A stretch of DNA of 64,000 nt from Symbiodinium sp. CCMP2592 (Eukaryota > Sar > Dinophyceae > Suessiales > Symbiodiniaceae): positions 2,158,923 to 2,222,922 of the forward strand of contig CAJNDT010000002.1 in assembly GCA_905221615.1 (NCBI GenBank), read 5' to 3'. Under the pieces are notes generated by a model, which searched no databases, was not told the origin of the DNA, and saw only the letters and a program-made list of their open reading frames with translations. The position numbers were made by a program, and so were the translations under genes. Positions 1-64,000 of the stretch are shown here, piece after piece. How positions within the stretch are numbered: position 1 is the stretch's first letter; every line of letters begins with the position of its first letter.

Positions 1-206
1 AACGCCCAACGAAAATTCACTTTCTGCATCCCTGCGAGACCGAAATGAAAAGGGTCGTTCAAAAAAAAACCCTAAACCTAAACCTCTAACCCCCGAGACC
101 TAAAGCCTTTATAGATCCCTCGAAAGGACACCTTATAAATAATAAATAGATAAACAAACATTTTTCTATATCCCTTTAAAGGATCCCTAAACCCGACCTG
201 GCCCAG

Positions 207-271
207 GAAAGCCTTGGTGCAGGGAAGCAAGGTGAATGCCGACGAAGCCGAAGCCGCCATCGAAGGCCTCG
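207..271 (+). CDS. Exon-like island 1 of an unidentified gene
   Basis: After a CCCAG acceptor, the frame KALVQGSKVNADEAEAAIEG is open and helical in character. A GC donor at 272 lets it join in frame to the island at 417-486, giving ...EGLGLFTEIMPSIL. Family unknown. The support is frame, splice-like edges and codon use only. Confidence 0.3.
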
Positions 272-416
272 GCTTGCTCAGGGCTTTTGGGGCTTTCGGT
301 ATCGGAATTCTTAGGATTGTCTTGGGGCCTACGTATAGTGTACAAAATGCCAGAGACCTATTTTGATGATCCGGCCTCCGACGTTGAACCCTAGAGTCAG
401 CAAATGTCTTCGTCAG

Positions 417-486
417 GCCTTTTCACCGAGATCATGCCCAGCATTCTAAAGAACATGCCGCGGGCCAAGCCTTTCGAATCCCTTCA
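417..486 (+). CDS. Exon-like island 2, joins 207-271
   Basis: The acceptor CGTCAG is followed by GCC. The frame LFTEIMPSILKNMPRAKPFE is open and would end at a GA donor (CA|GATTTG). The donor side of island 1 (GGCTTG) and this exon start (GGCCTT) are similar, as in the proteasome introns. Confidence 0.3.
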
Positions 487-3400
487 GATTTGTGGATACT
501 GAGTCAAGGGCTTTTGCGGGGTTTCGGGGTCTTGGAGGTTCATGGTCTGATGTTTCAAGATCAGTTCCCAGCAGAGATGGAGGCTAGTTCCCTGCTGAGG
601 CTAGAACTGAACCCCGATGCCGCGAAGATCCCAAGGCTAAAATCCATATCTCGCATACACCCCGAAACCCTTGAGCCCGCAATTCCTAATGAAATCCTAG
701 GTCCGGGCACTTCACTGTCTGGTTTACCTTGCCTTGCCCGGGAACCCTCAGTCCCGAAACAGTTTAGCCCTGAATCTTTGAACCCGTTGTGATGAGCCTA
801 GGACATCCAAAGACTTCCAGGACCAGGTGGCCAACTTGCCTTGGGGTTTCAACAGAGCATTGAACAACTAAAAAATCGGTTCCTTTCGGGCTGCTGGAAA
901 AGATTCTGTAAGAGTTTCGGGTTAATATAGAGGTTTGAATAAATGGTAGTGATATCCCTTTGTAGTCCCCATATAAAAGTACTGTCTGTAGTGTTCGGGG
1001 GTTTAAAGGCTCTTCTAAGACCAGTAGGAAAGGCTTCAGATCATCAGGGTTAGGGCGTTGCACTCTTCAAGGCTTCAGGGATTTTTGGTGTCGTGGTTTC
1101 TTATCAGGACCTAGGATCTTTTATAACCGTTGGGCAATGACAATGATACGTACTTCTTTGAGTAGTAGTATGCTTAGGCTGGCTCGCCAATCATCGCTAC
1201 CCCTGTGGTTGTTGAGGTGAGCTGTTGGTTCTTTTGATGTCTCGGCGTCTGACGATATTTTCGCGCTTTGATCGTCAGCCGGTGTTGTGCTTGGGCTTTG
1301 AGGGTCCTTCGAGGGCATCTGAAGTCCTCCAGGGCTCTGGGGTTGTCGTTTCCAGACGCCCCGCGGCAAAGAAGAGAGGACTACTGAAGAAGTCCTGGTT
1401 GCTTCATGTATTGAGATGCACTTGTAGTAATTCTAGTAGTTCTAGTCCGGCAGGTGAGTGCTGCCAGACCTCGTCAGGACTAATGTCATCTAAGGAGGGC
1501 CTCTCGAGAAGCCTGGGCAGGTAGATGCCTACAGGCAACAGCTGCTGGAGCCTCCGTTGGGTGCGTGTGCAGCTCAGGGGAGTTAGCGCCGCCATGAGAT
1601 CCAGTACCAGTACCACCGACTGACATACTCTGAATAAATAACGATCGCCGACACCTCTACCAGTACTATCAAGTACTGGCGGTGATGATAATGATGATGT
1701 AGGCACTTTGAGTGACGCTAGTCATGACTGGAACAATAATCAGCACATGGTGAATTTCGTTTCGAGGCTTAGAAATTAGTAACTTTTCTGTTTTCTCGAC
1801 AACTCCAAGATCCCGACTCGCAGGCCATGATCTTCATAACATACAATCCTCAAAACGAAAGCATGGACCAGAAACGTTGGAATCTAGGTGGTAGGTTCTG
1901 AGTTCCCTCTAGAGAGACCCTGCGTGTGCCCGGCCGACAAGCACGAGCGGAGAGTTAGGAACGTTAATCATGCGTCGAAAATCTACCCGGACGCGCCGTC
2001 AGTATCTTTGCGTGATTTTCTCTGACGTAGGCTGATTACGCCGGGCAGCCCTTTTTGTTTATCGTTTCCTTGGAACCATGTTAAGGCTCAGTGTTGGGTC
2101 TCGTGTTTTTTTGTTCCTCTGGTCAGAACACCAGACCTGCCCATTGGCCCACGAGGCGAGAGCCTACGCGCAACAGCCCAGATTCAATCCGAACTTTTCG
2201 ACAGAATGTTGAAGATCCGTCGAACGAATTCCCAAAGCCAAGGCGAGAATGCCATAGTCGAACCCGCTCGCCCCCTGCCAAAAAAGAAGACAACCCATAA
2301 AACATGCTCGACCCAACGGCCCCAGACACCAACACCCCAGAAGGTCTGAAGAAGTGGGCCATTTCTGGAGCCACATCATGCAAGGCTCTCGTCGGCAGTT
2401 GTCCTCGTCATAGCATGTCATTACGGTTGGCACCTGCGCCATCCGTTTTAGTAGATCCATCTGACTTGCACTGTTGACTTCCTCCGCCTTATTGTGTCAT
2501 CGCTACCTCGCCACCATCCGCAGTAGCAGCTTTACTGCCACATTGAGCCTTTCCTTCATATTGGTGCCACAGCTGCTGCCGTTTTGTCTTTGCCGCTCCT
2601 GCTATGGTTTGGGCGACGACCACTTCGAAGCCGCAGGGATGGCTCGGTCGTAGGTATCTCAAGCCAAGAGGACAACTTCCCCATGTGCCTTCAGACATCT
2701 CCAGACTTGTAGTCTTGGTGCGCAGGCGGCCAGTGTATGCACCTGCTAGATGAGGCGCGTGGTGTACTGTCCTTTGGTCCTCCGGTGCTAGAGTTCAGCT
2801 CAGGGTGTCAAATGTTCTATAATTCGTAATTATATACACTTGCCCTTTTTCGTGGCCGCACCCGCTCTACCTGAAATGCGTGTCGCACTGCGGAGCTCGA
2901 ATTGAGGTGAAGTTCACGAAACACACCGGGGCAGCTATGCAGCAATGTTTCTTTAGACCGATGCAAAAAAACATGACTGCACAGCAATCCGGTCATATCC
3001 ATAGCGGATCAACCGTGCCAGCAACAGCGAAAATGCTCTATTCTATTGCCAGAATAGACTCAGAAAGTAGTACACTAAGTAATAGCTCGACAAAAGGAGC
3101 TGCAGTAAAAGCGGTGGTGACAGCATTGGTCGCAATAAATATGTGTAGGTAGGCCATCATAATGATGATCATTACAGTGATTGGCCATCAGCAAGGAGGA
3201 ATTTGGTCATCCTCCCGATTCTTCATCACGATCGCCAAGAGGGCTGCATTTTCCTTTCGGTAACCCTGTGTAGATCGAGACTACATGGGCCTGTTTTCTA
3301 AAGCAGAGGCCGTGCATGAGAGGCCTTGACGTTCTTGAACAGCAAGCGCTGCAGCAAGGAGCTGCACATTCCTCAGCCTTGCTCCGTGAAATTCCAGTGT

Positions 3401-3590
3401 GTGGAGGATTGGGACTTGGAGTAGGCAGCCCCTGCCTCAAAGCCTAGGTCCTAGGTTTTAAGTTGAACTGGTTCGCAGGAAGTTGTTGATGAGATTCCAT
3501 CTTCCCTTTCGGCAGTTCTGCTTGGGATTTGGTTTTGTCGTGCGATTCAGGACGGAACCCTACCCCACGTCCGATTTCAGGTTAAAGAGT
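487..3590. other. No recognised gene
   Basis: The sequence consists of short open frames on both strands with no family signature and few telomere-like units after 1,100. Frames near 2091-2480 (+) are open but conflict with one another. I see nothing I can support as a gene. Confidence 0.4.
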
Positions 3591-3768
3591 GCTGTTTGCA
3601 CTTTTTCGACTTCACCTCCGTTGTACAGCCCTTAAGCGGTACGTCCCTGTACCCTCAGCCCCACATCCCAAAGCTTCCAACGCTAAACGCAAGACGCGCT
3701 TCTTTGAGGTTAGCCGAGACGTGGAACCAGCTTGTGTTCGGCAAACTCCCGGCAAAGGACCAGCGGCT

Positions 3769-3772
3769 ACGG

Positions 3773-3827
<55 letters not shown>

Positions 3828-3831
3828 GACT
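3769..3831. repeat. (CTA)n microsatellite
   Basis: An almost pure run of about twenty ACT/CTA triplets creates poly-Leu, poly-Thr and poly-Val shadow frames. Confidence 0.95.
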
Positions 3832-4345
3832 AGTAACAGGAGTCGTAAAGGTAATAATTGTAGTATTGAAAAACACGAACAAGAATACACATGTTGATGC
3901 TAAGACCCGTGATAGCAATAACAATCAGAATAACGCGCATCATAATAGCAGTATGGTGATACCGTAGCAGTACTAGTAACAGCAACAATAAGAGCAATAA
4001 CAGCAACAGTAATACTGCGAATAACAACAACACAGGTATTTTCAACAGCAAACGTGAAGTGGTAAAGTTTAACACGAATAAAAGGAGCACAATCACAACT
4101 ACAATTAGTGCGTATCGTCATCAACAACAACGGCAGCAGTATCAGCAGCAGCAGGCAGCAACAACAAACAAGAACAATGTTGCCGATAATGCGAATCATG
4201 GTACTCAGTGAAAATGATAACTGTGATAACATCAACAAAGATGATGATCATGACATATCATGACGATGGTGATGACGATGATGACGATGACAACAAGGAG
4301 GGAGATAGCTGTGCTGATCGTGTAAACAGCAACAGAAACGACAAG
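3832..4345. repeat. Degenerate AAC/CAG/ATG triplet-rich tract
   Basis: Imperfect AAC, AGC and GATGA triplets continue from the CTA run, suggesting an old triplet expansion that has decayed. No gene seen. Confidence 0.6.
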
Positions 4346-4894
4346 AATCCATCTGCGTAGCAGAACTCTGTCGTTACTTACTGCACACCGAACTTCAATT
4401 GGGCCCTATTAGGTCTTGAAGAACCTTCACTCGGGTTAGCCTTCATGTTTTGAGATTTCGGGGCTCAGGGTTCAAGGTTTCTGGTCGTAGGATTTTTGGG
4501 TTTCACGTTTACGGTTTGCAGGTTTGGATATCGGATTTCGCGTTTAGGTCCGGATGGCTGTAACCCTAGACTCTCAAAAAGGGTTCTTGTTGTGAAGCTC
4601 TTTAGCGAGTAATAATGTTTTTTTTTCTTGGTGTGTTGCAAGAGTTTCTAATTCTGGTCGCCGGTTCTTGTTCCTTCAGGCCTCGCTCTTAGTTGGGTCC
4701 CCGACTGGCTCCACCGCAGTGGTATCCCAACGTTGCAGGGAGGAAAGGGCCGCAACAAAAAAAAAGAGATACCCTGACCTAACAAATCCAACCTCAAGCA
4801 AAGGAGGGGCTTGCAACCCTTGTGAAACTTCTTGTGTACCTGCAGGGAAAGAGTAGTAGGTCTCCGCATTGCATCGAATGCAGGATGTGCATGC

Positions 4895-5119
4895 GCCAGC
4901 TTATCGAAAGAAGCTGACGGCGACGCGCCCGCAGTCAGTTGCTCTTGTTTGGACTTCTGCCCTCACCGCATGCTGGAGACACACAACCATGAGAAACCTG
5001 TGCGAAGCATCCTGAAGCTGCAAAACCATGCACAGCAGACAGTTTCAGAGCATATAACGCGCATTCACCCTGAAGCGAAAGTAGCAGCAGCCGAGGCTGC
5101 TTTCGGGTTTGCGGTGTAG
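4895..5119 (+). CDS. Possible terminal exon of an upstream gene
   Basis: An open frame ends with TAG at 5119, 117 bases before the proteasome start. Its last roughly 75 residues look protein-like: a CSCLDFCPH cysteine cluster, then a helical stretch ending in KVAAAEAAFGFAV. I do not recognise a family. The frame extends upstream to about 4832, but the true 5' edge is unknown. It could be the last exon of a gene directly upstream on the same strand, or a chance frame. Confidence 0.3.
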   Translation, partial: ASLSKEADGDAPAVSCSCLDFCPHRMLETHNHEKPVRSILKLQNHAQQTVSEHITRIHPEAKVAAAEAAFGFAV

Positions 5120-5236
5120 GACCTTGCATGGTCTGTCGGGCTGGCAGGGTAAGACGACCATGCCGACTCGGACTGCAGGCTCAAGCATTGTTAGTTGAGG
5201 AAGAGGATCGAACATAGAGTTGCCTGCTTCAAAATC

Positions 5237-6986
5237 ATGGTGCAGGTGCAGGAGCCCCAGGACTACGTCGACGTGCTTCAGTCCCACCGCGGCGGTTTCA
5301 GCTTCGAGAACTGCAAGAGAAATGCGTACTTGGCAGCTCAGGCAGGAATCAAGCCGCCAACAGCCATGAAGTCCGGCACCACGATCTGTGGCATCGTCGT
5401 CAAGGATGCCGTGATCCTAGCCGCCGACACCCGTGCCACGAATGGCCCCATGGTAGCAGACAAGAACTGCGAGAAGCTCCACTACATCGCGAAGAACATT
5501 TTCTGCGCAGGCGCCGGCACTGCCGCAGACCTCATGCACACTACCGAAATGATGGAGTCGCAGATCGAGCTGCTTCGCATGGCCACGGGTACTCAGCCCC
5601 GAGTGTGTACGGTGGTGAAGCGGTTGAGTTCCATGCTCTTCAAGTACCTGGGCTTTGGAGCATCATACTTTAATACTTTTTGGGAACCTGCTACTTAAAG
5701 TGAACCAACTCTTTTTTTAAAGTCCTCATTTTTTCCCTGGTCACCCCTCTACCCTTAACCCTAAACCCTGGTCACTTCCACGCCCAGGTACCAGGGCTAC
5801 ATCGGTTGTGCCTTAGTCCTCGGAGGCTTTGATGTGAATGGCCCCCACCTGCACCTTGGCTGTTCTGGAGAAAAACCTTGCTTTGTCAACGAAGACTCTG
5901 CAACAACTAGAGCAAGCATGGTCCCCTGTGAAAATCTCAACACTATCCAGTTACCCTCAACCCTGCACCCTGAACCCTCAACTCTTCACATTATACCGTA
6001 AGCCTCAGCCAACCCCGACAGCCTAAACCCCTAAGCCCTAAACATCCGAGTGTGAGCATCATATAACCGTAAACATCAAGCCTCAGACAATTTCGAAAAA
6101 AATCCTAAACTCCAGGTACCAGATCTACCCCCATGGCTCCACCGACAAGCTTCCCTTCACTACCATGGGTAGCGGCTCGTTGGCTGCTATGGCCATCATG
6201 GAAGCCGAGTACAATGAGAACATGAGCATCTTACTTGGTTAAGGGTTTTGGTGTGGGCTGTGAGATCAGTGTTGTGGGTTCAATACAAGATGTTTTACTT
6301 CCACAGAGCTATAGCAGTCCCGTTAAGGTTCTGTACGGCTTTGGGAAGGGTTTCTGGTTTCTGGCTTTATCTTCTCTATTCCATACAACGGTTGCGTGAG
6401 TTTTTGTCTTCTTAAAACCAAGCATGACCAGAACCTGTCAGTTTTGTTTGTTCGGTGGAATTGGTCATGTAAGGCATCGAGGAAGGCAAGAAGCTGGTGG
6501 CCAAAGCAATTCGTGCAGGCAGGGTTTAAGGTTTAAGGTTTAGCGAGGTTCGATTGACCTCCAGGGACTGACCAGAGCCTAGCACCCTCTGGGCTTAGGG
6601 TGCGGAATAAGGGCTTCCAGCCTTTTGCCTGAGCCCTTTCCTTAAACCCTAGACCGTAGACCCTGGGGCGCAGGCATCTTCAACGATCTGGGGTCTGGTG
6701 GCAACGTGGATGTGTGCGTAATCACGAAAGACGGTGGTGGCAACATCCTGAGAAACTGGGTTCTTGTTAAGGAACTTCTTGTGAGCTGCCATAATAAGGG
6801 TGTAAGGAACTGGTTTGATAACTTCAGTTAAGTTCCTTTAAAAAGAACCCAGGAAACTACGAGAAGCCCAATGAGCGCAAGTTCCGGGCTCAGCACAAGG
6901 CCTTCCCGAAGGGCACCACGCCAGTGTTGAAGGAAGAGATCATGAAGCTTGTCTCCGTCGAAGAGGACGTCGTCATGAGAGACTGA
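5237..6986 (+). CDS. PSMB7: Proteasome subunit beta type-7 (beta-2), six exons
   Basis: Catalytic beta-2 subunit of the 20S proteasome, giving trypsin-like cleavage. Exons 5237-5643, 5788-5850, 6116-6225, 6474-6518, 6674-6751 and 6853-6986 sum to 837 bases, 278 codons plus TGA, matching the family length of about 277. The propeptide carries a GGFSFENC block. Processing before Thr48 (context SGTTICG) leaves the N-terminal nucleophile; Asp64 (AADTR) and Lys80 (NCEKLH) fall where mature Asp17 and Lys33 belong. Later family blocks [19 protein letters not shown] and [14 protein letters not shown] are present. The start is the ATG at 5237; a TTG at 5195 only extends the open frame. Inferred donors are GT, GC, GC, GC and GA, and every acceptor is AG followed by G. 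The family identity is certain; the exact splice positions are inferred from frame and homology. Confidence 0.95.
5644..5787 (+). other. PSMB7 intron 1 (GT-AG)
   Basis: The donor reads GTACCTGGG and the first exon bases after the acceptor read GTACCAGGG, so the intron sits between near-identical 9-base sequences. Its interior holds CCCTAAA-like units. Splicing here restores the LFKYQGYIG run typical of beta-2 subunits. Confidence 0.85.
5851..6115 (+). other. PSMB7 intron 2 (GC-AG)
   Basis: No GT donor keeps the reading frame. A GC donor (GCACCTTGG) joined to the acceptor CCAG before GTACCAG gives GPHLYQIYPHG, which matches the conserved family segment without gap. The intron is rich in CCCTAAA-like units. 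Confidence 0.75.
6226..6473 (+). other. PSMB7 intron 3 (GC-AG)
   Basis: The donor GCATCTT and the exon start GCATCGA share GCATC. Joining AACATGA to GCATCGAGG keeps the frame ([11 protein letters not shown]). The exact cut can slide within the shared bases. Confidence 0.75.
6519..6673 (+). other. PSMB7 intron 4 (GC-AG)
   Basis: GCAGGCA occurs at both edges (CGTGCAGGCAGGG and GCGCAGGCATC). A GC donor joined to a CAG acceptor gives [10 protein letters not shown] in frame. Confidence 0.75.
6752..6852 (+). other. PSMB7 intron 5 (GA-AG)
   Basis: The donor edge is A|GAAACTGG and the acceptor edge CCAG|GAAACTAC. The joint gives LRNYEKPNE in frame. A GA donor is rare outside dinoflagellate-type splicing. 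The shared GAAACT forms a direct repeat around the intron. Confidence 0.7.
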
Positions 6987-7419
6987 GCAAGCTAACAACT
7001 TGCGAAAAGCACCCTTGCCAAGGACGTTTTGTAGGTGCTAGCGGGAGAATGCTTCGTACAGGATTGACCGCACCTCACTATGATGCCAACAGGGCCAGAG
7101 CATGACACTTTCCAAACTCCTGGCAAAATAGGCTGCACGGCCCGTGCTCTGTGCTTGCTCACACCTTGTCACACTTGCACATCTGCCTAGCCGACAGTTG
7201 CCTGCACGAGTGCCTGGCAAGGTGAAGTACTTCGCCAGCAAGGTTGGATGGAGTGTCTTGTTGTTGTACTGGGTAGGCGTCCAAGCATTCCCAGCTCTCA
7301 ACCCTAAACTTCAGGCCGTGAAGCTTCCCTTGCACGAAAATGAGAGCCGATAGTTAAGGCCAAGTGCTGTACCCTAATCCTATAAATCACAGCACAGAGT
7401 AGCGATCATGTTTTGCCCA

Positions 7420-7582
7420 GACTTGAGTGGTTCCTTGCCTGCCTTCCGAACCCTTTTCCCCTGATCCGTCATCGCCACAAGCAGGGGAAGCAGGCGCCTG
7501 CCCGTCCGAGCGCGCAGGAGGCCTTTGGGCACAGACCGGGGTCAACAGTGACAGAGCAAGGGCGATATAGGGTTGTCTAGAA
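7420..7582 (+). CDS. Weak exon-like island
   Basis: A frame open through LEWFLACLPNPFPLIRHRHK and a Gln/Ala/Pro-rich tail to TAG near 7580. It is GC-rich, but a competing frame is also partly open. Unrecognised; it could be 3' untranslated sequence of the proteasome gene or an unrelated exon. Confidence 0.15.
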
Positions 7583-7850
7583 GGTGCATATTATTGACAG
7601 TCATGGGCATTAGTTTTTGCTGGATGTTAGAGAGTAGGAGTACGAAAGATTTTCGGAGGAAGAAAGTTATGGGTGTTGGGCAGGAAACATTCTGAAAGCC
7701 AGAGTCATTGGAGTACTAGTAGCCAGGCTAGTCGAGGCTGTGTGATTTGCTTTTTCCTGGTGACAGACTGTTTAAGAAGCTTCAAACACTCGAGCCCCAA
7801 ACCACTAGATCCTGAGCCCTCGATCCTAAAATGAAAGCCCCCTAAGCAAG

Positions 7851-7937
7851 GCGCGAAAGATCTGGAAGAAGCACGGCGTGGCCGAATCTGCCATGGCCCT
7901 GCTCGAGACAGAGCAGCATCCCCAGCACTCCGAGTCC
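7851..7937 (+). CDS. Exon-like island beside a foldback element
   Basis: After a GCAAG acceptor the frame ARKIWKKHGVAESAMALLET is open, helical and GC-rich at third positions for 29 codons. A family A foldback begins directly at its 3' edge (7939). The family is unknown. It may be an exon whose downstream intron contains the element. Confidence 0.35.
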
Positions 7938-7938
7938 C

Positions 7939-8099
7939 GGGAGTTTCCGAAGCTTGGGGGCACCTTACTTTGGGGGGTCCTTATAATAAGGATCCTACCA
8001 GTCAGGGTACTCTATTACGGTCCTTATAACCAGGACCTACTATGTAGGGTACTATCTTAGGGTCCTGTTTTGGAGGATCCTAGTATTTCGAAAACTCCC
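7939..8099. mobile_element. Foldback family A (long variant)
   Basis: Inverted ends GGGAGTTTCCGAA and TTTCGAAAACTCCC, with internal GGATCC and ACTATTTAGGGT-like blocks shared with the other family A copies. Confidence 0.75.
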
Positions 8100-8386
8100 G
8101 GGTGTTTTTTTTGGGGACTTTGGGGTTGAGTTCCAGGGCTTGGGGCCTGGGCTTAACCCGACTCTCGGGTTCAAGAAGCTTTGGAAAAAACCTGGCCAAT
8201 CACCCTCAAGCCCTAAATCCGAAGCTCTGAGCCGTAAATCCGAAGACCTGAGCCTTAAATCCTAAAGCCAGAACCCCCAAAACCATCCAAAACCCAAGCC
8301 CTCGACCCCATCGGCCCTCATAACCCTGAAGCCAGAAACCCCAAGCCCGAAGCCCAAAAGCTGCGCGCAGTCGCTCGCGGCACGAA

Positions 8387-8495
8387 CCCAGAGACTCCAA
8401 TATCCCTTAATTAAGGAATATCCCTTAAATCATATTAGGGGTCTTACCATAAATTGAGGTATATTCCTTGATTAAGGGATATTGGAGTCTCTGGG
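8387..8495. mobile_element. Foldback family C
   Basis: CCCAGAGACTCCAATATCCC and its complement at 8476-8495 form near-perfect ends of more than 30 bases, rich in TTAATTAAGG. Confidence 0.88.
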
Positions 8496-8505
8496 AAGGT
8501 GGAAG

Positions 8506-8541
8506 ATGGCTAAAGTGGTGTCGGCTGCGGACTCCAAGGCG
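8506..8541 (+). CDS. Possible first exon (ATG)
   Basis: GAAGATGGCTAAAGTGGTG opens the frame MAKVVSAADSKA just after a family C foldback. It is short and unrecognised, with no partner exon identified. Confidence 0.15.
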
Positions 8542-8647
8542 GGGCTTTGGATATCGCATTTATCGTTAGGGGTACCTTCGGGTTCCTTTAAAGGGTTACT
8601 TTAAGGGTTACTATAAGGGTTCCTTTAAAGGGCTCTATAAGGGTTTA

Positions 8648-8747
8648 GAGTTTGCGAAAATAAGGGCACTTTGTTTTGGGGGTCCTTGTAATAAGGATCC
8701 TACTATTTAGGGTGCTCTATTAGGGTCCCCTATTTTCGGAAACTCCC
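8648..8747. mobile_element. Foldback family A
   Basis: Ends GAGTTTGCGAAAAT and ATTTTCGGAAACTCCC, with the family's AATAAGGATCCTACTATTTA core. Preceded at 8572-8645 by GGGTTCCTTTAAAGGG-like tandem units. Confidence 0.8.
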
Positions 8748-9438
8748 GTACTTGTAGTAATGATGGAAATGATCCGGATGACGATTGTCAGTATCATCTT
8801 TTACCATTGCTATTTCGGACATTCGTACGATGATGAGACGTCCTGTTCGTGGTATTGTTGTTCTTGCAGGTATCGTTCGTGTTCTCCTGCTGATTGCTTT
8901 TGTCAATGTAAGGAGGTTTTAGTGCGTCTGGCAGGTTTCGCTAGCTATTTACTTTAGAGTTTAGAGTGTAAATTAGCAGTTGAGCGGTTTATCGAGGGTT
9001 GAGGGGTTCGGGGAGCCCATTGTTTCGTCAACTACTGTGCATTTTAAGAAGGTCGGGCCTCGAAGAGTTCGGAACAGTTGGGCATGCTTTCCTGCCATTT
9101 GCGTGCAAAGCCTTTCAATCTGCACCCTCGGCCGACAAATCTTAAAGCACGGTTCCTGGGTCAATAGGGGCACATAGGCTCCTGCTGTGTGTCAGGCTTT
9201 ACAGTTTGGGCACCCCGGGGCTGAACAAGTGGCATGCAGTGCTTTCCCACAGTAGACTCCTTGGTTCTTTGCCTTTCCCCTGAACCCGAAAGCCTAAGCC
9301 CAGAATAGACGCCTTAGTGCTCTGCCCTTTCGGATTTCTTCACAAAGCACGCCACTCAACAAAACAAATCGAGGGTCTGATCTCCGGGTCTTGGATACTA
9401 TCGACTCCTCGAAACCGACTGCTCTGATATAACCATAT

Positions 9439-9539
9439 GGGAGCTTCCGAAAATTAGGGGTACCTTACTTTGGGGCTCTCAGAAAAGGATCCTACTATTT
9501 AGGGTACTATATTAGGGTCCCGTAGTTTCGGACACTCCC
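9439..9539. mobile_element. Foldback family A with ATAT duplication
   Basis: Ends GGGAGCTTCCGAAAA and TTTCGGACACTCCC. Flanked by ATAT at 9435-9438 and 9540-9543. Confidence 0.85.
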
Positions 9540-9664
9540 ATATGCCCATATGTGATATTATCCCCCCCCCCAAGCCTTTTTCTCATCGTGACGCAGTATG
9601 TGCGCGAATGATGCTGCTCGACCTTGCAAGCCCCTGCCCCCCCAAACTTCCGACCGGGACCCCA

Positions 9665-9788
9665 AGTAGTAAAGTAAGCCCCGTAAAGTTGGAAACCTGA
9701 TTAAGGCCAAACAGTGCTGGGATTCCCTATACATCACTCTTAAGGATTGGGGCTGTTGGGTTTCCAACTTTTTGGCTTCTACTGTAGG
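9665..9788. mobile_element. Foldback family E
   Basis: Carries GTAAAGTTGGAAACCTGATT and TTTCCAACTTTTTGGCTTCT as inverted ends and CTGGGATTCCCTATACAT in the core. Confidence 0.83.
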
Positions 9789-10020
9789 TTTCCGAACACC
9801 GTCAGCCCTAAATCTGGTGCCGAAGATGGGAACTTTTATTAGCAATTAGCATAGGGTCTTGGGGCATGTTAGAGTATGCCTATGATGAGGAACCCTAGGA
9901 TCAAGCAAAAGAGGGTTAGTTTAGGATGTAGGACTTGCAGGATTCAGGGTGTTGTGATGTAGGGCTTCAGGTTATCAGAGACCACCGAAACGCCAAATCC
10001 TTGATAGCCCTGGATTTGAG

Positions 10021-10323
10021 GTGCGTGAGGAGCTGCAGAAGGACTTGCGCACGGGTTTCCGGAGCTTCTCTGGATTTTCTCGGCATCATGGGTTTCGGCC
10101 TAGTTCCGAGGAAGGTTCAAGAGGGCCAACCACCCGACCCCCAACACCCAGGCCTTCGGCACCCATACCCCCTAATGCTGCTTTGGTTCGGGCTTTTAGG
10201 GGTCCAGTTGATGAGATAGAGGGTCCTCAGAGCTTCAGTCTGTTGGGCGATGCACTGGCAGCAGATCTTCTGGATGCTTTCCGATGTGGCGTATGCAGTA
10301 TGGTGCTTGGATTCTGTCCCTGA
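10021..10323 (+). CDS. Exon-like open frame, unidentified
   Basis: A TTTGAG acceptor leads into GTGCGTGAGGAGCTGCAG, and the frame stays open for 100 codons to TGA. It includes a Pro/Arg-rich segment (TTRPPTPRPSAPIPP) and a hydrophobic helical end (FSLLGDALAADLLDAF). No known domain is visible. The frame could be a terminal exon or chance. Confidence 0.25.
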   Translation: MREELQKDLRTGFRSFSGFSRHHGFRPSSEEGSRGPTTRPPTPRPSAPIPPNAALVRAFRGPVDEIEGPQSFSLLGDALAADLLDAFRCGVCSMVLGFCP

Positions 10324-10638
10324 GTGTGTCTCCTATGATGGCAGATGCGCATGCGATGGCTTTTCAGACTGTGCATGATTCATTGTTTCGCGATGATCAA
10401 GTCATACTGTTATTAAGTCTCCTTTCTGATAGTGCTATTGCTAAAGTGGTCAGTGTGAGTGTGTAGCCACGAGTGCTACAGCATTCGCCGTTCCCCGGCA
10501 AGACTTCAAGAGGCCTGGATGCAAAAAGGGTTCAACAAGTGCACATTGCAATGCAAGAAGCTTGTTTCGGGTTCAGAGCTTGGCCGCTTAGTTCTACTGC
10601 TACTTGCTGGTTACACACTGAAATCCTGAATCTTGAGC

Positions 10639-10770
10639 CAAACAGCGATTCAATCCATATGCCAGGAGGGCGGCTACTTCCCCACGGACCTAAATTGTGG
10701 CAGCCGATGGCGCGGGGCCCTCAGTGAGCACACCTCCGGCGCTCCTGGGCATTCCCTTGCCCAAAGCGTA
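10639..10770 (+). CDS. Exon-like island, unidentified
   Basis: The frame QTAIQSICQEGGYFPTDLNC is open with protein-like composition and continues to about 10770 before CCCTAAA-like intron sequence begins. No family recognised and no splice partner found. Confidence 0.22.
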
Positions 10771-10852
10771 GACCCCAAACCTGAGGATCCTAACGCCGAA
10801 ATCCTTCACTCTAAGCCTCGGAAGAGTTGTCTGGTGGTGATGAGGTGCTTCA

Positions 10853-10950
10853 CTTACCTTTGGTTAGTAGGGAATGGAAGAAGGGAGGTAATACGTAGTA
10901 GTTATAATTGTACCCCATTCCTGCATTCCCTACTAACCAAAGGTAAGTTA
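10853..10950. mobile_element. Foldback element, family K
   Basis: ACTTACCTTTGGTTAGTAGG and its complement at 10930-10949 are exact over 25 bases. A stray TAACCAAAGGTAAGTTC follows at 11022. Confidence 0.82.
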
Positions 10951-11125
10951 TAGGATTATCAAGGCCTCCCATATTATAGTACCCTTATAGATCCCTTATA
11001 GGAACCCTTATAGAGCCCTTTATAACCAAAGGTAAGTTCAGTGCTTCAGGGCGTTACCCTCCCGGGTGTCGTCAGAGACTTAGAGGATCCTGGAGGCTAC
11101 AGGGCCCAGGACTCAGAGACCCACG

Positions 11126-11235
11126 GTAACCCCTAAACCCTCAACCCTAAACCGTGAAACCCTAAACCCTAAACCCTAAACCCTAAACCCTCAACCCTAA
11201 ACCCTAAACCCTCAACCCTAAACCGTGAAATCCTA
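11126..11235. repeat. Interstitial telomere-like array
   Basis: About a dozen CCCTAAA units, some altered to CCCTCAA or CCGTGAA. Confidence 0.9.
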
Positions 11236-12474
11236 GGTTGAAGAATACTGAAGACCTCGTGTGGCCGAAGGAGAGTGTCCTATCCGCCCCGATGCCCCAA
11301 CCCTAAACCCACAAACTCTTGAACCCTGAACCGAAATGCCCCCTAAACTCCGAAGCTGCAGTCGTGACCCCCGATGCCTGCAGCCTTTAAACCCTCGAGC
11401 CATTAAACCCTTGTTGGCTGTTAACTCAACTTTTCAACCTTTGGGGTTCTTATAAGGTAGTCGATTCTGAAAGTTTCAACTTTTATTTCCTCGGGTTTTG
11501 GGCCAGTGAGAATCACGCACAACCCTAGAGCCTGAAGCCCCGAAGCCATCGAACAACTCCAAAGTACCACCTACAGCTCCCTGACCTTGAATCCCTCTCC
11601 CTAAAGCCCCAGGAACCCTAAATCCCAAAGCCTCAAGCCCCAAGCATGAAACTTAACCCTAGAGCGCCTCACGCCCTAAGTCCTAAAGCTTCCAGCAGGT
11701 AACCCCACAGCAAGTAGCGAACCCTAAACCCTAAACCATGAAGCCCGCTTTCGGACGTTTCGGACGTTTCGGCGGAGAGAAAAGGGTCGTCCAAAAAAAA
11801 ACCATGTATAGGCGACCTTGATATCATACTTTGATGTATTTTTCTCGTACTCCCCATCCCCATGTGTGAGTGACCTGTTCTGCTGATGCCCCTCGGAATC
11901 CCAAGTCATTCGCTGCTTCATACCATGGAATTCCGAGGAGGAGAGGTTCGTCAAGCAGCACAGTTACTTTATGCGTTGCCAGAGTTTGTTGATGCAGTCA
12001 CGACGATGCCTCTTAGTGTAGTTTCACTTTGCAGACTCCGACCTGGATTGTCCGAGTGTGAGCGCCGAAACCCTAAACCATTGCACATTAGAAAAAACCT
12101 AAGCCCTAAACCCTAACCCCTAAGCCCTAAATCCCGAAGCTTCAACGTCCCGCAAGCTCTGGTCCTTGAGGCGAGGGGTCCCCTACGGCGGAGGCCATCA
12201 TGCGCCTGCCGAGCGGGGCAGGCATCTGCTTGGGAGTCACTATTTGGTGCCCAGCGCCTCCGGTTTGGAGTTCAGGAATAGGGCATTCTCCCGTTCTTAA
12301 CTGAGCACCGGGTCGGTTATGAATGTTGATGTCAGCTGCCCCTGGAAGCGGCAACAGCATGCAGGGACGGGAGCTGAACCTGAGTCATCGCTTGGCTGCT
12401 TGAAGTGTGCATCTTATGTGCTTGTTCTGCAGTGACAACTTCTCTACTGGAAGCGTCGGGGCATCTCTCATATA

Positions 12475-12560
12475 GTGGCCTTAACAATTTCGGGGGTTCC
12501 TTACAACTACAATATACTGGGCCCCAGAACCCTATTCGAATTTATTAAGGCCGCCTACAT
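12475..12560. mobile_element. Foldback family B
   Basis: Ends AGTGGCCTTAACAATT and TTTATTAAGGCCGCCTACA, with GGGCCCCAGAACCCTATTC inside. Confidence 0.7.
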
Positions 12561-13097
12561 TAGGTCGAACCCGGGGTTTCCAGGGTCGTGACGAGAGGAC
12601 CGCCCTTGCCGCAGGCGAGATGCTGCACATGCAAGCTTCCTCTCGAGCCCTGAGACACGGGCTCGCGAAGTAGACGTGGCCGCAGAGTTCACTCAAGTTG
12701 AGCTCCACCACATCGGCAGGTCTTAGATATGCGGGCTTCGGGCGAGACTCAGATAGTGCCAGCATGCCGCGAATGCCATGTGTTACTAACATTCTGCACT
12801 TAGTTCAGGCACGCCCGTGCCGAGCCGTTAGCCAAGTTATCTAGTAGTTAGTTTAATTCAGCCGACTGGCACCTGCTGCCCAGTCAGTTGTTAACAAAGT
12901 CAGCGAGCCTGTGTGCATACCACAAAGTGGTTTGCCTACATGGACCGGAAGAAAAGAGATTATCGATGAGGCCGTCCATCAGTTGTTCGGTGCATCGCAC
13001 TCGCACACACAAACCAACACACAAACACAAACACTCGTAAACACAGACAGTCTCGCTATCCCTCTCTCTCTCTGTCTCCTGTCGCCCTGTGCCCGTG

Positions 13098-13104
13098 TCT
13101 CTCC

Positions 13105-13144
<40 letters not shown>
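13098..13144. repeat. (TC)n microsatellite
   Basis: Uninterrupted TC dinucleotides over about 40 bases. Confidence 0.95.
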
Positions 13145-13146
<2 letters not shown>

Positions 13147-13297
13147 CCTGTAAAGTGTGAATGCAACACCAGGCAGTGTGCAGACAGCCCGGGGCAAAGT
13201 GGTGCGAAACTCTACTCCGAATGCACAGGCGCCGATGCTAAGTCATGCCCCCAACTCCTTTGTACACATTGGATGCCCCAAGGGGCCCTGGAGCCCA

Positions 13298-13342
13298 GAC
13301 CTAGGGTTTAGGGTTTAGGGTTTAGGGTTTAGGGTTTGGGGC
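13298..13342. repeat. Short TTTAGGG array
   Basis: Six near-perfect TTTAGGG units, reverse orientation to the array at 11126. Confidence 0.9.
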
Positions 13343-13401
13343 AAAAAGGGGATTTGGGATGGTTGGCGCTGGGATTTACCTGAAAAATATCATGCTAGAG
13401 A

Positions 13402-13500
13402 GTGGTGGTCAAAATAATGCCCCTTTTTGGGTGCCGGATATAGTACGGCACCTAATATTTAAGGTACCCAATAAAAACGGGTCCTAATTTTGACCACCAC
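13402..13500. mobile_element. Foldback family D
   Basis: GTGGTGGTCAAAATAATG and the right-end complement AATTTTGACCACCAC flank a TGCCGGATATAGTACGGCA palindromic core. Confidence 0.85.
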
Positions 13501-13870
13501 CCTAGTGATGTTCCAACTTTGATCCTTCAACCCGACACCCAAACCCCAAGACCCTAAAGCTTCAATGCTGGGCCCAACAGCCTAAACTAAATCCTGAACC
13601 CTGAATCCACGTCATTGTGACTTTTCTCTGCGGGGAAAAAAAAAGGTGCGGTAACCAAAAACCTTAGTGAGGTTTTGGAGTCTTTTTGGGATCATGGCAG
13701 GACCGGCCTCTTGCCGGAAGACCTTGGGGCTGCTTGCTTGAGGCTGTGGAAGGAGCCCTTGGGCAGGATAGGGAAGGATTTAGGGTTCTGGAGTAGGATA
13801 CGTATGGTCCGTATGGTAGTACCTGGTAGGATCTGGGGTTTGAGGTACAGGAATCTGCGGTTTAAGGATT

Positions 13871-13988
13871 TACAGTAGAAGCCAAAAAGTTGGAAACCCA
13901 ATAGCCTCAATCCTTAAGAGTAATGTATAGGGAATCCCAGCACTATTTGGCCTTAATCGGGTTTCCAACTTTATGGGGTTTACTGTAG
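13871..13988. mobile_element. Foldback family E, opposite orientation
   Basis: TACAGTAGAAGCCAAAAAGT left and AACTTTATGGGGTTTACTGT right; the core AGTAATGTATAGGGAATCCC is the complement of the 9665 copy. Confidence 0.86.
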
Positions 13989-14283
13989 GGTTATGGAGTA
14001 GGATATGGTAGTACCTGGTAGGATCTGGGAAGTGGGGTACAGGAGTTTGCGTTCTAGGGACTGCGGGATTCGGAAATCCGGGGACGTTGGGTTTCCCCCA
14101 GGCTCGGTGACCGGGTTCTTCGGGCCGGTCGTGGCAGTTGTAGTGGCAGTGGTGGTGGGAGTGGCTGTGTGGTGAATGCAGGGTTGAGAGCCTAGGAGGC
14201 TCCGGTGTCTCTTCTTTGGTTTTTGCTCAGTCTTTTAAGTACCGTATCACTCCCGCACGAAAATTCTGTAGGCATAGTCCAGC

Positions 14284-14500
14284 ATGCCCCCCCCCAAACA
14301 CCTTTCTAGGCTTCTAGGCCGAGAAGAGACTACCTTCGGCTCCAAGATCTGGAGTTTCATCCGTAACAGTTCCGCCATGACTGTCCTGGCAGCCCTCTCC
14401 ACTTTGGTGCATGTTGAGTTCCGCTTCGAAGTATCCGCAGACTTCGATTTCCCAGTGGCCGAAACACTCCAAGCCGTGTTGATTTTGTGTTGCTGCAGGG
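14284..14500 (+). CDS. Weak exon-like frame
   Basis: The frame from CCACCTTTC onward encodes alternating hydrophobic residues (SFIRNSSAMTVLAALSTLVH) before entering a CTG-rich stretch. It is unrecognised and may be coincidental. Confidence 0.15.
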
Positions 14501-15285
14501 TCAATGATAGGAATTATGAAGTGCTGCTGCTGCTGCTGCCACTGGCCGCAGCTGCTGTGCGGTTTGTGCGGCTCTTGCCGCTGCTGCTGTAGCGACTGCA
14601 GTGACTGAATGACGGGACTGCGACCCAAGACGAAGAAGAAAGCATAAAGCACAGGAGTTGCCAGCGGGGCAGATGCGAAACACCGAAACGTCAAACTGTG
14701 ATGAACACTGAACCCTGCATACCCCCAGGCGCTCTCAGCCATAAATCTTAAGCCCCAAGCCCCAAAGCAACAACTCCCAAATCGCCCCGAACCTTAAACC
14801 CTAAAGCCTAAACCCTAGACCCCAGGCAGACCCCAAACCCTAAACCACAAACCTAAACTCCAAACCCCAAAACCGCAAACGAAAGGACTGCGATCTCATT
14901 CGGAGCGATGAGCATCAGCAGAACCAGGTCTGCACCGGTATATCAGACTAGAATAGACTAAAGTGTAGTACGATCAAATACCATACGATGATGTACCCTA
15001 GTATATTATGATACAGAACAGGTTAGTGACATAAACCTTGATTTACCATTCTTGTGAGTTTTCAAAGGCTCCTGGCAAGGTTCAGTTGAGTTTTTTGGCG
15101 AAGTTCAGCTAAACCCGACCGCTAAAACCACATAAACATTTTTGACAAACCGAATTGAAGGATTAGTTCAACCCGGCTGGAGGAAAGAGTCACTTGGGAG
15201 GCGGCATGTAGATGTCGAGGTTTCTAGACTTTGAGGAGCAAGCTGCTGCTCAGCCTCGAAGCAGAGACTTCTTGCTTTGATGCAG

Positions 15286-15378
15286 GTGTACTGCCCGGTG
15301 GACAAAGCTATCCCCGAGGCCGTCGCATGGTCTGCGAGGGTGATCCCAAAACCCTGCCACATCAGCCGGAACCGATAA
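15286..15378 (+). CDS. Exon-like island ending in a stop
   Basis: The GATGCAG acceptor is followed by GTGTACTGCCCG. The frame VYCPVDKAIPEAVAWSARVI is GC-rich at third positions and ends at TAA after 30 codons. It could be a short terminal exon, or a GA donor could lie inside it. Family unknown. Confidence 0.28.
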   Translation: MYCPVDKAIPEAVAWSARVIPKPCHISRNR

Positions 15379-16251
15379 ACGATAGGCTTTTGTATACCTG
15401 TGAATACGGTACATACTATTTTTCATAATGTGTAACAGGACGAGAGATCTTGGCGCCTAACCTTTCCAACAGACGGAAAATTTGGCGTCGGTCCGGATAG
15501 CTGGGACGCACGCGCCAAACCTCATGGAAGTCTTATTCTGGCCATGGTTTAGGGTTTTAGGGCCTTGGGGTTCCACACTAACTTAGGGCCTTGGGACTCT
15601 TAGGGCCTTGGGGTTCTTAGGGCCTTGGGGTTCAGGATTTTAGGCTTACACGCCGGGGGTACCCGCCAGTTCTCCCTAGACCTTCAAGTCTAAACTTGCG
15701 CAGGTGGTGCGAGTGTGACCCCCAGCCCCTGCCGGCGGGATAGTCTTTGGATTCCGGCGAGGGTTGAGGGGTGCAGGTGGTTCATTGGGCCATCGGGTTC
15801 CTGGTTCTACGGTTTTAAGTTTTCTACATGGCCCAGGGCTGCCATCTAGGAACTCGCTTCAGTCGATTCAGGGCATCGGGATCTTCAGTGCCAAGTTTGG
15901 GGTGTACTGTAGAATTAGGGGTACAGTCTGTGGGCATGATGATGAGTGCAACATCACTTGCGACAACGACGCATGAACGGTTTTGGGTTTGGGATTCCGA
16001 GCCTTGGGTGCCAACGGTGAGACTCTTGACCCAGCCCTCCTCAAAACCCCGATCAGAGGCTACATCGCACAAAGCCCGAAGCCTTCATGACATGCCCAAG
16101 GATTATTCTCAATATTCTATGCTGGCTGTGGCCAGATATCCCTTGCTCTGTTCGTGTGTGTTGAGGGTGCAGCACCGATACTCGCTGGCCTTCCCATACC
16201 CTCCTTAGGTCGCACGAGGTTCTGAACGGTTGTTATCCACGAAGCACTGTC

Positions 16252-16440
16252 TTGACTTTCACGGCTGATGACCCGGCGCGAATTTTACAAGAACTATCTG
16301 AAGCTTTCAAATCTGAACATTGCAAGGGCTTTGCACTGAAGCAGGCTTTGGCATATTCAAAGCTGGATTCTGGTGGAGAAATGAATCCAAGTTACCAAAT
16401 TGGCAAATTTAGTACATCATACGGTTCCCACTTAACTTAA
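16252..16440 (+). CDS. Possible exon, unidentified
   Basis: The frame DPARILQELSEAFKSEHCKG continues as FALKQALAYSKLDSGGEMN and looks helical. A second island with acceptor CCCAG follows at about 16452 (KWMSEAMRVNVEETNQQKLC). The two may belong to one gene. Third positions are less GC-biased than in the proteasome gene. No family assigned. Confidence 0.3.
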   Translation: MTFTADDPARILQELSEAFKSEHCKGFALKQALAYSKLDSGGEMNPSYQIGKFSTSYGSHLT

Positions 16441-16452
16441 CAAGAACCCAGA

Positions 16453-16540
16453 AAAATGGATGTCCGAGGCCATGCGAGTCAACGTGGAGGAAACAAACCA
16501 GCAGAAGCTTTGCTGCAGGGACGGTTCTTCACCTGGGATC
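16453..16540 (+). CDS. Exon-like island next to 16252-16440
   Basis: After ACCCAG the frame runs KWMSEAMRVNVEETNQQKLC CRD with strong codon regularity. The downstream edge is unclear, and a T-rich tract follows. Confidence 0.28.
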
Positions 16541-17561
16541 TGGGGTACCATACTTGAATGCTTTTTTTTTGGACTTGTTCCTCAAAGGAACCATTCCTGA
16601 TTGGTTACTTCAAAGTCCAGGAACTGTGACCATCAAGGGGATTGATGAGAGCTGGGCATTGCAGAGGGGGCGGTCACGGCCGGTATGCTTGTCTTCAGTG
16701 ATGAGTGATAGTATTTGGGCTAAACCAAAGGCTGCCTAACAGTCTGCTGTCTGCTAGTTTTGCCGCAGCTGTTTGTTACGGCTGCCGTCTTCGCGGTCGT
16801 CGTTGTTGTGGCTGCTGCTGTCGTCGATGCTCTTTTCTTAGCAAGGTTGTAAAACGTGCCGGGTGACGAAGGCACAGTTGCTACCAGCTGGCGCGGCTGC
16901 ATGTTGATGCGAACTGTGAGATGCCTTTGGACCCCTTTGGTATCTGCTGTAGACGGTCATCTAGGATCTAGAACTGCTCCACACGAGCCTTGGGAGCGAC
17001 CCTATCGCCTAAAAGCACATTTCCAACATTTTCCAATCCGACAATCCAGACCCGCAGTCGCTCAAGTTGATACTTCCAAAGTATGAAGCCTGTGAGGAAG
17101 TTCTTCCTGGTGACCCTTTCAGTTGCTGGCTCGGCTCTTGCATGGAAAGTGGGGCCGCCATGCAGCAGAACTCCCGTCTTTCTGTTTGTTGTAAGTTCAG
17201 GGTTCAGGGCGTCCGAAGCCACTGAGGCTATGGGCTTGGGAATGCAGATCACTTGACGGTAAGAAGTAGCAGCAGGAGGAGACTGGCGTCTGTTCCCCTA
17301 CGTTCCCTTGCTGTGGCCGTGGACTGCAACATTCGGAGTGAATTTTTCTGCTTGAATGCTTGCATGCAGTATGGCTCCGAACCCCAGTTCTGCTTCTTCC
17401 TTCGTATTTGAAAGAGGCATCCTTCCTCTTTCCGCCCTTACAGGCAAGCTAGCTTATAGGTGTGGGCCATTATTTTGCCTAGTTTTGTGGGTTGAGGTAG
17501 TTTGGGGTTGTTCAAGGGGGGGGAGAGAAGCCTGCTGAAACAGGTAGTTTGCGCTTGAAAT

Positions 17562-17669
17562 CCAGAGACTCCAAGATCCCGTAATTGAGGAATATGCCTT
17601 AACTCATCACAGGGATCCTACCATGATTCAAGGTATATTCCTTAATTAAGGGATGTTAGAGTCTCTGGG
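17562..17669. mobile_element. Foldback family C
   Basis: CCAGAGACTCCAAGATCCC at the left and GGGATGTTAGAGTCTCTGG at the right. An exon-like island starts 21 bases downstream. Confidence 0.85.
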
Positions 17670-17690
17670 AAGCCTGCCCATTCAGCTCAG

Positions 17691-17756
17691 GGCGACGACT
17701 CCGAGGAGATGGTCGCCCGCGCCAAGTTCGCCGCTGCCTTGGCCGCTGGCGACCAT
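17691..17756 (+). CDS. Exon-like island feeding a tandem array
   Basis: The acceptor CTCAG is followed by GGCGACGACTCC. The 22-codon frame GDDSEEMVARAKFAAALAAG continues to GDH and is strongly GC-biased at third positions. Its 3' edge (GGCGACCATGGAGATCTA) is the first, GC-richer version of a unit repeated through 18115. Family unknown. Confidence 0.35.
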
Positions 17757-18115
17757 GGAGATCTACAGTTAGAGTGTGCGGCTTGAAAGTGTAGAGTTTC
17801 GGGCTTTCTGGGCTACCATAGAAATCTAAATTTAGAGTTTGGGGCTTTATGGGCTACCATAGAAATCTAAATTTAGAGTTTGGGGCTTTATGGGCTACCA
17901 TGAGAGTGTAGAACTTTGGTTGTTGGGGGTTTGGCTCTTGGCTTTATGGGCTACCATCTGAGCAAACGTGGGGCTATATGGGCGACCATCTAAGTGTAGA
18001 AGCTGGGTCTTTATGGGCTACCACAGAGATCTAAATTGAGATTTTGGGGCTTTATGGGCCGCCATAGAAATCTACGTTTAGAGCTTGGGGTTAGCGGCTA
18101 CCACAGAGATTTAAA
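17747..18115 (+). repeat. Tandem array seeded by an exon edge
   Basis: About eight imperfect units of roughly 40-50 bases carry GGGCTACCATAGAGATCTAA and TTTAGAGTTTGGGGCTTTAT. The first unit overlaps the 3' end of the exon-like island at 17691-17756. Confidence 0.85.
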
Positions 18116-18435
18116 GACCCGGCGCCGAACCATGGCCTTCGCCCCTAAACTCTTCGACCCGGAGCCTTAGGCCCTGGACCCTACACCCCTCCTACACCGA
18201 ATCGAGAAGCGTACCAAAACACACCGAAGTCGTGTTTAAGCTGATTTTGTAAAGTGGAGGCTCGAGTCCTTGTCTGCGAGACTCAGGCAGTTTCCTTTGC
18301 AGTGGCTTATACCTTGGGTCAGACTACAATTGAACACCTACCTTGATTCCTTGTCGTAAGCCGTACATGTCAAGTTCAAGATTAAACCCTAAACGCCCTA
18401 AAACCTTAAATCCTGAACCTCAACCCTTAACCCTC

Positions 18436-18511
18436 GGGCTCGTCCTTGCTAGGTTAGCAAAAACCCTTAACGCCAACCAAGCGCAAACCTGGCACCCTCC
18501 ATTCTGAAACC
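18436..18511 (+). repeat. Left bipartite direct repeat flanking the viral insert
   Basis: GGGCTCGTCCTTGCTAGGT (18436-18454) and ACCCTCCATTCTGAAACC (18494-18511) recur in the same order at 22704-22768, downstream of the viral frame. Confidence 0.7.
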
Positions 18512-18532
18512 CTAAACCCTAAACCCTGGCTA

Positions 18533-21274
18533 CAAGGTGCCACAAATATCGACGATGTCCTTCTCATCTTGAAAACCGCAACCAAAGTCGGGACTGCACT
18601 TGCAGAAGAGTTATTTTCCAAGTTAGAGGACGTGTATCGAAGATTGGGATACATCATTGATCGAACTAAATCCTTGTTGTCTGATCGCAAGTGCGTCTTG
18701 CTCAGTCGATACTTTGTGGATGGCGTGGAACTGATGGTCCCTTTGAAGACGTGCATTCGAGCTGCGAAGTCTTTGAAGAATGATCTTCCCAATTTGCATG
18801 ATACCGTTAGAGCCAAGTATGCCTATTACAAATCCTTGGAGTTGCAAAGCGGCAGCACTTACATTGTCGAGTACCTGAAGTACTGCGACGTCTTTGAAAC
18901 ACTGATTGAGTTCACAACTCCCAACGCTGATCTGAACGCCTTGGTATCGATGCTCTTTTTGCCAATTACGCTTGGAGGATTCGGCTTCCATGACCCTATA
19001 TCTGAGAACAGAACCGGCGATCGGGACGCTTTGTCGTATTCAGCTGCTTTATGCTGCAAGAACACAAAGAATGATGCCTTAGTTCCTGATGACCTCGAAG
19101 AGATTGCTTTGTGCATCCTTGGCATGTTTGAAGGCTTGGAAGTTAAGAAAGTTTCTCCTCTCTCTGTCTGTCGAAATGTATTTAGCGTTGTGCCAGTGAT
19201 TCCTGTGTCTGGGGCGGATCTCATCAGACGTCAAAGCGCAGTCGCGTGTCGCAAGATGCTCCAAAAAGACAAATGGAGACTTCCTGAGAACGACATTGAC
19301 ATCCTGAACCAGAGTCTGGAACTGCTTCTGAAGACTGGCAGTCATCAGGCCCAGACACTCAAGAATGTTGTGGCGGGTACTTACTCCTCCCTCTACATAG
19401 ATTCACTTGAGCGATTTGAGGGCTGTGCTGCTGTTTTCATAACTGGAAAAGCCCGAAAAGGTATCACTATCAAGGCTGTGTCACTTGATAGGCTCTATAT
19501 GAGCAAGATGTTGTCGCTCATTTGCTGCAACAAGCTTACAAAAAACAAGAAGGACTATGGCTGGCAATATGCTCAGGACATCAGGTTCAGATTTCATCGT
19601 ATGAACAACTGTGAGATCTTTGGGAGCACATACCCATCCTGTCTGGACATCATTGGTTTTGCGTCTAACACGCAGGCTGGAGCAGCTTCAGTCAGATTGG
19701 ACACCAGAGAGATTGACGACCCTTTGAGCGTGTCCACACTATACCCTGCCATGATGAGGAGCAAGCGAGGAATTCGACTGCTTATCAAACCTTCTACAAT
19801 AAGCAATACCCTTGACGTCGCAACAGATCGTATGAATGTCTGGCAGGCGAAAGTCTCGAGAGCGCTTGTGGCTATAGCCGAAGAAGCTCAGCGGCACTCC
19901 AATGCTGACCGGTATTACCTCTTTCTTTGCGCCTCATGGCAGGTCCCGAGCTCTCACAAGCCACTTACTCGGGAAATCGAGAATTTGCTTAAAAAGGTCT
20001 CAGCCAAGAGATCTCTTCTTTCTGTTCACGCCTCTCTGTATACGACTGGCGAGGCCAAAAACATCTACTCTTCGTCTTCATCAGACACCTCAAAGGCTTG
20101 GGAACCTCTGAGAGCACTGGGACATCTTTCTGATGTCCTGGAAGTGGATACTCATGCGAGGATGTGCATGTGTGTCAATTGCCTACATGCATTTCGCAAA
20201 TTTCCTCTTGCAAAGATGAGACTTGCAAAGATCGAGTGGGAATTGACGGTCGACATTAATGGTGCCATGCTTGTCGACCAGGCACCTTTCGTCTCAAGCG
20301 GCTTGGAAAATTCGAAGTTGATGAATCTTCTGGCGCCCATTCAAGTCCCAGATGAACTACGGAAAAACGTCTGGGATATTTTGTGTGAAGATGGCGAGAA
20401 GCGGTCTTCAATCGTTGATCGTCTCTCAAGAGCTTTCCTTGAAGACTCAGCAATTCAGAGCTTGGACGAAGTCCCGCAAAACCAGATTTCAGAGTATATT
20501 TCTTCGCGGGACTATGTGGGCATGCAGCAGTTGGGCGATAACACTTTCTACTCGGATCAATGCCTCATCAGCCACAAGTTGCCAGCTGGTACAATTTTCA
20601 GGTCCAGTTGGCTGAACATCATCAACGAGTTGAGGCGCCAAATTTACTCTGATTGCGACTCTGTATTCGATTTGCCTAAAGCCGGTTCCAGACTACCTGA
20701 TCTATGCAAGAAGTGTGAGATCAATCCGACAATAAGGCAAATTTTTACTATGGATGAGTACATCAGTTTTTCACTTTTCCTTGAAACAAATGAATCAGTT
20801 GTCCCACTCGAAAGATCTTTTTACTGCACAGTCGGTGCAAACATGAGCCTCACAGATCTGTTTCCTACCGCAACAAGAAGGGGCAACTTGGCTGAGCTCA
20901 ACAATGGGATTCGTCAACAAATTGGCGTTCAACTGAGGGCCAGCCTTTTTCGAATAGCAGTGAAGCAGATGAGTGGCGCAAAACACAACCTGCCTCATTT
21001 TATGGGATACTTGACTATTACGAATGATGGTGGAGTCAACCTCAACCAGGTTCAACAGAATCTGGAGTCTCTCGTGAAAGTTCTTGTGGAGTCAGCTGGG
21101 AGCTCAATTTATGAGAAGAAAGACTTTTCAGACGCCATCGTCGCCAACTTGTGGAGGAGTGCTAGGCCTTTTGACGTTTTGTCATCTGCATTTAGCAAGG
21201 TTGATGATCGAGTGAACCAGGCCACTTGCACCATGATGAATCACATCCATGAGATATATGATGTTATCTTCTAA
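18533..21274 (+). CDS. Endogenous viral element: partial L polymerase of a non-segmented negative-strand RNA virus
   Basis: The open frame runs about 900 codons to TAA at 21272 with no internal stop. There is no ATG at its 5' edge: the frame runs on upstream into telomere-like DNA through a CTACAAG|GTGCC junction that resembles a splice acceptor. Residues below are counted from the TTG at 18569. Order of features follows Mononegavirales-type L proteins: RLGYIIDRTKSLLSDR and the RYFVDGVELMVPLKT block expected just after the polymerase GDNQ motif; LGGFGF (135-140) followed by RTGDRDAL (148-155), like the conserved GG...R.GDP.T region; FGSTYPSC (351-358), like the GVTTPHP block of the capping domain; a CxCx2CxH cluster (533-540) and CKKC (713-716). 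The catalytic palm upstream and the methyltransferase end are missing, so it is a middle fragment of a protein normally about 2,000 residues long. Third codon positions are richer in A/T than in the proteasome gene. Family-level placement is not possible by eye. Confidence 0.82.
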   Translation, partial: QGATNIDDVLLILKTATKVGTALAEELFSKLEDVYRRLGYIIDRTKSLLSDRKCVLLSRYFVDGVELMVPLKTCIRAAKSLKNDLPNLHDTVRAKYAYYKSLELQSGSTYIVEYLKYCDVFETLIEFTTPNADLNALVSMLFLPITLGGFGFHDPISENRTGDRDALSYSAALCCKNTKNDALVPDDLEEIALCILGMFEGLEVKKVSPLSVCRNVFSVVPVIPVSGADLIRRQSAVACRKMLQKDKWRLPENDIDILNQSLELLLKTGSHQAQTLKNVVAGTYSSLYIDSLERFEGCAAVFITGKARKGITIKAVSLDRLYMSKMLSLICCNKLTKNKKDYGWQYAQDIRFRFHRMNNCEIFGSTYPSCLDIIGFASNTQAGAASVRLDTREIDDPLSVSTLYPAMMRSKRGIRLLIKPSTISNTLDVATDRMNVWQAKVSRALVAIAEEAQRHSNADRYYLFLCASWQVPSSHKPLTREIENLLKKVSAKRSLLSVHASLYTTGEAKNIYSSSSSDTSKAWEPLRALGHLSDVLEVDTHARMCMCVNCLHAFRKFPLAKMRLAKIEWELTVDINGAMLVDQAPFVSSGLENSKLMNLLAPIQVPDELRKNVWDILCEDGEKRSSIVDRLSRAFLEDSAIQSLDEVPQNQISEYISSRDYVGMQQLGDNTFYSDQCLISHKLPAGTIFRSSWLNIINELRRQIYSDCDSVFDLPKAGSRLPDLCKKCEINPTIRQIFTMDEYISFSLFLETNESVVPLERSFYCTVGANMSLTDLFPTATRRGNLAELNNGIRQQIGVQLRASLFRIAVKQMSGAKHNLPHFMGYLTITNDGGVNLNQVQQNLESLVKVLVESAGSSIYEKKDFSDAIVANLWRSARPFDVLSSAFSKVDDRVNQATCTMMNHIHEIYDVIF

Positions 21275-22700
21275 AAATTCTGTTTTGCAACGGTTGCACT
21301 TTGAACCTCTGAGGCTTTGACTGGGTACTTCGGTCTCGCTGACTTCGGATTTTGTTGCTTCGGAGTTTCGGAAATTCGGACATTCGGAATTTGGAATTCA
21401 GCATACCCTGGACGTCGGGGTTCTCCATTGCTGCACACATGCATGCACACAGCAAGAGAGAGCCTGTCGCGGGAGACAAAACACTAGAAAACACTAGTCC
21501 GCATTCTGCGTTATGCGTGCGTCGTGACCCTCACCTCCGGAAGCCCGCAAAAAACCTAGAAAAAAGACCGTCCGCTCACTGACCACGCGCCATTGCAGAG
21601 CACCTGCCGCACAAACACACCCACTTCGTCGTTTCCCCACCTATTCCACTGCTCCGTGCCTGCGCTGCTTTCAGGGCCTTATGAACTATCCTGTTTCCAT
21701 AGACCATTGTTCCTTCCTTGGGTTCCTCTGGCTGATTGAAGGGATCTATATATCACGGTAGCCTGTTTCTCTGGATTTCGGCGAAGTCTATCATACCAGC
21801 CATGGCAGGTGTCAGTAACGTGCCTTTTGCTGCTCTGTCTATGGTCTGTAAGAACTGCCTGACGCTCCACCGTGCCGTGGTCGTGGTCGTGCACAGCTTG
21901 GAGGTCTAGCTGCAAGCTTTTTGAAAGTTTCTCTTGCACTGTCACACCGCTGGTGCCCAAACCTGAAGCAGTGTGGCCATGACTGGACTCTGACCATGGC
22001 CTGGAGTTGCCTTACACGGCTAGCTGCTCTGATTGGAACTGATACTTGAATGAGTTCCAATCTTAGCGCTGATATGCCTACTGGTGTTTCTGTGACTGCT
22101 TGATTGGATTTAGTGTCCGCACTAATTCAAATCTCAGCACTGCTATGCCTGACGATACATGCTTGACAGATGCGAACCAACCTGCATGGATGCATGTTGT
22201 TGTGGACCACGCTGGCAGTCCCTTGCTGGTGACAATTCTGAATTTGCTTGCAATGCAGTCGGGAACTACGCCCTTCATGGAATTTGGTCGACGGCATTTT
22301 GCTGCTGCATGAGCTGAACGGTGTCTACGGTGAGAGCTCTACGAGTTTGCCTCTCCCACTTTTCTGCTGCCTGCATAACTGCACAACCACTGGAAAGTGT
22401 TGCTGCTTCAATCATTGCTTTGTCAATGAGTCAAGTGAGACTGAGACTGATCGTGTCATCGGACAAAACCTGTCTGATGCCTTAAATTTGCTTCACGCAG
22501 CATTGTGTAAGGTGAACTTACTGATACTTTGCAAGCTTTGAGATCCCGCTCCAACAAAAATTGCTGCGAACATACTTGGAGCAACCTGTGGAGCTAGCTG
22601 AAACACAGGCTTGGCTTCGCTTGCTCTGAGTGCTAATTAGCTGCTTGTCCAGTCTTAAGCAGCTACTGCCCTACAGCTGTTCTTCTGAGACTCCCTGCAA
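21275..22700. other. Stretch between viral frame and right direct repeat
   Basis: No recognised gene. This 1.4 kb is poor in CCCTAAA units compared with its surroundings. It holds two short open frames (22100-22312 and 22248-22541, +) and an internal duplication in which SNLSxxMP is encoded twice, near 22055 and 22128. It could be part of the inserted unit or a decayed gene. Confidence 0.3.
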
Positions 22701-22703
22701 TGC

Positions 22704-22768
22704 GGGCTTCGTCCTTGCTAGGTAGGAGGGAAAAAAACCCTAAACCCTAAACCCTCCATTCTGAAACC
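22704..22768 (+). repeat. Right bipartite direct repeat flanking the viral insert
   Basis: GGGCTTCGTCCTTGCTAGGT (22704-22723) and ACCCTCCATTCTGAAACC (22751-22768) repeat the sequence found just upstream of the viral frame. The first half also occurs near 57245, where it is followed by the same GGAAGGAAAAAAA run. Confidence 0.7.
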
Positions 22769-22847
22769 TGAAGCCATCGAGCAGAAGTGTGCTTTATCAT
22801 GAGGTTCTGGAGACGCCTAGCACTCAGCATGTGCTAAAAAAGGGGCT

Positions 22848-23455
22848 TCAATAATTACCCTATACTATTTTGGGCGTTCCTTATTGTATATAATCATAGT
22901 AGGATGGGCCATGTAAGCTTCAATAAGTACCCTATACTTTTTTGGGCGTTCCTTATTGTATGTAATCATAGTAGGATGGGCCATGTAAGCTTCAATAAGT
23001 ACCCTATACTATTTGGGGCGTTCCTTATTGTATATAATCATAGTAGGATGGGCCATGTAAGCTTCAATAAGTACCCTATACTTTTTTGGGCGTTCCTTAT
23101 TGTATGTAATCATAGTAGGATGGGCCATGTAAGCTTCAATAAGTACCCTATACTATTTGGGGCGTTCCTTATTGTATATAATCATAGTAGGATGGGCCAT
23201 GTAAGCTTCAATAAGTACCCTATACTTTTTTGGGCGTTCCTTATTGTATGTAATCATAGTAGGATGGGCCATGTAAGCTTCAATAAGTACCCTATACTAT
23301 TTGGGGCGTTCCTTATTGTATATAATCATAGTAGGATGGGCCATGTAAGCTTCAATAAGTACCCTATACTTTTTGGGCGTTCCTTATTGTATGTAATCAT
23401 AGTAGAATGGGCCACAAAACCCTATTCTAATCATTGAGGTCTCTATATGAGAGGT
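22848..23455. mobile_element. Foldback family B element expanded by an internal 72-base tandem array
   Basis: The outer ends (GGGGCTTCAATAATTACC and the AAAACCCTATTCTAATCATT side) match family B foldbacks. Between them, about eight 72-base units alternate between two subtypes, so the true period is 144 bases. Because 72 is a multiple of three, the array stays open for 177 codons, but this is not evidence for a protein. Confidence 0.85.
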
Positions 23456-23459
23456 TTCG

Positions 23460-25500
23460 ACTTTGATGCAAGCATTCAACTACAAGGGCTTCGGGGTGGA
23501 ATGGTTTTGGAAGCTTTGTAAAACGCTGTTTAAAGATGACTGCAGGGACCTATATACTATGGAGTGTTAGGCTTTAGGCTTCACGCTTTCGGGCCCTGAT
23601 GCACGGAATCGTGCTGGCAGCTGCGTTGCAGTGCTGTGCGCTTCTTTGCAGGTATTTCCTCGAGCTTCCAGGTGCCAGAACTGGCTTGGCTGTTTATTCT
23701 GCATTCCCAGTCCCAGTGCCCAATAACTCCCAGGCCCAAATATCAGTACCGTCGGAAAGTTTGAACTTCTATATTCTATATCACCGGGTAGTGAGGCCGC
23801 AAGGAAAGTACGCGGCTTGTCACAGCTTCAATATGGAAGAGCAGTGGGACCTTGTGACAGTCAAGATTTTCGGGTCCGAGCAAACCCCCCTGCCAGCACT
23901 GCAAACCCCAACAGAATCGTAAATCCTGAGGCCTAAACCCTCAAACCATTCAGGGAAGCTGGCAGACGGAAAAAGAGGTCTCAAAAAGGCAACTTCAAAC
24001 CAAGCTCCGAGCTCTCTGGCGGTGTTCCTACAGCCAGTGCAAGCTCCGGTCTTCAGCCAAACCTAAAGCAAGGTCAAAGCCGCGAGCCTGCAATTCCCCG
24101 AAGCGTCGTACTCCCAACGTCTTAAGCCATAAACCTCACAAAAGACCGTGCAGAGCCCCAAAATCCGCGCACACACACACACACACATACACACATACAC
24201 ACACCTAAAAATCGTCTGCCCGCCGTCAAAGAACTCTAGTAAAACCCCAGACCTTACAGCTTGAATCCTAAAGAACCCTGAACCTTCAATCCTAAGCCCC
24301 TGTAAGATTCGGCCCATTTGCTCCGAACTGCGGCTTCCAGCGCCACGCCCAAGAATCGGCGGGATTCAAGCGGGTTCAGGGATTCCGGATTCGGTTTAGG
24401 GCTTAGGGTTTAAGGTTGGGACTTAGGGATGAGGGTTTAGGTTTCCGGCTTGCGGTAGGTTGAGGGCTGACTGCGGGGTTTAAGTTAGGTCTAGGGCTGA
24501 GGGTTTAGGGCTTAGGGCTTCGGGTTCAGGGCTTACGGAAATCATTTCCGGGCCGACCTCCACAGTCCGGATGCAGAAAATCCCGGTCCTTAAACTCCTT
24601 CAGTTTTCTTAGGGGCCTTCAGGGTTTAGGGCTTTGCGGAACAGTTGTGGTGCTTCAGCTTTCTTGGGCTTGTGTGCGGCTTGGAGTGTGCTGCTGATCA
24701 TGATGCTCGTGGCATTCGGTTTGGTTTTGGGCGCTGAAACCCGCAACCCTGAACCCAGGCATGATACCCTGAAGCCTGAAACCTCATGTTCCACAAGGTT
24801 GTCCGGGCCGCCCGGGAGCCGCAGCCTCAAATCTCGTCAGCAAAGCTGTGCTGGGGCAGGCTCCCTAGAGCCAAACCTGCTAGTTTGTACTTGCAGGCTC
24901 ATGCATACCTGCAGAGCTTTTTGTTCATAGGCCGCGCTCCCTTTTTCATGACGAATTAGTCACATGCATAGTTGCAAGCCTTCAAAAAAGCAGAGACCCT
25001 GAAGGCTTCAGTCAGTCTTTGGCTCATGGCTTCAGGTTCTCGCATAAGGAATTATGAAGGTCTTGCGGTTTGGAGTTTAGGTTGCATGCCTGTCGAATTC
25101 CAAACCGTGGGAATGACCTAGATACCTGCACTGCACAGTCTCAATTTATGCACATGTGACTGAGCATCACACACATGCATGGGCCCCTGTAGTCCACGCA
25201 GGCACGCGAGCTCGCGTGCATCCAGTAGAACCCACGCACATGCAGCGGCACACAAATGTGGGTAGTATTCATGCTTCGCTTGAACTTCGAAGTTTTTGAG
25301 ATCACTCTGCTCTGTGGATATCGAGAGCAGGGGTAGGAGCAATAGCTGTTGCAGAAGTGGAAGCAGCAGTTTTCCCCTTGAGATGCAGATGCAAGAATCA
25401 TGAGGTTGGCCTTCCGGTTCCAGGATCCCATCCCACCAACAAAGATCAGCTGAACCCTGAACTTTAAATCCCAAGTCCCAACCCTCAACCCTACACCCTT
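23460..25500. other. No supported gene
   Basis: Telomere-like units in both orientations, an AC microsatellite and scattered open frames (23599-23922, 24634-24930 +) without family signals. Confidence 0.35.
24171..24205. repeat. (AC)n microsatellite
   Basis: CACACA run with ACAT interruptions. Confidence 0.92.
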
Positions 25501-25628
25501 AAGAAAACCCTAAACCCTAAACTTCAGTGGGAAAGGGGTCATTGCACTTTAAAAAAAACTTCAAGCACCAACCCTCAACCCTAAACCCCCAAACTTCAGG
25601 CCCAGAAGCCTCGGTAAGTGGGCCTTCC

Positions 25629-25940
25629 TCCGAGGCTCCAATGTCCCTGTATTAGGGAATGAGACCTTACGACTTAAGCTCTACAGGGGGAATCCTACCG
25701 AAATTTGGGGTGGATCCCTGAATTAAGAAATTATACCTTAAGCCTTAAGCCCTATTTAAGGAATCCTACCAAAATTTGGGGTAGACTGCTTAATTAAGGA
25801 ATGATACCTTAAGCCCTATTAGGGCATCCTACTAAAACTTAAGGTAGGTTCCCCAATTGAGAGATGATACCTTAAGTCCTATTAGGAATCCTACTAAATT
25901 TAAGGTCGATTCCTTAATTGAGGGATGTTGGAGTCTCGGG
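25629..25940. mobile_element. Foldback family C expanded by internal tandem units
   Basis: The outer ends (CCGAGGCTCCAATGTCCC and GGGATGTTGGAGTCTCGGG) enclose four roughly 65-75-base units containing CTTAAGCCCTATTTAAGGAA and ATCCTACCAAAATTTGGGG. Confidence 0.8.
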
Positions 25941-25950
25941 GGCTTCTCTC

Positions 25951-26066
25951 CTTGGAGGGTCGGGGGACTTAGTAAGTAGGTAGTACCCTAAAAGGGACCC
26001 TCATTGGGGTTATGGTATTCATAAGCCCCTAAAATAACCAGTTACTAAGTCCCCCGACCCTCCAAG
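25951..26066. mobile_element. Foldback family F with about 25-base matching ends
   Basis: CTTGGAGGGTCGGGGGACTT at the left and AAGTCCCCCGACCCTCCAAG at the right are exact complements, continuing into AGTAA and TTACT. Confidence 0.9.
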
Positions 26067-26330
26067 TCCGAGGCCTGAGCGGCCTGAGAGCCTTGAGGCG
26101 TGCCTTTCCAGCTCAGCCGCTTTCGGCTGCACTCGGACTTTTCGGAAAATTAGGGCGGTTTAGGGTTTAGGGGTTTAGGGTTGAGGGTTGGGTTTAGGGT
26201 TCAGGGTTTAGGGTTTAGGGATCCTTTAAGGCTAGGGGGATCTATGGGGCTTCCTTTAAAGGGGTTTCTTAAGGGATCCTCGAAAGGTTATAGGGTTTAG
26301 GGTTTAGGGGGCTCGAACTAGGGAGTTTCC

Positions 26331-26575
26331 GAAAATTTAGGGACACCTAAGGGTTCCTTTACCAGGTCACTATAAGGGTTCCTTTTAAGAGCTCTATGAG
26401 GGTTGACGGTTTCCGAAAATTAGGGTACCTTCATTTGGCGTCATGGGGTTCCTTTAAGGGTTCCGGTAGGGGTTCTATAGCGGATCGATTTAGGGTTCTT
26501 TATTTTGAGGTCCTTATAATAAGGATCCCACTACATAGGGTACTATATCCGGGTCCGCTATTTTCGGACACTCCC
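26331..26575. mobile_element. Foldback family A, expanded or nested
   Basis: Starts GGGAGTTTCCGAAAAT, contains a second TTTCCGAAAATTAGGG near 26410, and ends TTTTCGGACACTCCC. GGGTTCCTTT units lie inside. Confidence 0.75.
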
Positions 26576-26867
26576 ACTCCGACTTTCGGGAGAGGTCGGG
26601 TTTCGATGGGGTTTTGAGGGCCTGTTATCTGACGACTTCTAGCTCTTAGCGGCGTGTCTCCGACTTGTCAGGATGGATCTGGGCGTTGGGATTTCAATAC
26701 AACAAATAAATTGAAATCTAACTTTAAATATAATAATGATTAAAACATTAAAGTCATAATGATGCATAGTAGTTTCTCAATGAAGGTCCTTCGCGACTTG
26801 ACACAGGATGCCCTTGCCTCCAGGGGCCGGCTTCAGGATTCTGGGTCTGGGTGTCGTGACCTGCTTT

Positions 26868-26961
26868 TTCTAGGCAGGGCTTTGGGACATTTTTTTCCCT
26901 TATTGGGCTTAAGAGGATCTTATTTACTAATATTTTTCAAAGGCTTTAAAAGCCCCACCTA
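26868..26961. mobile_element. Short inverted-end element, family J
   Basis: CTAGGCAGGGCTTTGGGACA left and AAAGCCCCACCTAG right. TTGGGCTTAAGAGGATCTTA is shared with 32849. Confidence 0.78.
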
Positions 26962-26962
26962 G

Positions 26963-29330
26963 TTTTATCTCCAAGATACTCATGACAGTATTCTAGCTCC
27001 AGTCAGTGATACTGAACTTTCCATGCGACTCTTCATTGCAGTTGATATTAGTATGCTGATCTTTACGGCTGCGGTTTATTCTCCTGCCACCTTCGCAAGT
27101 CCAAGGGCAGATGCACAATTACACTCTTGTTATTTGCAAAACAAGAGTTTTGCAGTTGCTACTAATCACAAACTTCAGTCTTCGTGACTTCGCGTTGCTA
27201 TGCCTATTTTTCTGGTGAAGTTTGTTTCTTCAGGGCATTGCAACACTAATGGAGGTTGCAGGCCTTCCTATGAAATCAGCAGACCTGGGCCTCAATCCTT
27301 AGACCAATTTCTCAGCAAAGCAAAGCCGAAAAATCCGCGTTCTCCCAGGTTCCTTCACTACCATGCAGCAGGACATCTGTGGGGGCGGTTCAGCCGGCCG
27401 TTCTGGGAAGGTCTAGTGCTCTCGGTATACTCTCGGGTTTCGATTTGGAAATTTCCGGAAGTTCCGATCGTTCCAGATCTTTCGGTGCTGTCTGGGGTAG
27501 GAGCGGTGGCGGCGCAAGGACTTCACAGCAGGCGCTGGAAAATCTGCACCTGAGATTCAGAGAGCTCTTGAGCCACTCTTAGGCTCCTGACGAGGCTAAG
27601 GGGACGTTCTCGAGGGTTTTCGGGGATGATCCGTTTCGATCTGGTTCTGGTTGTTGCCCTTCATCTCCCACCATGGTCAGGCGGTGGGAGGGACTTTAGC
27701 CCCAACATGCCAGGTTCTTTGTTGGAACGCGCACGCCCCCTAAACGCCAAGCCCGACTGTAACGCTGCAATGCTCGCCGCCCGCTGCAACTTCTAACACA
27801 CACACACATACTGCGCTAAACCGGGAACTAGGACAGAAAAAGATCTTCAACCAAGGGCAAAAACCCTTTTGAATCTTTGCCTGCAAAAAGGCGGAGCTAC
27901 TCCGCCTTTGTTCACAGCAAGCTGGCACGACTGCTCGGGGCCAGCTCCGCTCTGCTTGAGGTGGACCTGAAGGCTGCGGGTTTGCGTATGTCGGATAGAA
28001 CGGGGCTGAACGGGGGGTGCATTGAACAGGGCCCTTGTGTGATGTCAAGAGGATTGCACGGCCTCAGTACGGGTTCAAACAAAAGGCATGAGGGGTCTGG
28101 GATGAGTTCAGGAGTTGTGCTAGCGTTCCGGTTGTGTTGTTCCAGATCCTTCTGGTCAGGCCTGAGGTCATACCAGGAAGCTTGGAGTCTTTAGCATTTG
28201 GCGGCTTGAGCTTCCGGGTTTGGAGTCCATCCGGTTTGGAGTGTGTGAGTTTGTGTGTCGTTCCTGCAGTTTAGGGGTTTGCAGGGTTAAGGGCTTGGCA
28301 TGTTGAGGCTTCGGTGTTGTAGGTTCGGGTAGCAGCTTGCAGTTGAGGCGATGGGATCGTGGTTGCGGAGACCCTACCGAAACCAGGTTTGGTTTAGGTT
28401 TCTGGGTCTTGGGCTGGTGTCACCTCACGTACAGCGTCGGAGTGTGTGAGGAAAATAGTTAGTTGGACCTGTTGTCAGGACACTGGCAATTTCTAGCGCA
28501 GTCAGGGTTTACGGCTTGAGTACTTGGGAGTCTGCTGCCTTCCTCCCTATGTCCGCCATCATCGGTGGTTGGGTTTTGGGGTTGGCATCGGAGCACCCTT
28601 TTCTGTGCAGCAGTATGTTTTGGGGAGCTATGAGCAACCCACTCAAATTGCAAAACCGCTGGGTTCGTTCGACACTCGGCTCCTCGAAGGCTATTCAATA
28701 ATTTAATGAGAACCCAAAATAAGGATCATGGCTTGGAGTAGCCCCTACGCGCGCCTCTGCCTTTTTCGTCTGCTTCCGGGCTTTGACAAGTATGGCCTGG
28801 CATCAGCTCACCCGGTATTTTTTGGCTGGCATTCGTCAGGTTCACCTGCTTTGTGTCTTGGCACCTTTGCTGCTGGCTTTGGCTTTTGGGGGGTTGCTGT
28901 CTCATGGCGCGCACCCATCAGGTGACACTTTAGGCTCCAGCGTGGGGGTCGGTGAAGTGTTCAGGAAATGGCACATCTCTCAAGATCTCCTTCACTTGTC
29001 ATGCTTGTGCTTGCTGATGGCAGTTCTGGCCCAATGCAAGCAGCAGGCGTTGTCAAGCAGCGTGTTTACTCAGCACTCAGCACATACATGGCCAACAGAA
29101 GCATGTTGCACGCTTATCAGTGCATCGTTTTGGCAGTGATGGTGCCGAGCCCGCGATCTTTAACCACTCGAAGTTTACACCACTGAGTCTAATTGTAGTT
29201 TTGTGATGCTTACCTGACTGCGACTCGGATCACCAGCTGAACCTTGACCGTGTGCCCGTCCTGCAGGAAGATTTCAGGGGTGGAAGGGGGGAGATGCCAC
29301 GCGCAAGGCTTCGTATTAGCCGCACAAAAC
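26963..29330. other. No recognised gene; several overlapping weak frames
   Basis: Open frames at 27200-27553, 27877-28194 and 28728-29186 (+) are long for the region but conflict with one another. The stretch from 28730 to 29190 is poor in telomere-like repeats and might be a decayed coding unit. Nothing firmer can be said. Confidence 0.3.
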
Positions 29331-29333
29331 AAA

Positions 29334-29434
29334 TGGGTGGTTGTCAAAATTATGGTCCCTTTTGGGGTACCCTAAATATTAGGTGCCGTACTGTATTCGG
29401 GACCCAAAAAGGGACCCGAATTTTGACAACCAGC
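29334..29434. mobile_element. Foldback family D
   Basis: GGGTGGTTGTCAAAATTATG left and AATTTTGACAACCAGCC right, core TACCCTAAATATTAGGTGCC. Confidence 0.85.
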
Positions 29435-30036
29435 CAAATACTGCAAGGGGAATCGTACAAGATGCTTCAATTTTGAACACGGCCCTCAAGCATGAGATCG
29501 AAACCGCAAGCTTATAGCCCCAAATCTCCTGAAATATTAATCCTAGTGCTCGCAGGCCTGTATGGGGTCGTATGGAACCCGCATAAAGCTCTGCAAGACT
29601 CTCAACATTAAGCCCTCAAAGCCCTCCCCAAAGCTCTAAGCCTAACGGCCATAGGAGAACAACTCACTGCAGTAGCCGTTGCCATTATTGCACTTATAGT
29701 TACCACAGTAGTTGGACCATGGTGTGTATTACGCCGTGTTGTTTTCGGAGACCGTGGCGCAATACGCGCTGTGTGCCTAGTTACCCTGATACAACCCGTA
29801 ATCCTTATGAATCTCTTGTCACCACAACCCCGAGACCCTAAACCCAACACTCCTGAATCAAAGCAGCAGAGCAATCATTAGGGCCCCCCAAAAAAGCACA
29901 TCAGCAAGCTAAGGAGAGGGGTATGCCATTTAAACCCCCGTATAAACAAGCTCCGCAGGGGAACTCCCTATAAAATGCTTATGCTTACGTCCTTTGTATG
30001 GTCCCCAATTATTCCCAAGCCCTGTCCCTACTTAAG

Positions 30037-30150
30037 GATCATGGGACTTAGAAACTACAGTTATAACTAAGGTATAACTATACTTATAACTACTTAGAAC
30101 CCCAATTAAGGTACTTATAACCTGACTTACTAAGTCCCAGGATCCTCCAA
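30037..30150. mobile_element. Foldback family F
   Basis: ATCATGGGACTTAGAAAC left and ACTTACTAAGTCCCAGGATC right; TATAACTA-rich interior. A stray end fragment lies at 30230-30263. Confidence 0.72.
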
Positions 30151-30526
30151 GCAAGCCCTAAACCCTATAGATGCCTTTAAGGAACCCTATAGGTCCCTTT
30201 CAGGAACCCTAAACCCTAAACCCTAAACTAACTTACTGAGTCCCAGATCCTCCAAGTAGGTCCCTAATCACCCCAAGGCCCTATACCCATTATATAGCCC
30301 ATTACAGGGTAGGGGTCCCCATTAAGGGACCCCCTAAACCCCCCAAACCTTTAAACCCTAAAACCCTATACCCTTATAGCATCCCTATAGATCCCTTTAA
30401 AGGGTCCCCATTAAGGGTCCCTCCTTTTCCCCTTGGACTATCCCCAGGCCCTATGGGAGCCAGGCTCCTGGAGGACCTCGCGAGCCTGGTCAGGCAGATT
30501 CAGACCATCCTAAACCTTGAAACCGT

Positions 30527-30598
30527 AATATAAGGGCCTTACTAATTAGAACAGGATTTTTGGGGCCCATTATAGTATCATCATAGTAAGGAAGCACC
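30527..30598. mobile_element. Foldback family B, partial
   Basis: TAAGGGCCTTACTAATTAGAACAGG-type left end with GGGGCCCATTATAGTAT; the right end is missing. Confidence 0.5.
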
Positions 30599-30645
30599 AA
30601 AGTGGTATTCCTAACCCCTGAAACCCTGAATCGCCTGAAGGAAGG

Positions 30646-30761
30646 TATCCTAGTAGAGTAGGTAACCTTTAGCCTTTGTTGGGGTAGTTTCGTCCCTATA
30701 TAATCCTTACATAACCAAAAAAGGTTAACCTTTAGTTCCCCAGGATACCCGACAAGTAGGG
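30646..30761. mobile_element. Foldback family G
   Basis: GGTAACCTTTAGCCTTTGTT and AAAAAAGGTTAACCTTTAG are inverted; it ends CCCGACAAGTAGGG like the 32410 copy. Confidence 0.78.
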
Positions 30762-31263
30762 TTTAGGGTTTAGGTTTACCTCCCGAAACTAGGGCTCACA
30801 AGAGACCAAACGAGAGAGAGAGAGAGAGAGAGAGCGGTCTAAGACAAAGAGTGGATGTTTTCCTTTCAATATCCGCGAGCGATCTTATTCGAAAAGTTCG
30901 CTAGCCCCGGTTCCACAACGTCCCGACCCTCAACCTCTCGACCCTGAGCCGTCAAAAGCTCCGAGCGTTACGGCCGCAAGGCTATTACACCCGAAATCCT
31001 TGACATCCCACAACTCTCAACCCGAACGTGCACAGATACATATGTATATATGTACAGTACTATGATCCGGATGTTCAGGGGTTCGACCATGATAATCATT
31101 ATTGTCATATGTCGTGTCATGATTTTTGGTATTCTTTGTGTCCTCCCTCTGTTTATTCATTCTCAATGCTTTGTTCTTTTCTTAATTCTCTGATTATTAT
31201 CATGATGGCGCCTCCTTTCGAGACCCCAAACCCTGTACCCCAAACCCTAAACCCTAAACCTTA

Positions 31264-31369
31264 GGTACGGCCCCCATACACTAAGAGTCTATATTAGTGC
31301 TACCATTAAGGTCCTACTATATCTATATTGTGAATATTATTCAACTATTACTGAGTGGGGGCCGTACCC
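31264..31369. mobile_element. Foldback family I, single copy
   Basis: GGTACGGCCCCCATACACTA left and TGGGGGCCGTACC right, exact over 13 bases, with an A/T-rich core. Confidence 0.82.
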
Positions 31370-31398
31370 AACCTAAACCCGAAATCCGGAACTGAGAG

Positions 31399-31459
31399 GT
31401 CGCCGGAGCTCAAGGATGAAGTGAGCAAGGAGGTCAAGAAGGCCTTCTGCCTTCTGGAT
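31399..31459 (+). CDS. Exon-like island with EF-hand-like helix
   Basis: After CTGAG the frame RSPELKDEVSKEVKKAFCLL ends in D. The ExxKxAFxLLD pattern resembles the entering helix of the first EF-hand in calmodulin or centrin proteins, where a DxDxDG loop would follow in the next exon. That exon was not found, so this is only a suggestion. Confidence 0.25.
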
Positions 31460-32409
31460 TTTAGGGTTTTTGCGGGCGTTGGCCTTTTTACAGGGTTTTG
31501 CATTTGTATCAACTTCAGGATTGGGTTTTTGCGTGGAGATGAGGACGTCGACTCCTCAAACGAGGTTCAAAAACTCCATGTTCTGCACGTTTCTTTGCTC
31601 ACTTCAACACTCGCAAACGCATGACTGAGGTAAGGTGTATACTAGGCTTCAGGATGAGCCCCAAGCCCTGAGAGACTAAGACTAAGACCCAAGTGAAGTT
31701 TCATGGCCTTGCGAGGATCCTTCCAACCTCACTCAAGTCGAGGCGGTCTGTGCGCCACTCAGGGAAGTAAGTTTTCACAAATCCTGAAACCCCAACATCC
31801 CCCAACCCGAGACTCAAAGGCCCTGAGCCTCTACACCCATCAGGCAATGGCTCACACCAGCCCTGTCAGACCGTCGTTGTAATCCTTGCCTCAACCCCCG
31901 AACCCCTGACCTCTAAAGCCTTAAATCGCGCCCGGCTTTGACAACTAGAGACTGCAATGATGAACGGCGCATCAAGCGGGGTGGGTTCTAGGGTGTTGAC
32001 ATTACATGATTGGTGTTCATATATTCGCCGCTGACCCTAGAAACTCACGAACATCACTAGCCCTGGGTTTGGGTGGACATAGACTCCTGATCAATCAGTG
32101 CTTACGTCCGGGAAAGTGGATCAACCTTGGCATTGCCTGGTTTGTGGTGTTAGTCCTGCACTACGGTGCACACTTCACTCACGTATATTCCTGTATTAGC
32201 TGCTTAGGTCGGCTTCTTGTTGCTTGTTCCAGTAGAGTTGTTTCGGTAGTTGGAACGAGTCGTGGAGAAGCTTGGCTCGGCTTGAAAACCCTAAGCCGCT
32301 TTGGGCTTAGGGTTTAGGGTACCAGCTGCGGAAGTGGAAACCGAAGCTCTACACCAACACCCTTAACCGCAAGATCGGAAACTCATGAAGCTCGAAACCC
32401 TAAAGCCCT

Positions 32410-32523
32410 ACCTAGTCGTAGAGTAGGAAACCTTTAACCTTTTTTGGGTAGTATAGTACCTATATAATCCCTATAGAACCAAAAAGGTTAACTTTGAGTT
32501 CCCCATGCTACCCGACAAGTAGG
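32410..32523. mobile_element. Foldback family G
   Basis: GGAAACCTTTAACCTTTTTT and CAAAAAGGTTAACTTTGAG are inverted; CTATATAATCCCTATAGAAC core and CCCGACAAGTAGG end as at 30646. Confidence 0.8.
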
Positions 32524-32558
32524 CCTGAAGGCCAAAACGAACCCGGAGCCGCAATGAG

Positions 32559-32632
32559 GCCTCTACATCCGGGTCGGCCGCTATGCCGCCGCCATCGCCT
32601 TGCTACTGTGCTGTCATATTGGGAAGAGTGGC
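32559..32632 (+). CDS. Exon-like island with hydrophobic segment
   Basis: Acceptor AATGAG, then the frame LYIRVGRYAAAIALLLCCHI GKSG, GC-rich at third positions and ending at a GT donor (GTTTGG, 32633). The hydrophobic run could be part of a membrane helix. Two other frames are open too, so the reading is uncertain. Confidence 0.3.
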
Positions 32633-32848
32633 GTTTGGGGTTTGAGTCCGGGTTTGGGGCTTCTTGGGCTTTAGGGTTTAGGAGACTTTGGATTTTATGT
32701 ATGTTGGCGGTCGGGGCTGACGAGGGTCTGGGATTTAGGCGGGCGGCTTCGACGACGACGAGTCCGACGACTGCTGCTGCTGCTACCACCATCACTGCTG
32801 TCTTTTGCTCGCTGCTTTCACGACGACTGCGGAATTCAACTACCTGCT

Positions 32849-32950
32849 AGGTACAGCTTTGCGACATTTTATATTTTCCCTTATTGGGCCATTGGGCTTA
32901 AGAGGATCTTATTTACTTATATTTTTCAAAGGCTCTAAAAGCCCCACCTA
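32849..32950. mobile_element. Short inverted-end element, family J
   Basis: CTAGGTACAGCTTTGCGACA left and AAAAGCCCCACCTAG right, about 85% alike to the 26868 copy with a short internal insertion. Confidence 0.8.
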
Positions 32951-33249
32951 GCCTGGTGTTTAGCGTCGAGGAAGGCCAGTCATGGCCAAGTTCGGGCATT
33001 GCTGTTCAATTCTTCGCATACTTAGATGTCTGTGGGCTGTACAAAAGCAGAGCTTGGCTGCAGTCAGTGTTTAGTATAACCAGATAGGGAGTATCAGGGT
33101 ACATCATGACTCTAGTGATTCGAACCTTCTCTGTTTATCTCTATGTGATATCTGTGTAGTGTCAAGTTGCACTGCGTGGTTTCAAGTTGCACATGTGGTC
33201 GAGATTATCCCAACCTCAACGACTGTTCGAGAGGGGTAGCATTACAGGA

Positions 33250-33350
33250 ACCTGATTAAGAAACCCTGGGTCTTTATTGGGGTTCTTCATACGAGCCCTA
33301 ATATTTTTTGGTTATAGGGCCAGGATTATTAATTAATCTGGTTCCTTCAA
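33250..33350. mobile_element. Foldback family H
   Basis: AACCTGATTAAGAAACCCTG left and AATTAATCTGGTTCC right; a second copy lies at 50276. Confidence 0.72.
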
Positions 33351-33366
33351 TAGAACCCAAAGTCAG

Positions 33367-33446
33367 GCTCATGGGTGCCCCGCCGGAAGAGGCGAAAGCA
33401 GACACGCAGCCTGCCAGCATCGGCACGTTGATGCAAGGGCTCAAAG
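33367..33446 (+). CDS. Exon-like island, possible start exon
   Basis: A GTCAG acceptor or a start ATG at 33371 gives MGAPPEEAKADTQPASIGTL MQGLK, ending at a GT donor (AAAG|GTTGCT). It follows a family H foldback. Codon use is strongly GC-biased. Joining in phase to AAGAAGTTTCTGAGG at 34081 is possible and would end at TAG near 34138. Confidence 0.32.
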
Positions 33447-34071
33447 GTTGCTAGAGTTTGTGGATTTCGGATGTTTGTTATTGTTGTGTTTTTTTAGTTT
33501 TGGTTCGTGGGATTCCGGTGTTGACCTCGCCGAATAGAACTCTACATCTGCCTTGGACATAACTGTACCGCTGGTGTAGCCCGGGCTTGCATAGTCCATT
33601 TGTTTTCCCCATACTGCCGGGGTCATGTGCGCAGTTCCGGTTTGACTGTGTAATCCCAGAGCTTTGGCAAGCCTGACGGCCGTGGGCCGTGGTCATAGTG
33701 CTACTGATAACGGTAACCACGAGGATCAACGATGAGCAGGATGATGGCTCGAAGTGTCCACTTTCATGCGAATAGCATCTAAATCTAAAAGAAACTTCAA
33801 ACCAAGTGCCAGCCCAGTTCTTGCTGAGGGACACATATAATAGTCTAAGTTAACATGCTAAGGAACGCAGTTTGAATCTGCTACCTGTCTTTGCCATTCC
33901 AAGCTTAACCAACGTCCTCAACATGAGGCTTTACAGTGTGCCCTCAAGCCCTGAAAACCTAAACGCTAGACCTTCGCAGGACCTCCCATAAATCCTTAAA
34001 GCGAAGCCTCATAGAACCTCCATAAATCCTGAAAGAGAACGCTCGTAGGACTCCCGTAAATCCTTATAGAG

Positions 34072-34218
34072 AAGCCCGAGAAGAAGTTTCTGAGGACTGG
34101 CCACCTCGAGTGCCTCTGCCATCTCGTAACGGCCTACCTTAGGCAGCTGCAGCAGAGAGCAGCGCTTTGGCTTTGGCGGCCTTTGTTTGAGGGTTCCTTG
34201 AAGCGTTCCTTTCGGGGT
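34072..34218 (+). CDS. Exon-like island with upstream tandem duplicates
   Basis: The frame KPEKKFLRTGHLECLCHLVT AYLRQLQQRAALWLWRPLF is open to TAA near 34216; a second frame (EVSEDWPPRVPLPSRNGLP) is also open and fits the preceding island better. The bases just upstream are a roughly 33-base unit present three times from 33987. Confidence 0.3.
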
Positions 34219-35433
34219 TCTAAAAGGGATGACAGGTAACTGAGTCCGTGAGAGAGAGAAAAGGGATCTATAATAAAGGTTGAGGATTCATATACAGTTG
34301 GGGGTGAAGGGTTTGGGTGGGTTGACGGTTGGGGCTTTCGCTTCAGGGCTTTGAGGGCTTTTGGGATTCTGTGTTTGGGTTTGGGCTTGAGCATCTGGGA
34401 AAGTTGGTATGTTGTCCTCGGTTTTTTTGCTGACGCTTTGGGACTTAGGCTGTTGTGATCATTAGGTATGCTGGTTGTGCCACTTAAGGCAGTACTCGCA
34501 ATCTGTTTCATAGGCAGCGTGGATGCAAAGGGTAAGGGGTTTCGGGAAATGCCGAGGTCGGGTTACGGGTTTCACGGTGGGGGCCCCCTCAAACCCCCAT
34601 GCTCTTCGATGGTCCCTGATATCCTGTGGTCCTTTACCCAGAGACTGGGGCACCGCAGACTCCGAACTCGTAGTCCCACAACCCGGAATGTTCTAATCCC
34701 CATCACTCTTTCTGCCGAAACCCTAGAAAGCTTACAAAGCCTCAAACCCCAAAGCGGTCTGAGTTGTGAGGGTGTAAAGCCCCTGAACCCCTCAAGCCCC
34801 TGTGGAACCCTTGCAGAACCTCTAAGAACAAGAACTCGAACTATTCCAGAACCATGATGAAGCCCCTTAATTAAGCTGATGCACCGAAAGACGAGGAAAC
34901 AAAGTGGCTGTCGTCTCCGGAGAATGCAGAGTTGGCTCTTCGGCTAGAGTTAATGGGGGTCAGGGTATCCCTAACATGGACCCTGCATAGCAGGGTAGGT
35001 TTTTTTCGTTATTTGGGGGTCGGAGTTCGGGGATGAAAGGCTAAGGGCACAAGCTGCTAGTGTCAAGCTTGAGGGCTGAGGTACTTGAGCTTCGTTTAGG
35101 GGGTTCGGGGCTCAGTTCTTTTGGCGTAGTTGGGTGAATCGCCCCGGAGAGTGCACCGTTCTTTGAGGCCCGAAGCAGATGCAGCACAAAGGGGGCTGCT
35201 TTACCTCTGTAGTTCCGCTGAATTCTTCAAGAACGTGTTGAACGCTTCGCCGAACCGATCGCGAGATTCACATAACTACAGCTTGCCATCCATAAGGGAA
35301 GTCCACCTTCCGACAAGCATGGCCACAAGTTGTTAAGAATTTCGCTCGCCCCCCACCAATCTATGCACCTCGTTTGGGCAATGCTTCCCTAAGCGCTCAG
35401 CTCTGCCTCAAACATCCAGGCCGGTAGAATCCC

Positions 35434-35640
35434 TAAACTCTGAACCCTATACCCTAAACCCAAACCCCAAAACCCTATACCCACAACCCCTGAACCCAAA
35501 ACCCTAAACCCTAAACCCCAAACCCCTAATCCCTAAACCCTAAACCCCAAAACCCTAAACCCACAACCCTGGACCCTAAACCCCTAAACCCTAAACCCTA
35601 AAACCTAAACCTAAAAAAAAACAAAGAACCCTAAACCTTC
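35434..35640. repeat. Telomere-like array filling a candidate intron
   Basis: CCCTAAA, CCCCTAAA and CCCAAAA variants occupy almost all of 35434-35640. Imperfect direct repeats lie on both sides (35411-35428 and 35652-35669). Confidence 0.85.
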
Positions 35641-35660
35641 AGCTGGGCCCAAACACCCAG

Positions 35661-35745
35661 GCCGGCAGATGCCGCGCCGCCTTCCAAAAGCAGCGACCTG
35701 TTGCAGAGATGGCGAAGCAGGCCGCCGAGGGGCCCAGGGATACTT
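35661..35745 (+). CDS. Exon-like island after a telomere-repeat intron
   Basis: An ACACCCAG acceptor opens GCCGGCAGATGCCGCGCC. The frame with the most regular codons reads AGRCRAAFQKQRPVAEMAKQ AAEGPRDTF, but the other two frames are open and one fits the upstream side. Unidentified. Confidence 0.28.
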
Positions 35746-35799
35746 TCAACACAGGGCTTCGGGTTTAGGGTTAGGGGTTTAGGGTTTAGGGTATACTAT

Positions 35800-35897
35800 A
35801 GGAGCCTCAAAAATTACCAATCTATTTCGGGGGCCCCTTATTGCATTTACAGTATAATGGGCTCCAAGACCCTGTTCTAATCTTTTTTTCGCCCCCT
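35800..35897. mobile_element. Foldback family B
   Basis: Contains the family core TTATTGCATTTACAGTATAA and GGGCTCCAAGACCCTGTTC. The ends are degraded. Confidence 0.6.
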
Positions 35898-36419
35898 AAA
35901 TTAGCCTAAACCCTGGGATGCTCTGAATACACAGTTTTCGGGCCACTTGGTTGCATCTGGGGTCTGCTCAACACCAGCACCAACACTTAGGGTTTGGGGT
36001 TTAGGGGCAGCCAGCAAGCCCGGGTTCAAAAGGGGTTTAGGGTTTAGGGAGGGACACCAAACATAAACACCACGAGCCGCGTGGTACGCTGAAGTAGGAC
36101 ACATGCGCTTGCATCAGAAGTGGGTATAAACTCGTCATAGTCTAGTACTGGTGGTCTCGCAGTAATCGTGACGTTAGTTTGGGCTTGGCTACCACCTGAA
36201 GCTTCGTTGAGCTGGGTTTGCGGCACAGGGTGGCTGGCTTCGGTGAGCACAGTCATTGTATGCTAAAGTAAATTGCATTATCTGATATGAGATGACCTTA
36301 TAGTACACTATAGTACCTTTAGTCAGTCAAGCCTAGCACAAGAGCTTGCAAGGCTTAGCTCGAAGCGGAGTGCCGAGTTGGGGACTCCCTTCAGAGGGCG
36401 ATAGCTCGTGGATCTTGTC

Positions 36420-36530
36420 ATATGGGTAGTTGTCAACATTAGGGTCCCCTTTTGGGTACCCTAAATAATAGGTGCCGTATTATAATAGGGACCCCAAAAG
36501 GGACCCCAATTTTGACAACCACCCATATGG
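36420..36530. mobile_element. Foldback family D with long ends
   Basis: CATATGGGTAGTTGTCAACA left and TTTTGACAACCACCCATATG right, both bordered by CATATG. Confidence 0.88.
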
Positions 36531-36828
36531 CTATAGCAAACGTGTATGCATTGGAATTTGCCGGCTGTGTCTGGTTCTCACAAAGCCAGCACAAAATCCT
36601 CAATTTCCCCCGAAGCCCGAGCCCTAAGCTCCCGGTATATTCCTCGAGATCTGCGCTTTCATCGATGCTAGCTGGACGGCTTGTAGCATGTCGACTTAGA
36701 AGATTCTAGTCGGAGTAGGAGTAGCCAGGAGTGTCGGCACCATGAGATGCAGGGTCATCAGACGAATGAAAAGTAATGGTTAGGAACAGCCGTCGTCGTA
36801 ATGACACCCGAACTCAAAACCTGAAAAG

Positions 36829-36967
36829 TTGTGGATCATCATAACAGCTGCGATGCCTGCTGCAATGAGAAGGCAAAGCCGGATCCGTCGGAAAAGGACG
36901 CTCACGATGCTCGTCTCTGGGAACCGGAGGATCTTCCCGAAGAACCCTACAATTTCTGCAGTGGTTC
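36829..36967 (+). CDS. Exon 1 of four-exon candidate gene (acidic, Cys-containing)
   Basis: The frame VVDHHNSCDACCNEKAKPDP continues through an acidic segment (ARLWEPEDLPEEPYNFC) and ends at a GT donor (TC|GTATTC). It joins the exon at 37143 in frame. No family recognised. A competing frame (starting MWIIITAAM) is longer, but its composition is less protein-like. Confidence 0.38.
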
Positions 36968-37142
36968 GTATTCTGGTGCAGGGTTTACGGTCTCGCACTG
37001 AGGCTCTAGTGCTTGGCAACTTATCTTTCAGCCGAGGCTTGGGGTGGATCCCCCGCAGGATCGTTGCAGTCTTGGGTTTAGACTTTGGGGAGTTGCTGCC
37101 CGCCCACGACCTGGGTGATTACATCTGGTGACGTTTCGGCAG

Positions 37143-37218
37143 GGACGACGAGGAAAAATCGATTCCAATTGAGCTGCCCCCTGTGGCGCCCAGCCACGTG
37201 GTCATGACTACGAGCATT
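37143..37218 (+). CDS. Exon 2 of four-exon candidate gene
   Basis: Acceptor CGGCAG, frame DDEEKSIPIELPPVAPSHVV MTTSI, ending at a GA donor (ATT|GAATCC). The next exon begins GAAGCC, so GAA.CC flanks the 61-base intron. Strong GC bias at third positions. Confidence 0.45.
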
Positions 37219-37279
37219 GAATCCAAGCAGCCTCCCCTATTTTCGGAAATTTGCCCCCATGCAATCCACGGTGCCTAAG

Positions 37280-37353
37280 GAAGCCGTGAAGATGTGCTCC
37301 GAGCTGCGAGCTGTCCTGCAGAAGGTTTTCGGAGAGAAGAGGCTGCAGCCTGA
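37280..37353 (+). CDS. Exon 3 of four-exon candidate gene
   Basis: Acceptor CCTAAG, frame EAVKMCSELRAVLQKVFGEK RLQPE, helical and amphipathic. A GC donor (GA|GCGCTG) joins in frame to 37922. Confidence 0.45.
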
Positions 37354-37756
37354 GCGCTGCATGGGTTTTGGGAGCTCCTTCGAGGATCAGGTCTTGGGCC
37401 TCGTGATTAGGACAGGCTTGAATAGTTTGACTATAAAACATGAGGGGTTCAACCCTGGCCAGCAGGTTTTGGGCTCCTTTATCATACGATCATAGTAGGG
37501 GTTCAACCTTTGACCAGTACCCCCGCCGTGAGTGAAGGTACCCCGGCACTGGCGCTTCGAACCTGGTCATGTGCTTGATTTTCAAGACCTGCAAACCCTG
37601 TGAATCCACGGCAGCTGTATACCTGAAGAGCCCCGAATTCAAGCTTGCCTGTAGACTGGCGCTTCATTATCGGACTTCACTTTTAAGGTTGCCGGACGGT
37701 GTAGGAGTGATTCTTGTCAGTTGGTCCAGAGGGCCAGGCTGATCTGCCATGCGAGG

Positions 37757-37856
37757 GCCCAGAGAGCCCAATACCCCTGAATCCTTAAATTATAAGGGGG
37801 TTCATATTATGATTTAAGCTATATTCCTTTATTAAGGGGTATTCGGCTCTCTGGGC
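37757..37856. mobile_element. Foldback family C
   Basis: GGCCCAGAGAGCCCAATACC and its complement CGGCTCTCTGGGC frame an A/T-rich core with GGGGGTTCATATTATGATTT. Confidence 0.8.
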
Positions 37857-37921
37857 AATCAAGTCCTGAACCCTTTGCACTAAAGCATTCAAGCACCCGA
37901 AAAACACCAATGCCCCACCAG

Positions 37922-38006
37922 GTGTGACGACTGGATGAAGAACTCCGGCCGACCCAAGCTCCGCGCCTTCATGAAGGACTGCCTCAAGCGCACGCGGGCG
38001 GCATGA
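37922..38006 (+). CDS. Terminal exon of four-exon candidate gene
   Basis: Acceptor CACCAG, then CDDWMKNSGRPKLRAFMKDC LKRTRAA and TGA at 38004-38006. The basic C-terminus contrasts with the acidic first exon. The combined protein from 36829 is about 124 residues plus unknown upstream exons. Function unknown. Confidence 0.48.
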
Positions 38007-39006
38007 GGTTCTATGGGGTTTGGGAGTGTGAAGTTGGGGAGTTTACGGGCTTAGGTATCAGAACATTACAGCCCGGATGCAAAGAAGGTTTGAGGTACCT
38101 CTTCGTCGCTGTTGTCATCAAACCTGAATTCTGTGAGCGCGCCTGAATTCTGTGAGCATGCTGAGCGGAGCGTGCCATTGTGCACAGCATGTTATGCCGG
38201 CCAGCATCAGGGAGCTGGATGCAAACGTTTGGGAAAGGGCTTCGGGGATGTTTAGGTTTTGGTCAGAGTATTTTGCACCTTTATGGGGCTTAGGGTCTCG
38301 AGTTTTGGGGGTTAGCCCTCTGCAGGCAGCACCGCAGAAATATGTGACGGAAGCACTTTGCACTTCCCTTGTCCGGCTTCTGCGAAGCTGAACCTGATGC
38401 TGCTTGAGTGCTAGGTTCGGGGCCTTCCCTGAAGCCTGGTTTGAGAAGGACAGTAATTCACAGTGGCGTTTCTTACACTCCACTACCTGCATACATGTCA
38501 GAGTGAAACCCAAAAGTTGATCTGGTGGCACGACAGACCGCCCTGAGCCTCCAAGGCAACGAATTCCGAGCAACGTGACGTGGCTGCAATGTGCCCCTAG
38601 CTAAGAAACCCGAAGCCCCAAATCTTTAAGAGGTCCGAGTCCGACCCGACATGTTCCCCCTGCCGATCGTGAGTAGGGCCTGGGGATACATTCTGGCTGA
38701 AGTCCGGAGCTAGGCTCCGAAGCAAAGGGAATTCGGCCCAAAAGGCTTTTCAGCAGGTTGCATCGCTATTGGGGGTTGTTTATGGGTTTTCGTTGTAGTT
38801 AGTTGTCCTAGTTGTGGTTGCACCCGGCCGAGTTTAGAAGTGACATGAAGTAGCACGCATTACTATGGTAGCTCGAGAACATCGCGGCAGTCGTGTCGTA
38901 GTAGTTCGTAGTAGTAGCAGTCGTAGCAGCAGCAGTGGCCCGAACAATGGCCAGGGCGGCAGTTTAGGGTTTAGGGTGTCCATACTAACATCGTAAAGGT
39001 TCGTCA

Positions 39007-39075
39007 CCCCCCTAAACCCTAAACCCTAAACCCCTAAACCCCTAAACCCTAAACCCTAAACCCCTGAACCCTAAA
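39007..39075. repeat. Telomere-like array
   Basis: CCCTAAA and CCCCTAAA units in tandem. Confidence 0.88.
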
Positions 39076-39331
39076 CCTGCCCTCCACCATGGAACCCTGG
39101 GCCTTGCATCCGGAAGCCCAGTCAAGAAATCAGTCCAGACACCGGGAAGCCCACGCCCGAAAGGCCGTAATGCCGTCGAAGCCCTGAGTCCTGAAGGCCG
39201 AATCCTCGCAAGTGCAGACGGAAAAGAGCCCATAAAAAAAAAAAAAAACAAAGAAGGCCGAATCCTCACACCCCAAACCCAAAACCCTAACTTGCCAGCC
39301 CCGAGCCGCAAGCCAAAAGTCGAAAGCCCTA

Positions 39332-39438
39332 ATATAGGGGTCTTTAATAAGTACCTATATCATTTTCGGGGGGTGCCTTATTATATTTATGATATATTAT
39401 ACCCCAAAACACTATTCGAATGAGTAAGGCCCCTACAT
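39332..39438. mobile_element. Foldback family B
   Basis: Ends CTAATATAGGGGTCTTTAA and AGTAAGGCCCCTACATTA, inverted to each other, with CCCCAAAACACTATTCG inside. An exon-like island follows at 39475. Confidence 0.78.
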
Positions 39439-39474
39439 TAAGCCCAAAATGGCCTGAAGCTTCTCCGACCCAAG

Positions 39475-39551
39475 GGCTCTCCTTGCCATGCATGCCGTGC
39501 AGTGGGCTGTTACTCACCCCGAGATTCGCGAGGAGCACGACGCCCTGAGCC
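39475..39551 (+). CDS. Exon-like island, possibly of the TPR-like gene
   Basis: Acceptor CCCAAG; frame ALLAMHAVQWAVTHPEIREE HDALSR; GT donor (C|GTTCAT). Helical and GC-biased. Membership of the downstream TPR-like gene is inferred only from strand and proximity. Confidence 0.35.
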
Positions 39552-39929
39552 GTTCATTTAGGGCCGCAAAAACCTCAATGCTTCGGTTTATGGAGGTTCA
39601 AAAGCTTATGGTGAGAGGCAAGTGAAGCATGTGAGAATTTTTGCGAGAGTTGGCAGTCTAGGTGTTGTTCACATTGTGGCCCGGAATCTCTCGAGCGACG
39701 TTTGTTCCAGTGTTTTGTTCTTCCTGTCCTTCGTGTTCTTGGCGGCATTGTGATGTTGCCCGGTTTTGTTCAACTATGCCATGGTATCCCACAGGCAAAA
39801 TTGGAAAGCTATCCTCTCAATGTCATGTGTCCACAGCTTGTCTTGCTGGGACTGTTTATTCTTGTCACACCTAACACACCTGCTGTGTGCTCAGACGCAA
39901 AGGTGCGCCAGTACCCAATCTATTCTGCA

Positions 39930-40010
39930 TACACACACATATACATACATACATGCATACATACACACATACACATACGTACATACATACATACATACAT
40001 GTGAATATGT
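39930..40010. repeat. (ACAT)n microsatellite
   Basis: ACATACAT and ACAC units over about 80 bases. Confidence 0.9.
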
Positions 40011-40663
40011 ATACCCGTAGCGACACTCTATCCTGACTCCGAGCCCTAAATTCTAGCATCGGCCCACTACCGTCGTGGAAATCTAAGGACGACAGCCTCG
40101 TCGTCGACGACCTGAGTAGTCTTGGGCGATCTAGCTGCACGTGTTGGTCAATGCTGCTTTGTGGGTTTGGGCGGGTTTAGAGGCTATGGGGTCTGGCGGT
40201 TTGGTGTTAATATCGGGCTTTAGGATTTACGGCCACGTGCGCGTGAGTTTTTGGCATTCAGCAGACGCGAGAGCTGAAGTTTCCAGGTGAGGCGGGCATG
40301 AATTCATCGCAGCCCCTCCTCAAAAAGGGTCCTTTGCGTGCAGTCTTTTGCAGGCATATTTCTGCTGCTTTAGATGCGTGTTTCTCTGAGCTGTTGCGTT
40401 GGTCCACGGTTCGTTGCCTACCGGGCTCGGGGTTTCAGGCTTTCGCGGGGTTTTCATGGAGTCTTGAAGTCTTTGCTTAGGTGCGGATTCAGGGCTTGTG
40501 ATGCAGGGAAGAGAGGTTTCTCCGAGCCCTGGGTTCAACTTCAGAACTGCAACATCCTAACCACTGAAGTCAACTTCTTCCTCCTTCGTTTTGAAGCAGT
40601 GGTTTACAGTTTGAGGCAAAAACCCTAAGCCCTAAACACTAAGCCCTAAACCTGTTTTTCAAG

Positions 40664-40755
40664 GACAGCCTGCTCCAAGCTGGAGCTCTACGACATCGCA
40701 GAAAAGGCTTTTCAAGAAGCTGTCCGTGCCTTCCACGCCGGCTGCCCAGAGAGGA
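40664..40755 (+). CDS. Exon-like island with TPR-like helix pair
   Basis: Acceptor TTCAAG; frame TACSKLELYDIAEKAFQEAV RAFHAGCPE. The spacing of Tyr, Ala, Ala and Phe is like half of a tetratricopeptide repeat. The downstream donor is not clear; a GA donor near 40752 would suit the next exon's phase. Confidence 0.38.
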
Positions 40756-40811
40756 CTCGAGAACGATACTAAAATGAGGAGGTATGGATGGGAAGAACTG
40801 GGAATAGCATC

Positions 40812-40893
40812 CCCTTGTGGACCCTATTTAGCTATAATGGCTCTGCTATAATGTGCACCAACACCTTGTTCTAGTTTTCGAGGCCCCTATATT
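40812..40893. mobile_element. Foldback family B, partial
   Basis: The right half ACCAACACCTTGTTCTAG and GAGGCCCCTATATTA match the family; the left half is rearranged. Confidence 0.5.
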
Positions 40894-41370
40894 ACTCAAT
40901 GGTCATGCCATGTTATGTTCCGTTGTGTTCATCAGTTCCTGCCATGTGAGATGAAAGATGCATGATACCGTGCCCGGCTATTCAACTCATGTCTTAGGTT
41001 TTTGCGAGCAATGTTCAGGCAAGGTTTAGCACTTTTAAAGCAGCCTCAGGCATTTGATCTGGTACTTCTGGTTCAATGCATGTAGGGTCTTCTGTTTCGA
41101 TGTTCAATGGCGTGCCAGATGCCATCTGGGTTTAGGGCTCACTGTTGGCCCCCACGCCTTGAATCCAAAAGTCTCGAAGCCATACTCTCAAAAGGGAATA
41201 GGGTGGACCGGGACCCCTACCCTATAATGGGCTATATAATGGGCATATACTAGCTATAAGGGTATATACCTATAGGGGTCCTTATTAAAGGTCCCTCCTT
41301 TTACCCCTGGAATCTCGCAATTCGCTGAGATCTTAACTCAGAAACCCCCCAGTCTTACTGTTGATGATAT

Positions 41371-41471
41371 GGGAGTTTCCGAAAATAGGGGTAGCTTATT
41401 TTGGGGTCCTCATACCAAGGATCCTACTATTTAGGGTGCTATGTTAGTGTCCCCTATTTTCGGAAACTCCC
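41371..41471. mobile_element. Foldback family A with ATAT duplication
   Basis: Ends GGGAGTTTCCGAAAAT and ATTTTCGGAAACTCCC. Flanked by ATAT at 41367-41370 and 41472-41475. Confidence 0.88.
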
Positions 41472-41783
41472 ATATAGATCCTGCACTACCTTAAGGACCC
41501 TAAAACTACGGGAATTATGGTGTCTTCCTTATTGTGGGTAATACGGTAATGCAGGATTTATGTCATCAACCGTAGGCCCTAAACTCTTAGACACTGAGGC
41601 CCGAAAGCTTCAACAGCAAAAAGCCGTTCCACACGGCCCTCCACCGGTTGGGGGAACTAAATCATGTACGCTGGAGATTCCCGTGATAGCTCTCAGGTCT
41701 GTTTTAAGGCAGTTGAAGGTTCAGGCGCTTTGGGATTCAGGTGAAGGACTTGGGGTCTTAAGTTTTCTTAGCGGGTTTAAGAT

Positions 41784-41900
41784 TATAGTAGAAGCCCCAA
41801 AGTTGGAAACCTCATAGCCTCAATCCTTAAGAGTAATGTATAGGGAATCCCACCACTATTTGGCCTTACTCCGGTTTCCAACTTTATGCGGTTTACTACA
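41784..41900. mobile_element. Foldback family E
   Basis: TATAGTAGAAGCCCCAAAGT left and AACTTTATGCGGTTTACTA right, with the same GTATAGGGAATCCCACC core. Confidence 0.85.
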
Positions 41901-41947
41901 ACCCTAAACCTACACCCTAAGCCCTAAACCCTGGGGTTTAGTTTAAG

Positions 41948-42039
41948 ATTCATGGCCTCGCAGCTTGAGGCCAGAAGCTGGGACACGGAGAACAAGCCTG
42001 CCATCGGCCTCGTCCTTTACAACTACTCGGAGCCTTGGC
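41948..42039 (+). CDS. Exon of TPR-like candidate gene
   Basis: Acceptor GTTTAAG; frame FMASQLEARSWDTENKPAIG LVLYNYSEPW, ending at a GT donor (C|GTCGTGG) that joins in frame to 42298. CGTGG occurs at both edges of the intron. The ATG at 41952 might also be a start. Confidence 0.45.
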
Positions 42040-42297
42040 GTCGTGGGTTTCGGTGTCATGGGTCATGCTAGGGAACAGAGGTTCTTGCTGCCCTAAACCT
42101 TAAACCTTAAACCACAACCCTAAACGACAACCCTAAACCCTAAACCCTAAGAGCACCTTTCGTCTATTGTGTCGACGTCGGCTCTGGGGTTGTAGGGCTG
42201 TAGCACTTGCATCCATGATGCCACCCCTTTCGTGGAGCATTCCGCCTTATGCCCCGAACCTAGACCTACACCTAAACATCGTCGCAACGACTCCAAG

Positions 42298-42332
42298 CGT
42301 GGAGCGCCGCCGATTTTACAGCATCCGGTAGA
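42298..42332 (+). CDS. Short exon of TPR-like candidate gene
   Basis: Frame WSAADFTASGR ending at a GA donor (AGA|GATCTC). The next exon begins GATCTGCTG, so GATCT spans the 57-base intron. Confidence 0.42.
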
Positions 42333-42389
42333 GATCTCAGCAAGAGCTGTCCTTTAAGAAGCACCCACGGTTTGCACCCTTCCTCGCAG

Positions 42390-42473
42390 GATCTGCTGCT
42401 TCAGCTGGGTCGCTTCGACGAAGCAGAGTCCACCTGCCGAAAAGCCATGGAACACCATGTCGCTCGGCTGAGG
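42390..42473 (+). CDS. TPR-motif exon
   Basis: Acceptor CTCGCAG; 28 codons DLLLQLGRFDEAESTCRKAM EHHVARLR; GT donor (AGG|GTTTCG). LLLQLGRFDEAESTCRKAM follows the tetratricopeptide pattern (L.LGR.DEA...C.KA). TPR proteins act as scaffolds. The remaining exons and function are unknown. Confidence 0.5.
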
Positions 42474-42541
42474 GTTTCGGGTTTTGGGGTTTAGAGCTCC
42501 ATGATTGTTCTACAGCCGGGCATGACGTTTCGAATGCCTGC

Positions 42542-42544
<3 letters not shown>

Positions 42545-42572
<28 letters not shown>
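42545..42572. repeat. (GA)n microsatellite
   Basis: GAGAGA run of about 28 bases. Shorter GA runs occur at 30810-30832 and 48840-48870. Confidence 0.9.
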
Positions 42573-42573
<1 letters not shown>

Positions 42574-43330
42574 CTCCATGATGATGAGTTCTCCAGTCTG
42601 CTACTCATTTGGCGCGGCGTCCTGCGCAAAGTGCGGACACATGTCTTTCCCGACAGAGTCGCTGTAGACCGGATGCAAGGGGGCTCCATGGTGTCATGTA
42701 GTTCTATGTTGGAACGGGGGGCTTAGGCTTAGGGTTGGTTCAACAAGCAGATGACTTTGCCGAGGTTTTTGCATATAAGCCGTTAGGGTTGATGGGTGTG
42801 TCTGGGTAAGGTTCAGTCAGTTTAGTCGTAGTACTGGGTGTTACAGGCGTTGATAGGTCTTGAGAAGCTTGGTGTAGAGACGTAATATAAGGCAACATCA
42901 AAACAGTTACACCGATTGGACGGCGACAAAGGGACGCGCCTTGTTGCACGGGTAATGGTAGGAGAACGAGGTCTCCCACTCTTGCGGTAAGCTTTTGCTG
43001 TTCTCCAATTAACCCAGTACTTGAACCAGGCCTTGTGCTTCGCACGAGGATATGTATATTTTTCGCAATTTGTTGAGTCATGTACCGGTTTTGATTCTAC
43101 TAGCGAACTAGTGACAAGCCTCTGCCTACCTTGCAGCCACGAAACTCCGATGGAGGATGCAAGCAGCACCCTGTTTGACCTTACCGAACAGGTGCAATGC
43201 AGGTTTCCCCCCCCGGCCGAAATGTGGCGGCAGGAGACTCCGTGCCCCAAAACTCCAAAACCCTACATGACGTAGGCAGTGAATTTCCGGAGTAGGCTCG
43301 AAAGAGACGTGTGCTAAGGACGCAGGCGAG

Positions 43331-43381
43331 GAGTACGCTGCTCGTCTGCACGTTCGGCGTCACGCCCTATCCTTCCGGTTT
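43331..43381 (+). CDS. Exon-like island
   Basis: Acceptor GGCGAG then EYAARLHVRRHALSFRF. Short, GC-biased, unidentified. Confidence 0.25.
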
Positions 43382-44072
43382 CCTGAAGCCCTAACCCTCA
43401 ACATCAAACTCCCCAGCCTCATAGGGTTTGGGGTGAAACTACGCAGAGCATTGCGTTTTAGGGGCGTGCCGTTTCGGGCTTCAGGGTCTAAGGGTTAGGC
43501 GCCTGAGCTCGAGACAAGGTTAAGATGTCCTTCCGAAATCCGTAGGCGTTTCAGACGAAGCCGGGCTCAAAATGGGTTTTTGGTGTCAACAGACACGGCC
43601 GTAGGTCGTCAGCCCCGAATCCTTTTGCAATTCCTCAGCCCCTGAAACTGAAATTCTGTCCTGGCCCTGAGGCCACTAAAGCCTTGAACCCTTAACCCCT
43701 CCATCACCAAACCTCAAATCCTAAGCCCTGAAGCGCCAAGGTCGTAAGATCTAACCCCCAAAGCCGAAGCCCCAAGCCTGTAAGATGTAACCTCCGCAGC
43801 CTGAGCCTAAGGCCTCAGCCTCCAAGCCCTACACCCCAACCAATCCGTAACCCTGGGCCCTAAATTAACGAGAGTCAGCTTATTTTCTTGCGCTTGAGGC
43901 GAAGAGTTGCTTGAAGGAGTGACTCGGCGGACGGGTTTAGGGGCTTACCGTTAAGTTTAGGGCAGAAGGGCTCAAGAATTCTGGGCTTAGGGGTTTGGGA
44001 CAAATAAGTCCCGGGTTCAGGGGTGTAGGGAGTTCCGGGTCGTAGGGTTTAGGGATGTTTAGGGTTCAATAT

Positions 44073-44148
44073 CAGAAACTCCTTATAATTAATAGGGATC
44101 CTATAACTTAGGGTACCATATTAATTTCACCCATTTTCGGAAACGCCC
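44073..44148. mobile_element. Shortened foldback family A with ATAT duplication
   Basis: The right end is ATTTTCGGAAACGCCC; the left end is degraded (CAGAAACTCC). ATAT flanks at 44069-44072 and 44149-44152. Confidence 0.65.
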
Positions 44149-44246
44149 ATATGTCTGGTTCGTTTCTGGGGAAAGACCAGGGTTCCCCTTTGACTTATGT
44201 TCTGTGTTCCGACTGAATACATCCTAAGACTGTACTTGCTAACAAA

Positions 44247-44310
44247 GCTTGCCGCAAGAAGAATATCTGCGAACCCTTCTTTGACTCCGTGGGCATAGAG
44301 TTGTGGTCCA
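44247..44310 (+). CDS. Exon-like island
   Basis: After CAAAG the frame ACRKKNICEPFFDSVGIELW is open. The two cysteines and acidic-aromatic pattern are protein-like, but no family is recognised. Confidence 0.25.
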
Positions 44311-44479
44311 GTTGAAAGACATCTCCTTCAAGACTCCTAGTTGAAGTTCAGGGTCTAGGATTCACGGTTTGTCTAGGATTTAGGGTTCAGGGCGGTTTAG
44401 GGTTTAGGGTTCAGGGCGGTGACAAAACAGTAGTGCTCCTGAAACCCGAGTTTTCAACACTTAACCCGCCACTCCTACA

Positions 44480-44588
44480 ACTAGGACCTAGAGTAGGCCC
44501 TTATTCCCTTTTTTAGGGTTCAGGTTCCCTTATAACCCCCTTTAAACCAAAAAGGGCACCCTTTTTATTCCTAGGTTACTCTTGGGTC
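44480..44588. mobile_element. Foldback family G-like
   Basis: GAGTAGGCCCTTATTCCC and ACCAAAAAGGGCACCC halves with a CCCTTATAACCCCC core; diverged from the other copies. Confidence 0.55.
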
Positions 44589-45083
44589 TAGACAACTTTA
44601 CAAGGCGCCAGCAACCCTTAAGTCCTAAACTGCTCTAAAACCCGGAGATTCCTAAAACCCTGAGATTCCTTGAGGATCTTGGCCTGCAAGTGCTGTGAAT
44701 ACTCCAGCGGCTTGCATGCAAGACATGCCGGCTCACACAGGGCTGCAATATGCTGGAAGCTTTCCTGATTCAAAGCACACTATTTCTGAGGGTTTACCTT
44801 TTTGTACTACAGTGTCGCATAGGCTTTTGCATTCGGGAACTTGGGGGACGGGGTAGTTTGGGTTTATGGGCTTCGGCTCTCGCCGATGGTGGCGTAGCTC
44901 GACACTTCATCCCATCGGGAAGCCGGGTTCACCCAAGAATGGTTTCTTGTTACAGAACTTAATATCTGTTATTGCCAGGATTACTACAATAAGGACCTCA
45001 TGTTATGTACCGTAAAACCCTGGGATGGTAACGTAAATGATCCTCAATCCCAGAACAGGAGTTTCACAAGCATTCTAGAACGT

Positions 45084-45184
45084 AATGTAGAAGCCTAAGT
45101 AACTACCAATCGTATTCCTAGGGCTCCTTATAGTATAATGGGCCCCCCGATCCCCATGCTAAGCATGAAGGCACCTGCATTACT
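45084..45184. mobile_element. Foldback family B
   Basis: Ends AATGTAGAAGCCTAAGTAA and AAGGCACCTGCATTA, with GGGCTCCTTATAGTATAATG inside. Confidence 0.68.
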
Positions 45185-45310
45185 ATGTTTGGTGTTTGCT
45201 TTGAAAAGGCGATTTGCTGTGCTTGCTTCTCCTGGAAGTAACTTTTTGATCTTCCTTTGTGGAGGCTTCGTATTCTTGTGATTTGGGTTTAGGGGTTTTT
45301 GCATGTGGAG

Positions 45311-45454
45311 GTTGATGGGCCTTATTTGGCGGTACGCTGGCCGCACCAAGCCCGGCTTGAGGTTGACAACACGCAGCTTTCAGGGCAGAGTATCAGGCTT
45401 CCCGACTTGGCCACGGGCATTGTCGCCTTCGAAGGCTCCGTTGTGTCAGGGATG
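45311..45454 (+). CDS. Exon of unidentified gene with canonical donor
   Basis: Acceptor TGTGGAG, 48 codons in phase 0 beginning VDGPYLAVRWPHQARLEVDN and including IRLPDLATGIVAFEGSVVSG, then a consensus donor GTATGT. Strong third-position GC bias and a beta-rich hydrophobic pattern. No family recognised. Downstream islands at 45595-45695 and 45864-45935 may belong to it. Confidence 0.45.
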
Positions 45455-45594
45455 GTATGTCACGACGTTTCCCGGGATAAAAAGACGTCGCACAAACAGA
45501 CAGTCAAACACTGAGCCCTGAAGCCGAAACCGTGTACAGATCCGTAGATGGTGAAAGGTTAACCTTTCAGCCTTCCTACCAGTAAGCTCTCGCA

Positions 45595-45695
45595 AGCCCG
45601 GTGCCGCCTGTTTCGGACATGCCTGTTGAGGGACCCAACCCCTCCCGGCTATCCGATGGTGGTGCTCCAAAGAGAATCGGTATCGGCTGCGGTAA
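45595..45695 (+). CDS. Exon-like island
   Basis: The frame SPVPPVSDMPVEGPNPSRLS DGGAPKRIGIGCGK is open and GC-biased after CGCAAG. Edges uncertain. Confidence 0.25.
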
Positions 45696-45726
45696 AATTT
45701 TTTGGGCTGGGGTTCGCAGTACCTAA

Positions 45727-45838
45727 GAACCCTAAACCCCTAAACCCCTAAACCCCAAACCCCTAAACCCCTAAACCCTAACCCCCAAACCCCTGAACCC
45801 CTAAACCCTGAAACCCTAAACCCTAACCCTAACCTCAG
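45727..45838. repeat. Telomere-like array with C-run length variation
   Basis: CCCCTAAA dominates, with CCCTAAA and CCCAAA variants. Confidence 0.88.
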
Positions 45839-45863
45839 CCCCTAAGAAACAAACCCTCCCGAG

Positions 45864-45935
45864 GCGGCCGGGTGAAGACCATGATCCGACTGCGCACGAA
45901 GCTCGCGGCCAAGCACTCCGCAGCCAAGGCCCAAA
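45864..45935 (+). CDS. Exon-like island (basic)
   Basis: Acceptor CCCGAG; frame GRVKTMIRLRTKLAAKHSAA KAQ. Arg/Lys-rich helix, GC-biased, interrupted by foldback-type sequence at 45940. Unidentified. Confidence 0.33.
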
Positions 45936-46180
45936 TGTTATAAGGGCCTTTATATAACATATGGTACCTTAGGGTTCCTTTTCGAGGGTCTATAAGGGTT
46001 ACTATAAGGGATCTGTAAGGGCTCTGGTTAACCTTGGGCTTCATGGGAGTTTCAAGATTAGGTAAGGGTTCCTTAGAGGGATCTATAAGGGTTCTATAAA
46101 GGGTTGAGGGTTTAGGGTTTAGAGTTTCCGAAAATTAGGGGTACCTTAGGGTTCCTTTAAAGGGCTTTTTAAAGGGTTTA

Positions 46181-46280
46181 GAGTTTCCGAAAATTAGGGG
46201 TACCTTATGCTGTGGTCCTTCTAATAAGGATCCTACTATTTAGGTTGCTACATTAGGGTCGCCTATTTTCGGAAACTCCC
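46181..46280. mobile_element. Foldback family A, preceded by partial copies
   Basis: Ends GAGTTTCCGAAAATTAGG and TTTTCGGAAACTCCC. Another GAGTTTCCGAAAAT lies at 46122, and GGTACCTTAGGGTTCC units run back to 45957. A family B element begins 6 bases downstream. Confidence 0.8.
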
Positions 46281-46286
46281 ATATGG

Positions 46287-46400
46287 TAGGGGCCTTTCTC
46301 TATAATTACCTTACTCTATTTTGGGGGGTTCCTCATGATACTTATAGTATAACGTGCCCCCAAAAACCTTATTCTAATTATTAAGGCCCTTATATTAGTG
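46287..46400. mobile_element. Foldback family B, abutting a family A copy
   Basis: Ends GTAGGGGCCTTTCTC and ATTAAGGCCCTTATATTAG, with core TTCTAATTATTAAGG. It follows the family A copy at 46181 with only ATATGG between. Confidence 0.78.
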
Positions 46401-46410
46401 CAATGATTTC

Positions 46411-46506
46411 GGGGCTAAGTAGGTAACTTTTAACCTTTCGGTGGCTTATATAAGCCTACTATCCTTTTAAAGTTTAGCATTTTGTGGGCTTGGATACTCA
46501 GCTCCT
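46411..46506. mobile_element. Foldback family G variant
   Basis: AAGTAGGTAACTTTTAACC, TATATAAGCCTACTA core and a GGATACTCAGC end match 62446-62541. Confidence 0.55.
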
Positions 46507-46956
46507 CAGCTAAGGCCTTTATGGAGTTTGGGGTTTGGGGCTCTTATTGTATGGTGTAGGTTTGGGGCTTCGGCCTTCGCGTTCACGTTTTCCGGGTGTG
46601 CTGTACAGAAGAGCCGGGAGCCACGAACCCAGAAGGCCCGAGTTTCACGAAAATCCGCAACAATCGCTTCCGTGGCTCTCGCTTCTCAATGTCGGAGGTT
46701 TAGGGTTTAGAGTTTAGGGTTTAAGGTTCAGGGTTTAGGGTTTAGGGTTCAGGGGTTTCGGGCCAGCTTTCGGCTTCAGGGCCGGGTTTCTTGATAAAGT
46801 CTTATGCGTTTGAAATATTGGGGCTTGCTCCCAGTCTGAGGGCATACGCGCCCCGAATTAGGGTTTAGGATTTGGGGCTATGGAAGGCATATCTTGGCTT
46901 CCCAGTTGGAAATTTCAGGGTAGATAGGGGTTTGCCAACCCATTGTCTTTCTTCAG

Positions 46957-47140
46957 GAGTCGCTGGTTCAACTACTCAGATAGACACTGTCCTCGTTCTC
47001 CACACATTGACTGCCCCTGTGTGGTCCCCAGAAGGCCACAAGTTTTCAAGGCAGATACCCACCATACCCACCTCAATGTAACCTCCCGCTGCGATGGAGC
47101 CCTGATCGTCCCTAACCGCCCTAACCCCGACCCGCTGTGA
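46957..47140 (+). CDS. Cys/His-rich open frame, or an intron
   Basis: After CTTCAG the frame SRWFNYSDRHCPRSPHIDCP CVVPRRP stays open for 60 codons to TGA at 47138. It looks protein-like. However, AGTCGCTGG occurs both at 46958 and at 47142, as expected if 46957-47141 were a GA-AG intron with a duplicated target. Both readings are open. Confidence 0.28.
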
Positions 47141-47155
47141 CAGTCGCTGGCCCCC

Positions 47156-47203
47156 ATGGCAGCAGAGACTCCCTTGCTTCCGCCGCTTGGAGACGTGACG
47201 GTC
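47156..47203 (+). CDS. Possible start exon
   Basis: CCCCCATGGCAGCAGAGACT opens MAAETPLLPPLGDVT, ending at a GT donor (GTCTAG). Short, but with good start context. Downstream partners may be 47708 or 48101. Confidence 0.28.
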
Positions 47204-47597
47204 TAGGGTTTAAGGTTAAGGGTTTAGGGTTTTGGGATAACAAACTTTTGGTTTCCTCGCTATGTTCATCTATACTCCTGGCAGCACATCGGGGGTTGTT
47301 GACATGACCCGTGAATAGCAGTATGTCTCAGTATTGGTGCAGTTTTGAGGTTCCCTTCAACCCTCAATTGTCCGAGCGTGAGAGACGAAACCCTCAACCC
47401 CGGATGACACGCACGAATCCAGAAGGAAAAACACCCTTCACCCAGCGTCTGCAATCACTGTGATCTTCAACCCTAAACCCTAAAGCTTGAGCCCTAATCC
47501 CTAAACCCCAAGCCCTTTACTATGTGGAGCCTTGCCTGCCTTGTGCGAGTGTGAGCGTCGAAACCCTCAGGGCTTGAGTCTGTCATCACGGTTATCT

Positions 47598-47699
47598 GGG
47601 AGTTTCCGAAAATTAGGGGCACCTTATTTGGGGGTCCTTATATTAAGGATCCTACTATTCAGGGTACTATATTAGGGTCCCCGATTTTCGGAAACTCCC
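47598..47699. mobile_element. Foldback family A with ATCT duplication
   Basis: Ends GGGAGTTTCCGAAAAT and ATTTTCGGAAACTCCC. Flanked by ATCT at 47594-47597 and 47700-47703. Confidence 0.88.
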
Positions 47700-47707
47700 A
47701 TCTTTTG

Positions 47708-47790
47708 CCCCGGCGACCTACCCGTTCCATCTCGGCCGTAGCCCTTCGCCTTCACGATGACCTCACGATGGAACCTCTGGGTTTGGGCTT
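47708..47790 (+). CDS. Exon-like island beside a foldback
   Basis: Frame RRPTRSISAVALRLHDDLTM EPLG ending at a GT donor (G|GTTTGG). It starts within 10 bases of the ATCT duplication of the family A copy at 47598. Confidence 0.3.
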
Positions 47791-48100
47791 TTCAGTAGCA
47801 GCTTCGATATCCTCCGAAACTGAGCGAGGCTTATTGTTTTAGGGTTTAGGGTTAAGGGTTTAGGGTTTAGGGTTTAGGGTTTAGGGTTAAGGCTTCGAAA
47901 ACTGTCCGATCTGCAGGTTTCGGATTGCGCGGTAGCCCTGAACCTTGCGACCGAAAGCTAGCTGGACAAGCCAGCAACCCGAAGCGCTTCCGCAACCACC
48001 GTTTTCTTTCATGTCCGAGCGTGAGCACTGAAACCGCTTTTCGAGTTGATTCGGCAGTTCGGAAACTTTGATGTATTTGGCTTCCACTACTTACCACGAG

Positions 48101-48205
48101 GTTTATCACAAGGAGTACAACAGCTTCCAGGGCCTACGGTTGAGTGAGCGACCGAGGCCGAGCTACTACGTAGACTCGCAGCTTACGGGCGAGGCCCCGT
48201 CAGGG
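48101..48205 (+). CDS. Exon of unidentified gene
   Basis: Acceptor CCACGAG, 35 codons in phase 0: VYHKEYNSFQGLRLSERPRP then SYYVDSQLTGEAPSG, ending GG|GTCC. Tyr-rich, regular codon use. No family recognised; a foldback family C element follows at 48254. Confidence 0.42.
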
Positions 48206-48253
48206 GTCCTTTTGCTTTTGGTTCGTTTGTAGAGTTTTGCGGGTCTCTAGGGT

Positions 48254-48352
48254 TCCCAGAGACTCCAATATCCCTTAAATTAAGGAATATACTTCAAATC
48301 ATACTAGGATCCCTAATAAGATTTAAGGAATATTCCTTAACTAAGTGGTTTT
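48254..48352. mobile_element. Foldback family C, right end degraded
   Basis: CCCAGAGACTCCAATATCCC left end and the family core ATACTAGGATCCCTAATAAG are present; the right end diverges after CCTTAACTAAG. Confidence 0.7.
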
Positions 48353-48691
48353 GGACTTCCAATGGGTTCAGCTCCAGTCTGTGTAGCCTGGCCGGAGCCT
48401 TTGAGTTTTGAGTCGGCAATTTTACTAGCAAGGGTCGTCCGCAAACCAACATCAAGAATTCTGCAGCTTGGGTCTCTGCGACTGTTTCTTGCGGATCGTT
48501 CTCTCCCAGACCCCGGGGAGGATCTAGAATCCAGAAAGTAGAGCCCCTAATTTGGGGCCCGATACTACTACGGGTGCTTTGTAGGAACCCCATTAAGGGA
48601 TCTACTTTTGGGATCCTCCCGGGGGTCGTTCTCTGCGGTAGAGAGGCGCAAGGTTTTCTGAGGAGCAGACCTCGGGATAAAATGTCTGACT

Positions 48692-48731
48692 GCCCAGAGA
48701 CTCCAATATCCCTTAAATACTGGAGCCCCTG
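48692..48731. mobile_element. 40-base miniature of foldback family C
   Basis: CCCAGAGACTCCAATATCCC runs directly into AAATACTGGAGCCCCTGGG. Both termini are kept but the core is gone. Confidence 0.6.
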
Positions 48732-49330
48732 GGTATCACACACTGACTCGACTAAGAGTAATGATCAGAGCAACAGTCATGAGTCAGAGTAAGTGTAAGG
48801 CTAAGAGTAAGAATCTGAGTAAGTGCAAGGGTAGGAGGTAGAGAGAGGGAGAGAAAGAGAGAGAGCAAGAGTACCGGTAAATCAACAGGAATAGTAATGA
48901 TAAGACTGCGGTCTCTGGCTGTTCGGCAGCTCTGCAGTGCGAAACAATTATTGGCGGCTAGTCTGCTTGGAGGACTCTCAGTCTATGACTGGTAGTCTGG
49001 TAGTCTTACTCAGAAAATGGATAGTGGTCGCACTTCATGGCATCCGCATCTTCCTTTCTGTTTCCGTTTCTTTCTCGCCTATTCTGCTCTGCGCTATATG
49101 GGATTTGTATTTTTGCGCACCTCTGCGCACAGTCGTTCCTATATGGACTCCATATGGATCTGGGCAAAGACGCAGTGGGACTAAATCCGCTCACAGACAC
49201 CCCAAACCCTGGAAGCCCTTGCAAATTAGTCTTGAATCTTGGAACCCTGCAAAACTTGCAAAGCCGGAAGCCGGAAGCTTTGAGGTGGCTTGAATTGCCG
49301 GTTTGGGGCTTAGGGCGCCTCCCCGCCGAG

Positions 49331-49423
49331 GAAGTTCAGAAAGGACGCTCCAAGAAGAACAAGAGGTGGGACAGCAATCAGCAGGGCCGTCGCTATAGTT
49401 TGCAGGGCTTCCAGAACAGATAA
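49331..49423 (+). CDS. Terminal exon with basic tail
   Basis: Acceptor CCGAG; EVQKGRSKKNKRWDSNQQGR RYSLQGFQNR then TAA at 49421. Lys/Arg/Gln-rich, consistent with a disordered or nucleic-acid-binding C-terminus. It probably ends a gene whose earlier exons lie between 45.3 and 48.2 kb. Confidence 0.42.
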   Translation, partial: EVQKGRSKKNKRWDSNQQGRRYSLQGFQNR

Positions 49424-49488
49424 CGGTTCTTCCCGCTTCGGGATGAAGTCTTTCAGTTTTCACTGTTTTCATTCCTGGACTGCTCGAA

Positions 49489-50133
49489 ATGTTCAGCAAA
49501 CCTCCGCCCGCCCGAAACGGTTTAGCCAGACATACATGTCGGCAAGTCAGCATCTACTGTAATGTAGGCGGTGCATACTTGCCGACTATTTCTTGCAGCT
49601 CCTGGCTCCAATTGCATCATAACATATGCCAGAACCCGCTCCAATTGCCAAGGGTACCTAGGCTACACCTTGAGTCAGAAATCTTAGACTCTGAGCTGGA
49701 ATCTCGAGCTCCGAAGCCTATGCCCAACCCCAAACCCCAAGACCTATGCCCCACGCCGAGCCCTCGGAGGAAGGAACGCCGGGAAGAAGCCACTCCCGTC
49801 ACAGAGGAACCTACTCCTGAGGCTTGGGTAGAAGGTTTAGGGACGGGTCGCGTCGTAGACTGGCTAGACTTGAGTCCAGTAGCAAAAAGGGAAGGGTCGC
49901 GGCTGTTTGGTAGTGATTATGGGGATGTAATGCCGAAGCCCAGGTTGCCATCGCTGTCTTGAGAGCTCAAGCCGACTAGTAAGTCCGTGTATGGCCCAGA
50001 CGCGGCATCTCGAAGCATGGCCCTTCAACATCCCATTTACGATGTTTTCAACCATCGCGTCGTGAGTGCCAGCTACGAGCCTTTGCAGCGAAAGCCGGAC
50101 AGTTGGGGTTCGTTCGTCCCGAAGTCACCATAG
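49489..50133 (+). CDS. Open frame with a single internal TGA
   Basis: The frame from 49489 is open to TGA at 49960, then continues in the same frame (ELKPTSKSVYGPDAASRSMA LQHPIYDVFNHRVVSASYEP) to TAG at 50131. The middle is Pro/Glu-rich. It could be two exons around a short unseen intron, a pseudogene, or two separate reading frames, with ATG at 50017 starting the second. Family unknown. Confidence 0.3.
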
Positions 50134-50275
50134 AAAAGAATAGCTAGCGACTAATGCGGATATCGCCTTTGCTGAACGCATCCTACTCAGGCGGCGACAG
50201 AGAGTCCGCTGGAGGAGAAGCCTCCGACAACTGCCGGCATGAAGACATGTTCTGTGCTTTAGAGTGTAATGTAGC

Positions 50276-50371
50276 AACCTGATTAAGAAACCCTGGGCCT
50301 ACAACCCCAAGATAGCAGGATTCATGTAAGGAACCCTAATAAAGGCAAGGGGGTTTCTGAGTCAGGTTCCT
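50276..50371. mobile_element. Foldback family H
   Basis: CAACCTGATTAAGAAACCCT left and GGGTTTCTGAGTCAGGTTCC right are inverted complements. Confidence 0.75.
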
Positions 50372-50871
50372 ACCTCAGGTTTTGATGGTGCCGTTGGCTT
50401 TGTTGGGGCTTCGGTGCTTGAGGATTTTGGCCTTCGGGGTAAGTTCAAGTTTGATGTTCGCTTGAGTGCAGGTCCTTGGAGTCCTTGGTTTGGGGGTATT
50501 CGGAGTTAGGGGCAAGATCGAAGGGTTCGGGGTTTTGGGGTTGGGGTTTGGGGAAAAGAGAGATGTTTCCGAGGTTCAGGTGCAGTACGCATATTCTTGG
50601 CAGCAGACATGGTTCAGCAGTCAAGTGCAGAAGTTGCATGCATATACAGTATCATTCACATAAACAGTCTATGCACGTCAATGCTTGCTGCAAATACCAT
50701 CGGCAAGCCAAATTGAAGATTAGCGCAAAGCCCTAAACCTTAACATCACTGCACCTTAAAACTCCAGGCCAAAACTCCTCAAACCAAAAAACCTAAAGCC
50801 ACTTGCACTTAGGTTTCGCTTCACTCGGCTCAGCACCCATAACCTCGCCTGGCTTGTGCGCCGAAACACGA

Positions 50872-51150
50872 AACCCTAACCCCTAAACCCCTAAACCCTG
50901 AACCCCTAAACCCTAAACCCCTAAACCCCTAAACCCTGAACCCCTAAACCCTAAACCCCTAAACCCTGAACCCTGAACCCCTAAACCCTGAACCCCTAAA
51001 CCCTGAACCCCTAAACCCTAAACCCCTAAACCCCTAAACCCTGAACCCCTAAACCCTAAACCCCTAAACCCTGAACCCCTAAACCCTAAACCCCTAAACC
51101 CCTAAACCCTGAACCCCTAAACCCTAAACCCCTAAACCCTGAACCCCTAG
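50872..51150. repeat. Higher-order telomere-like array
   Basis: CCCCTAAA, CCCTGAA and CCCTAAA alternate in a recurring order over about 280 bases, so the array is built from larger composite units. Confidence 0.9.
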
Positions 51151-51894
51151 CTTCGGTCCGGCCTTGCATCTGGAGGCCTGAGACGGTAGAAGCTCCAGAG
51201 GTACCGGAGGCGACCGGTGGACTTGCGTATGGCTTTGGGATCAGGGGTCGAGGGTTTCAGGGTTTCAGGGGTTGGGGGGCTTTTGCAGTTCCGAACGCGT
51301 CGGTGGCGCCCTGGGAAGCATTGTTTCGGAGGCACTCTGCACCAAACATCGCAAAGATGGACCTGAGATCAGCAAATCCATAGATACCAGACGAGACCCA
51401 ATACAGGCACGAATGGGTGCGCGCAGCACCAGCAGAATGATAATTAGGACTCGGATCCAGATGGGCGCGGCTGACGTACATATGACCAACTCCAAGCCTA
51501 CCACCCCTACGCAAAATCCTTACTCCGAGCCCTGGCGGTTGGGGGTGGAATCCGAGGCTCCTCGCGTTTAGGGCCGAGGATAGCAACCGTTCACGAATTC
51601 ACACTTCGAAGTGCCCAGGCTGAAAACTGCCGCTCGCAGTTCTTAGGCTCAGGGAGTTCAGGGTTTCACGGTCTGCGCTAGCCGCTAAACACTACGTCCA
51701 AAAGCCGCCCTCTACACCCCCGAGCTGGCTTCCGGAGTATCCGTGCGGGTTTAATTCCTTAACACCTACACCCTAAACCGAGGCGAAACCTATAATTACT
51801 GCCCAAATCGAAACCCTAAAAACAAAAACTATGTCAAAGCCCTAAACCTAAACCCTAAACCGAAACCCTACGAAACCGTAAACCCGAAACCGAG

Positions 51895-51966
51895 ATCACG
51901 GAGGAGAGCTCCGAGGCGATACCGACGATCGCCCAGCGGGAGGATGGGATACGAGAAGGGGTGCTA
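51895..51966 (+). CDS. Exon-like island (acidic)
   Basis: After ACCGAG the frame ITEESSEAIPTIAQREDGIR EG is open and regular; a family F foldback starts at 51971. Unidentified. Confidence 0.3.
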
Positions 51967-51970
51967 CTTA

Positions 51971-52127
51971 GAGGCCCAGGGTACTTAGTAAGTAGGTTAT
52001 AAGTAGAGTTGTAAGTATACACCAACTATAACCTAGTATATAAGTAGAGTTATAAGTACCCTAAATGGAAGTACCCCCAACTATGACCTTGCTTATAACA
52101 GACTCACTAAGTCCCCTAAACCTCTAG
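51971..52127. mobile_element. Foldback family F
   Basis: GGGTACTTAGTAAGTAGG left and ACTCACTAAGTCCCC right, around repeated TATAAGTAGAGTT units. Confidence 0.75.
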
Positions 52128-52344
52128 GTAGAAGCCCGGACTTCGGGTGTAGGCTTTGGGGCTTAAGGTTTAGGGTTCGGGTTCCTGTAAGGTGTAGTGA
52201 TACTGGGGTTGTTTTGAGGGTGAGTAGAGGGGGTGCTATAGTGCTGCAAGGGACGCTGGAAGGGTTCCGATAGGTGCTGAGTCTGGGCGGGTTTTTGGGG
52301 GGGCTTCAGGGTTTGGAGAACAGTTATCCAAGCTCGTGTCTGAG

Positions 52345-52449
52345 CGGTGGTTGTCAAAATCATGGTCCTTCCTTGGGTCCTTATCATAATACGGCACCAA
52401 ATATTTAGGGGACCCCGAAAGGGACCATAATTTTGACAACTACCCATAT
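52345..52449. mobile_element. Foldback family D
   Basis: GCGGTGGTTGTCAAAATCATG left and AATTTTGACAACTACCCATA right, core CACCAAATATTTAGGGG. Confidence 0.82.
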
Positions 52450-52685
52450 GAACTGAACACTTGTATCCGGAAACAATGCGAAGCGAGGGAAGTGTGGCAC
52501 ACCTACAACTGCCTACAACACAGGATCAACAGGTATTTCAAGGGAACTGCATAGCAAAAACAGGTCAACTCTGATGCAAAGATTAGGGAGCCCCTAAACC
52601 CTGAACCCCAAACCCTAGCCCCCTCTAGCACGGACATTTCCGCACCCGTGGCTATCATGTGGTCTCTGCGGCCTGGGCCCATTCC

Positions 52686-52772
52686 AACCCCTAAATCCCT
52701 AAACTCTAATCCCTAAACCCTAAACCCCAATCCCTAAACCCTAAACCCCTAAACCTAAACCCCAAACCCTGT
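52686..52772. repeat. Telomere-like array
   Basis: CCCTAAA with CCCCAAT and CTCTAAT variants, ahead of an exon-like island at 52794. Confidence 0.85.
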
Positions 52773-52793
52773 CAAAGCTCCTGACGTCTGCAG

Positions 52794-52850
52794 GACGGCC
52801 TCTGCCTCGCGTGCCAGGCCAAAGATGCCGACATCGTCAGCTCAGTTGGC
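52794..52850 (+). CDS. Exon-like island
   Basis: Acceptor GTCTGCAG; frame DGLCLACQAKDADIVSSVGS. Strong third-position GC bias. Followed by TATAAGGGTTCTATTA tandem units. Unidentified. Confidence 0.33.
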
Positions 52851-53462
52851 TCCTTAAAGGGATCTATAAGCGTCCTATTATAAGTATAAGGGTTCTATTA
52901 CAAATATAAGGGTTCTATTATAAATATAAGGGCTCTATTATAAAGGGTTTAGGGTTTGGGAGTAGTTTCGGCCTCTGAGGGGTTTTAGGGCTTTGCGAGG
53001 GGTTTTAGGGTTTCGGGTTTAGGGTTTTTGTGAGGGATTTGGGGTTCAGGGTGTAGGAGCGGGGTTTCCAGGGGTTCATAAGGTTTGGGATTTTGGGTCA
53101 GTTCGTGGTTTCATCAGTCTCATGGGGGTTTAGGCTTCAGGGTTTCGTGCTTATACAGGGTGTAAATACCTTTTGGGGTGGTAGATAGTCTTATGGCAGA
53201 GTTCAGAAGGGGTTTTCAGAGGGTTCGAGGGGTTTCAGGATTTAGGGTTTTTTTTGGGATGCAGGATTTCGATGCTTGCGAAAGTCTATATAGAGTGTGG
53301 TCGGAGTTGATGATGCGTTGTCCAAGCCGCAAGTTTCAAGCTGGAGGAATTCACACATGTGAATGCAGACTTGCATGCACACGGTCTTTTACAGTACAAT
53401 ACATCGCACATGGGTTCCGCTCCATCTTAGATACATACATCTGCCGTCTCTCCCTCTCTCAC

Positions 53463-53463
53463 G

Positions 53464-53530
<67 letters not shown>

Positions 53531-53547
53531 TATGTATACATATATAC

Positions 53548-53589
<42 letters not shown>

Positions 53590-53640
53590 CACGTCGTATA
53601 TAGTATGTGATATGTCTATATATATATATGTATATATATG
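53463..53640. repeat. (AT)n microsatellite with TATG interruptions
   Basis: About 170 bases of TA dinucleotides broken by GTATACAT. It generates poly-Ile/Tyr frames on both strands that should be ignored. Confidence 0.95.
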
Positions 53641-54510
53641 TAATACACGCACACATATGCATGCATGCGTGGATGGCTGCTTCTCAACAGCATTGCCGCG
53701 TAATTAAACGCAGTGTCACCAACTGCACGGGTTCAGGGCCGAGAGAAGTTCAGGGCGCCGGGCTGCAGGGGGTGTACGGACTCTAGACACCGCGTAGATT
53801 TTCGCGTCTGAGGAAGGGGTGCTCAATGGGCTTACACGGCGAATTAACAGGGCCCGAAGCGTGTGCACGAAGGAAATCGCACACGTGCACGATTGTGTAT
53901 TGCAGCTCCTCAAGCCTGGATCCTACGCATTGGGATCTCATTCCCGGAAATGCTTTCCATCTCTAGCTAGCACCTGAGACCTCCCCAGCATCGGGACCCT
54001 GGTATAGACCTTGAAGAAGGGGATCATTATCGTAAAGCATTCCACGTGTTGAAAAAGGGTTTTGCTTTCTTTTACGAAGCCTATCATCGGGAAAGCGCCG
54101 TGGCCCAAGGCATGCGGCCACCTGACATTCTGCAAAGCTTGCAGGAGGCGGGACGCCTGCAATGCATGAAGGGCTCGCCGGAAGCCCCTGGCCCCCGAGG
54201 TTCAAGGTTTGAGTTTTGAGTCTGGGCCTCCAGAGTTTTAAGTTGCAAAGTTGCATGGGCCTTGAGGCGAAATGTTGGTAGCAATCACAAACCCATGTCG
54301 GATTTGGATTCCTTTCGTTTGACAGATCCCGGACACTGGTCCAGCTGCCTCTGAATCATTGGCGTCTGAACCCGAAGCCCCAAACCCATTCCTTGGGATT
54401 GCGCAATCTATTTTCAGTATAAAGCGCCCTAAAACCCTAGTCCAAACATGTAGGCAGTTCTGCTAGATCTGAAATTTGAACCCTATAAGGCCTAGGTTAG
54501 ATCTGTCAAG

Positions 54511-54575
54511 GCGCGCGGTTCATCAAGCCCTGGCGCCTTGGCACGCTGTGGGCCATCTTCCAGAAAGCCCTCTAA
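54511..54575 (+). CDS. Exon-like island
   Basis: Acceptor TGTCAAG; frame ARFIKPWRLGTLWAIFQKAL then TAA, which sits in a family B-like foldback fragment (AAAATTAGAATAAGG). The exon may really end just before it. Confidence 0.35.
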
Positions 54576-54965
54576 AATTAGAATAAGGTTTTGGGGTGCA
54601 ACAAGCTGCAGGTACGTCAAGGCTTTTTAGCAAGGAATAAATGGCATTGATATTATGTTGGCCTCTCTCGAAATACAGAGGTTTAAAGTTAGTAATGATG
54701 CGACCTTTGAGTTCCTATGGCCCTAAGACTAAGAACCTTATGGCAGGTGTTGAGGCCCCAGCATTGGGTGAGTTTAGAGATTCGCTGTGCAGCCCGTCCT
54801 CACACAAAGAGATGGGGCAGGTAGCATGCGCTTTCGCGCTCATAGGGCACCCTAAACCCTGAACCCGGTTTAGGGTTTAGGGTTTAGTGGGTGATTCAAG
54901 CCTGGCAAGCAGCGAAGGCAGGAGAGAGGATGCCCGGACAACTTGACAAGCTTCAAATCCCACCT

Positions 54966-55072
54966 AATGTAGGGGCCTAAATAAGTGCCAATACTTGGGG
55001 GTTCCGTATTATCAGTATAGCATAATGGGCCCCGAAAGCCCATTCTAACTCTTAAGGCCCCTGTATTAGATC
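54966..55072. mobile_element. Foldback family B
   Basis: Ends CTAATGTAGGGGCCTAAAT and TTAAGGCCCCTGTATTAG form a clear inverted pair around a GGGCCCCGAAAGCCCATTC core. Confidence 0.82.
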
Positions 55073-55382
55073 ATGCATGATGTCTCCTGGGTTCCAAGGA
55101 TAGCTTTTCTGGGACCTCTCCCTTGTTGCAGTCATGCTGTATCTTTCGGAATCCTAGGGTGAAGTGGTCCAGGCGTTAGCGCATGCATCTCGAGGAGGGG
55201 AAGATAATAAGATGTCTGCTATGTTCTGTGGTTTCGTGCTGGTTTAGGGGTTGCACTCGTTGGGCGCCTTACTACGCCAAGCTCTTTATTGCCAGAGTTT
55301 TTGCCTCTTAGTAAGTATGGCTACCCTTCTGTAAGCTCGAAGAACTCGAGCACTCGGAATCCGTAGAGCCAATTCCTCAAGC

Positions 55383-55694
55383 GTGATTCATGAAATTGCC
55401 AATTGGCCATTGACACCTGACATGTATATACCCAAACCGGAGAGAATAGCCTATGTGGGGCCCAAAACGACTTTGAGCTTTCTGGCCAGCTTGCAGCACT
55501 TCCCGAATCCGGTGGCATCAATACTGAACTTTAACTGGTTCTGCGCCTCCCGCACGGGAGAAGGCGCACATGTACTTAAGCTTGCTAAATCCAAAACCTC
55601 TCAAGTTGATATGTGTAAAGTTTGCCAAGCTTCTACAGAAGTTACCGGTCAAGTCTACAAAGTAGTTCTAGGAAGCGTCGAAGAAGCTCCCTAG
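55383..55694 (+). CDS. Open frame of 104 codons, unidentified
   Basis: Open from ATTCATGAAATTGCC to TAG, with even codon use rather than GC bias. Contains IAYVGPKTTLSFLASLQHFP and VDMCKVCQASTEVTGQVYKV. Could be a decayed or foreign sequence. No family recognised. Confidence 0.25.
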   Translation: MIHEIANWPLTPDMYIPKPERIAYVGPKTTLSFLASLQHFPNPVASILNFNWFCASRTGEGAHVLKLAKSKTSQVDMCKVCQASTEVTGQVYKVVLGSVEEAP

Positions 55695-55721
55695 AGACTC
55701 CACGGCTCCGAACCGCCAAAG

Positions 55722-55796
55722 GAGGCCAAAGAATGCGCAAAGAGCGTCAAGAAGCGCAAGGAGACTTGGGGGAGAGGGGTCAGCCCTGGGAAATAA
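55722..55796 (+). CDS. Possible terminal exon (basic)
   Basis: Acceptor CCAAAG; EAKECAKSVKKRKETWGRGV SPGK then TAA. Lys-rich helix with GC-biased codons. Overlapping frames are also open. Confidence 0.32.
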   Translation, partial: EAKECAKSVKKRKETWGRGVSPGK

Positions 55797-56340
55797 ATGG
55801 GGGGCATTTTAGGGCCACTGACTCCAAAAGCAACGTGCCCCAAAGTTATATCGATTAGTCTCAGGGCTGGCACTTGTGCTTTACGGCTGAGTTCAAAGTT
55901 CAGCTTACAGAATCTTACGTGGTGCTCGAGGGATAAGGGCTAAGCACTCGACTGAAAGATTCTCAGGACTTAAGCAGCAGAGAGCTGGAGCGCACTGTCG
56001 CTGCTCTGCCTGCAATGAAGAGAGCGGGCGAGATAAGAGATGCAACGGCAGGGTCGTCATCTTTGGTAGTGGTAGTGGAATTGGCGCGCTTGTCGTAGTC
56101 AGCATCGTCGTCGTGGAAGTCGTAGTCGTGGTAGTGGTCGTAGTTGTACTTCGTAGTTGTCTGATTCTGCTAGTAATAGTAGTGACAGTAGTAGTCGTGG
56201 TCGTCGTATTGATCGTCGTCGTAGCAGTCGTAATCATTGTCGTTATCGTCGTCGGCACAACTTGCAGCTGAAGCAGGCGCGAGAGTAGGAGTTGGAGCCG
56301 TCGTCGTCGTAGTGGGGTAGTAGCAGCAACAACAGCAGCA

Positions 56341-56612
<272 letters not shown>

Positions 56613-57235
56613 GTAAATACGAGCACAACACCACCAGTTATGCCGATGATCACTACGAGTATTGGATGTACGTAGTAGTACAGGGGCAGCAGCAGGGAGC
56701 AAGCATCCACTGTCGCGGTCGTCATTAGAAGCGTGTCCTCGTCGTCATGTGGTAGGCGGGATATGTGCTGGCAGATGCCTGGGAGTTGATAGCACGTAGT
56801 ATGGACATGACCGAGATTCTGATTCCCGTACAGGTTTCGTGGAAGGTCTTGAGGCCTTTAGAGCGTAGGGATTATCGAGGGCCTGCGTGAATCGTCCCAG
56901 ACTCCGTGCACTGGACTCTGACTCTGATGTGCAGGGTTGCGTAGTGGAATGGAGATGCTAAAGCGGAAGATCGAGGCAAGACACCAGCACAGATGCCGAG
57001 TAGCCTTCTGCTGCAACGGGGATTGAGGGTTTGAGGGTCTGTTGGGCTTCGGGAGTTTAGTATGCTTTTGTAGGTTTCTGCTTTGTCCCAAATGCAACCA
57101 AACCCAAGGCACTGATGCCAAACCCCGAAGGCCCTCCAACACCGAAGCCAAGTACCACTGAAGCATAGAACCTTAATTCCCGAAAGACGTTCCAAACCTC
57201 CAAACCTCTAAACCTAAAGCCCCCCAGAGTCACCC

Positions 57236-57278
57236 TGCAATGCGGGCTTTGTCCTTGCTAGGTAGGAAGGAAAAAAAG
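57236..57278 (+). repeat. Third copy of the TTGTCCTTGCTAGGT repeat
   Basis: CCTGCAATGCGGGCTTTGTC followed by CTTGCTAGGTAGGAAGG and a run of A matches 22692-22736 closely, so this is a dispersed repeat rather than a feature unique to the viral insert. Confidence 0.65.
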
Positions 57279-57481
57279 CCACCGCGAGACTTCGCACACC
57301 CTTAACCCCTGTAAGTAAGCTTAAGCCCTAAAAAAAGCCAGTCAGTGAGGTGCCCACAAAAACGTTTAAATCCCAAAAAGCACTCGGTCAGTGAGGTGCC
57401 TTGCCCCATTTGCCGGGCGGAAGGTGTTCTCGTGCCTCTTTCGAAGTTTGCTGGCAAGGCTCAGGGGTTTAGGGCTTATAC

Positions 57482-57585
57482 TAGGGGCCTGAACAATTAG
57501 AAGAGGGTTTCGGGTTATATCATACTAACATTGCAATAAGGAGCCCCAAAACACCCGACTCTATTTATTAAGGCCCCTACATGAG
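57482..57585. mobile_element. Foldback family B (reverse orientation)
   Basis: Ends CTAGGGGCCTGAACAATTAG and TTATTAAGGCCCCTACAT, with an AATAAGGAGCCCCAAAACA core. Confidence 0.78.
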
Positions 57586-57647
57586 GGCGGTTTTAGATTC
57601 TGTGAGCCCCTCCACCTCGGCTTGGGGGAGTCGTGTTTGGTTTTCAG

Positions 57648-57738
57648 CTGCGGCATTCGCAGCACCTGATCCTCAACTTGCGCTGGAAGCTTCAGTCTCC
57701 TCGTAAGCCCCGGCATGAGCCCCAAGGGCACCAGACTC
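57648..57738 (+). CDS. Exon-like island abutting a foldback
   Basis: Acceptor TTTTCAG; frame LRHSQHLILNLRWKLQSPRK PRHEPQGHQT, basic. The family A copy with TCAT duplication begins at 57743. Skipping the element and one TCAT would continue the frame as LIVPDRNPN, so the insertion may interrupt an exon. Confidence 0.33.
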
Positions 57739-57742
57739 TCAT

Positions 57743-57843
57743 GGCAAATTCCGAAACACAGGGGTGCCTTATTTGGGGTCCCTATAATAAGGATCCTACT
57801 ATCTGGGGTGCTATATTAGGGTCCCCCATTTTCGGAAACTCCC
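57743..57843. mobile_element. Foldback family A with TCAT duplication
   Basis: The left end is degraded (GGCAAATTCCGAAA); the right end is TTTTCGGAAACTCCC. Flanked by TCAT at 57739-57742 and 57844-57847. Confidence 0.85.
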
Positions 57844-58021
57844 TCATCGTCCCGGATCGCAACCCTAACACCCTCAAGCCTTCAAGCTCTCAGCCTTGAA
57901 AGCCTTCAACCCGATGCGTTACAGCTTTCATGCCAGACCTCGGAGTTAGAAGCCGTGGTATAGAGGGTATTCCCCACTAGGTCCATACATCACAGCTAGG
58001 ATAAACCCATTCAATTGTTAG

Positions 58022-58284
58022 TGGCTGCCACTTTTGCAGGGCAGGGCAGGGCAGGGCAGGGCAGGGCAGGGCAGGGCAGGGCAGGGCAGGGCAGGGCAGG
58101 GCAGGGCAGGGCAGGGCAGGGCCGGAAGGCAAAAACGAAGTAGTGGCTGCCACTAACTGCTCCATTTTGGTTTTGGGCAGGGTGAGAGGCAAAAACGAGT
58201 TAGTGGCTGCCACTGATTCGATTTTGGTTTTGGGCAGCGGCGCAGGGCAGGGCAGGGCAGGGCAGGGCAGGGCAGGGCAGATAT
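58022..58284. repeat. GGGCA minisatellite with TAGTGGCTGCCACT linkers
   Basis: Two GGGCA pentamer runs (about 17 and 8 copies) are separated by two roughly 60-base units that each contain AGTGGCTGCCACT, GGCAAAAACGA and TTTTGGTTTTGGGCAG. Confidence 0.93.
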
Positions 58285-58445
58285 CCTATGTTGCAGCTTC
58301 TACCTGCAAGCTTGCGTGCCACTTAACGCCGTGGTCTCGTCCGCCTAAGCTGAAACCTCACCAGCCCTCGGGAGGTTTTCGGGCTGCCGGAGAAGATCTC
58401 AGGCGTGGGTTTAGGGTTTAGAGTTCGAGCATAGCTTTTCTTCAT

Positions 58446-58535
58446 CTAATGTAGGGACCTTAAGACTTAGAGTAGGGTTTTTTGGGGTTCCTTACTACAG
58501 TTATAGTAATAGTATGCTTCTTGCCTTTCATCTAT
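58446..58535. mobile_element. Foldback family B, right end lost
   Basis: Starts CTAATGTAGGGACCTTAAG and carries the TTTTTTGGGGTTCCTTACTA core; no matching right end. Confidence 0.55.
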
Positions 58536-59542
58536 AGGGTTTAGGGTTTTGGTCTTCAGTTCTCGTCGCTCGATCAGGGGAGGCCTCAGAGTTTCATCAA
58601 CAGCCAACTCTCAGCTAGAAGAGCGAAAGGGGTTCGGGGACTTCGCGCTAGGCGCAAAAGGCTGAGAGCTTCCAGGGTTTTGGGTCGAGTGATGAATGTG
58701 GGGGCACTGAAGTTCACCCGTCCAGACATACCCGCATGTTCCAGCGACGCAGTAGCACATGAAATGTGCCCTAAACCCTGAAGCCCCCCAACCGCCACAA
58801 ATGAAGCCCTAAACGCAGCGCCGCCCTAAATCAATCCTAAACGCTCCTCCCTGAACCGATACATTTTCAGACCTCCCACCTATCTCTTTGGGTTTGGGGG
58901 TGTGGCCGTCGCGGGTATAGCTATACAGGATGTACGGCAGGGCGCAGACAAACTAGGCAGGGGCTTGAGGCTTCGGGCTGCAGTAAGGTTGGAGTCTTGG
59001 ATTCCAGAGGGCTTCAGCAAAATCTCCACGGTCGATCAGTCTCCACCGCAAACCCGAACCCTGTAGAACCCTCCAAGAATCTAAAGAGGCCCCTGTAGAA
59101 TCGGTAGGAAACCTTCTTCAAGCCCTCATGACTTCGCCAGGCGAGCCCAAGTCAGAAGCTAGCCAAGTGACTCCGGAGCAAGAGAGTACGGAGGATCCGA
59201 AATCCTGACGGAGCCTAGGCTTTAATCCGCAGAACATGGTACGCAGGGATAAAAAATCAAGTCAGGGGAGCCCTGAACCATAGCGCCTGAGAAGAGAGCC
59301 CTGCGTGCTGAGTCGCTGATGTCATTTGGGTGGAGGTTGGCTGGGCGTTAGGAGTTTCCTTTAGCGGTAGACTGGAATTCTCGCTCTGAGAGCATAGAGC
59401 GAAGACCTTCCCGTGCGTTCAACTGGGAAGAAGAATGTAGTGATCATGGCAGTGATGACTGTAGAATCTTCGGAGTAGCACGCAGCCGGCAAGAGTAGCG
59501 TTTCGATTTATTTCCATGAACAGTTTTTGAGAGCCTCCGTAC

Positions 59543-59643
59543 CTCTGGCAAGTGCCTCGGCCACGCAGAAAAGCTCTTGGCATAGTGGCATTTGCCGAAC
59601 AAGCGCTCGACGCTGCTGGTTGTAAGTTGGCTCGCAGTCTCGT
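59543..59643 (-). CDS. Exon-like island, minus strand
   Basis: Read on the minus strand: acceptor GATTGAG, frame RDCEPTYNQQRRALVRQMPL CQELFCVAEALARG, then a canonical donor GTACGG. Helical with well-spaced hydrophobics. Unidentified; it may belong to the minus-strand gene at 61.8-62.8 kb. Confidence 0.38.
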
Positions 59644-59734
59644 CTCAATCGCGGATGCACCCTCGAAGCCCCAAAATCTGTGAATCCTAGGTCCCGAAGC
59701 ACGCATCCCTGCATACTACGGTCGAGGCTTTTGA

Positions 59735-60362
59735 TAAGAAATCGTCCTTCGGAAGCGAGGGTCAGGACATTTCTTAATCTGGCAGTTCGGAATAAGAAAT
59801 TCGGGATCAGTCCAGACTCTGAAAAAGACTCTCTTAAAGGTGGGTTTGTATTGGGTGGTTTGGTCCCCTCAATGTGGCGGACCCAGAATACCGTCCCAGA
59901 GAGGCCCTGAAAAGCCCGAAATCCTAGAACATTGTCCTAGGCACGTTTCCGCTGGAACCCTTGAAAGCTGCCCGAAATCCTAAAAAGGTGGGATGAGCCT
60001 TTCAAAAGCCCTGGCAATTGCCCCAAAGCTGCCCCAAAACCGTCCCAGACAGGCCCTGAAAAGCCCGAAATCCTTGCGACTGCCACAAAGCCTAAACCCT
60101 GCACCGCTCCCAAAGCAGTCCTGTTTAATACCCGAATCCTTCAAAAAATTTCTTAATCCACAATCCAGAGTCTCGATTTCTAAATTTGTTCCCGCTTCAG
60201 ACTCTCATTTCTTAATTGATAAAATTTCTTATCACAGTACTTCACCGTAGCCGTGGCCGCGCCTCATTGCTCAGTCTTCCTTGGTGAAATACCGCCGTCG
60301 AAAAAGAGGCTGGGCCGATAGAAAGGGTCCCAAAAGGTGGGATGAAGGTAGGTGGGATTCAG
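59735..60362. repeat. Composite foldback with internal duplication
   Basis: GATAAGAAAT near 59732 faces its complement ATTTCTTATC near 60226. CCGTCCCAGA.AGGCCCTGAA occurs at 59891 and 60043. AAAGGTGGGATGA occurs at 59983 and 60333, and inverted near 60870. Confidence 0.5.
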
Positions 60363-61770
60363 GATCACCTCTTTCAAGCCTCCTGCTCTGAACTTCCTTA
60401 GCTGGTGCTGGCATGTCTGGTGCCCCACCTTGACAGCCTTTGCAATCCTATCACTTGGCTGACCGTTGTGTGAGACCTCGCCTGGCTTGTCCGAGTGTGG
60501 GTCTCAAACCCCGCAGCCCTAAACCCAAAGCCCTAAAACCGAACGACGGAAGGGCGCGGTGGTTTCAGGATCCCTTATGAATCCCTTAAAGAACCCTTTG
60601 AGGTACCCCTCAACCCCAGATACTATACCACTAAGAGGCTTCAAAAAAAAAAGAGATCCTACACCCCTAAGCCCAACCATCCTGAACCCAAACCCCGAAC
60701 CCTAAATCCCGCTGAATCCCGAACCCGAAACCCTGAAATCCCTGTATTGGGCCACAGGCTCCTCCAGAGTTGGAATTTCGGACGCATCTGCAGACGGAAA
60801 AGGGCCCATAAAAAAAAAAAAAAAAAACTGAAATCCCTGAAGCGCCAAAACCGAAGCCCCAGCTTCATCCCACCTCATCCCACCTTTGAGCCCTTGCAGA
60901 GCTTCGCTCCCTAGTCGACTGCCGGAGCTTCCCAGCAGAGCTGAAGACTCTGGATTTCGGATTCAATTTCATGTCGGGTTCCTCTACAGGTCCTGGGTAG
61001 GGTTTAGGGGCTTGGGGTTCGTATCCACATCTGTTTTCAGGGTTCCTTCGAGGCTTCTATACGGGTTAGCAATGTGGGGTTTAGGGTTTACAGGCGTTTC
61101 GGGATGGGGTTTGGGGTTTATGAGGGTTTATGGTGTGGTTAGGGTTCATAGGGGGTCATTCTTTCTCACATTGGTTAATCCTGGCTGTCAGGGTCTAGCG
61201 ATGTTGAGGGAGGTGGGTTTGTGCAGCAGCAATCTACAATACCCCTGCGCATTGTGCAGACTGTGCGGCTTGTCCGTTCCCATCAATTGCCGAGCGACAG
61301 AATGCAGAGGCTCTCGTGCGTGCTGCAAAAAGTCAGGGTCTGCAGGGAGGTCGAGCGAAAAGGGTTTTCTGAACCAATCTGCGCGGCTCAAAACTTTAAG
61401 CCCCTCGCCCGAAAATCGCGATCATTGAGACGAAGGTTTTGGAATCTGTTATTCACTGGTAACTCCGATCTGGTTTTACTATAAATGTCCGGAAAGGTTT
61501 GAACGGCACAAGCACTAACCCTTGCCGAAAAGCAATGTTACATCCGTGTAGAGAGTCTTGCTGCTATTTCTGAGGTGTTTTACAAACCTGTTGGCTAGCT
61601 GGCCTTCCGAATGTTCTACCAGGTGTATTCAACCTGGCTCCTGCAATTTAGTGCCGAAGTGTCGTTTGTTTTTGAGCCTCTTTGCTTTGCACGTTTACAC
61701 ATCCAGCAGCACAAAAACTCGTCTACCTAAACCCTAAGCCCTAAACCCTACACCCTCTGAACCTTGTGTG

Positions 61771-61927
61771 CAGGGTTTTGAATGTATTGTTTTCCACATC
61801 TAGTCGGTACTCAACCGGCCGCATTCTTGGGTTTTGAGTTGCCCAGACCGCCTCGTGCCCAAACCCTTCGAGGCTACGGTCGCAAAGAGCATGCAGAGCG
61901 GTAGAAAACAGAAACCCCCGTGAGCTC
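61771..61927 (-). CDS. Exon 3 of minus-strand candidate gene
   Basis: Acceptor GTTGAG then G; frame SSRGFLFSTALHALCDRSLE GFGHEAVWATQNP continuing to about 61771. Its one-base phase completes the AA left by the exon at 62245-62360. Confidence 0.38.
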
Positions 61928-62244
61928 CTCAACCCTAAACCCTAAACCCTAAACCCTAAACCTTTCTTTAAAGGCAGCAAAAGAGAGCAGGAGAACCCTG
62001 CCTCCCCACCCGAACTCCGAAGCTTCCCGAAGTACCCCGAAAAAGTCTGCGCGCGCGAGGCCTCTGCAGTCGCATCCTTGCCAAATCTCGGAGTGGGGCA
62101 GGCCAGTTTGGTGTTCCTTCGTATTAGATCAGTCGAAGTGTTCTTTCTTGGTGGGGCGGTGGCCGTGGGCCTCTGAATTTCTTGTGAAAGCCCTAGACCC
62201 CTAAACCTCGAAACCCTAAAGCCGCCGCATGAGGCAGTACTTAC

Positions 62245-62360
62245 TTGAAATCGCAGGTCTCGTTCGGGCTTGGAGCAGTCATAGCTTTCGTGTCGGCCTT
62301 CTTCAGCCGGCTTTGGTACTGGCTTCTCGCATGTCTAGCGGCTTGGAGGTGCAGTTTGCC
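62245..62360 (-). CDS. Exon 2 of minus-strand candidate gene
   Basis: Acceptor CTTCAG; frame GKLHLQAARHARSQYQSRLK KADTKAMTAPSPNETCDF, then the consensus donor GTAAGT. Basic, Ala-rich helix followed by a Ser/Pro segment. Good splice edges on the minus strand make this one of the firmer islands. Function unknown. Confidence 0.5.
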
Positions 62361-62445
62361 CTGAAGCCCTAAACCCTGAACCCTAACCCGAGCCCACGAA
62401 ATCCTGGATCCCGACACTGCAGATGTCGGCTTTGCTTTATTCTTA

Positions 62446-62541
62446 GTAGCTGAGTAACCTTTTACCTCTTGGGCCTTTTGGGGTTCATATAAGCCTACCA
62501 CGAATTGAAAAGATTAGCCTTTTCTGGGCTAGGGTACTCAG
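62446..62541. mobile_element. Foldback family G variant
   Basis: GCTGAGTAACCTTTTACC left, TCATATAAGCCTACCA core and GGGTACTCAGCCCC right. Confidence 0.6.
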
Positions 62542-62767
62542 CCCCCAAGTGTAGATTTACAGATTTACGATTCTCCCTGGGCCTGGGGCTGGAGACCCTG
62601 GAAGAGCCCCACCAGTCCAAGGGATCCCCATACCCTTAGCAAAAACCAAAAGCCCAAACCCTAAAGTAAGCCAACCCCAAACCCTAAACCCTGTACCCCA
62701 ACACCCTAGCAAAAACATAAAACATCTTAAAACCCAAACCCTAAACGAATTACAAAGCAAACCGAAC

Positions 62768-62803
62768 CCCAGGCACTTTGCGAGACGGCTTGGTGCTCGG
62801 CAC
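62768..62803 (-). CDS. Exon 1 (earliest seen) of minus-strand candidate gene
   Basis: Acceptor AAGAAG; frame VPSTKPSRKVPG; GT donor (GGG|GTTCGG); phase 0 into 62360. Short and basic. Earlier exons would lie above 62.9 kb. Confidence 0.3.
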
Positions 62804-62819
62804 CTTCTTTGTAATATAT

Positions 62820-62931
62820 GGGCGTTTCCGAGAATTGCGGGTGCCTTGTTTTGGGGCATTCTGGGGTCCTTATACTAAGAATCCTACTATTTAGGGAGCT
62901 ATATTCGGGTCCCCTATTTTCGGAAACTCCC
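62820..62931. mobile_element. Foldback family A with ATAT duplication
   Basis: Ends GGGCGTTTCCGAGAATT and TTTTCGGAAACTCCC. Flanked by ATAT at 62816-62819 and 62932-62935. Confidence 0.87.
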
Positions 62932-63070
62932 ATATGGGCGTCAATCGTCAGACTAAGGGTTTGGGGATTTGTGGGTGGATCAGAGAAGAGTTGTAACAAG
63001 GAGGCGTAAACCATTCAAGGCATTCAAGTGGTAAGCTTAGGGGTGAGTCGCCGAGAGCTTGGCCAAAAGA

Positions 63071-63260
63071 GATGTTTTCAAAATCAGATACCGGTCAAGA
63101 ATCAAAGAGATCCGTTTCTGGGCGCAGGCGCAGAGGTGTCAGGGACAGACCTCGCACTGACAGCTTACTTGTCAATATGTCTTCTTTGAGCTCAAACCAC
63201 CTTGCAACTGCGATCTTCAGGCAAGCTCGAGACCGAAAGCTGCTAAAGTTACCGGCCTAA
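63071..63260 (+). CDS. Open frame, basic/Ser-rich
   Basis: The ATG at 63072 opens 62 codons including SKRSVSGRRRRGVRDRPRTD and NHLATAIFRQARDRKLLKLP before TAA in a CCCTAAA context. Protein-like, but it lies opposite the nearby minus-strand exons. Unidentified. Confidence 0.28.
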
Positions 63261-63410
63261 ACCCTACTAAACCCTAAACCCTAGACCCTAAACCCTAAAC
63301 CTACAGCCGTGAGCCACGGGGGGGCCCTTCGCCGGCTAAGGACCTCAGGATCCCACACAAGCTGAGCTCAAACATGCAGAGCTTTATCTGCTTCTACTGT
63401 AGCTCTTACC

Positions 63411-63513
63411 TATAGTCTCCATTGTAGTTCTTTTTTGGGGTTACTTTATAGGATCCTAATCCTACGTATATTTCGTTAAACCAAAAAAGGCAACTACAGT
63501 GGAGACTTTAGGT
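63411..63513. mobile_element. Foldback element, single copy
   Basis: TATAGTCTCCATTGTAGTTC left and CAACTACAGTGGAGACTTTA right, inverted over about 17 bases. Confidence 0.75.
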
Positions 63514-63711
63514 CGGGTTGAGGACTTAGGGTTCCGGTCTTAGGATTTAGGGTTCATGCAGACGTTCTGGGTTCTTTGGGGGTTTGCGGGCATCTGGTGA
63601 CCCGAGCCTGGGCCAAGGTCGGGGTACTTTGCGGCGATGACACTCGCGGGGTGCTCTTCGAGCAGGAATGGGTGCCCTGATAGCAGGATTGGAGAAAGAG
63701 ACCGGTATAAA

Positions 63712-63816
63712 GGGAACTCCAGAAAGGTGGAATATGGATTAATGGTAGGGCCCCCTACAAATTAGCGTAAAAGGGTTACGATAATGATATTCCAACTTTC
63801 TGGCTTCTACTGTAGT
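63712..63816. mobile_element. Foldback family E, diverged
   Basis: The right end ATTCCAACTTTCTGGCTTCT followed by ACTGTAG matches the family; the left end (CCAGAAAGGTGGAATATGG) is only loosely inverted. Confidence 0.55.
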
Positions 63817-64000
63817 CTGTGTGCTGTGGTGAGGTAGGCTCGGCGCCGAGACACGGGAGAGCTGGATACACGGCAGCGTAGACCGGCAGAATCTCCAAAC
63901 CGTTCACAGGAAGACTTGTTTGAACCCAATCCGGGTCAAGGGTGGCACGAAATGGCAGGAACTAGAACAACTATTCTCACAGTCATCGGCATGCTAGTCC

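Follow-up and report, generated by a model that had tools for sequence, protein, structure and literature searches.

We report an uninterrupted frame of 913 codons in dinoflagellate nuclear DNA which, on its motifs, we read with modest confidence as an endogenous piece of a divergent qin-like L protein, either young or still under constraint and running from the RdRp motif C to the natural stop; that it stems from an L-type viral polymerase of some kind is the broader claim, and one of which we are appreciably surer. The sequence feature is real and lies in an alveolate; reading it as L-like, which draws on motifs and not on homology, is plausible but unproven. The frame lies in a window of 64 kb, this being the whole stretch of DNA that was analyzed, and the features discussed below are collected in Table 1.

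Table 1. Features of the frame and its flanks, with positions in the window and residues of the 913-aa frame
Feature	Positions	Strand	Residues	Remarks
Host flank	18437..18532	+		Imperfect dispersed-repeat copy ending in telomere-like (CCCTAAA)n; abuts the ORF
Candidate L-type viral RNA polymerase fragment	18533..21274	+	1-913	913 codons and stop; motif C to C-terminus, proposed
IDD, candidate RdRp motif C of Qinviridae type	18548..18556	+	6-8	In QGATN-IDD-VLLIL
Candidate post-active-site block	18653..18772	+	41-80	IDRTKS...LLSRYFVDGVEL...LKTCIR
LP..LGGFGF...RTGD..ALS block	18956..19060	+	142-176
PRNTase motif A-like segment	19583..19636	+	351-368	RFRFHRMNNCEIFGSTYP; published pattern save W to H355
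Candidate PRNTase motif C	19841..19843	+	437	W437; the ORF has nine W
Candidate PRNTase motif D	19955..19960	+	475-476	H475-K476 (HR expected)
Cys/His-rich stretch	20150..20188	+		THARMCMCVNCLH; past the capping motifs
Downstream host flank	22706..22770	+		Second imperfect flank-repeat copy with telomere-like units

The frame and its setting in host DNA

The 913 codons span 18533-21271 on the plus strand and are closed by a stop codon at 21272-21274; measured from stop to stop the frame comprises 938 aa, having been open since 18458, and the figure of 913 aa is counted from 18533. The roughly 900 uninterrupted codons of the original prediction are therefore borne out. The longest stop-to-stop frame in 30 base-shuffled versions of the window was 261 codons, and the only other frames of at least 200 codons in the window are low-complexity ones, 204 and 279 codons long, near 56 kb. 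GC content at codon positions 1, 2 and 3 of the ORF is 0.488, 0.387 and 0.519, an inequality that matches the expectation for coding DNA.

The identity of the host emerges from a second ORF, at 5195-5695, which belongs to the proteasome family (Pfam, E 7.5e-24; beta-2/type-7 subunit) and has 1014 matches in the protein database. Among the 120 of these listed, the best transcript protein (P0005) shows 99% identity over 84% of the query, and the named relatives include ones from Pelagodinium (88%), Polarella (85%), Alexandrium catenella (82%) and Zooxanthella nutricula (80%), the first two names being completed from truncated forms. Exon 1 of the proteasome beta-2 gene occupies 5237-5647; the sequence after it has the character of an intron, into whose like a near-identical protein prediction (P0002) continues. 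When 20 other frames were scanned with Pfam, out of the 132 frames of at least 90 codons in the window (the ORF included), only the proteasome exon rose above a curated cut-off. The dinoflagellate telomere repeat is TTTAGGG (PMC11453091). Together, the relatives of the proteasome exon and the TTTAGGG-type repeats identify the host as a dinoflagellate, in keeping with the alveolate-type genome that had been predicted. As both lie on the same 64 kb as the ORF, which is what an endogenous viral element (EVE) in host nuclear DNA calls for, the ORF sits in dinoflagellate nuclear DNA, an assembly mis-join aside. Its GC3 is 0.52 as against 0.79 in the proteasome exon; this low value is as for sequence still unadjusted to the host, with a single exon providing a thin yardstick.

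The telomere-like surroundings that had been claimed were also recovered: the tract AAACCCTAAACCCTAAACCC, made of CCCTAAA units, ends at about 18527-18529, right where the ORF begins. Imperfect copies of one host repeat stand on both sides of the segment (18437-18507 and 22706-22770), and a third, partial copy is found at 57227-57280.

Several other repeats were observed in the window. Degenerate interstitial CCCTAAA tracts are numerous on both strands across the 64 kb (e.g. 11127-11224, 35431-35615 and 50874-51149). Just 5' of the ORF, a related 41-bp unit forms two arrays that have decayed unequally (17792-17901 and 17988-18114), and about 1.6 kb past it is a 72-bp tandem array (22845-23414; 7.9 copies, 95% match, two alternating variants), throughout which a single frame stays open (22838-23434). 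A dispersed repeat of about 110 bp has copies at 17559-17672, 8385-8498, 48249-48355 and about 25855-25941, those at 8385 and 48249 matching in both orientations, which gives the element a palindromic, MITE-like look.

Candidate polymerase-side and capping motifs

The ORF opens with QGATN-IDD-VLLIL (QGATNIDDVLLIL), whose IDD triplet, assigned to motif C by position rather than by alignment, lies just upstream of the block that the original prediction had named post-active-site, the triplet itself having gone unnoticed there. The motif C triplet is GDN in Mononegavirales, SDD in Yueviridae and mostly GDD in Chuviridae (PMC10101049, PMC11417338); IDD characterizes Qinviridae together with yue-like viruses from oomycetes and fungi that group with them, and as motif C it is confined to Qinviridae-type viruses in the literature consulted (PMC10101049, PMC11417338, PMC9927876). 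From the dinoflagellate Karenia brevis there is one uncertain RdRp-like candidate, with GDT (PMC9927876). A search of the ORF for SDD, GDD and GDN returned a single GDN, at residue 668, and none near the start; a second IDD occurs at residue 394, and the triplet can therefore be a product of chance. Further along, the block at about residues 41-80, which we take to resemble motifs D/E of L, is followed by LGGF at 147, RTGD at 160 and GSTYP at 364, so that the predicted order of post-active-site, LGG...RTGD and GSTYP blocks is present in full. Equating these blocks with those of an L protein is an interpretation, to which the searches lend no statistical support.

For the capping (PRNTase) domain, both the patterns of motifs A-E and the VSV reference spacing were taken from PMC4705655. 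The ORF departs from the motif A pattern in a single place (H355 for W), and W437 fits motif C. At the candidate motif D it has HK for HR, a position where K is unable to replace R in VSV (PMC4705655). The sole HR of the ORF (355) is out of register for motif D, and neither the motif B (GSxT) nor the motif E pattern was found in the ORF. Spacings compare with those of VSV as follows: 357 residues from the motif C aspartate to the G of PRNTase motif A (VSV 386), 73 from that G to W (VSV 88) and 38 from W437 to H475 (VSV 39). The Cys/His-rich stretch beyond bears at most a loose resemblance to the zinc-binding region of L.

Chance occurrence was gauged with 100,000 composition shuffles of the ORF, which holds nine W, three H[RK] and two IDD. 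The motif A core turned up anywhere in 59,603 shuffles, motif A with an aromatic residue or H in the W place in 2,927, the motif A core followed by W after 68-108 residues and then by H[RK] after a further 31-47 in 970, IDD within the first 33 residues in 777, and IDD near the start combined with that VSV-like core-W-H[RK] set in 0, counts which are descriptive rather than a test and overstate the case, the relaxed patterns having been framed post hoc from the ORF itself.

Proposed affiliation within the L proteins

The original prediction had assigned the ORF to a Mononegavirales-type L protein. Its L-type part stands insofar as block order and spacing are compatible with an L protein; the membership in Mononegavirales found no support. 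Against VSV L the ORF displays the same order and, in part, the same spacing of the post-active-site, LGG/RGD-like and GxTxP blocks, whereas GDN, motif B, HR in register, motif E and a Pfam match set VSV L apart. Scored on the Mononegavirales PRNTase motifs, A agrees save for W to H, C agrees at W437, D reads HK, and B and E are absent. Mononegavirales proper was accordingly rejected on the motif C triplet together with PRNTase motifs B, D and E.

The IDD leans towards a Qinviridae-type branch, which belongs to the same subphylum as Mononegavirales. Of the traits of a Qinviridae-type L, the ORF would possess IDD at the expected place (again with the positional assignment and the second IDD at 394 in mind) and partial, collinear PRNTase motifs. 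Per the ICTV, the qinvirid L combines an RdRp with a PRNTase that is kin to the Mononegavirales one (PMC10721934), and qin-like L proteins of protists measure 1679 aa (PMC10496375) and 1937 aa (PMC11108086). A piece of such a protein from motif C to the end would be expected at about the length of the ORF, in which 905 residues lie downstream of the IDD. Reverse transcriptases and positive-strand polymerases have far fewer residues after their DD. In sum, the L proteins of Qinviridae and qin-like viruses (order Muvirales) would resemble the ORF in the IDD at the presumed motif C position and in a PRNTase, of which the ORF has partial motifs, and their sizes fit 913 aa; the ORF, likened to them by motifs alone, differs in being without RdRp motifs A and B, in being integrated in DNA and in its alveolate host, the confirmed hosts of qin-like viruses being protists, namely two trypanosomatids (PMC11108086, PMC10496375). 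An EVE of the unicellular alga Bigelowiella natans is similarly an integrated RdRp-like sequence with an IDD motif C, but it has a cercozoan host, is represented by short transcripts and was found by an ssRNA+ RdRp profile (PMC9927876).

Searches for homologs

Absence of a significant match to L-protein profiles had been named in the original prediction as what would refute it, and this was the outcome, so that by its own criterion the Mononegavirales claim fails: Pfam returned zero families for the whole ORF and zero L families for 11 pieces (5, then 6). Matches of the pieces to Spectrin_3 (E 0.18 and 0.099) and DUF6510 (E 0.042) were under the curated cut-offs. A PDB sequence search with the whole ORF and three pieces, one of them residues 41-176, found no L protein; two matches to GTP cyclohydrolase I (E 0.77 and 0.82) and seven unrelated weak ones (E 0.33 to 1.4) were taken as chance. 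In a collection of 5.8 billion proteins, the whole ORF drew 7999 scored candidates, zero of them with E<=10, and residues 1-400 alone, with a wider length band, 7793 candidates and zero matches; this search depends on shared exact words and rules out close relatives only. The contrast with the 1014 matches of the proteasome exon indicates that the protein set does cover dinoflagellates. Among viral_contigs there were zero matches to the ORF, and an L motif A pattern hit 15 loci there, zero being L-like by frame length, which yielded no reference for comparison; genome_contigs yielded 10 pattern matches to the ORF with zero confirmed. A single match to a phage record (E 5) was taken as noise. 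Single-sequence AlphaFold models of the 913-aa frame (pLDDT 34.1) and of residues 225-575 (pLDDT 34.7) were uninformative. In short, homology to an L protein finds no statistical backing in any of these searches, a result to be set against all motif arguments. The missing L-profile match is nevertheless not decisive against an L origin, as the profiles may not reach qin-like L proteins.

Alternative explanations

The empty searches are also what would be seen if the ORF coded for an orphan or fast-evolving protein of the host (or of a DNA virus) unrelated to L, with motif fits that are partial, picked post hoc and in some cases common by chance. We deem this unlikely, though it is the foremost of the competing explanations: no relative appears in a protein set that covers dinoflagellates, GC3 is low (0.52), and several L-like blocks are collinear at fitting distances. 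Those same blocks (post-active-site, LGG...RTGD and GxTxP-like, in order), along with the motif A core, would equally suit an L fragment from another negative-strand group, be it Mononegavirales, Jingchuvirales, Yueviridae or an unnamed one, the IDD then being coincidental or outside motif C. Its frequency in shuffles and its recurrence at 394 allow for such a coincidence. GDN, GDD and SDD are, however, all absent near the ORF start, the motif B and E patterns and an HR in register are missing, and Pfam has zero L families; we rate this explanation slightly below the preceding one.

A fainter prospect is that the ORF represents the C-terminal portion of the reverse transcriptase (RT) encoded by a non-LTR retrotransposon (LINE). 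In Suessiales, LINE remnants are frequent and some RNA-virus EVEs have LINE-like sequences nearby (PMC10235124). Pfam, however, gave zero matches to RT, RNase H, endonuclease or zf-RVT, although the ORF would hold just the end of an RT domain, and neither a second copy in the window nor one among the proteins searched was seen, which is odd for a LINE. We take '..DDVLLIL...LGYIIDRTKS' to recall RT motifs C/D, and 'LP.TLGGFGFHDP' the LINE 'GGLGF.D' stretch. The 905 residues after the DD are long for a LINE.

Integration and age

Returning to a divergent qin-like L as the preferred source, the ORF would derive from the C-terminal half of the L of a negative-strand RNA virus, a highly divergent one within the subphylum Haploviricotina and most likely of the IDD-bearing qin-like branch. 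Going by precedent, host retroelement machinery would have made a DNA copy of plus-sense viral RNA, and this copy would have been joined to telomere-like repeat DNA, with loss of the part before motif C. The dinoRNAV EVEs of Symbiodiniaceae are a known case of dinoflagellate genomes carrying sequence from non-retroviral RNA viruses; they are positive-strand and persist as fragmented copies, unlike the single long frame of the ORF, and in one genome 6 of 26 RdRp ORFs have a spliced-leader relic within 500 bp (PMC10235124). Such a relic was not found here: the full relict pattern with up to 3 mismatches had 0 matches in the window, and the short form had 1 where 0.76 would be expected; it lies on the minus strand at 10632-10643, away from the ORF. 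A poly(A) tract 3' of the ORF stop was likewise not found.

Under a neutral model in which each transition was weighted four times each transversion and indels were ignored (2739 sites, nonsense fraction 0.033), the probability of remaining stop-free falls to 0.05 at 0.034 substitutions per site, so that either the insertion took place recently or the frame has been maintained. Considering the role of RdRp motifs A and B, a fragment without them should not be able to act as a working polymerase. Most likely, the ORF is a young relic that has yet to gather stops; host retention as a protein or as a source of small RNA is possible. We think it very improbable, though it may be entertained, that it is the intact capping/connector half of an unknown alveolate qin-like L kept as a host gene, e.g. 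as a decoy subunit against a living virus.

Implications

Among the titles and abstract openings surveyed, from a mainly open-access literature, the dinoflagellate EVEs are of positive-strand RNA virus and DNA-virus kinds, and none from a negative-strand RNA virus was found for alveolates. If our reading is true, the ORF would constitute physical, genomic evidence placing negative-strand RNA viruses of the L/PRNTase type in alveolates. It would also bear on the question of whether protists are the true hosts of qin-like viruses, as opposed to the animals in which most of these were sequenced.
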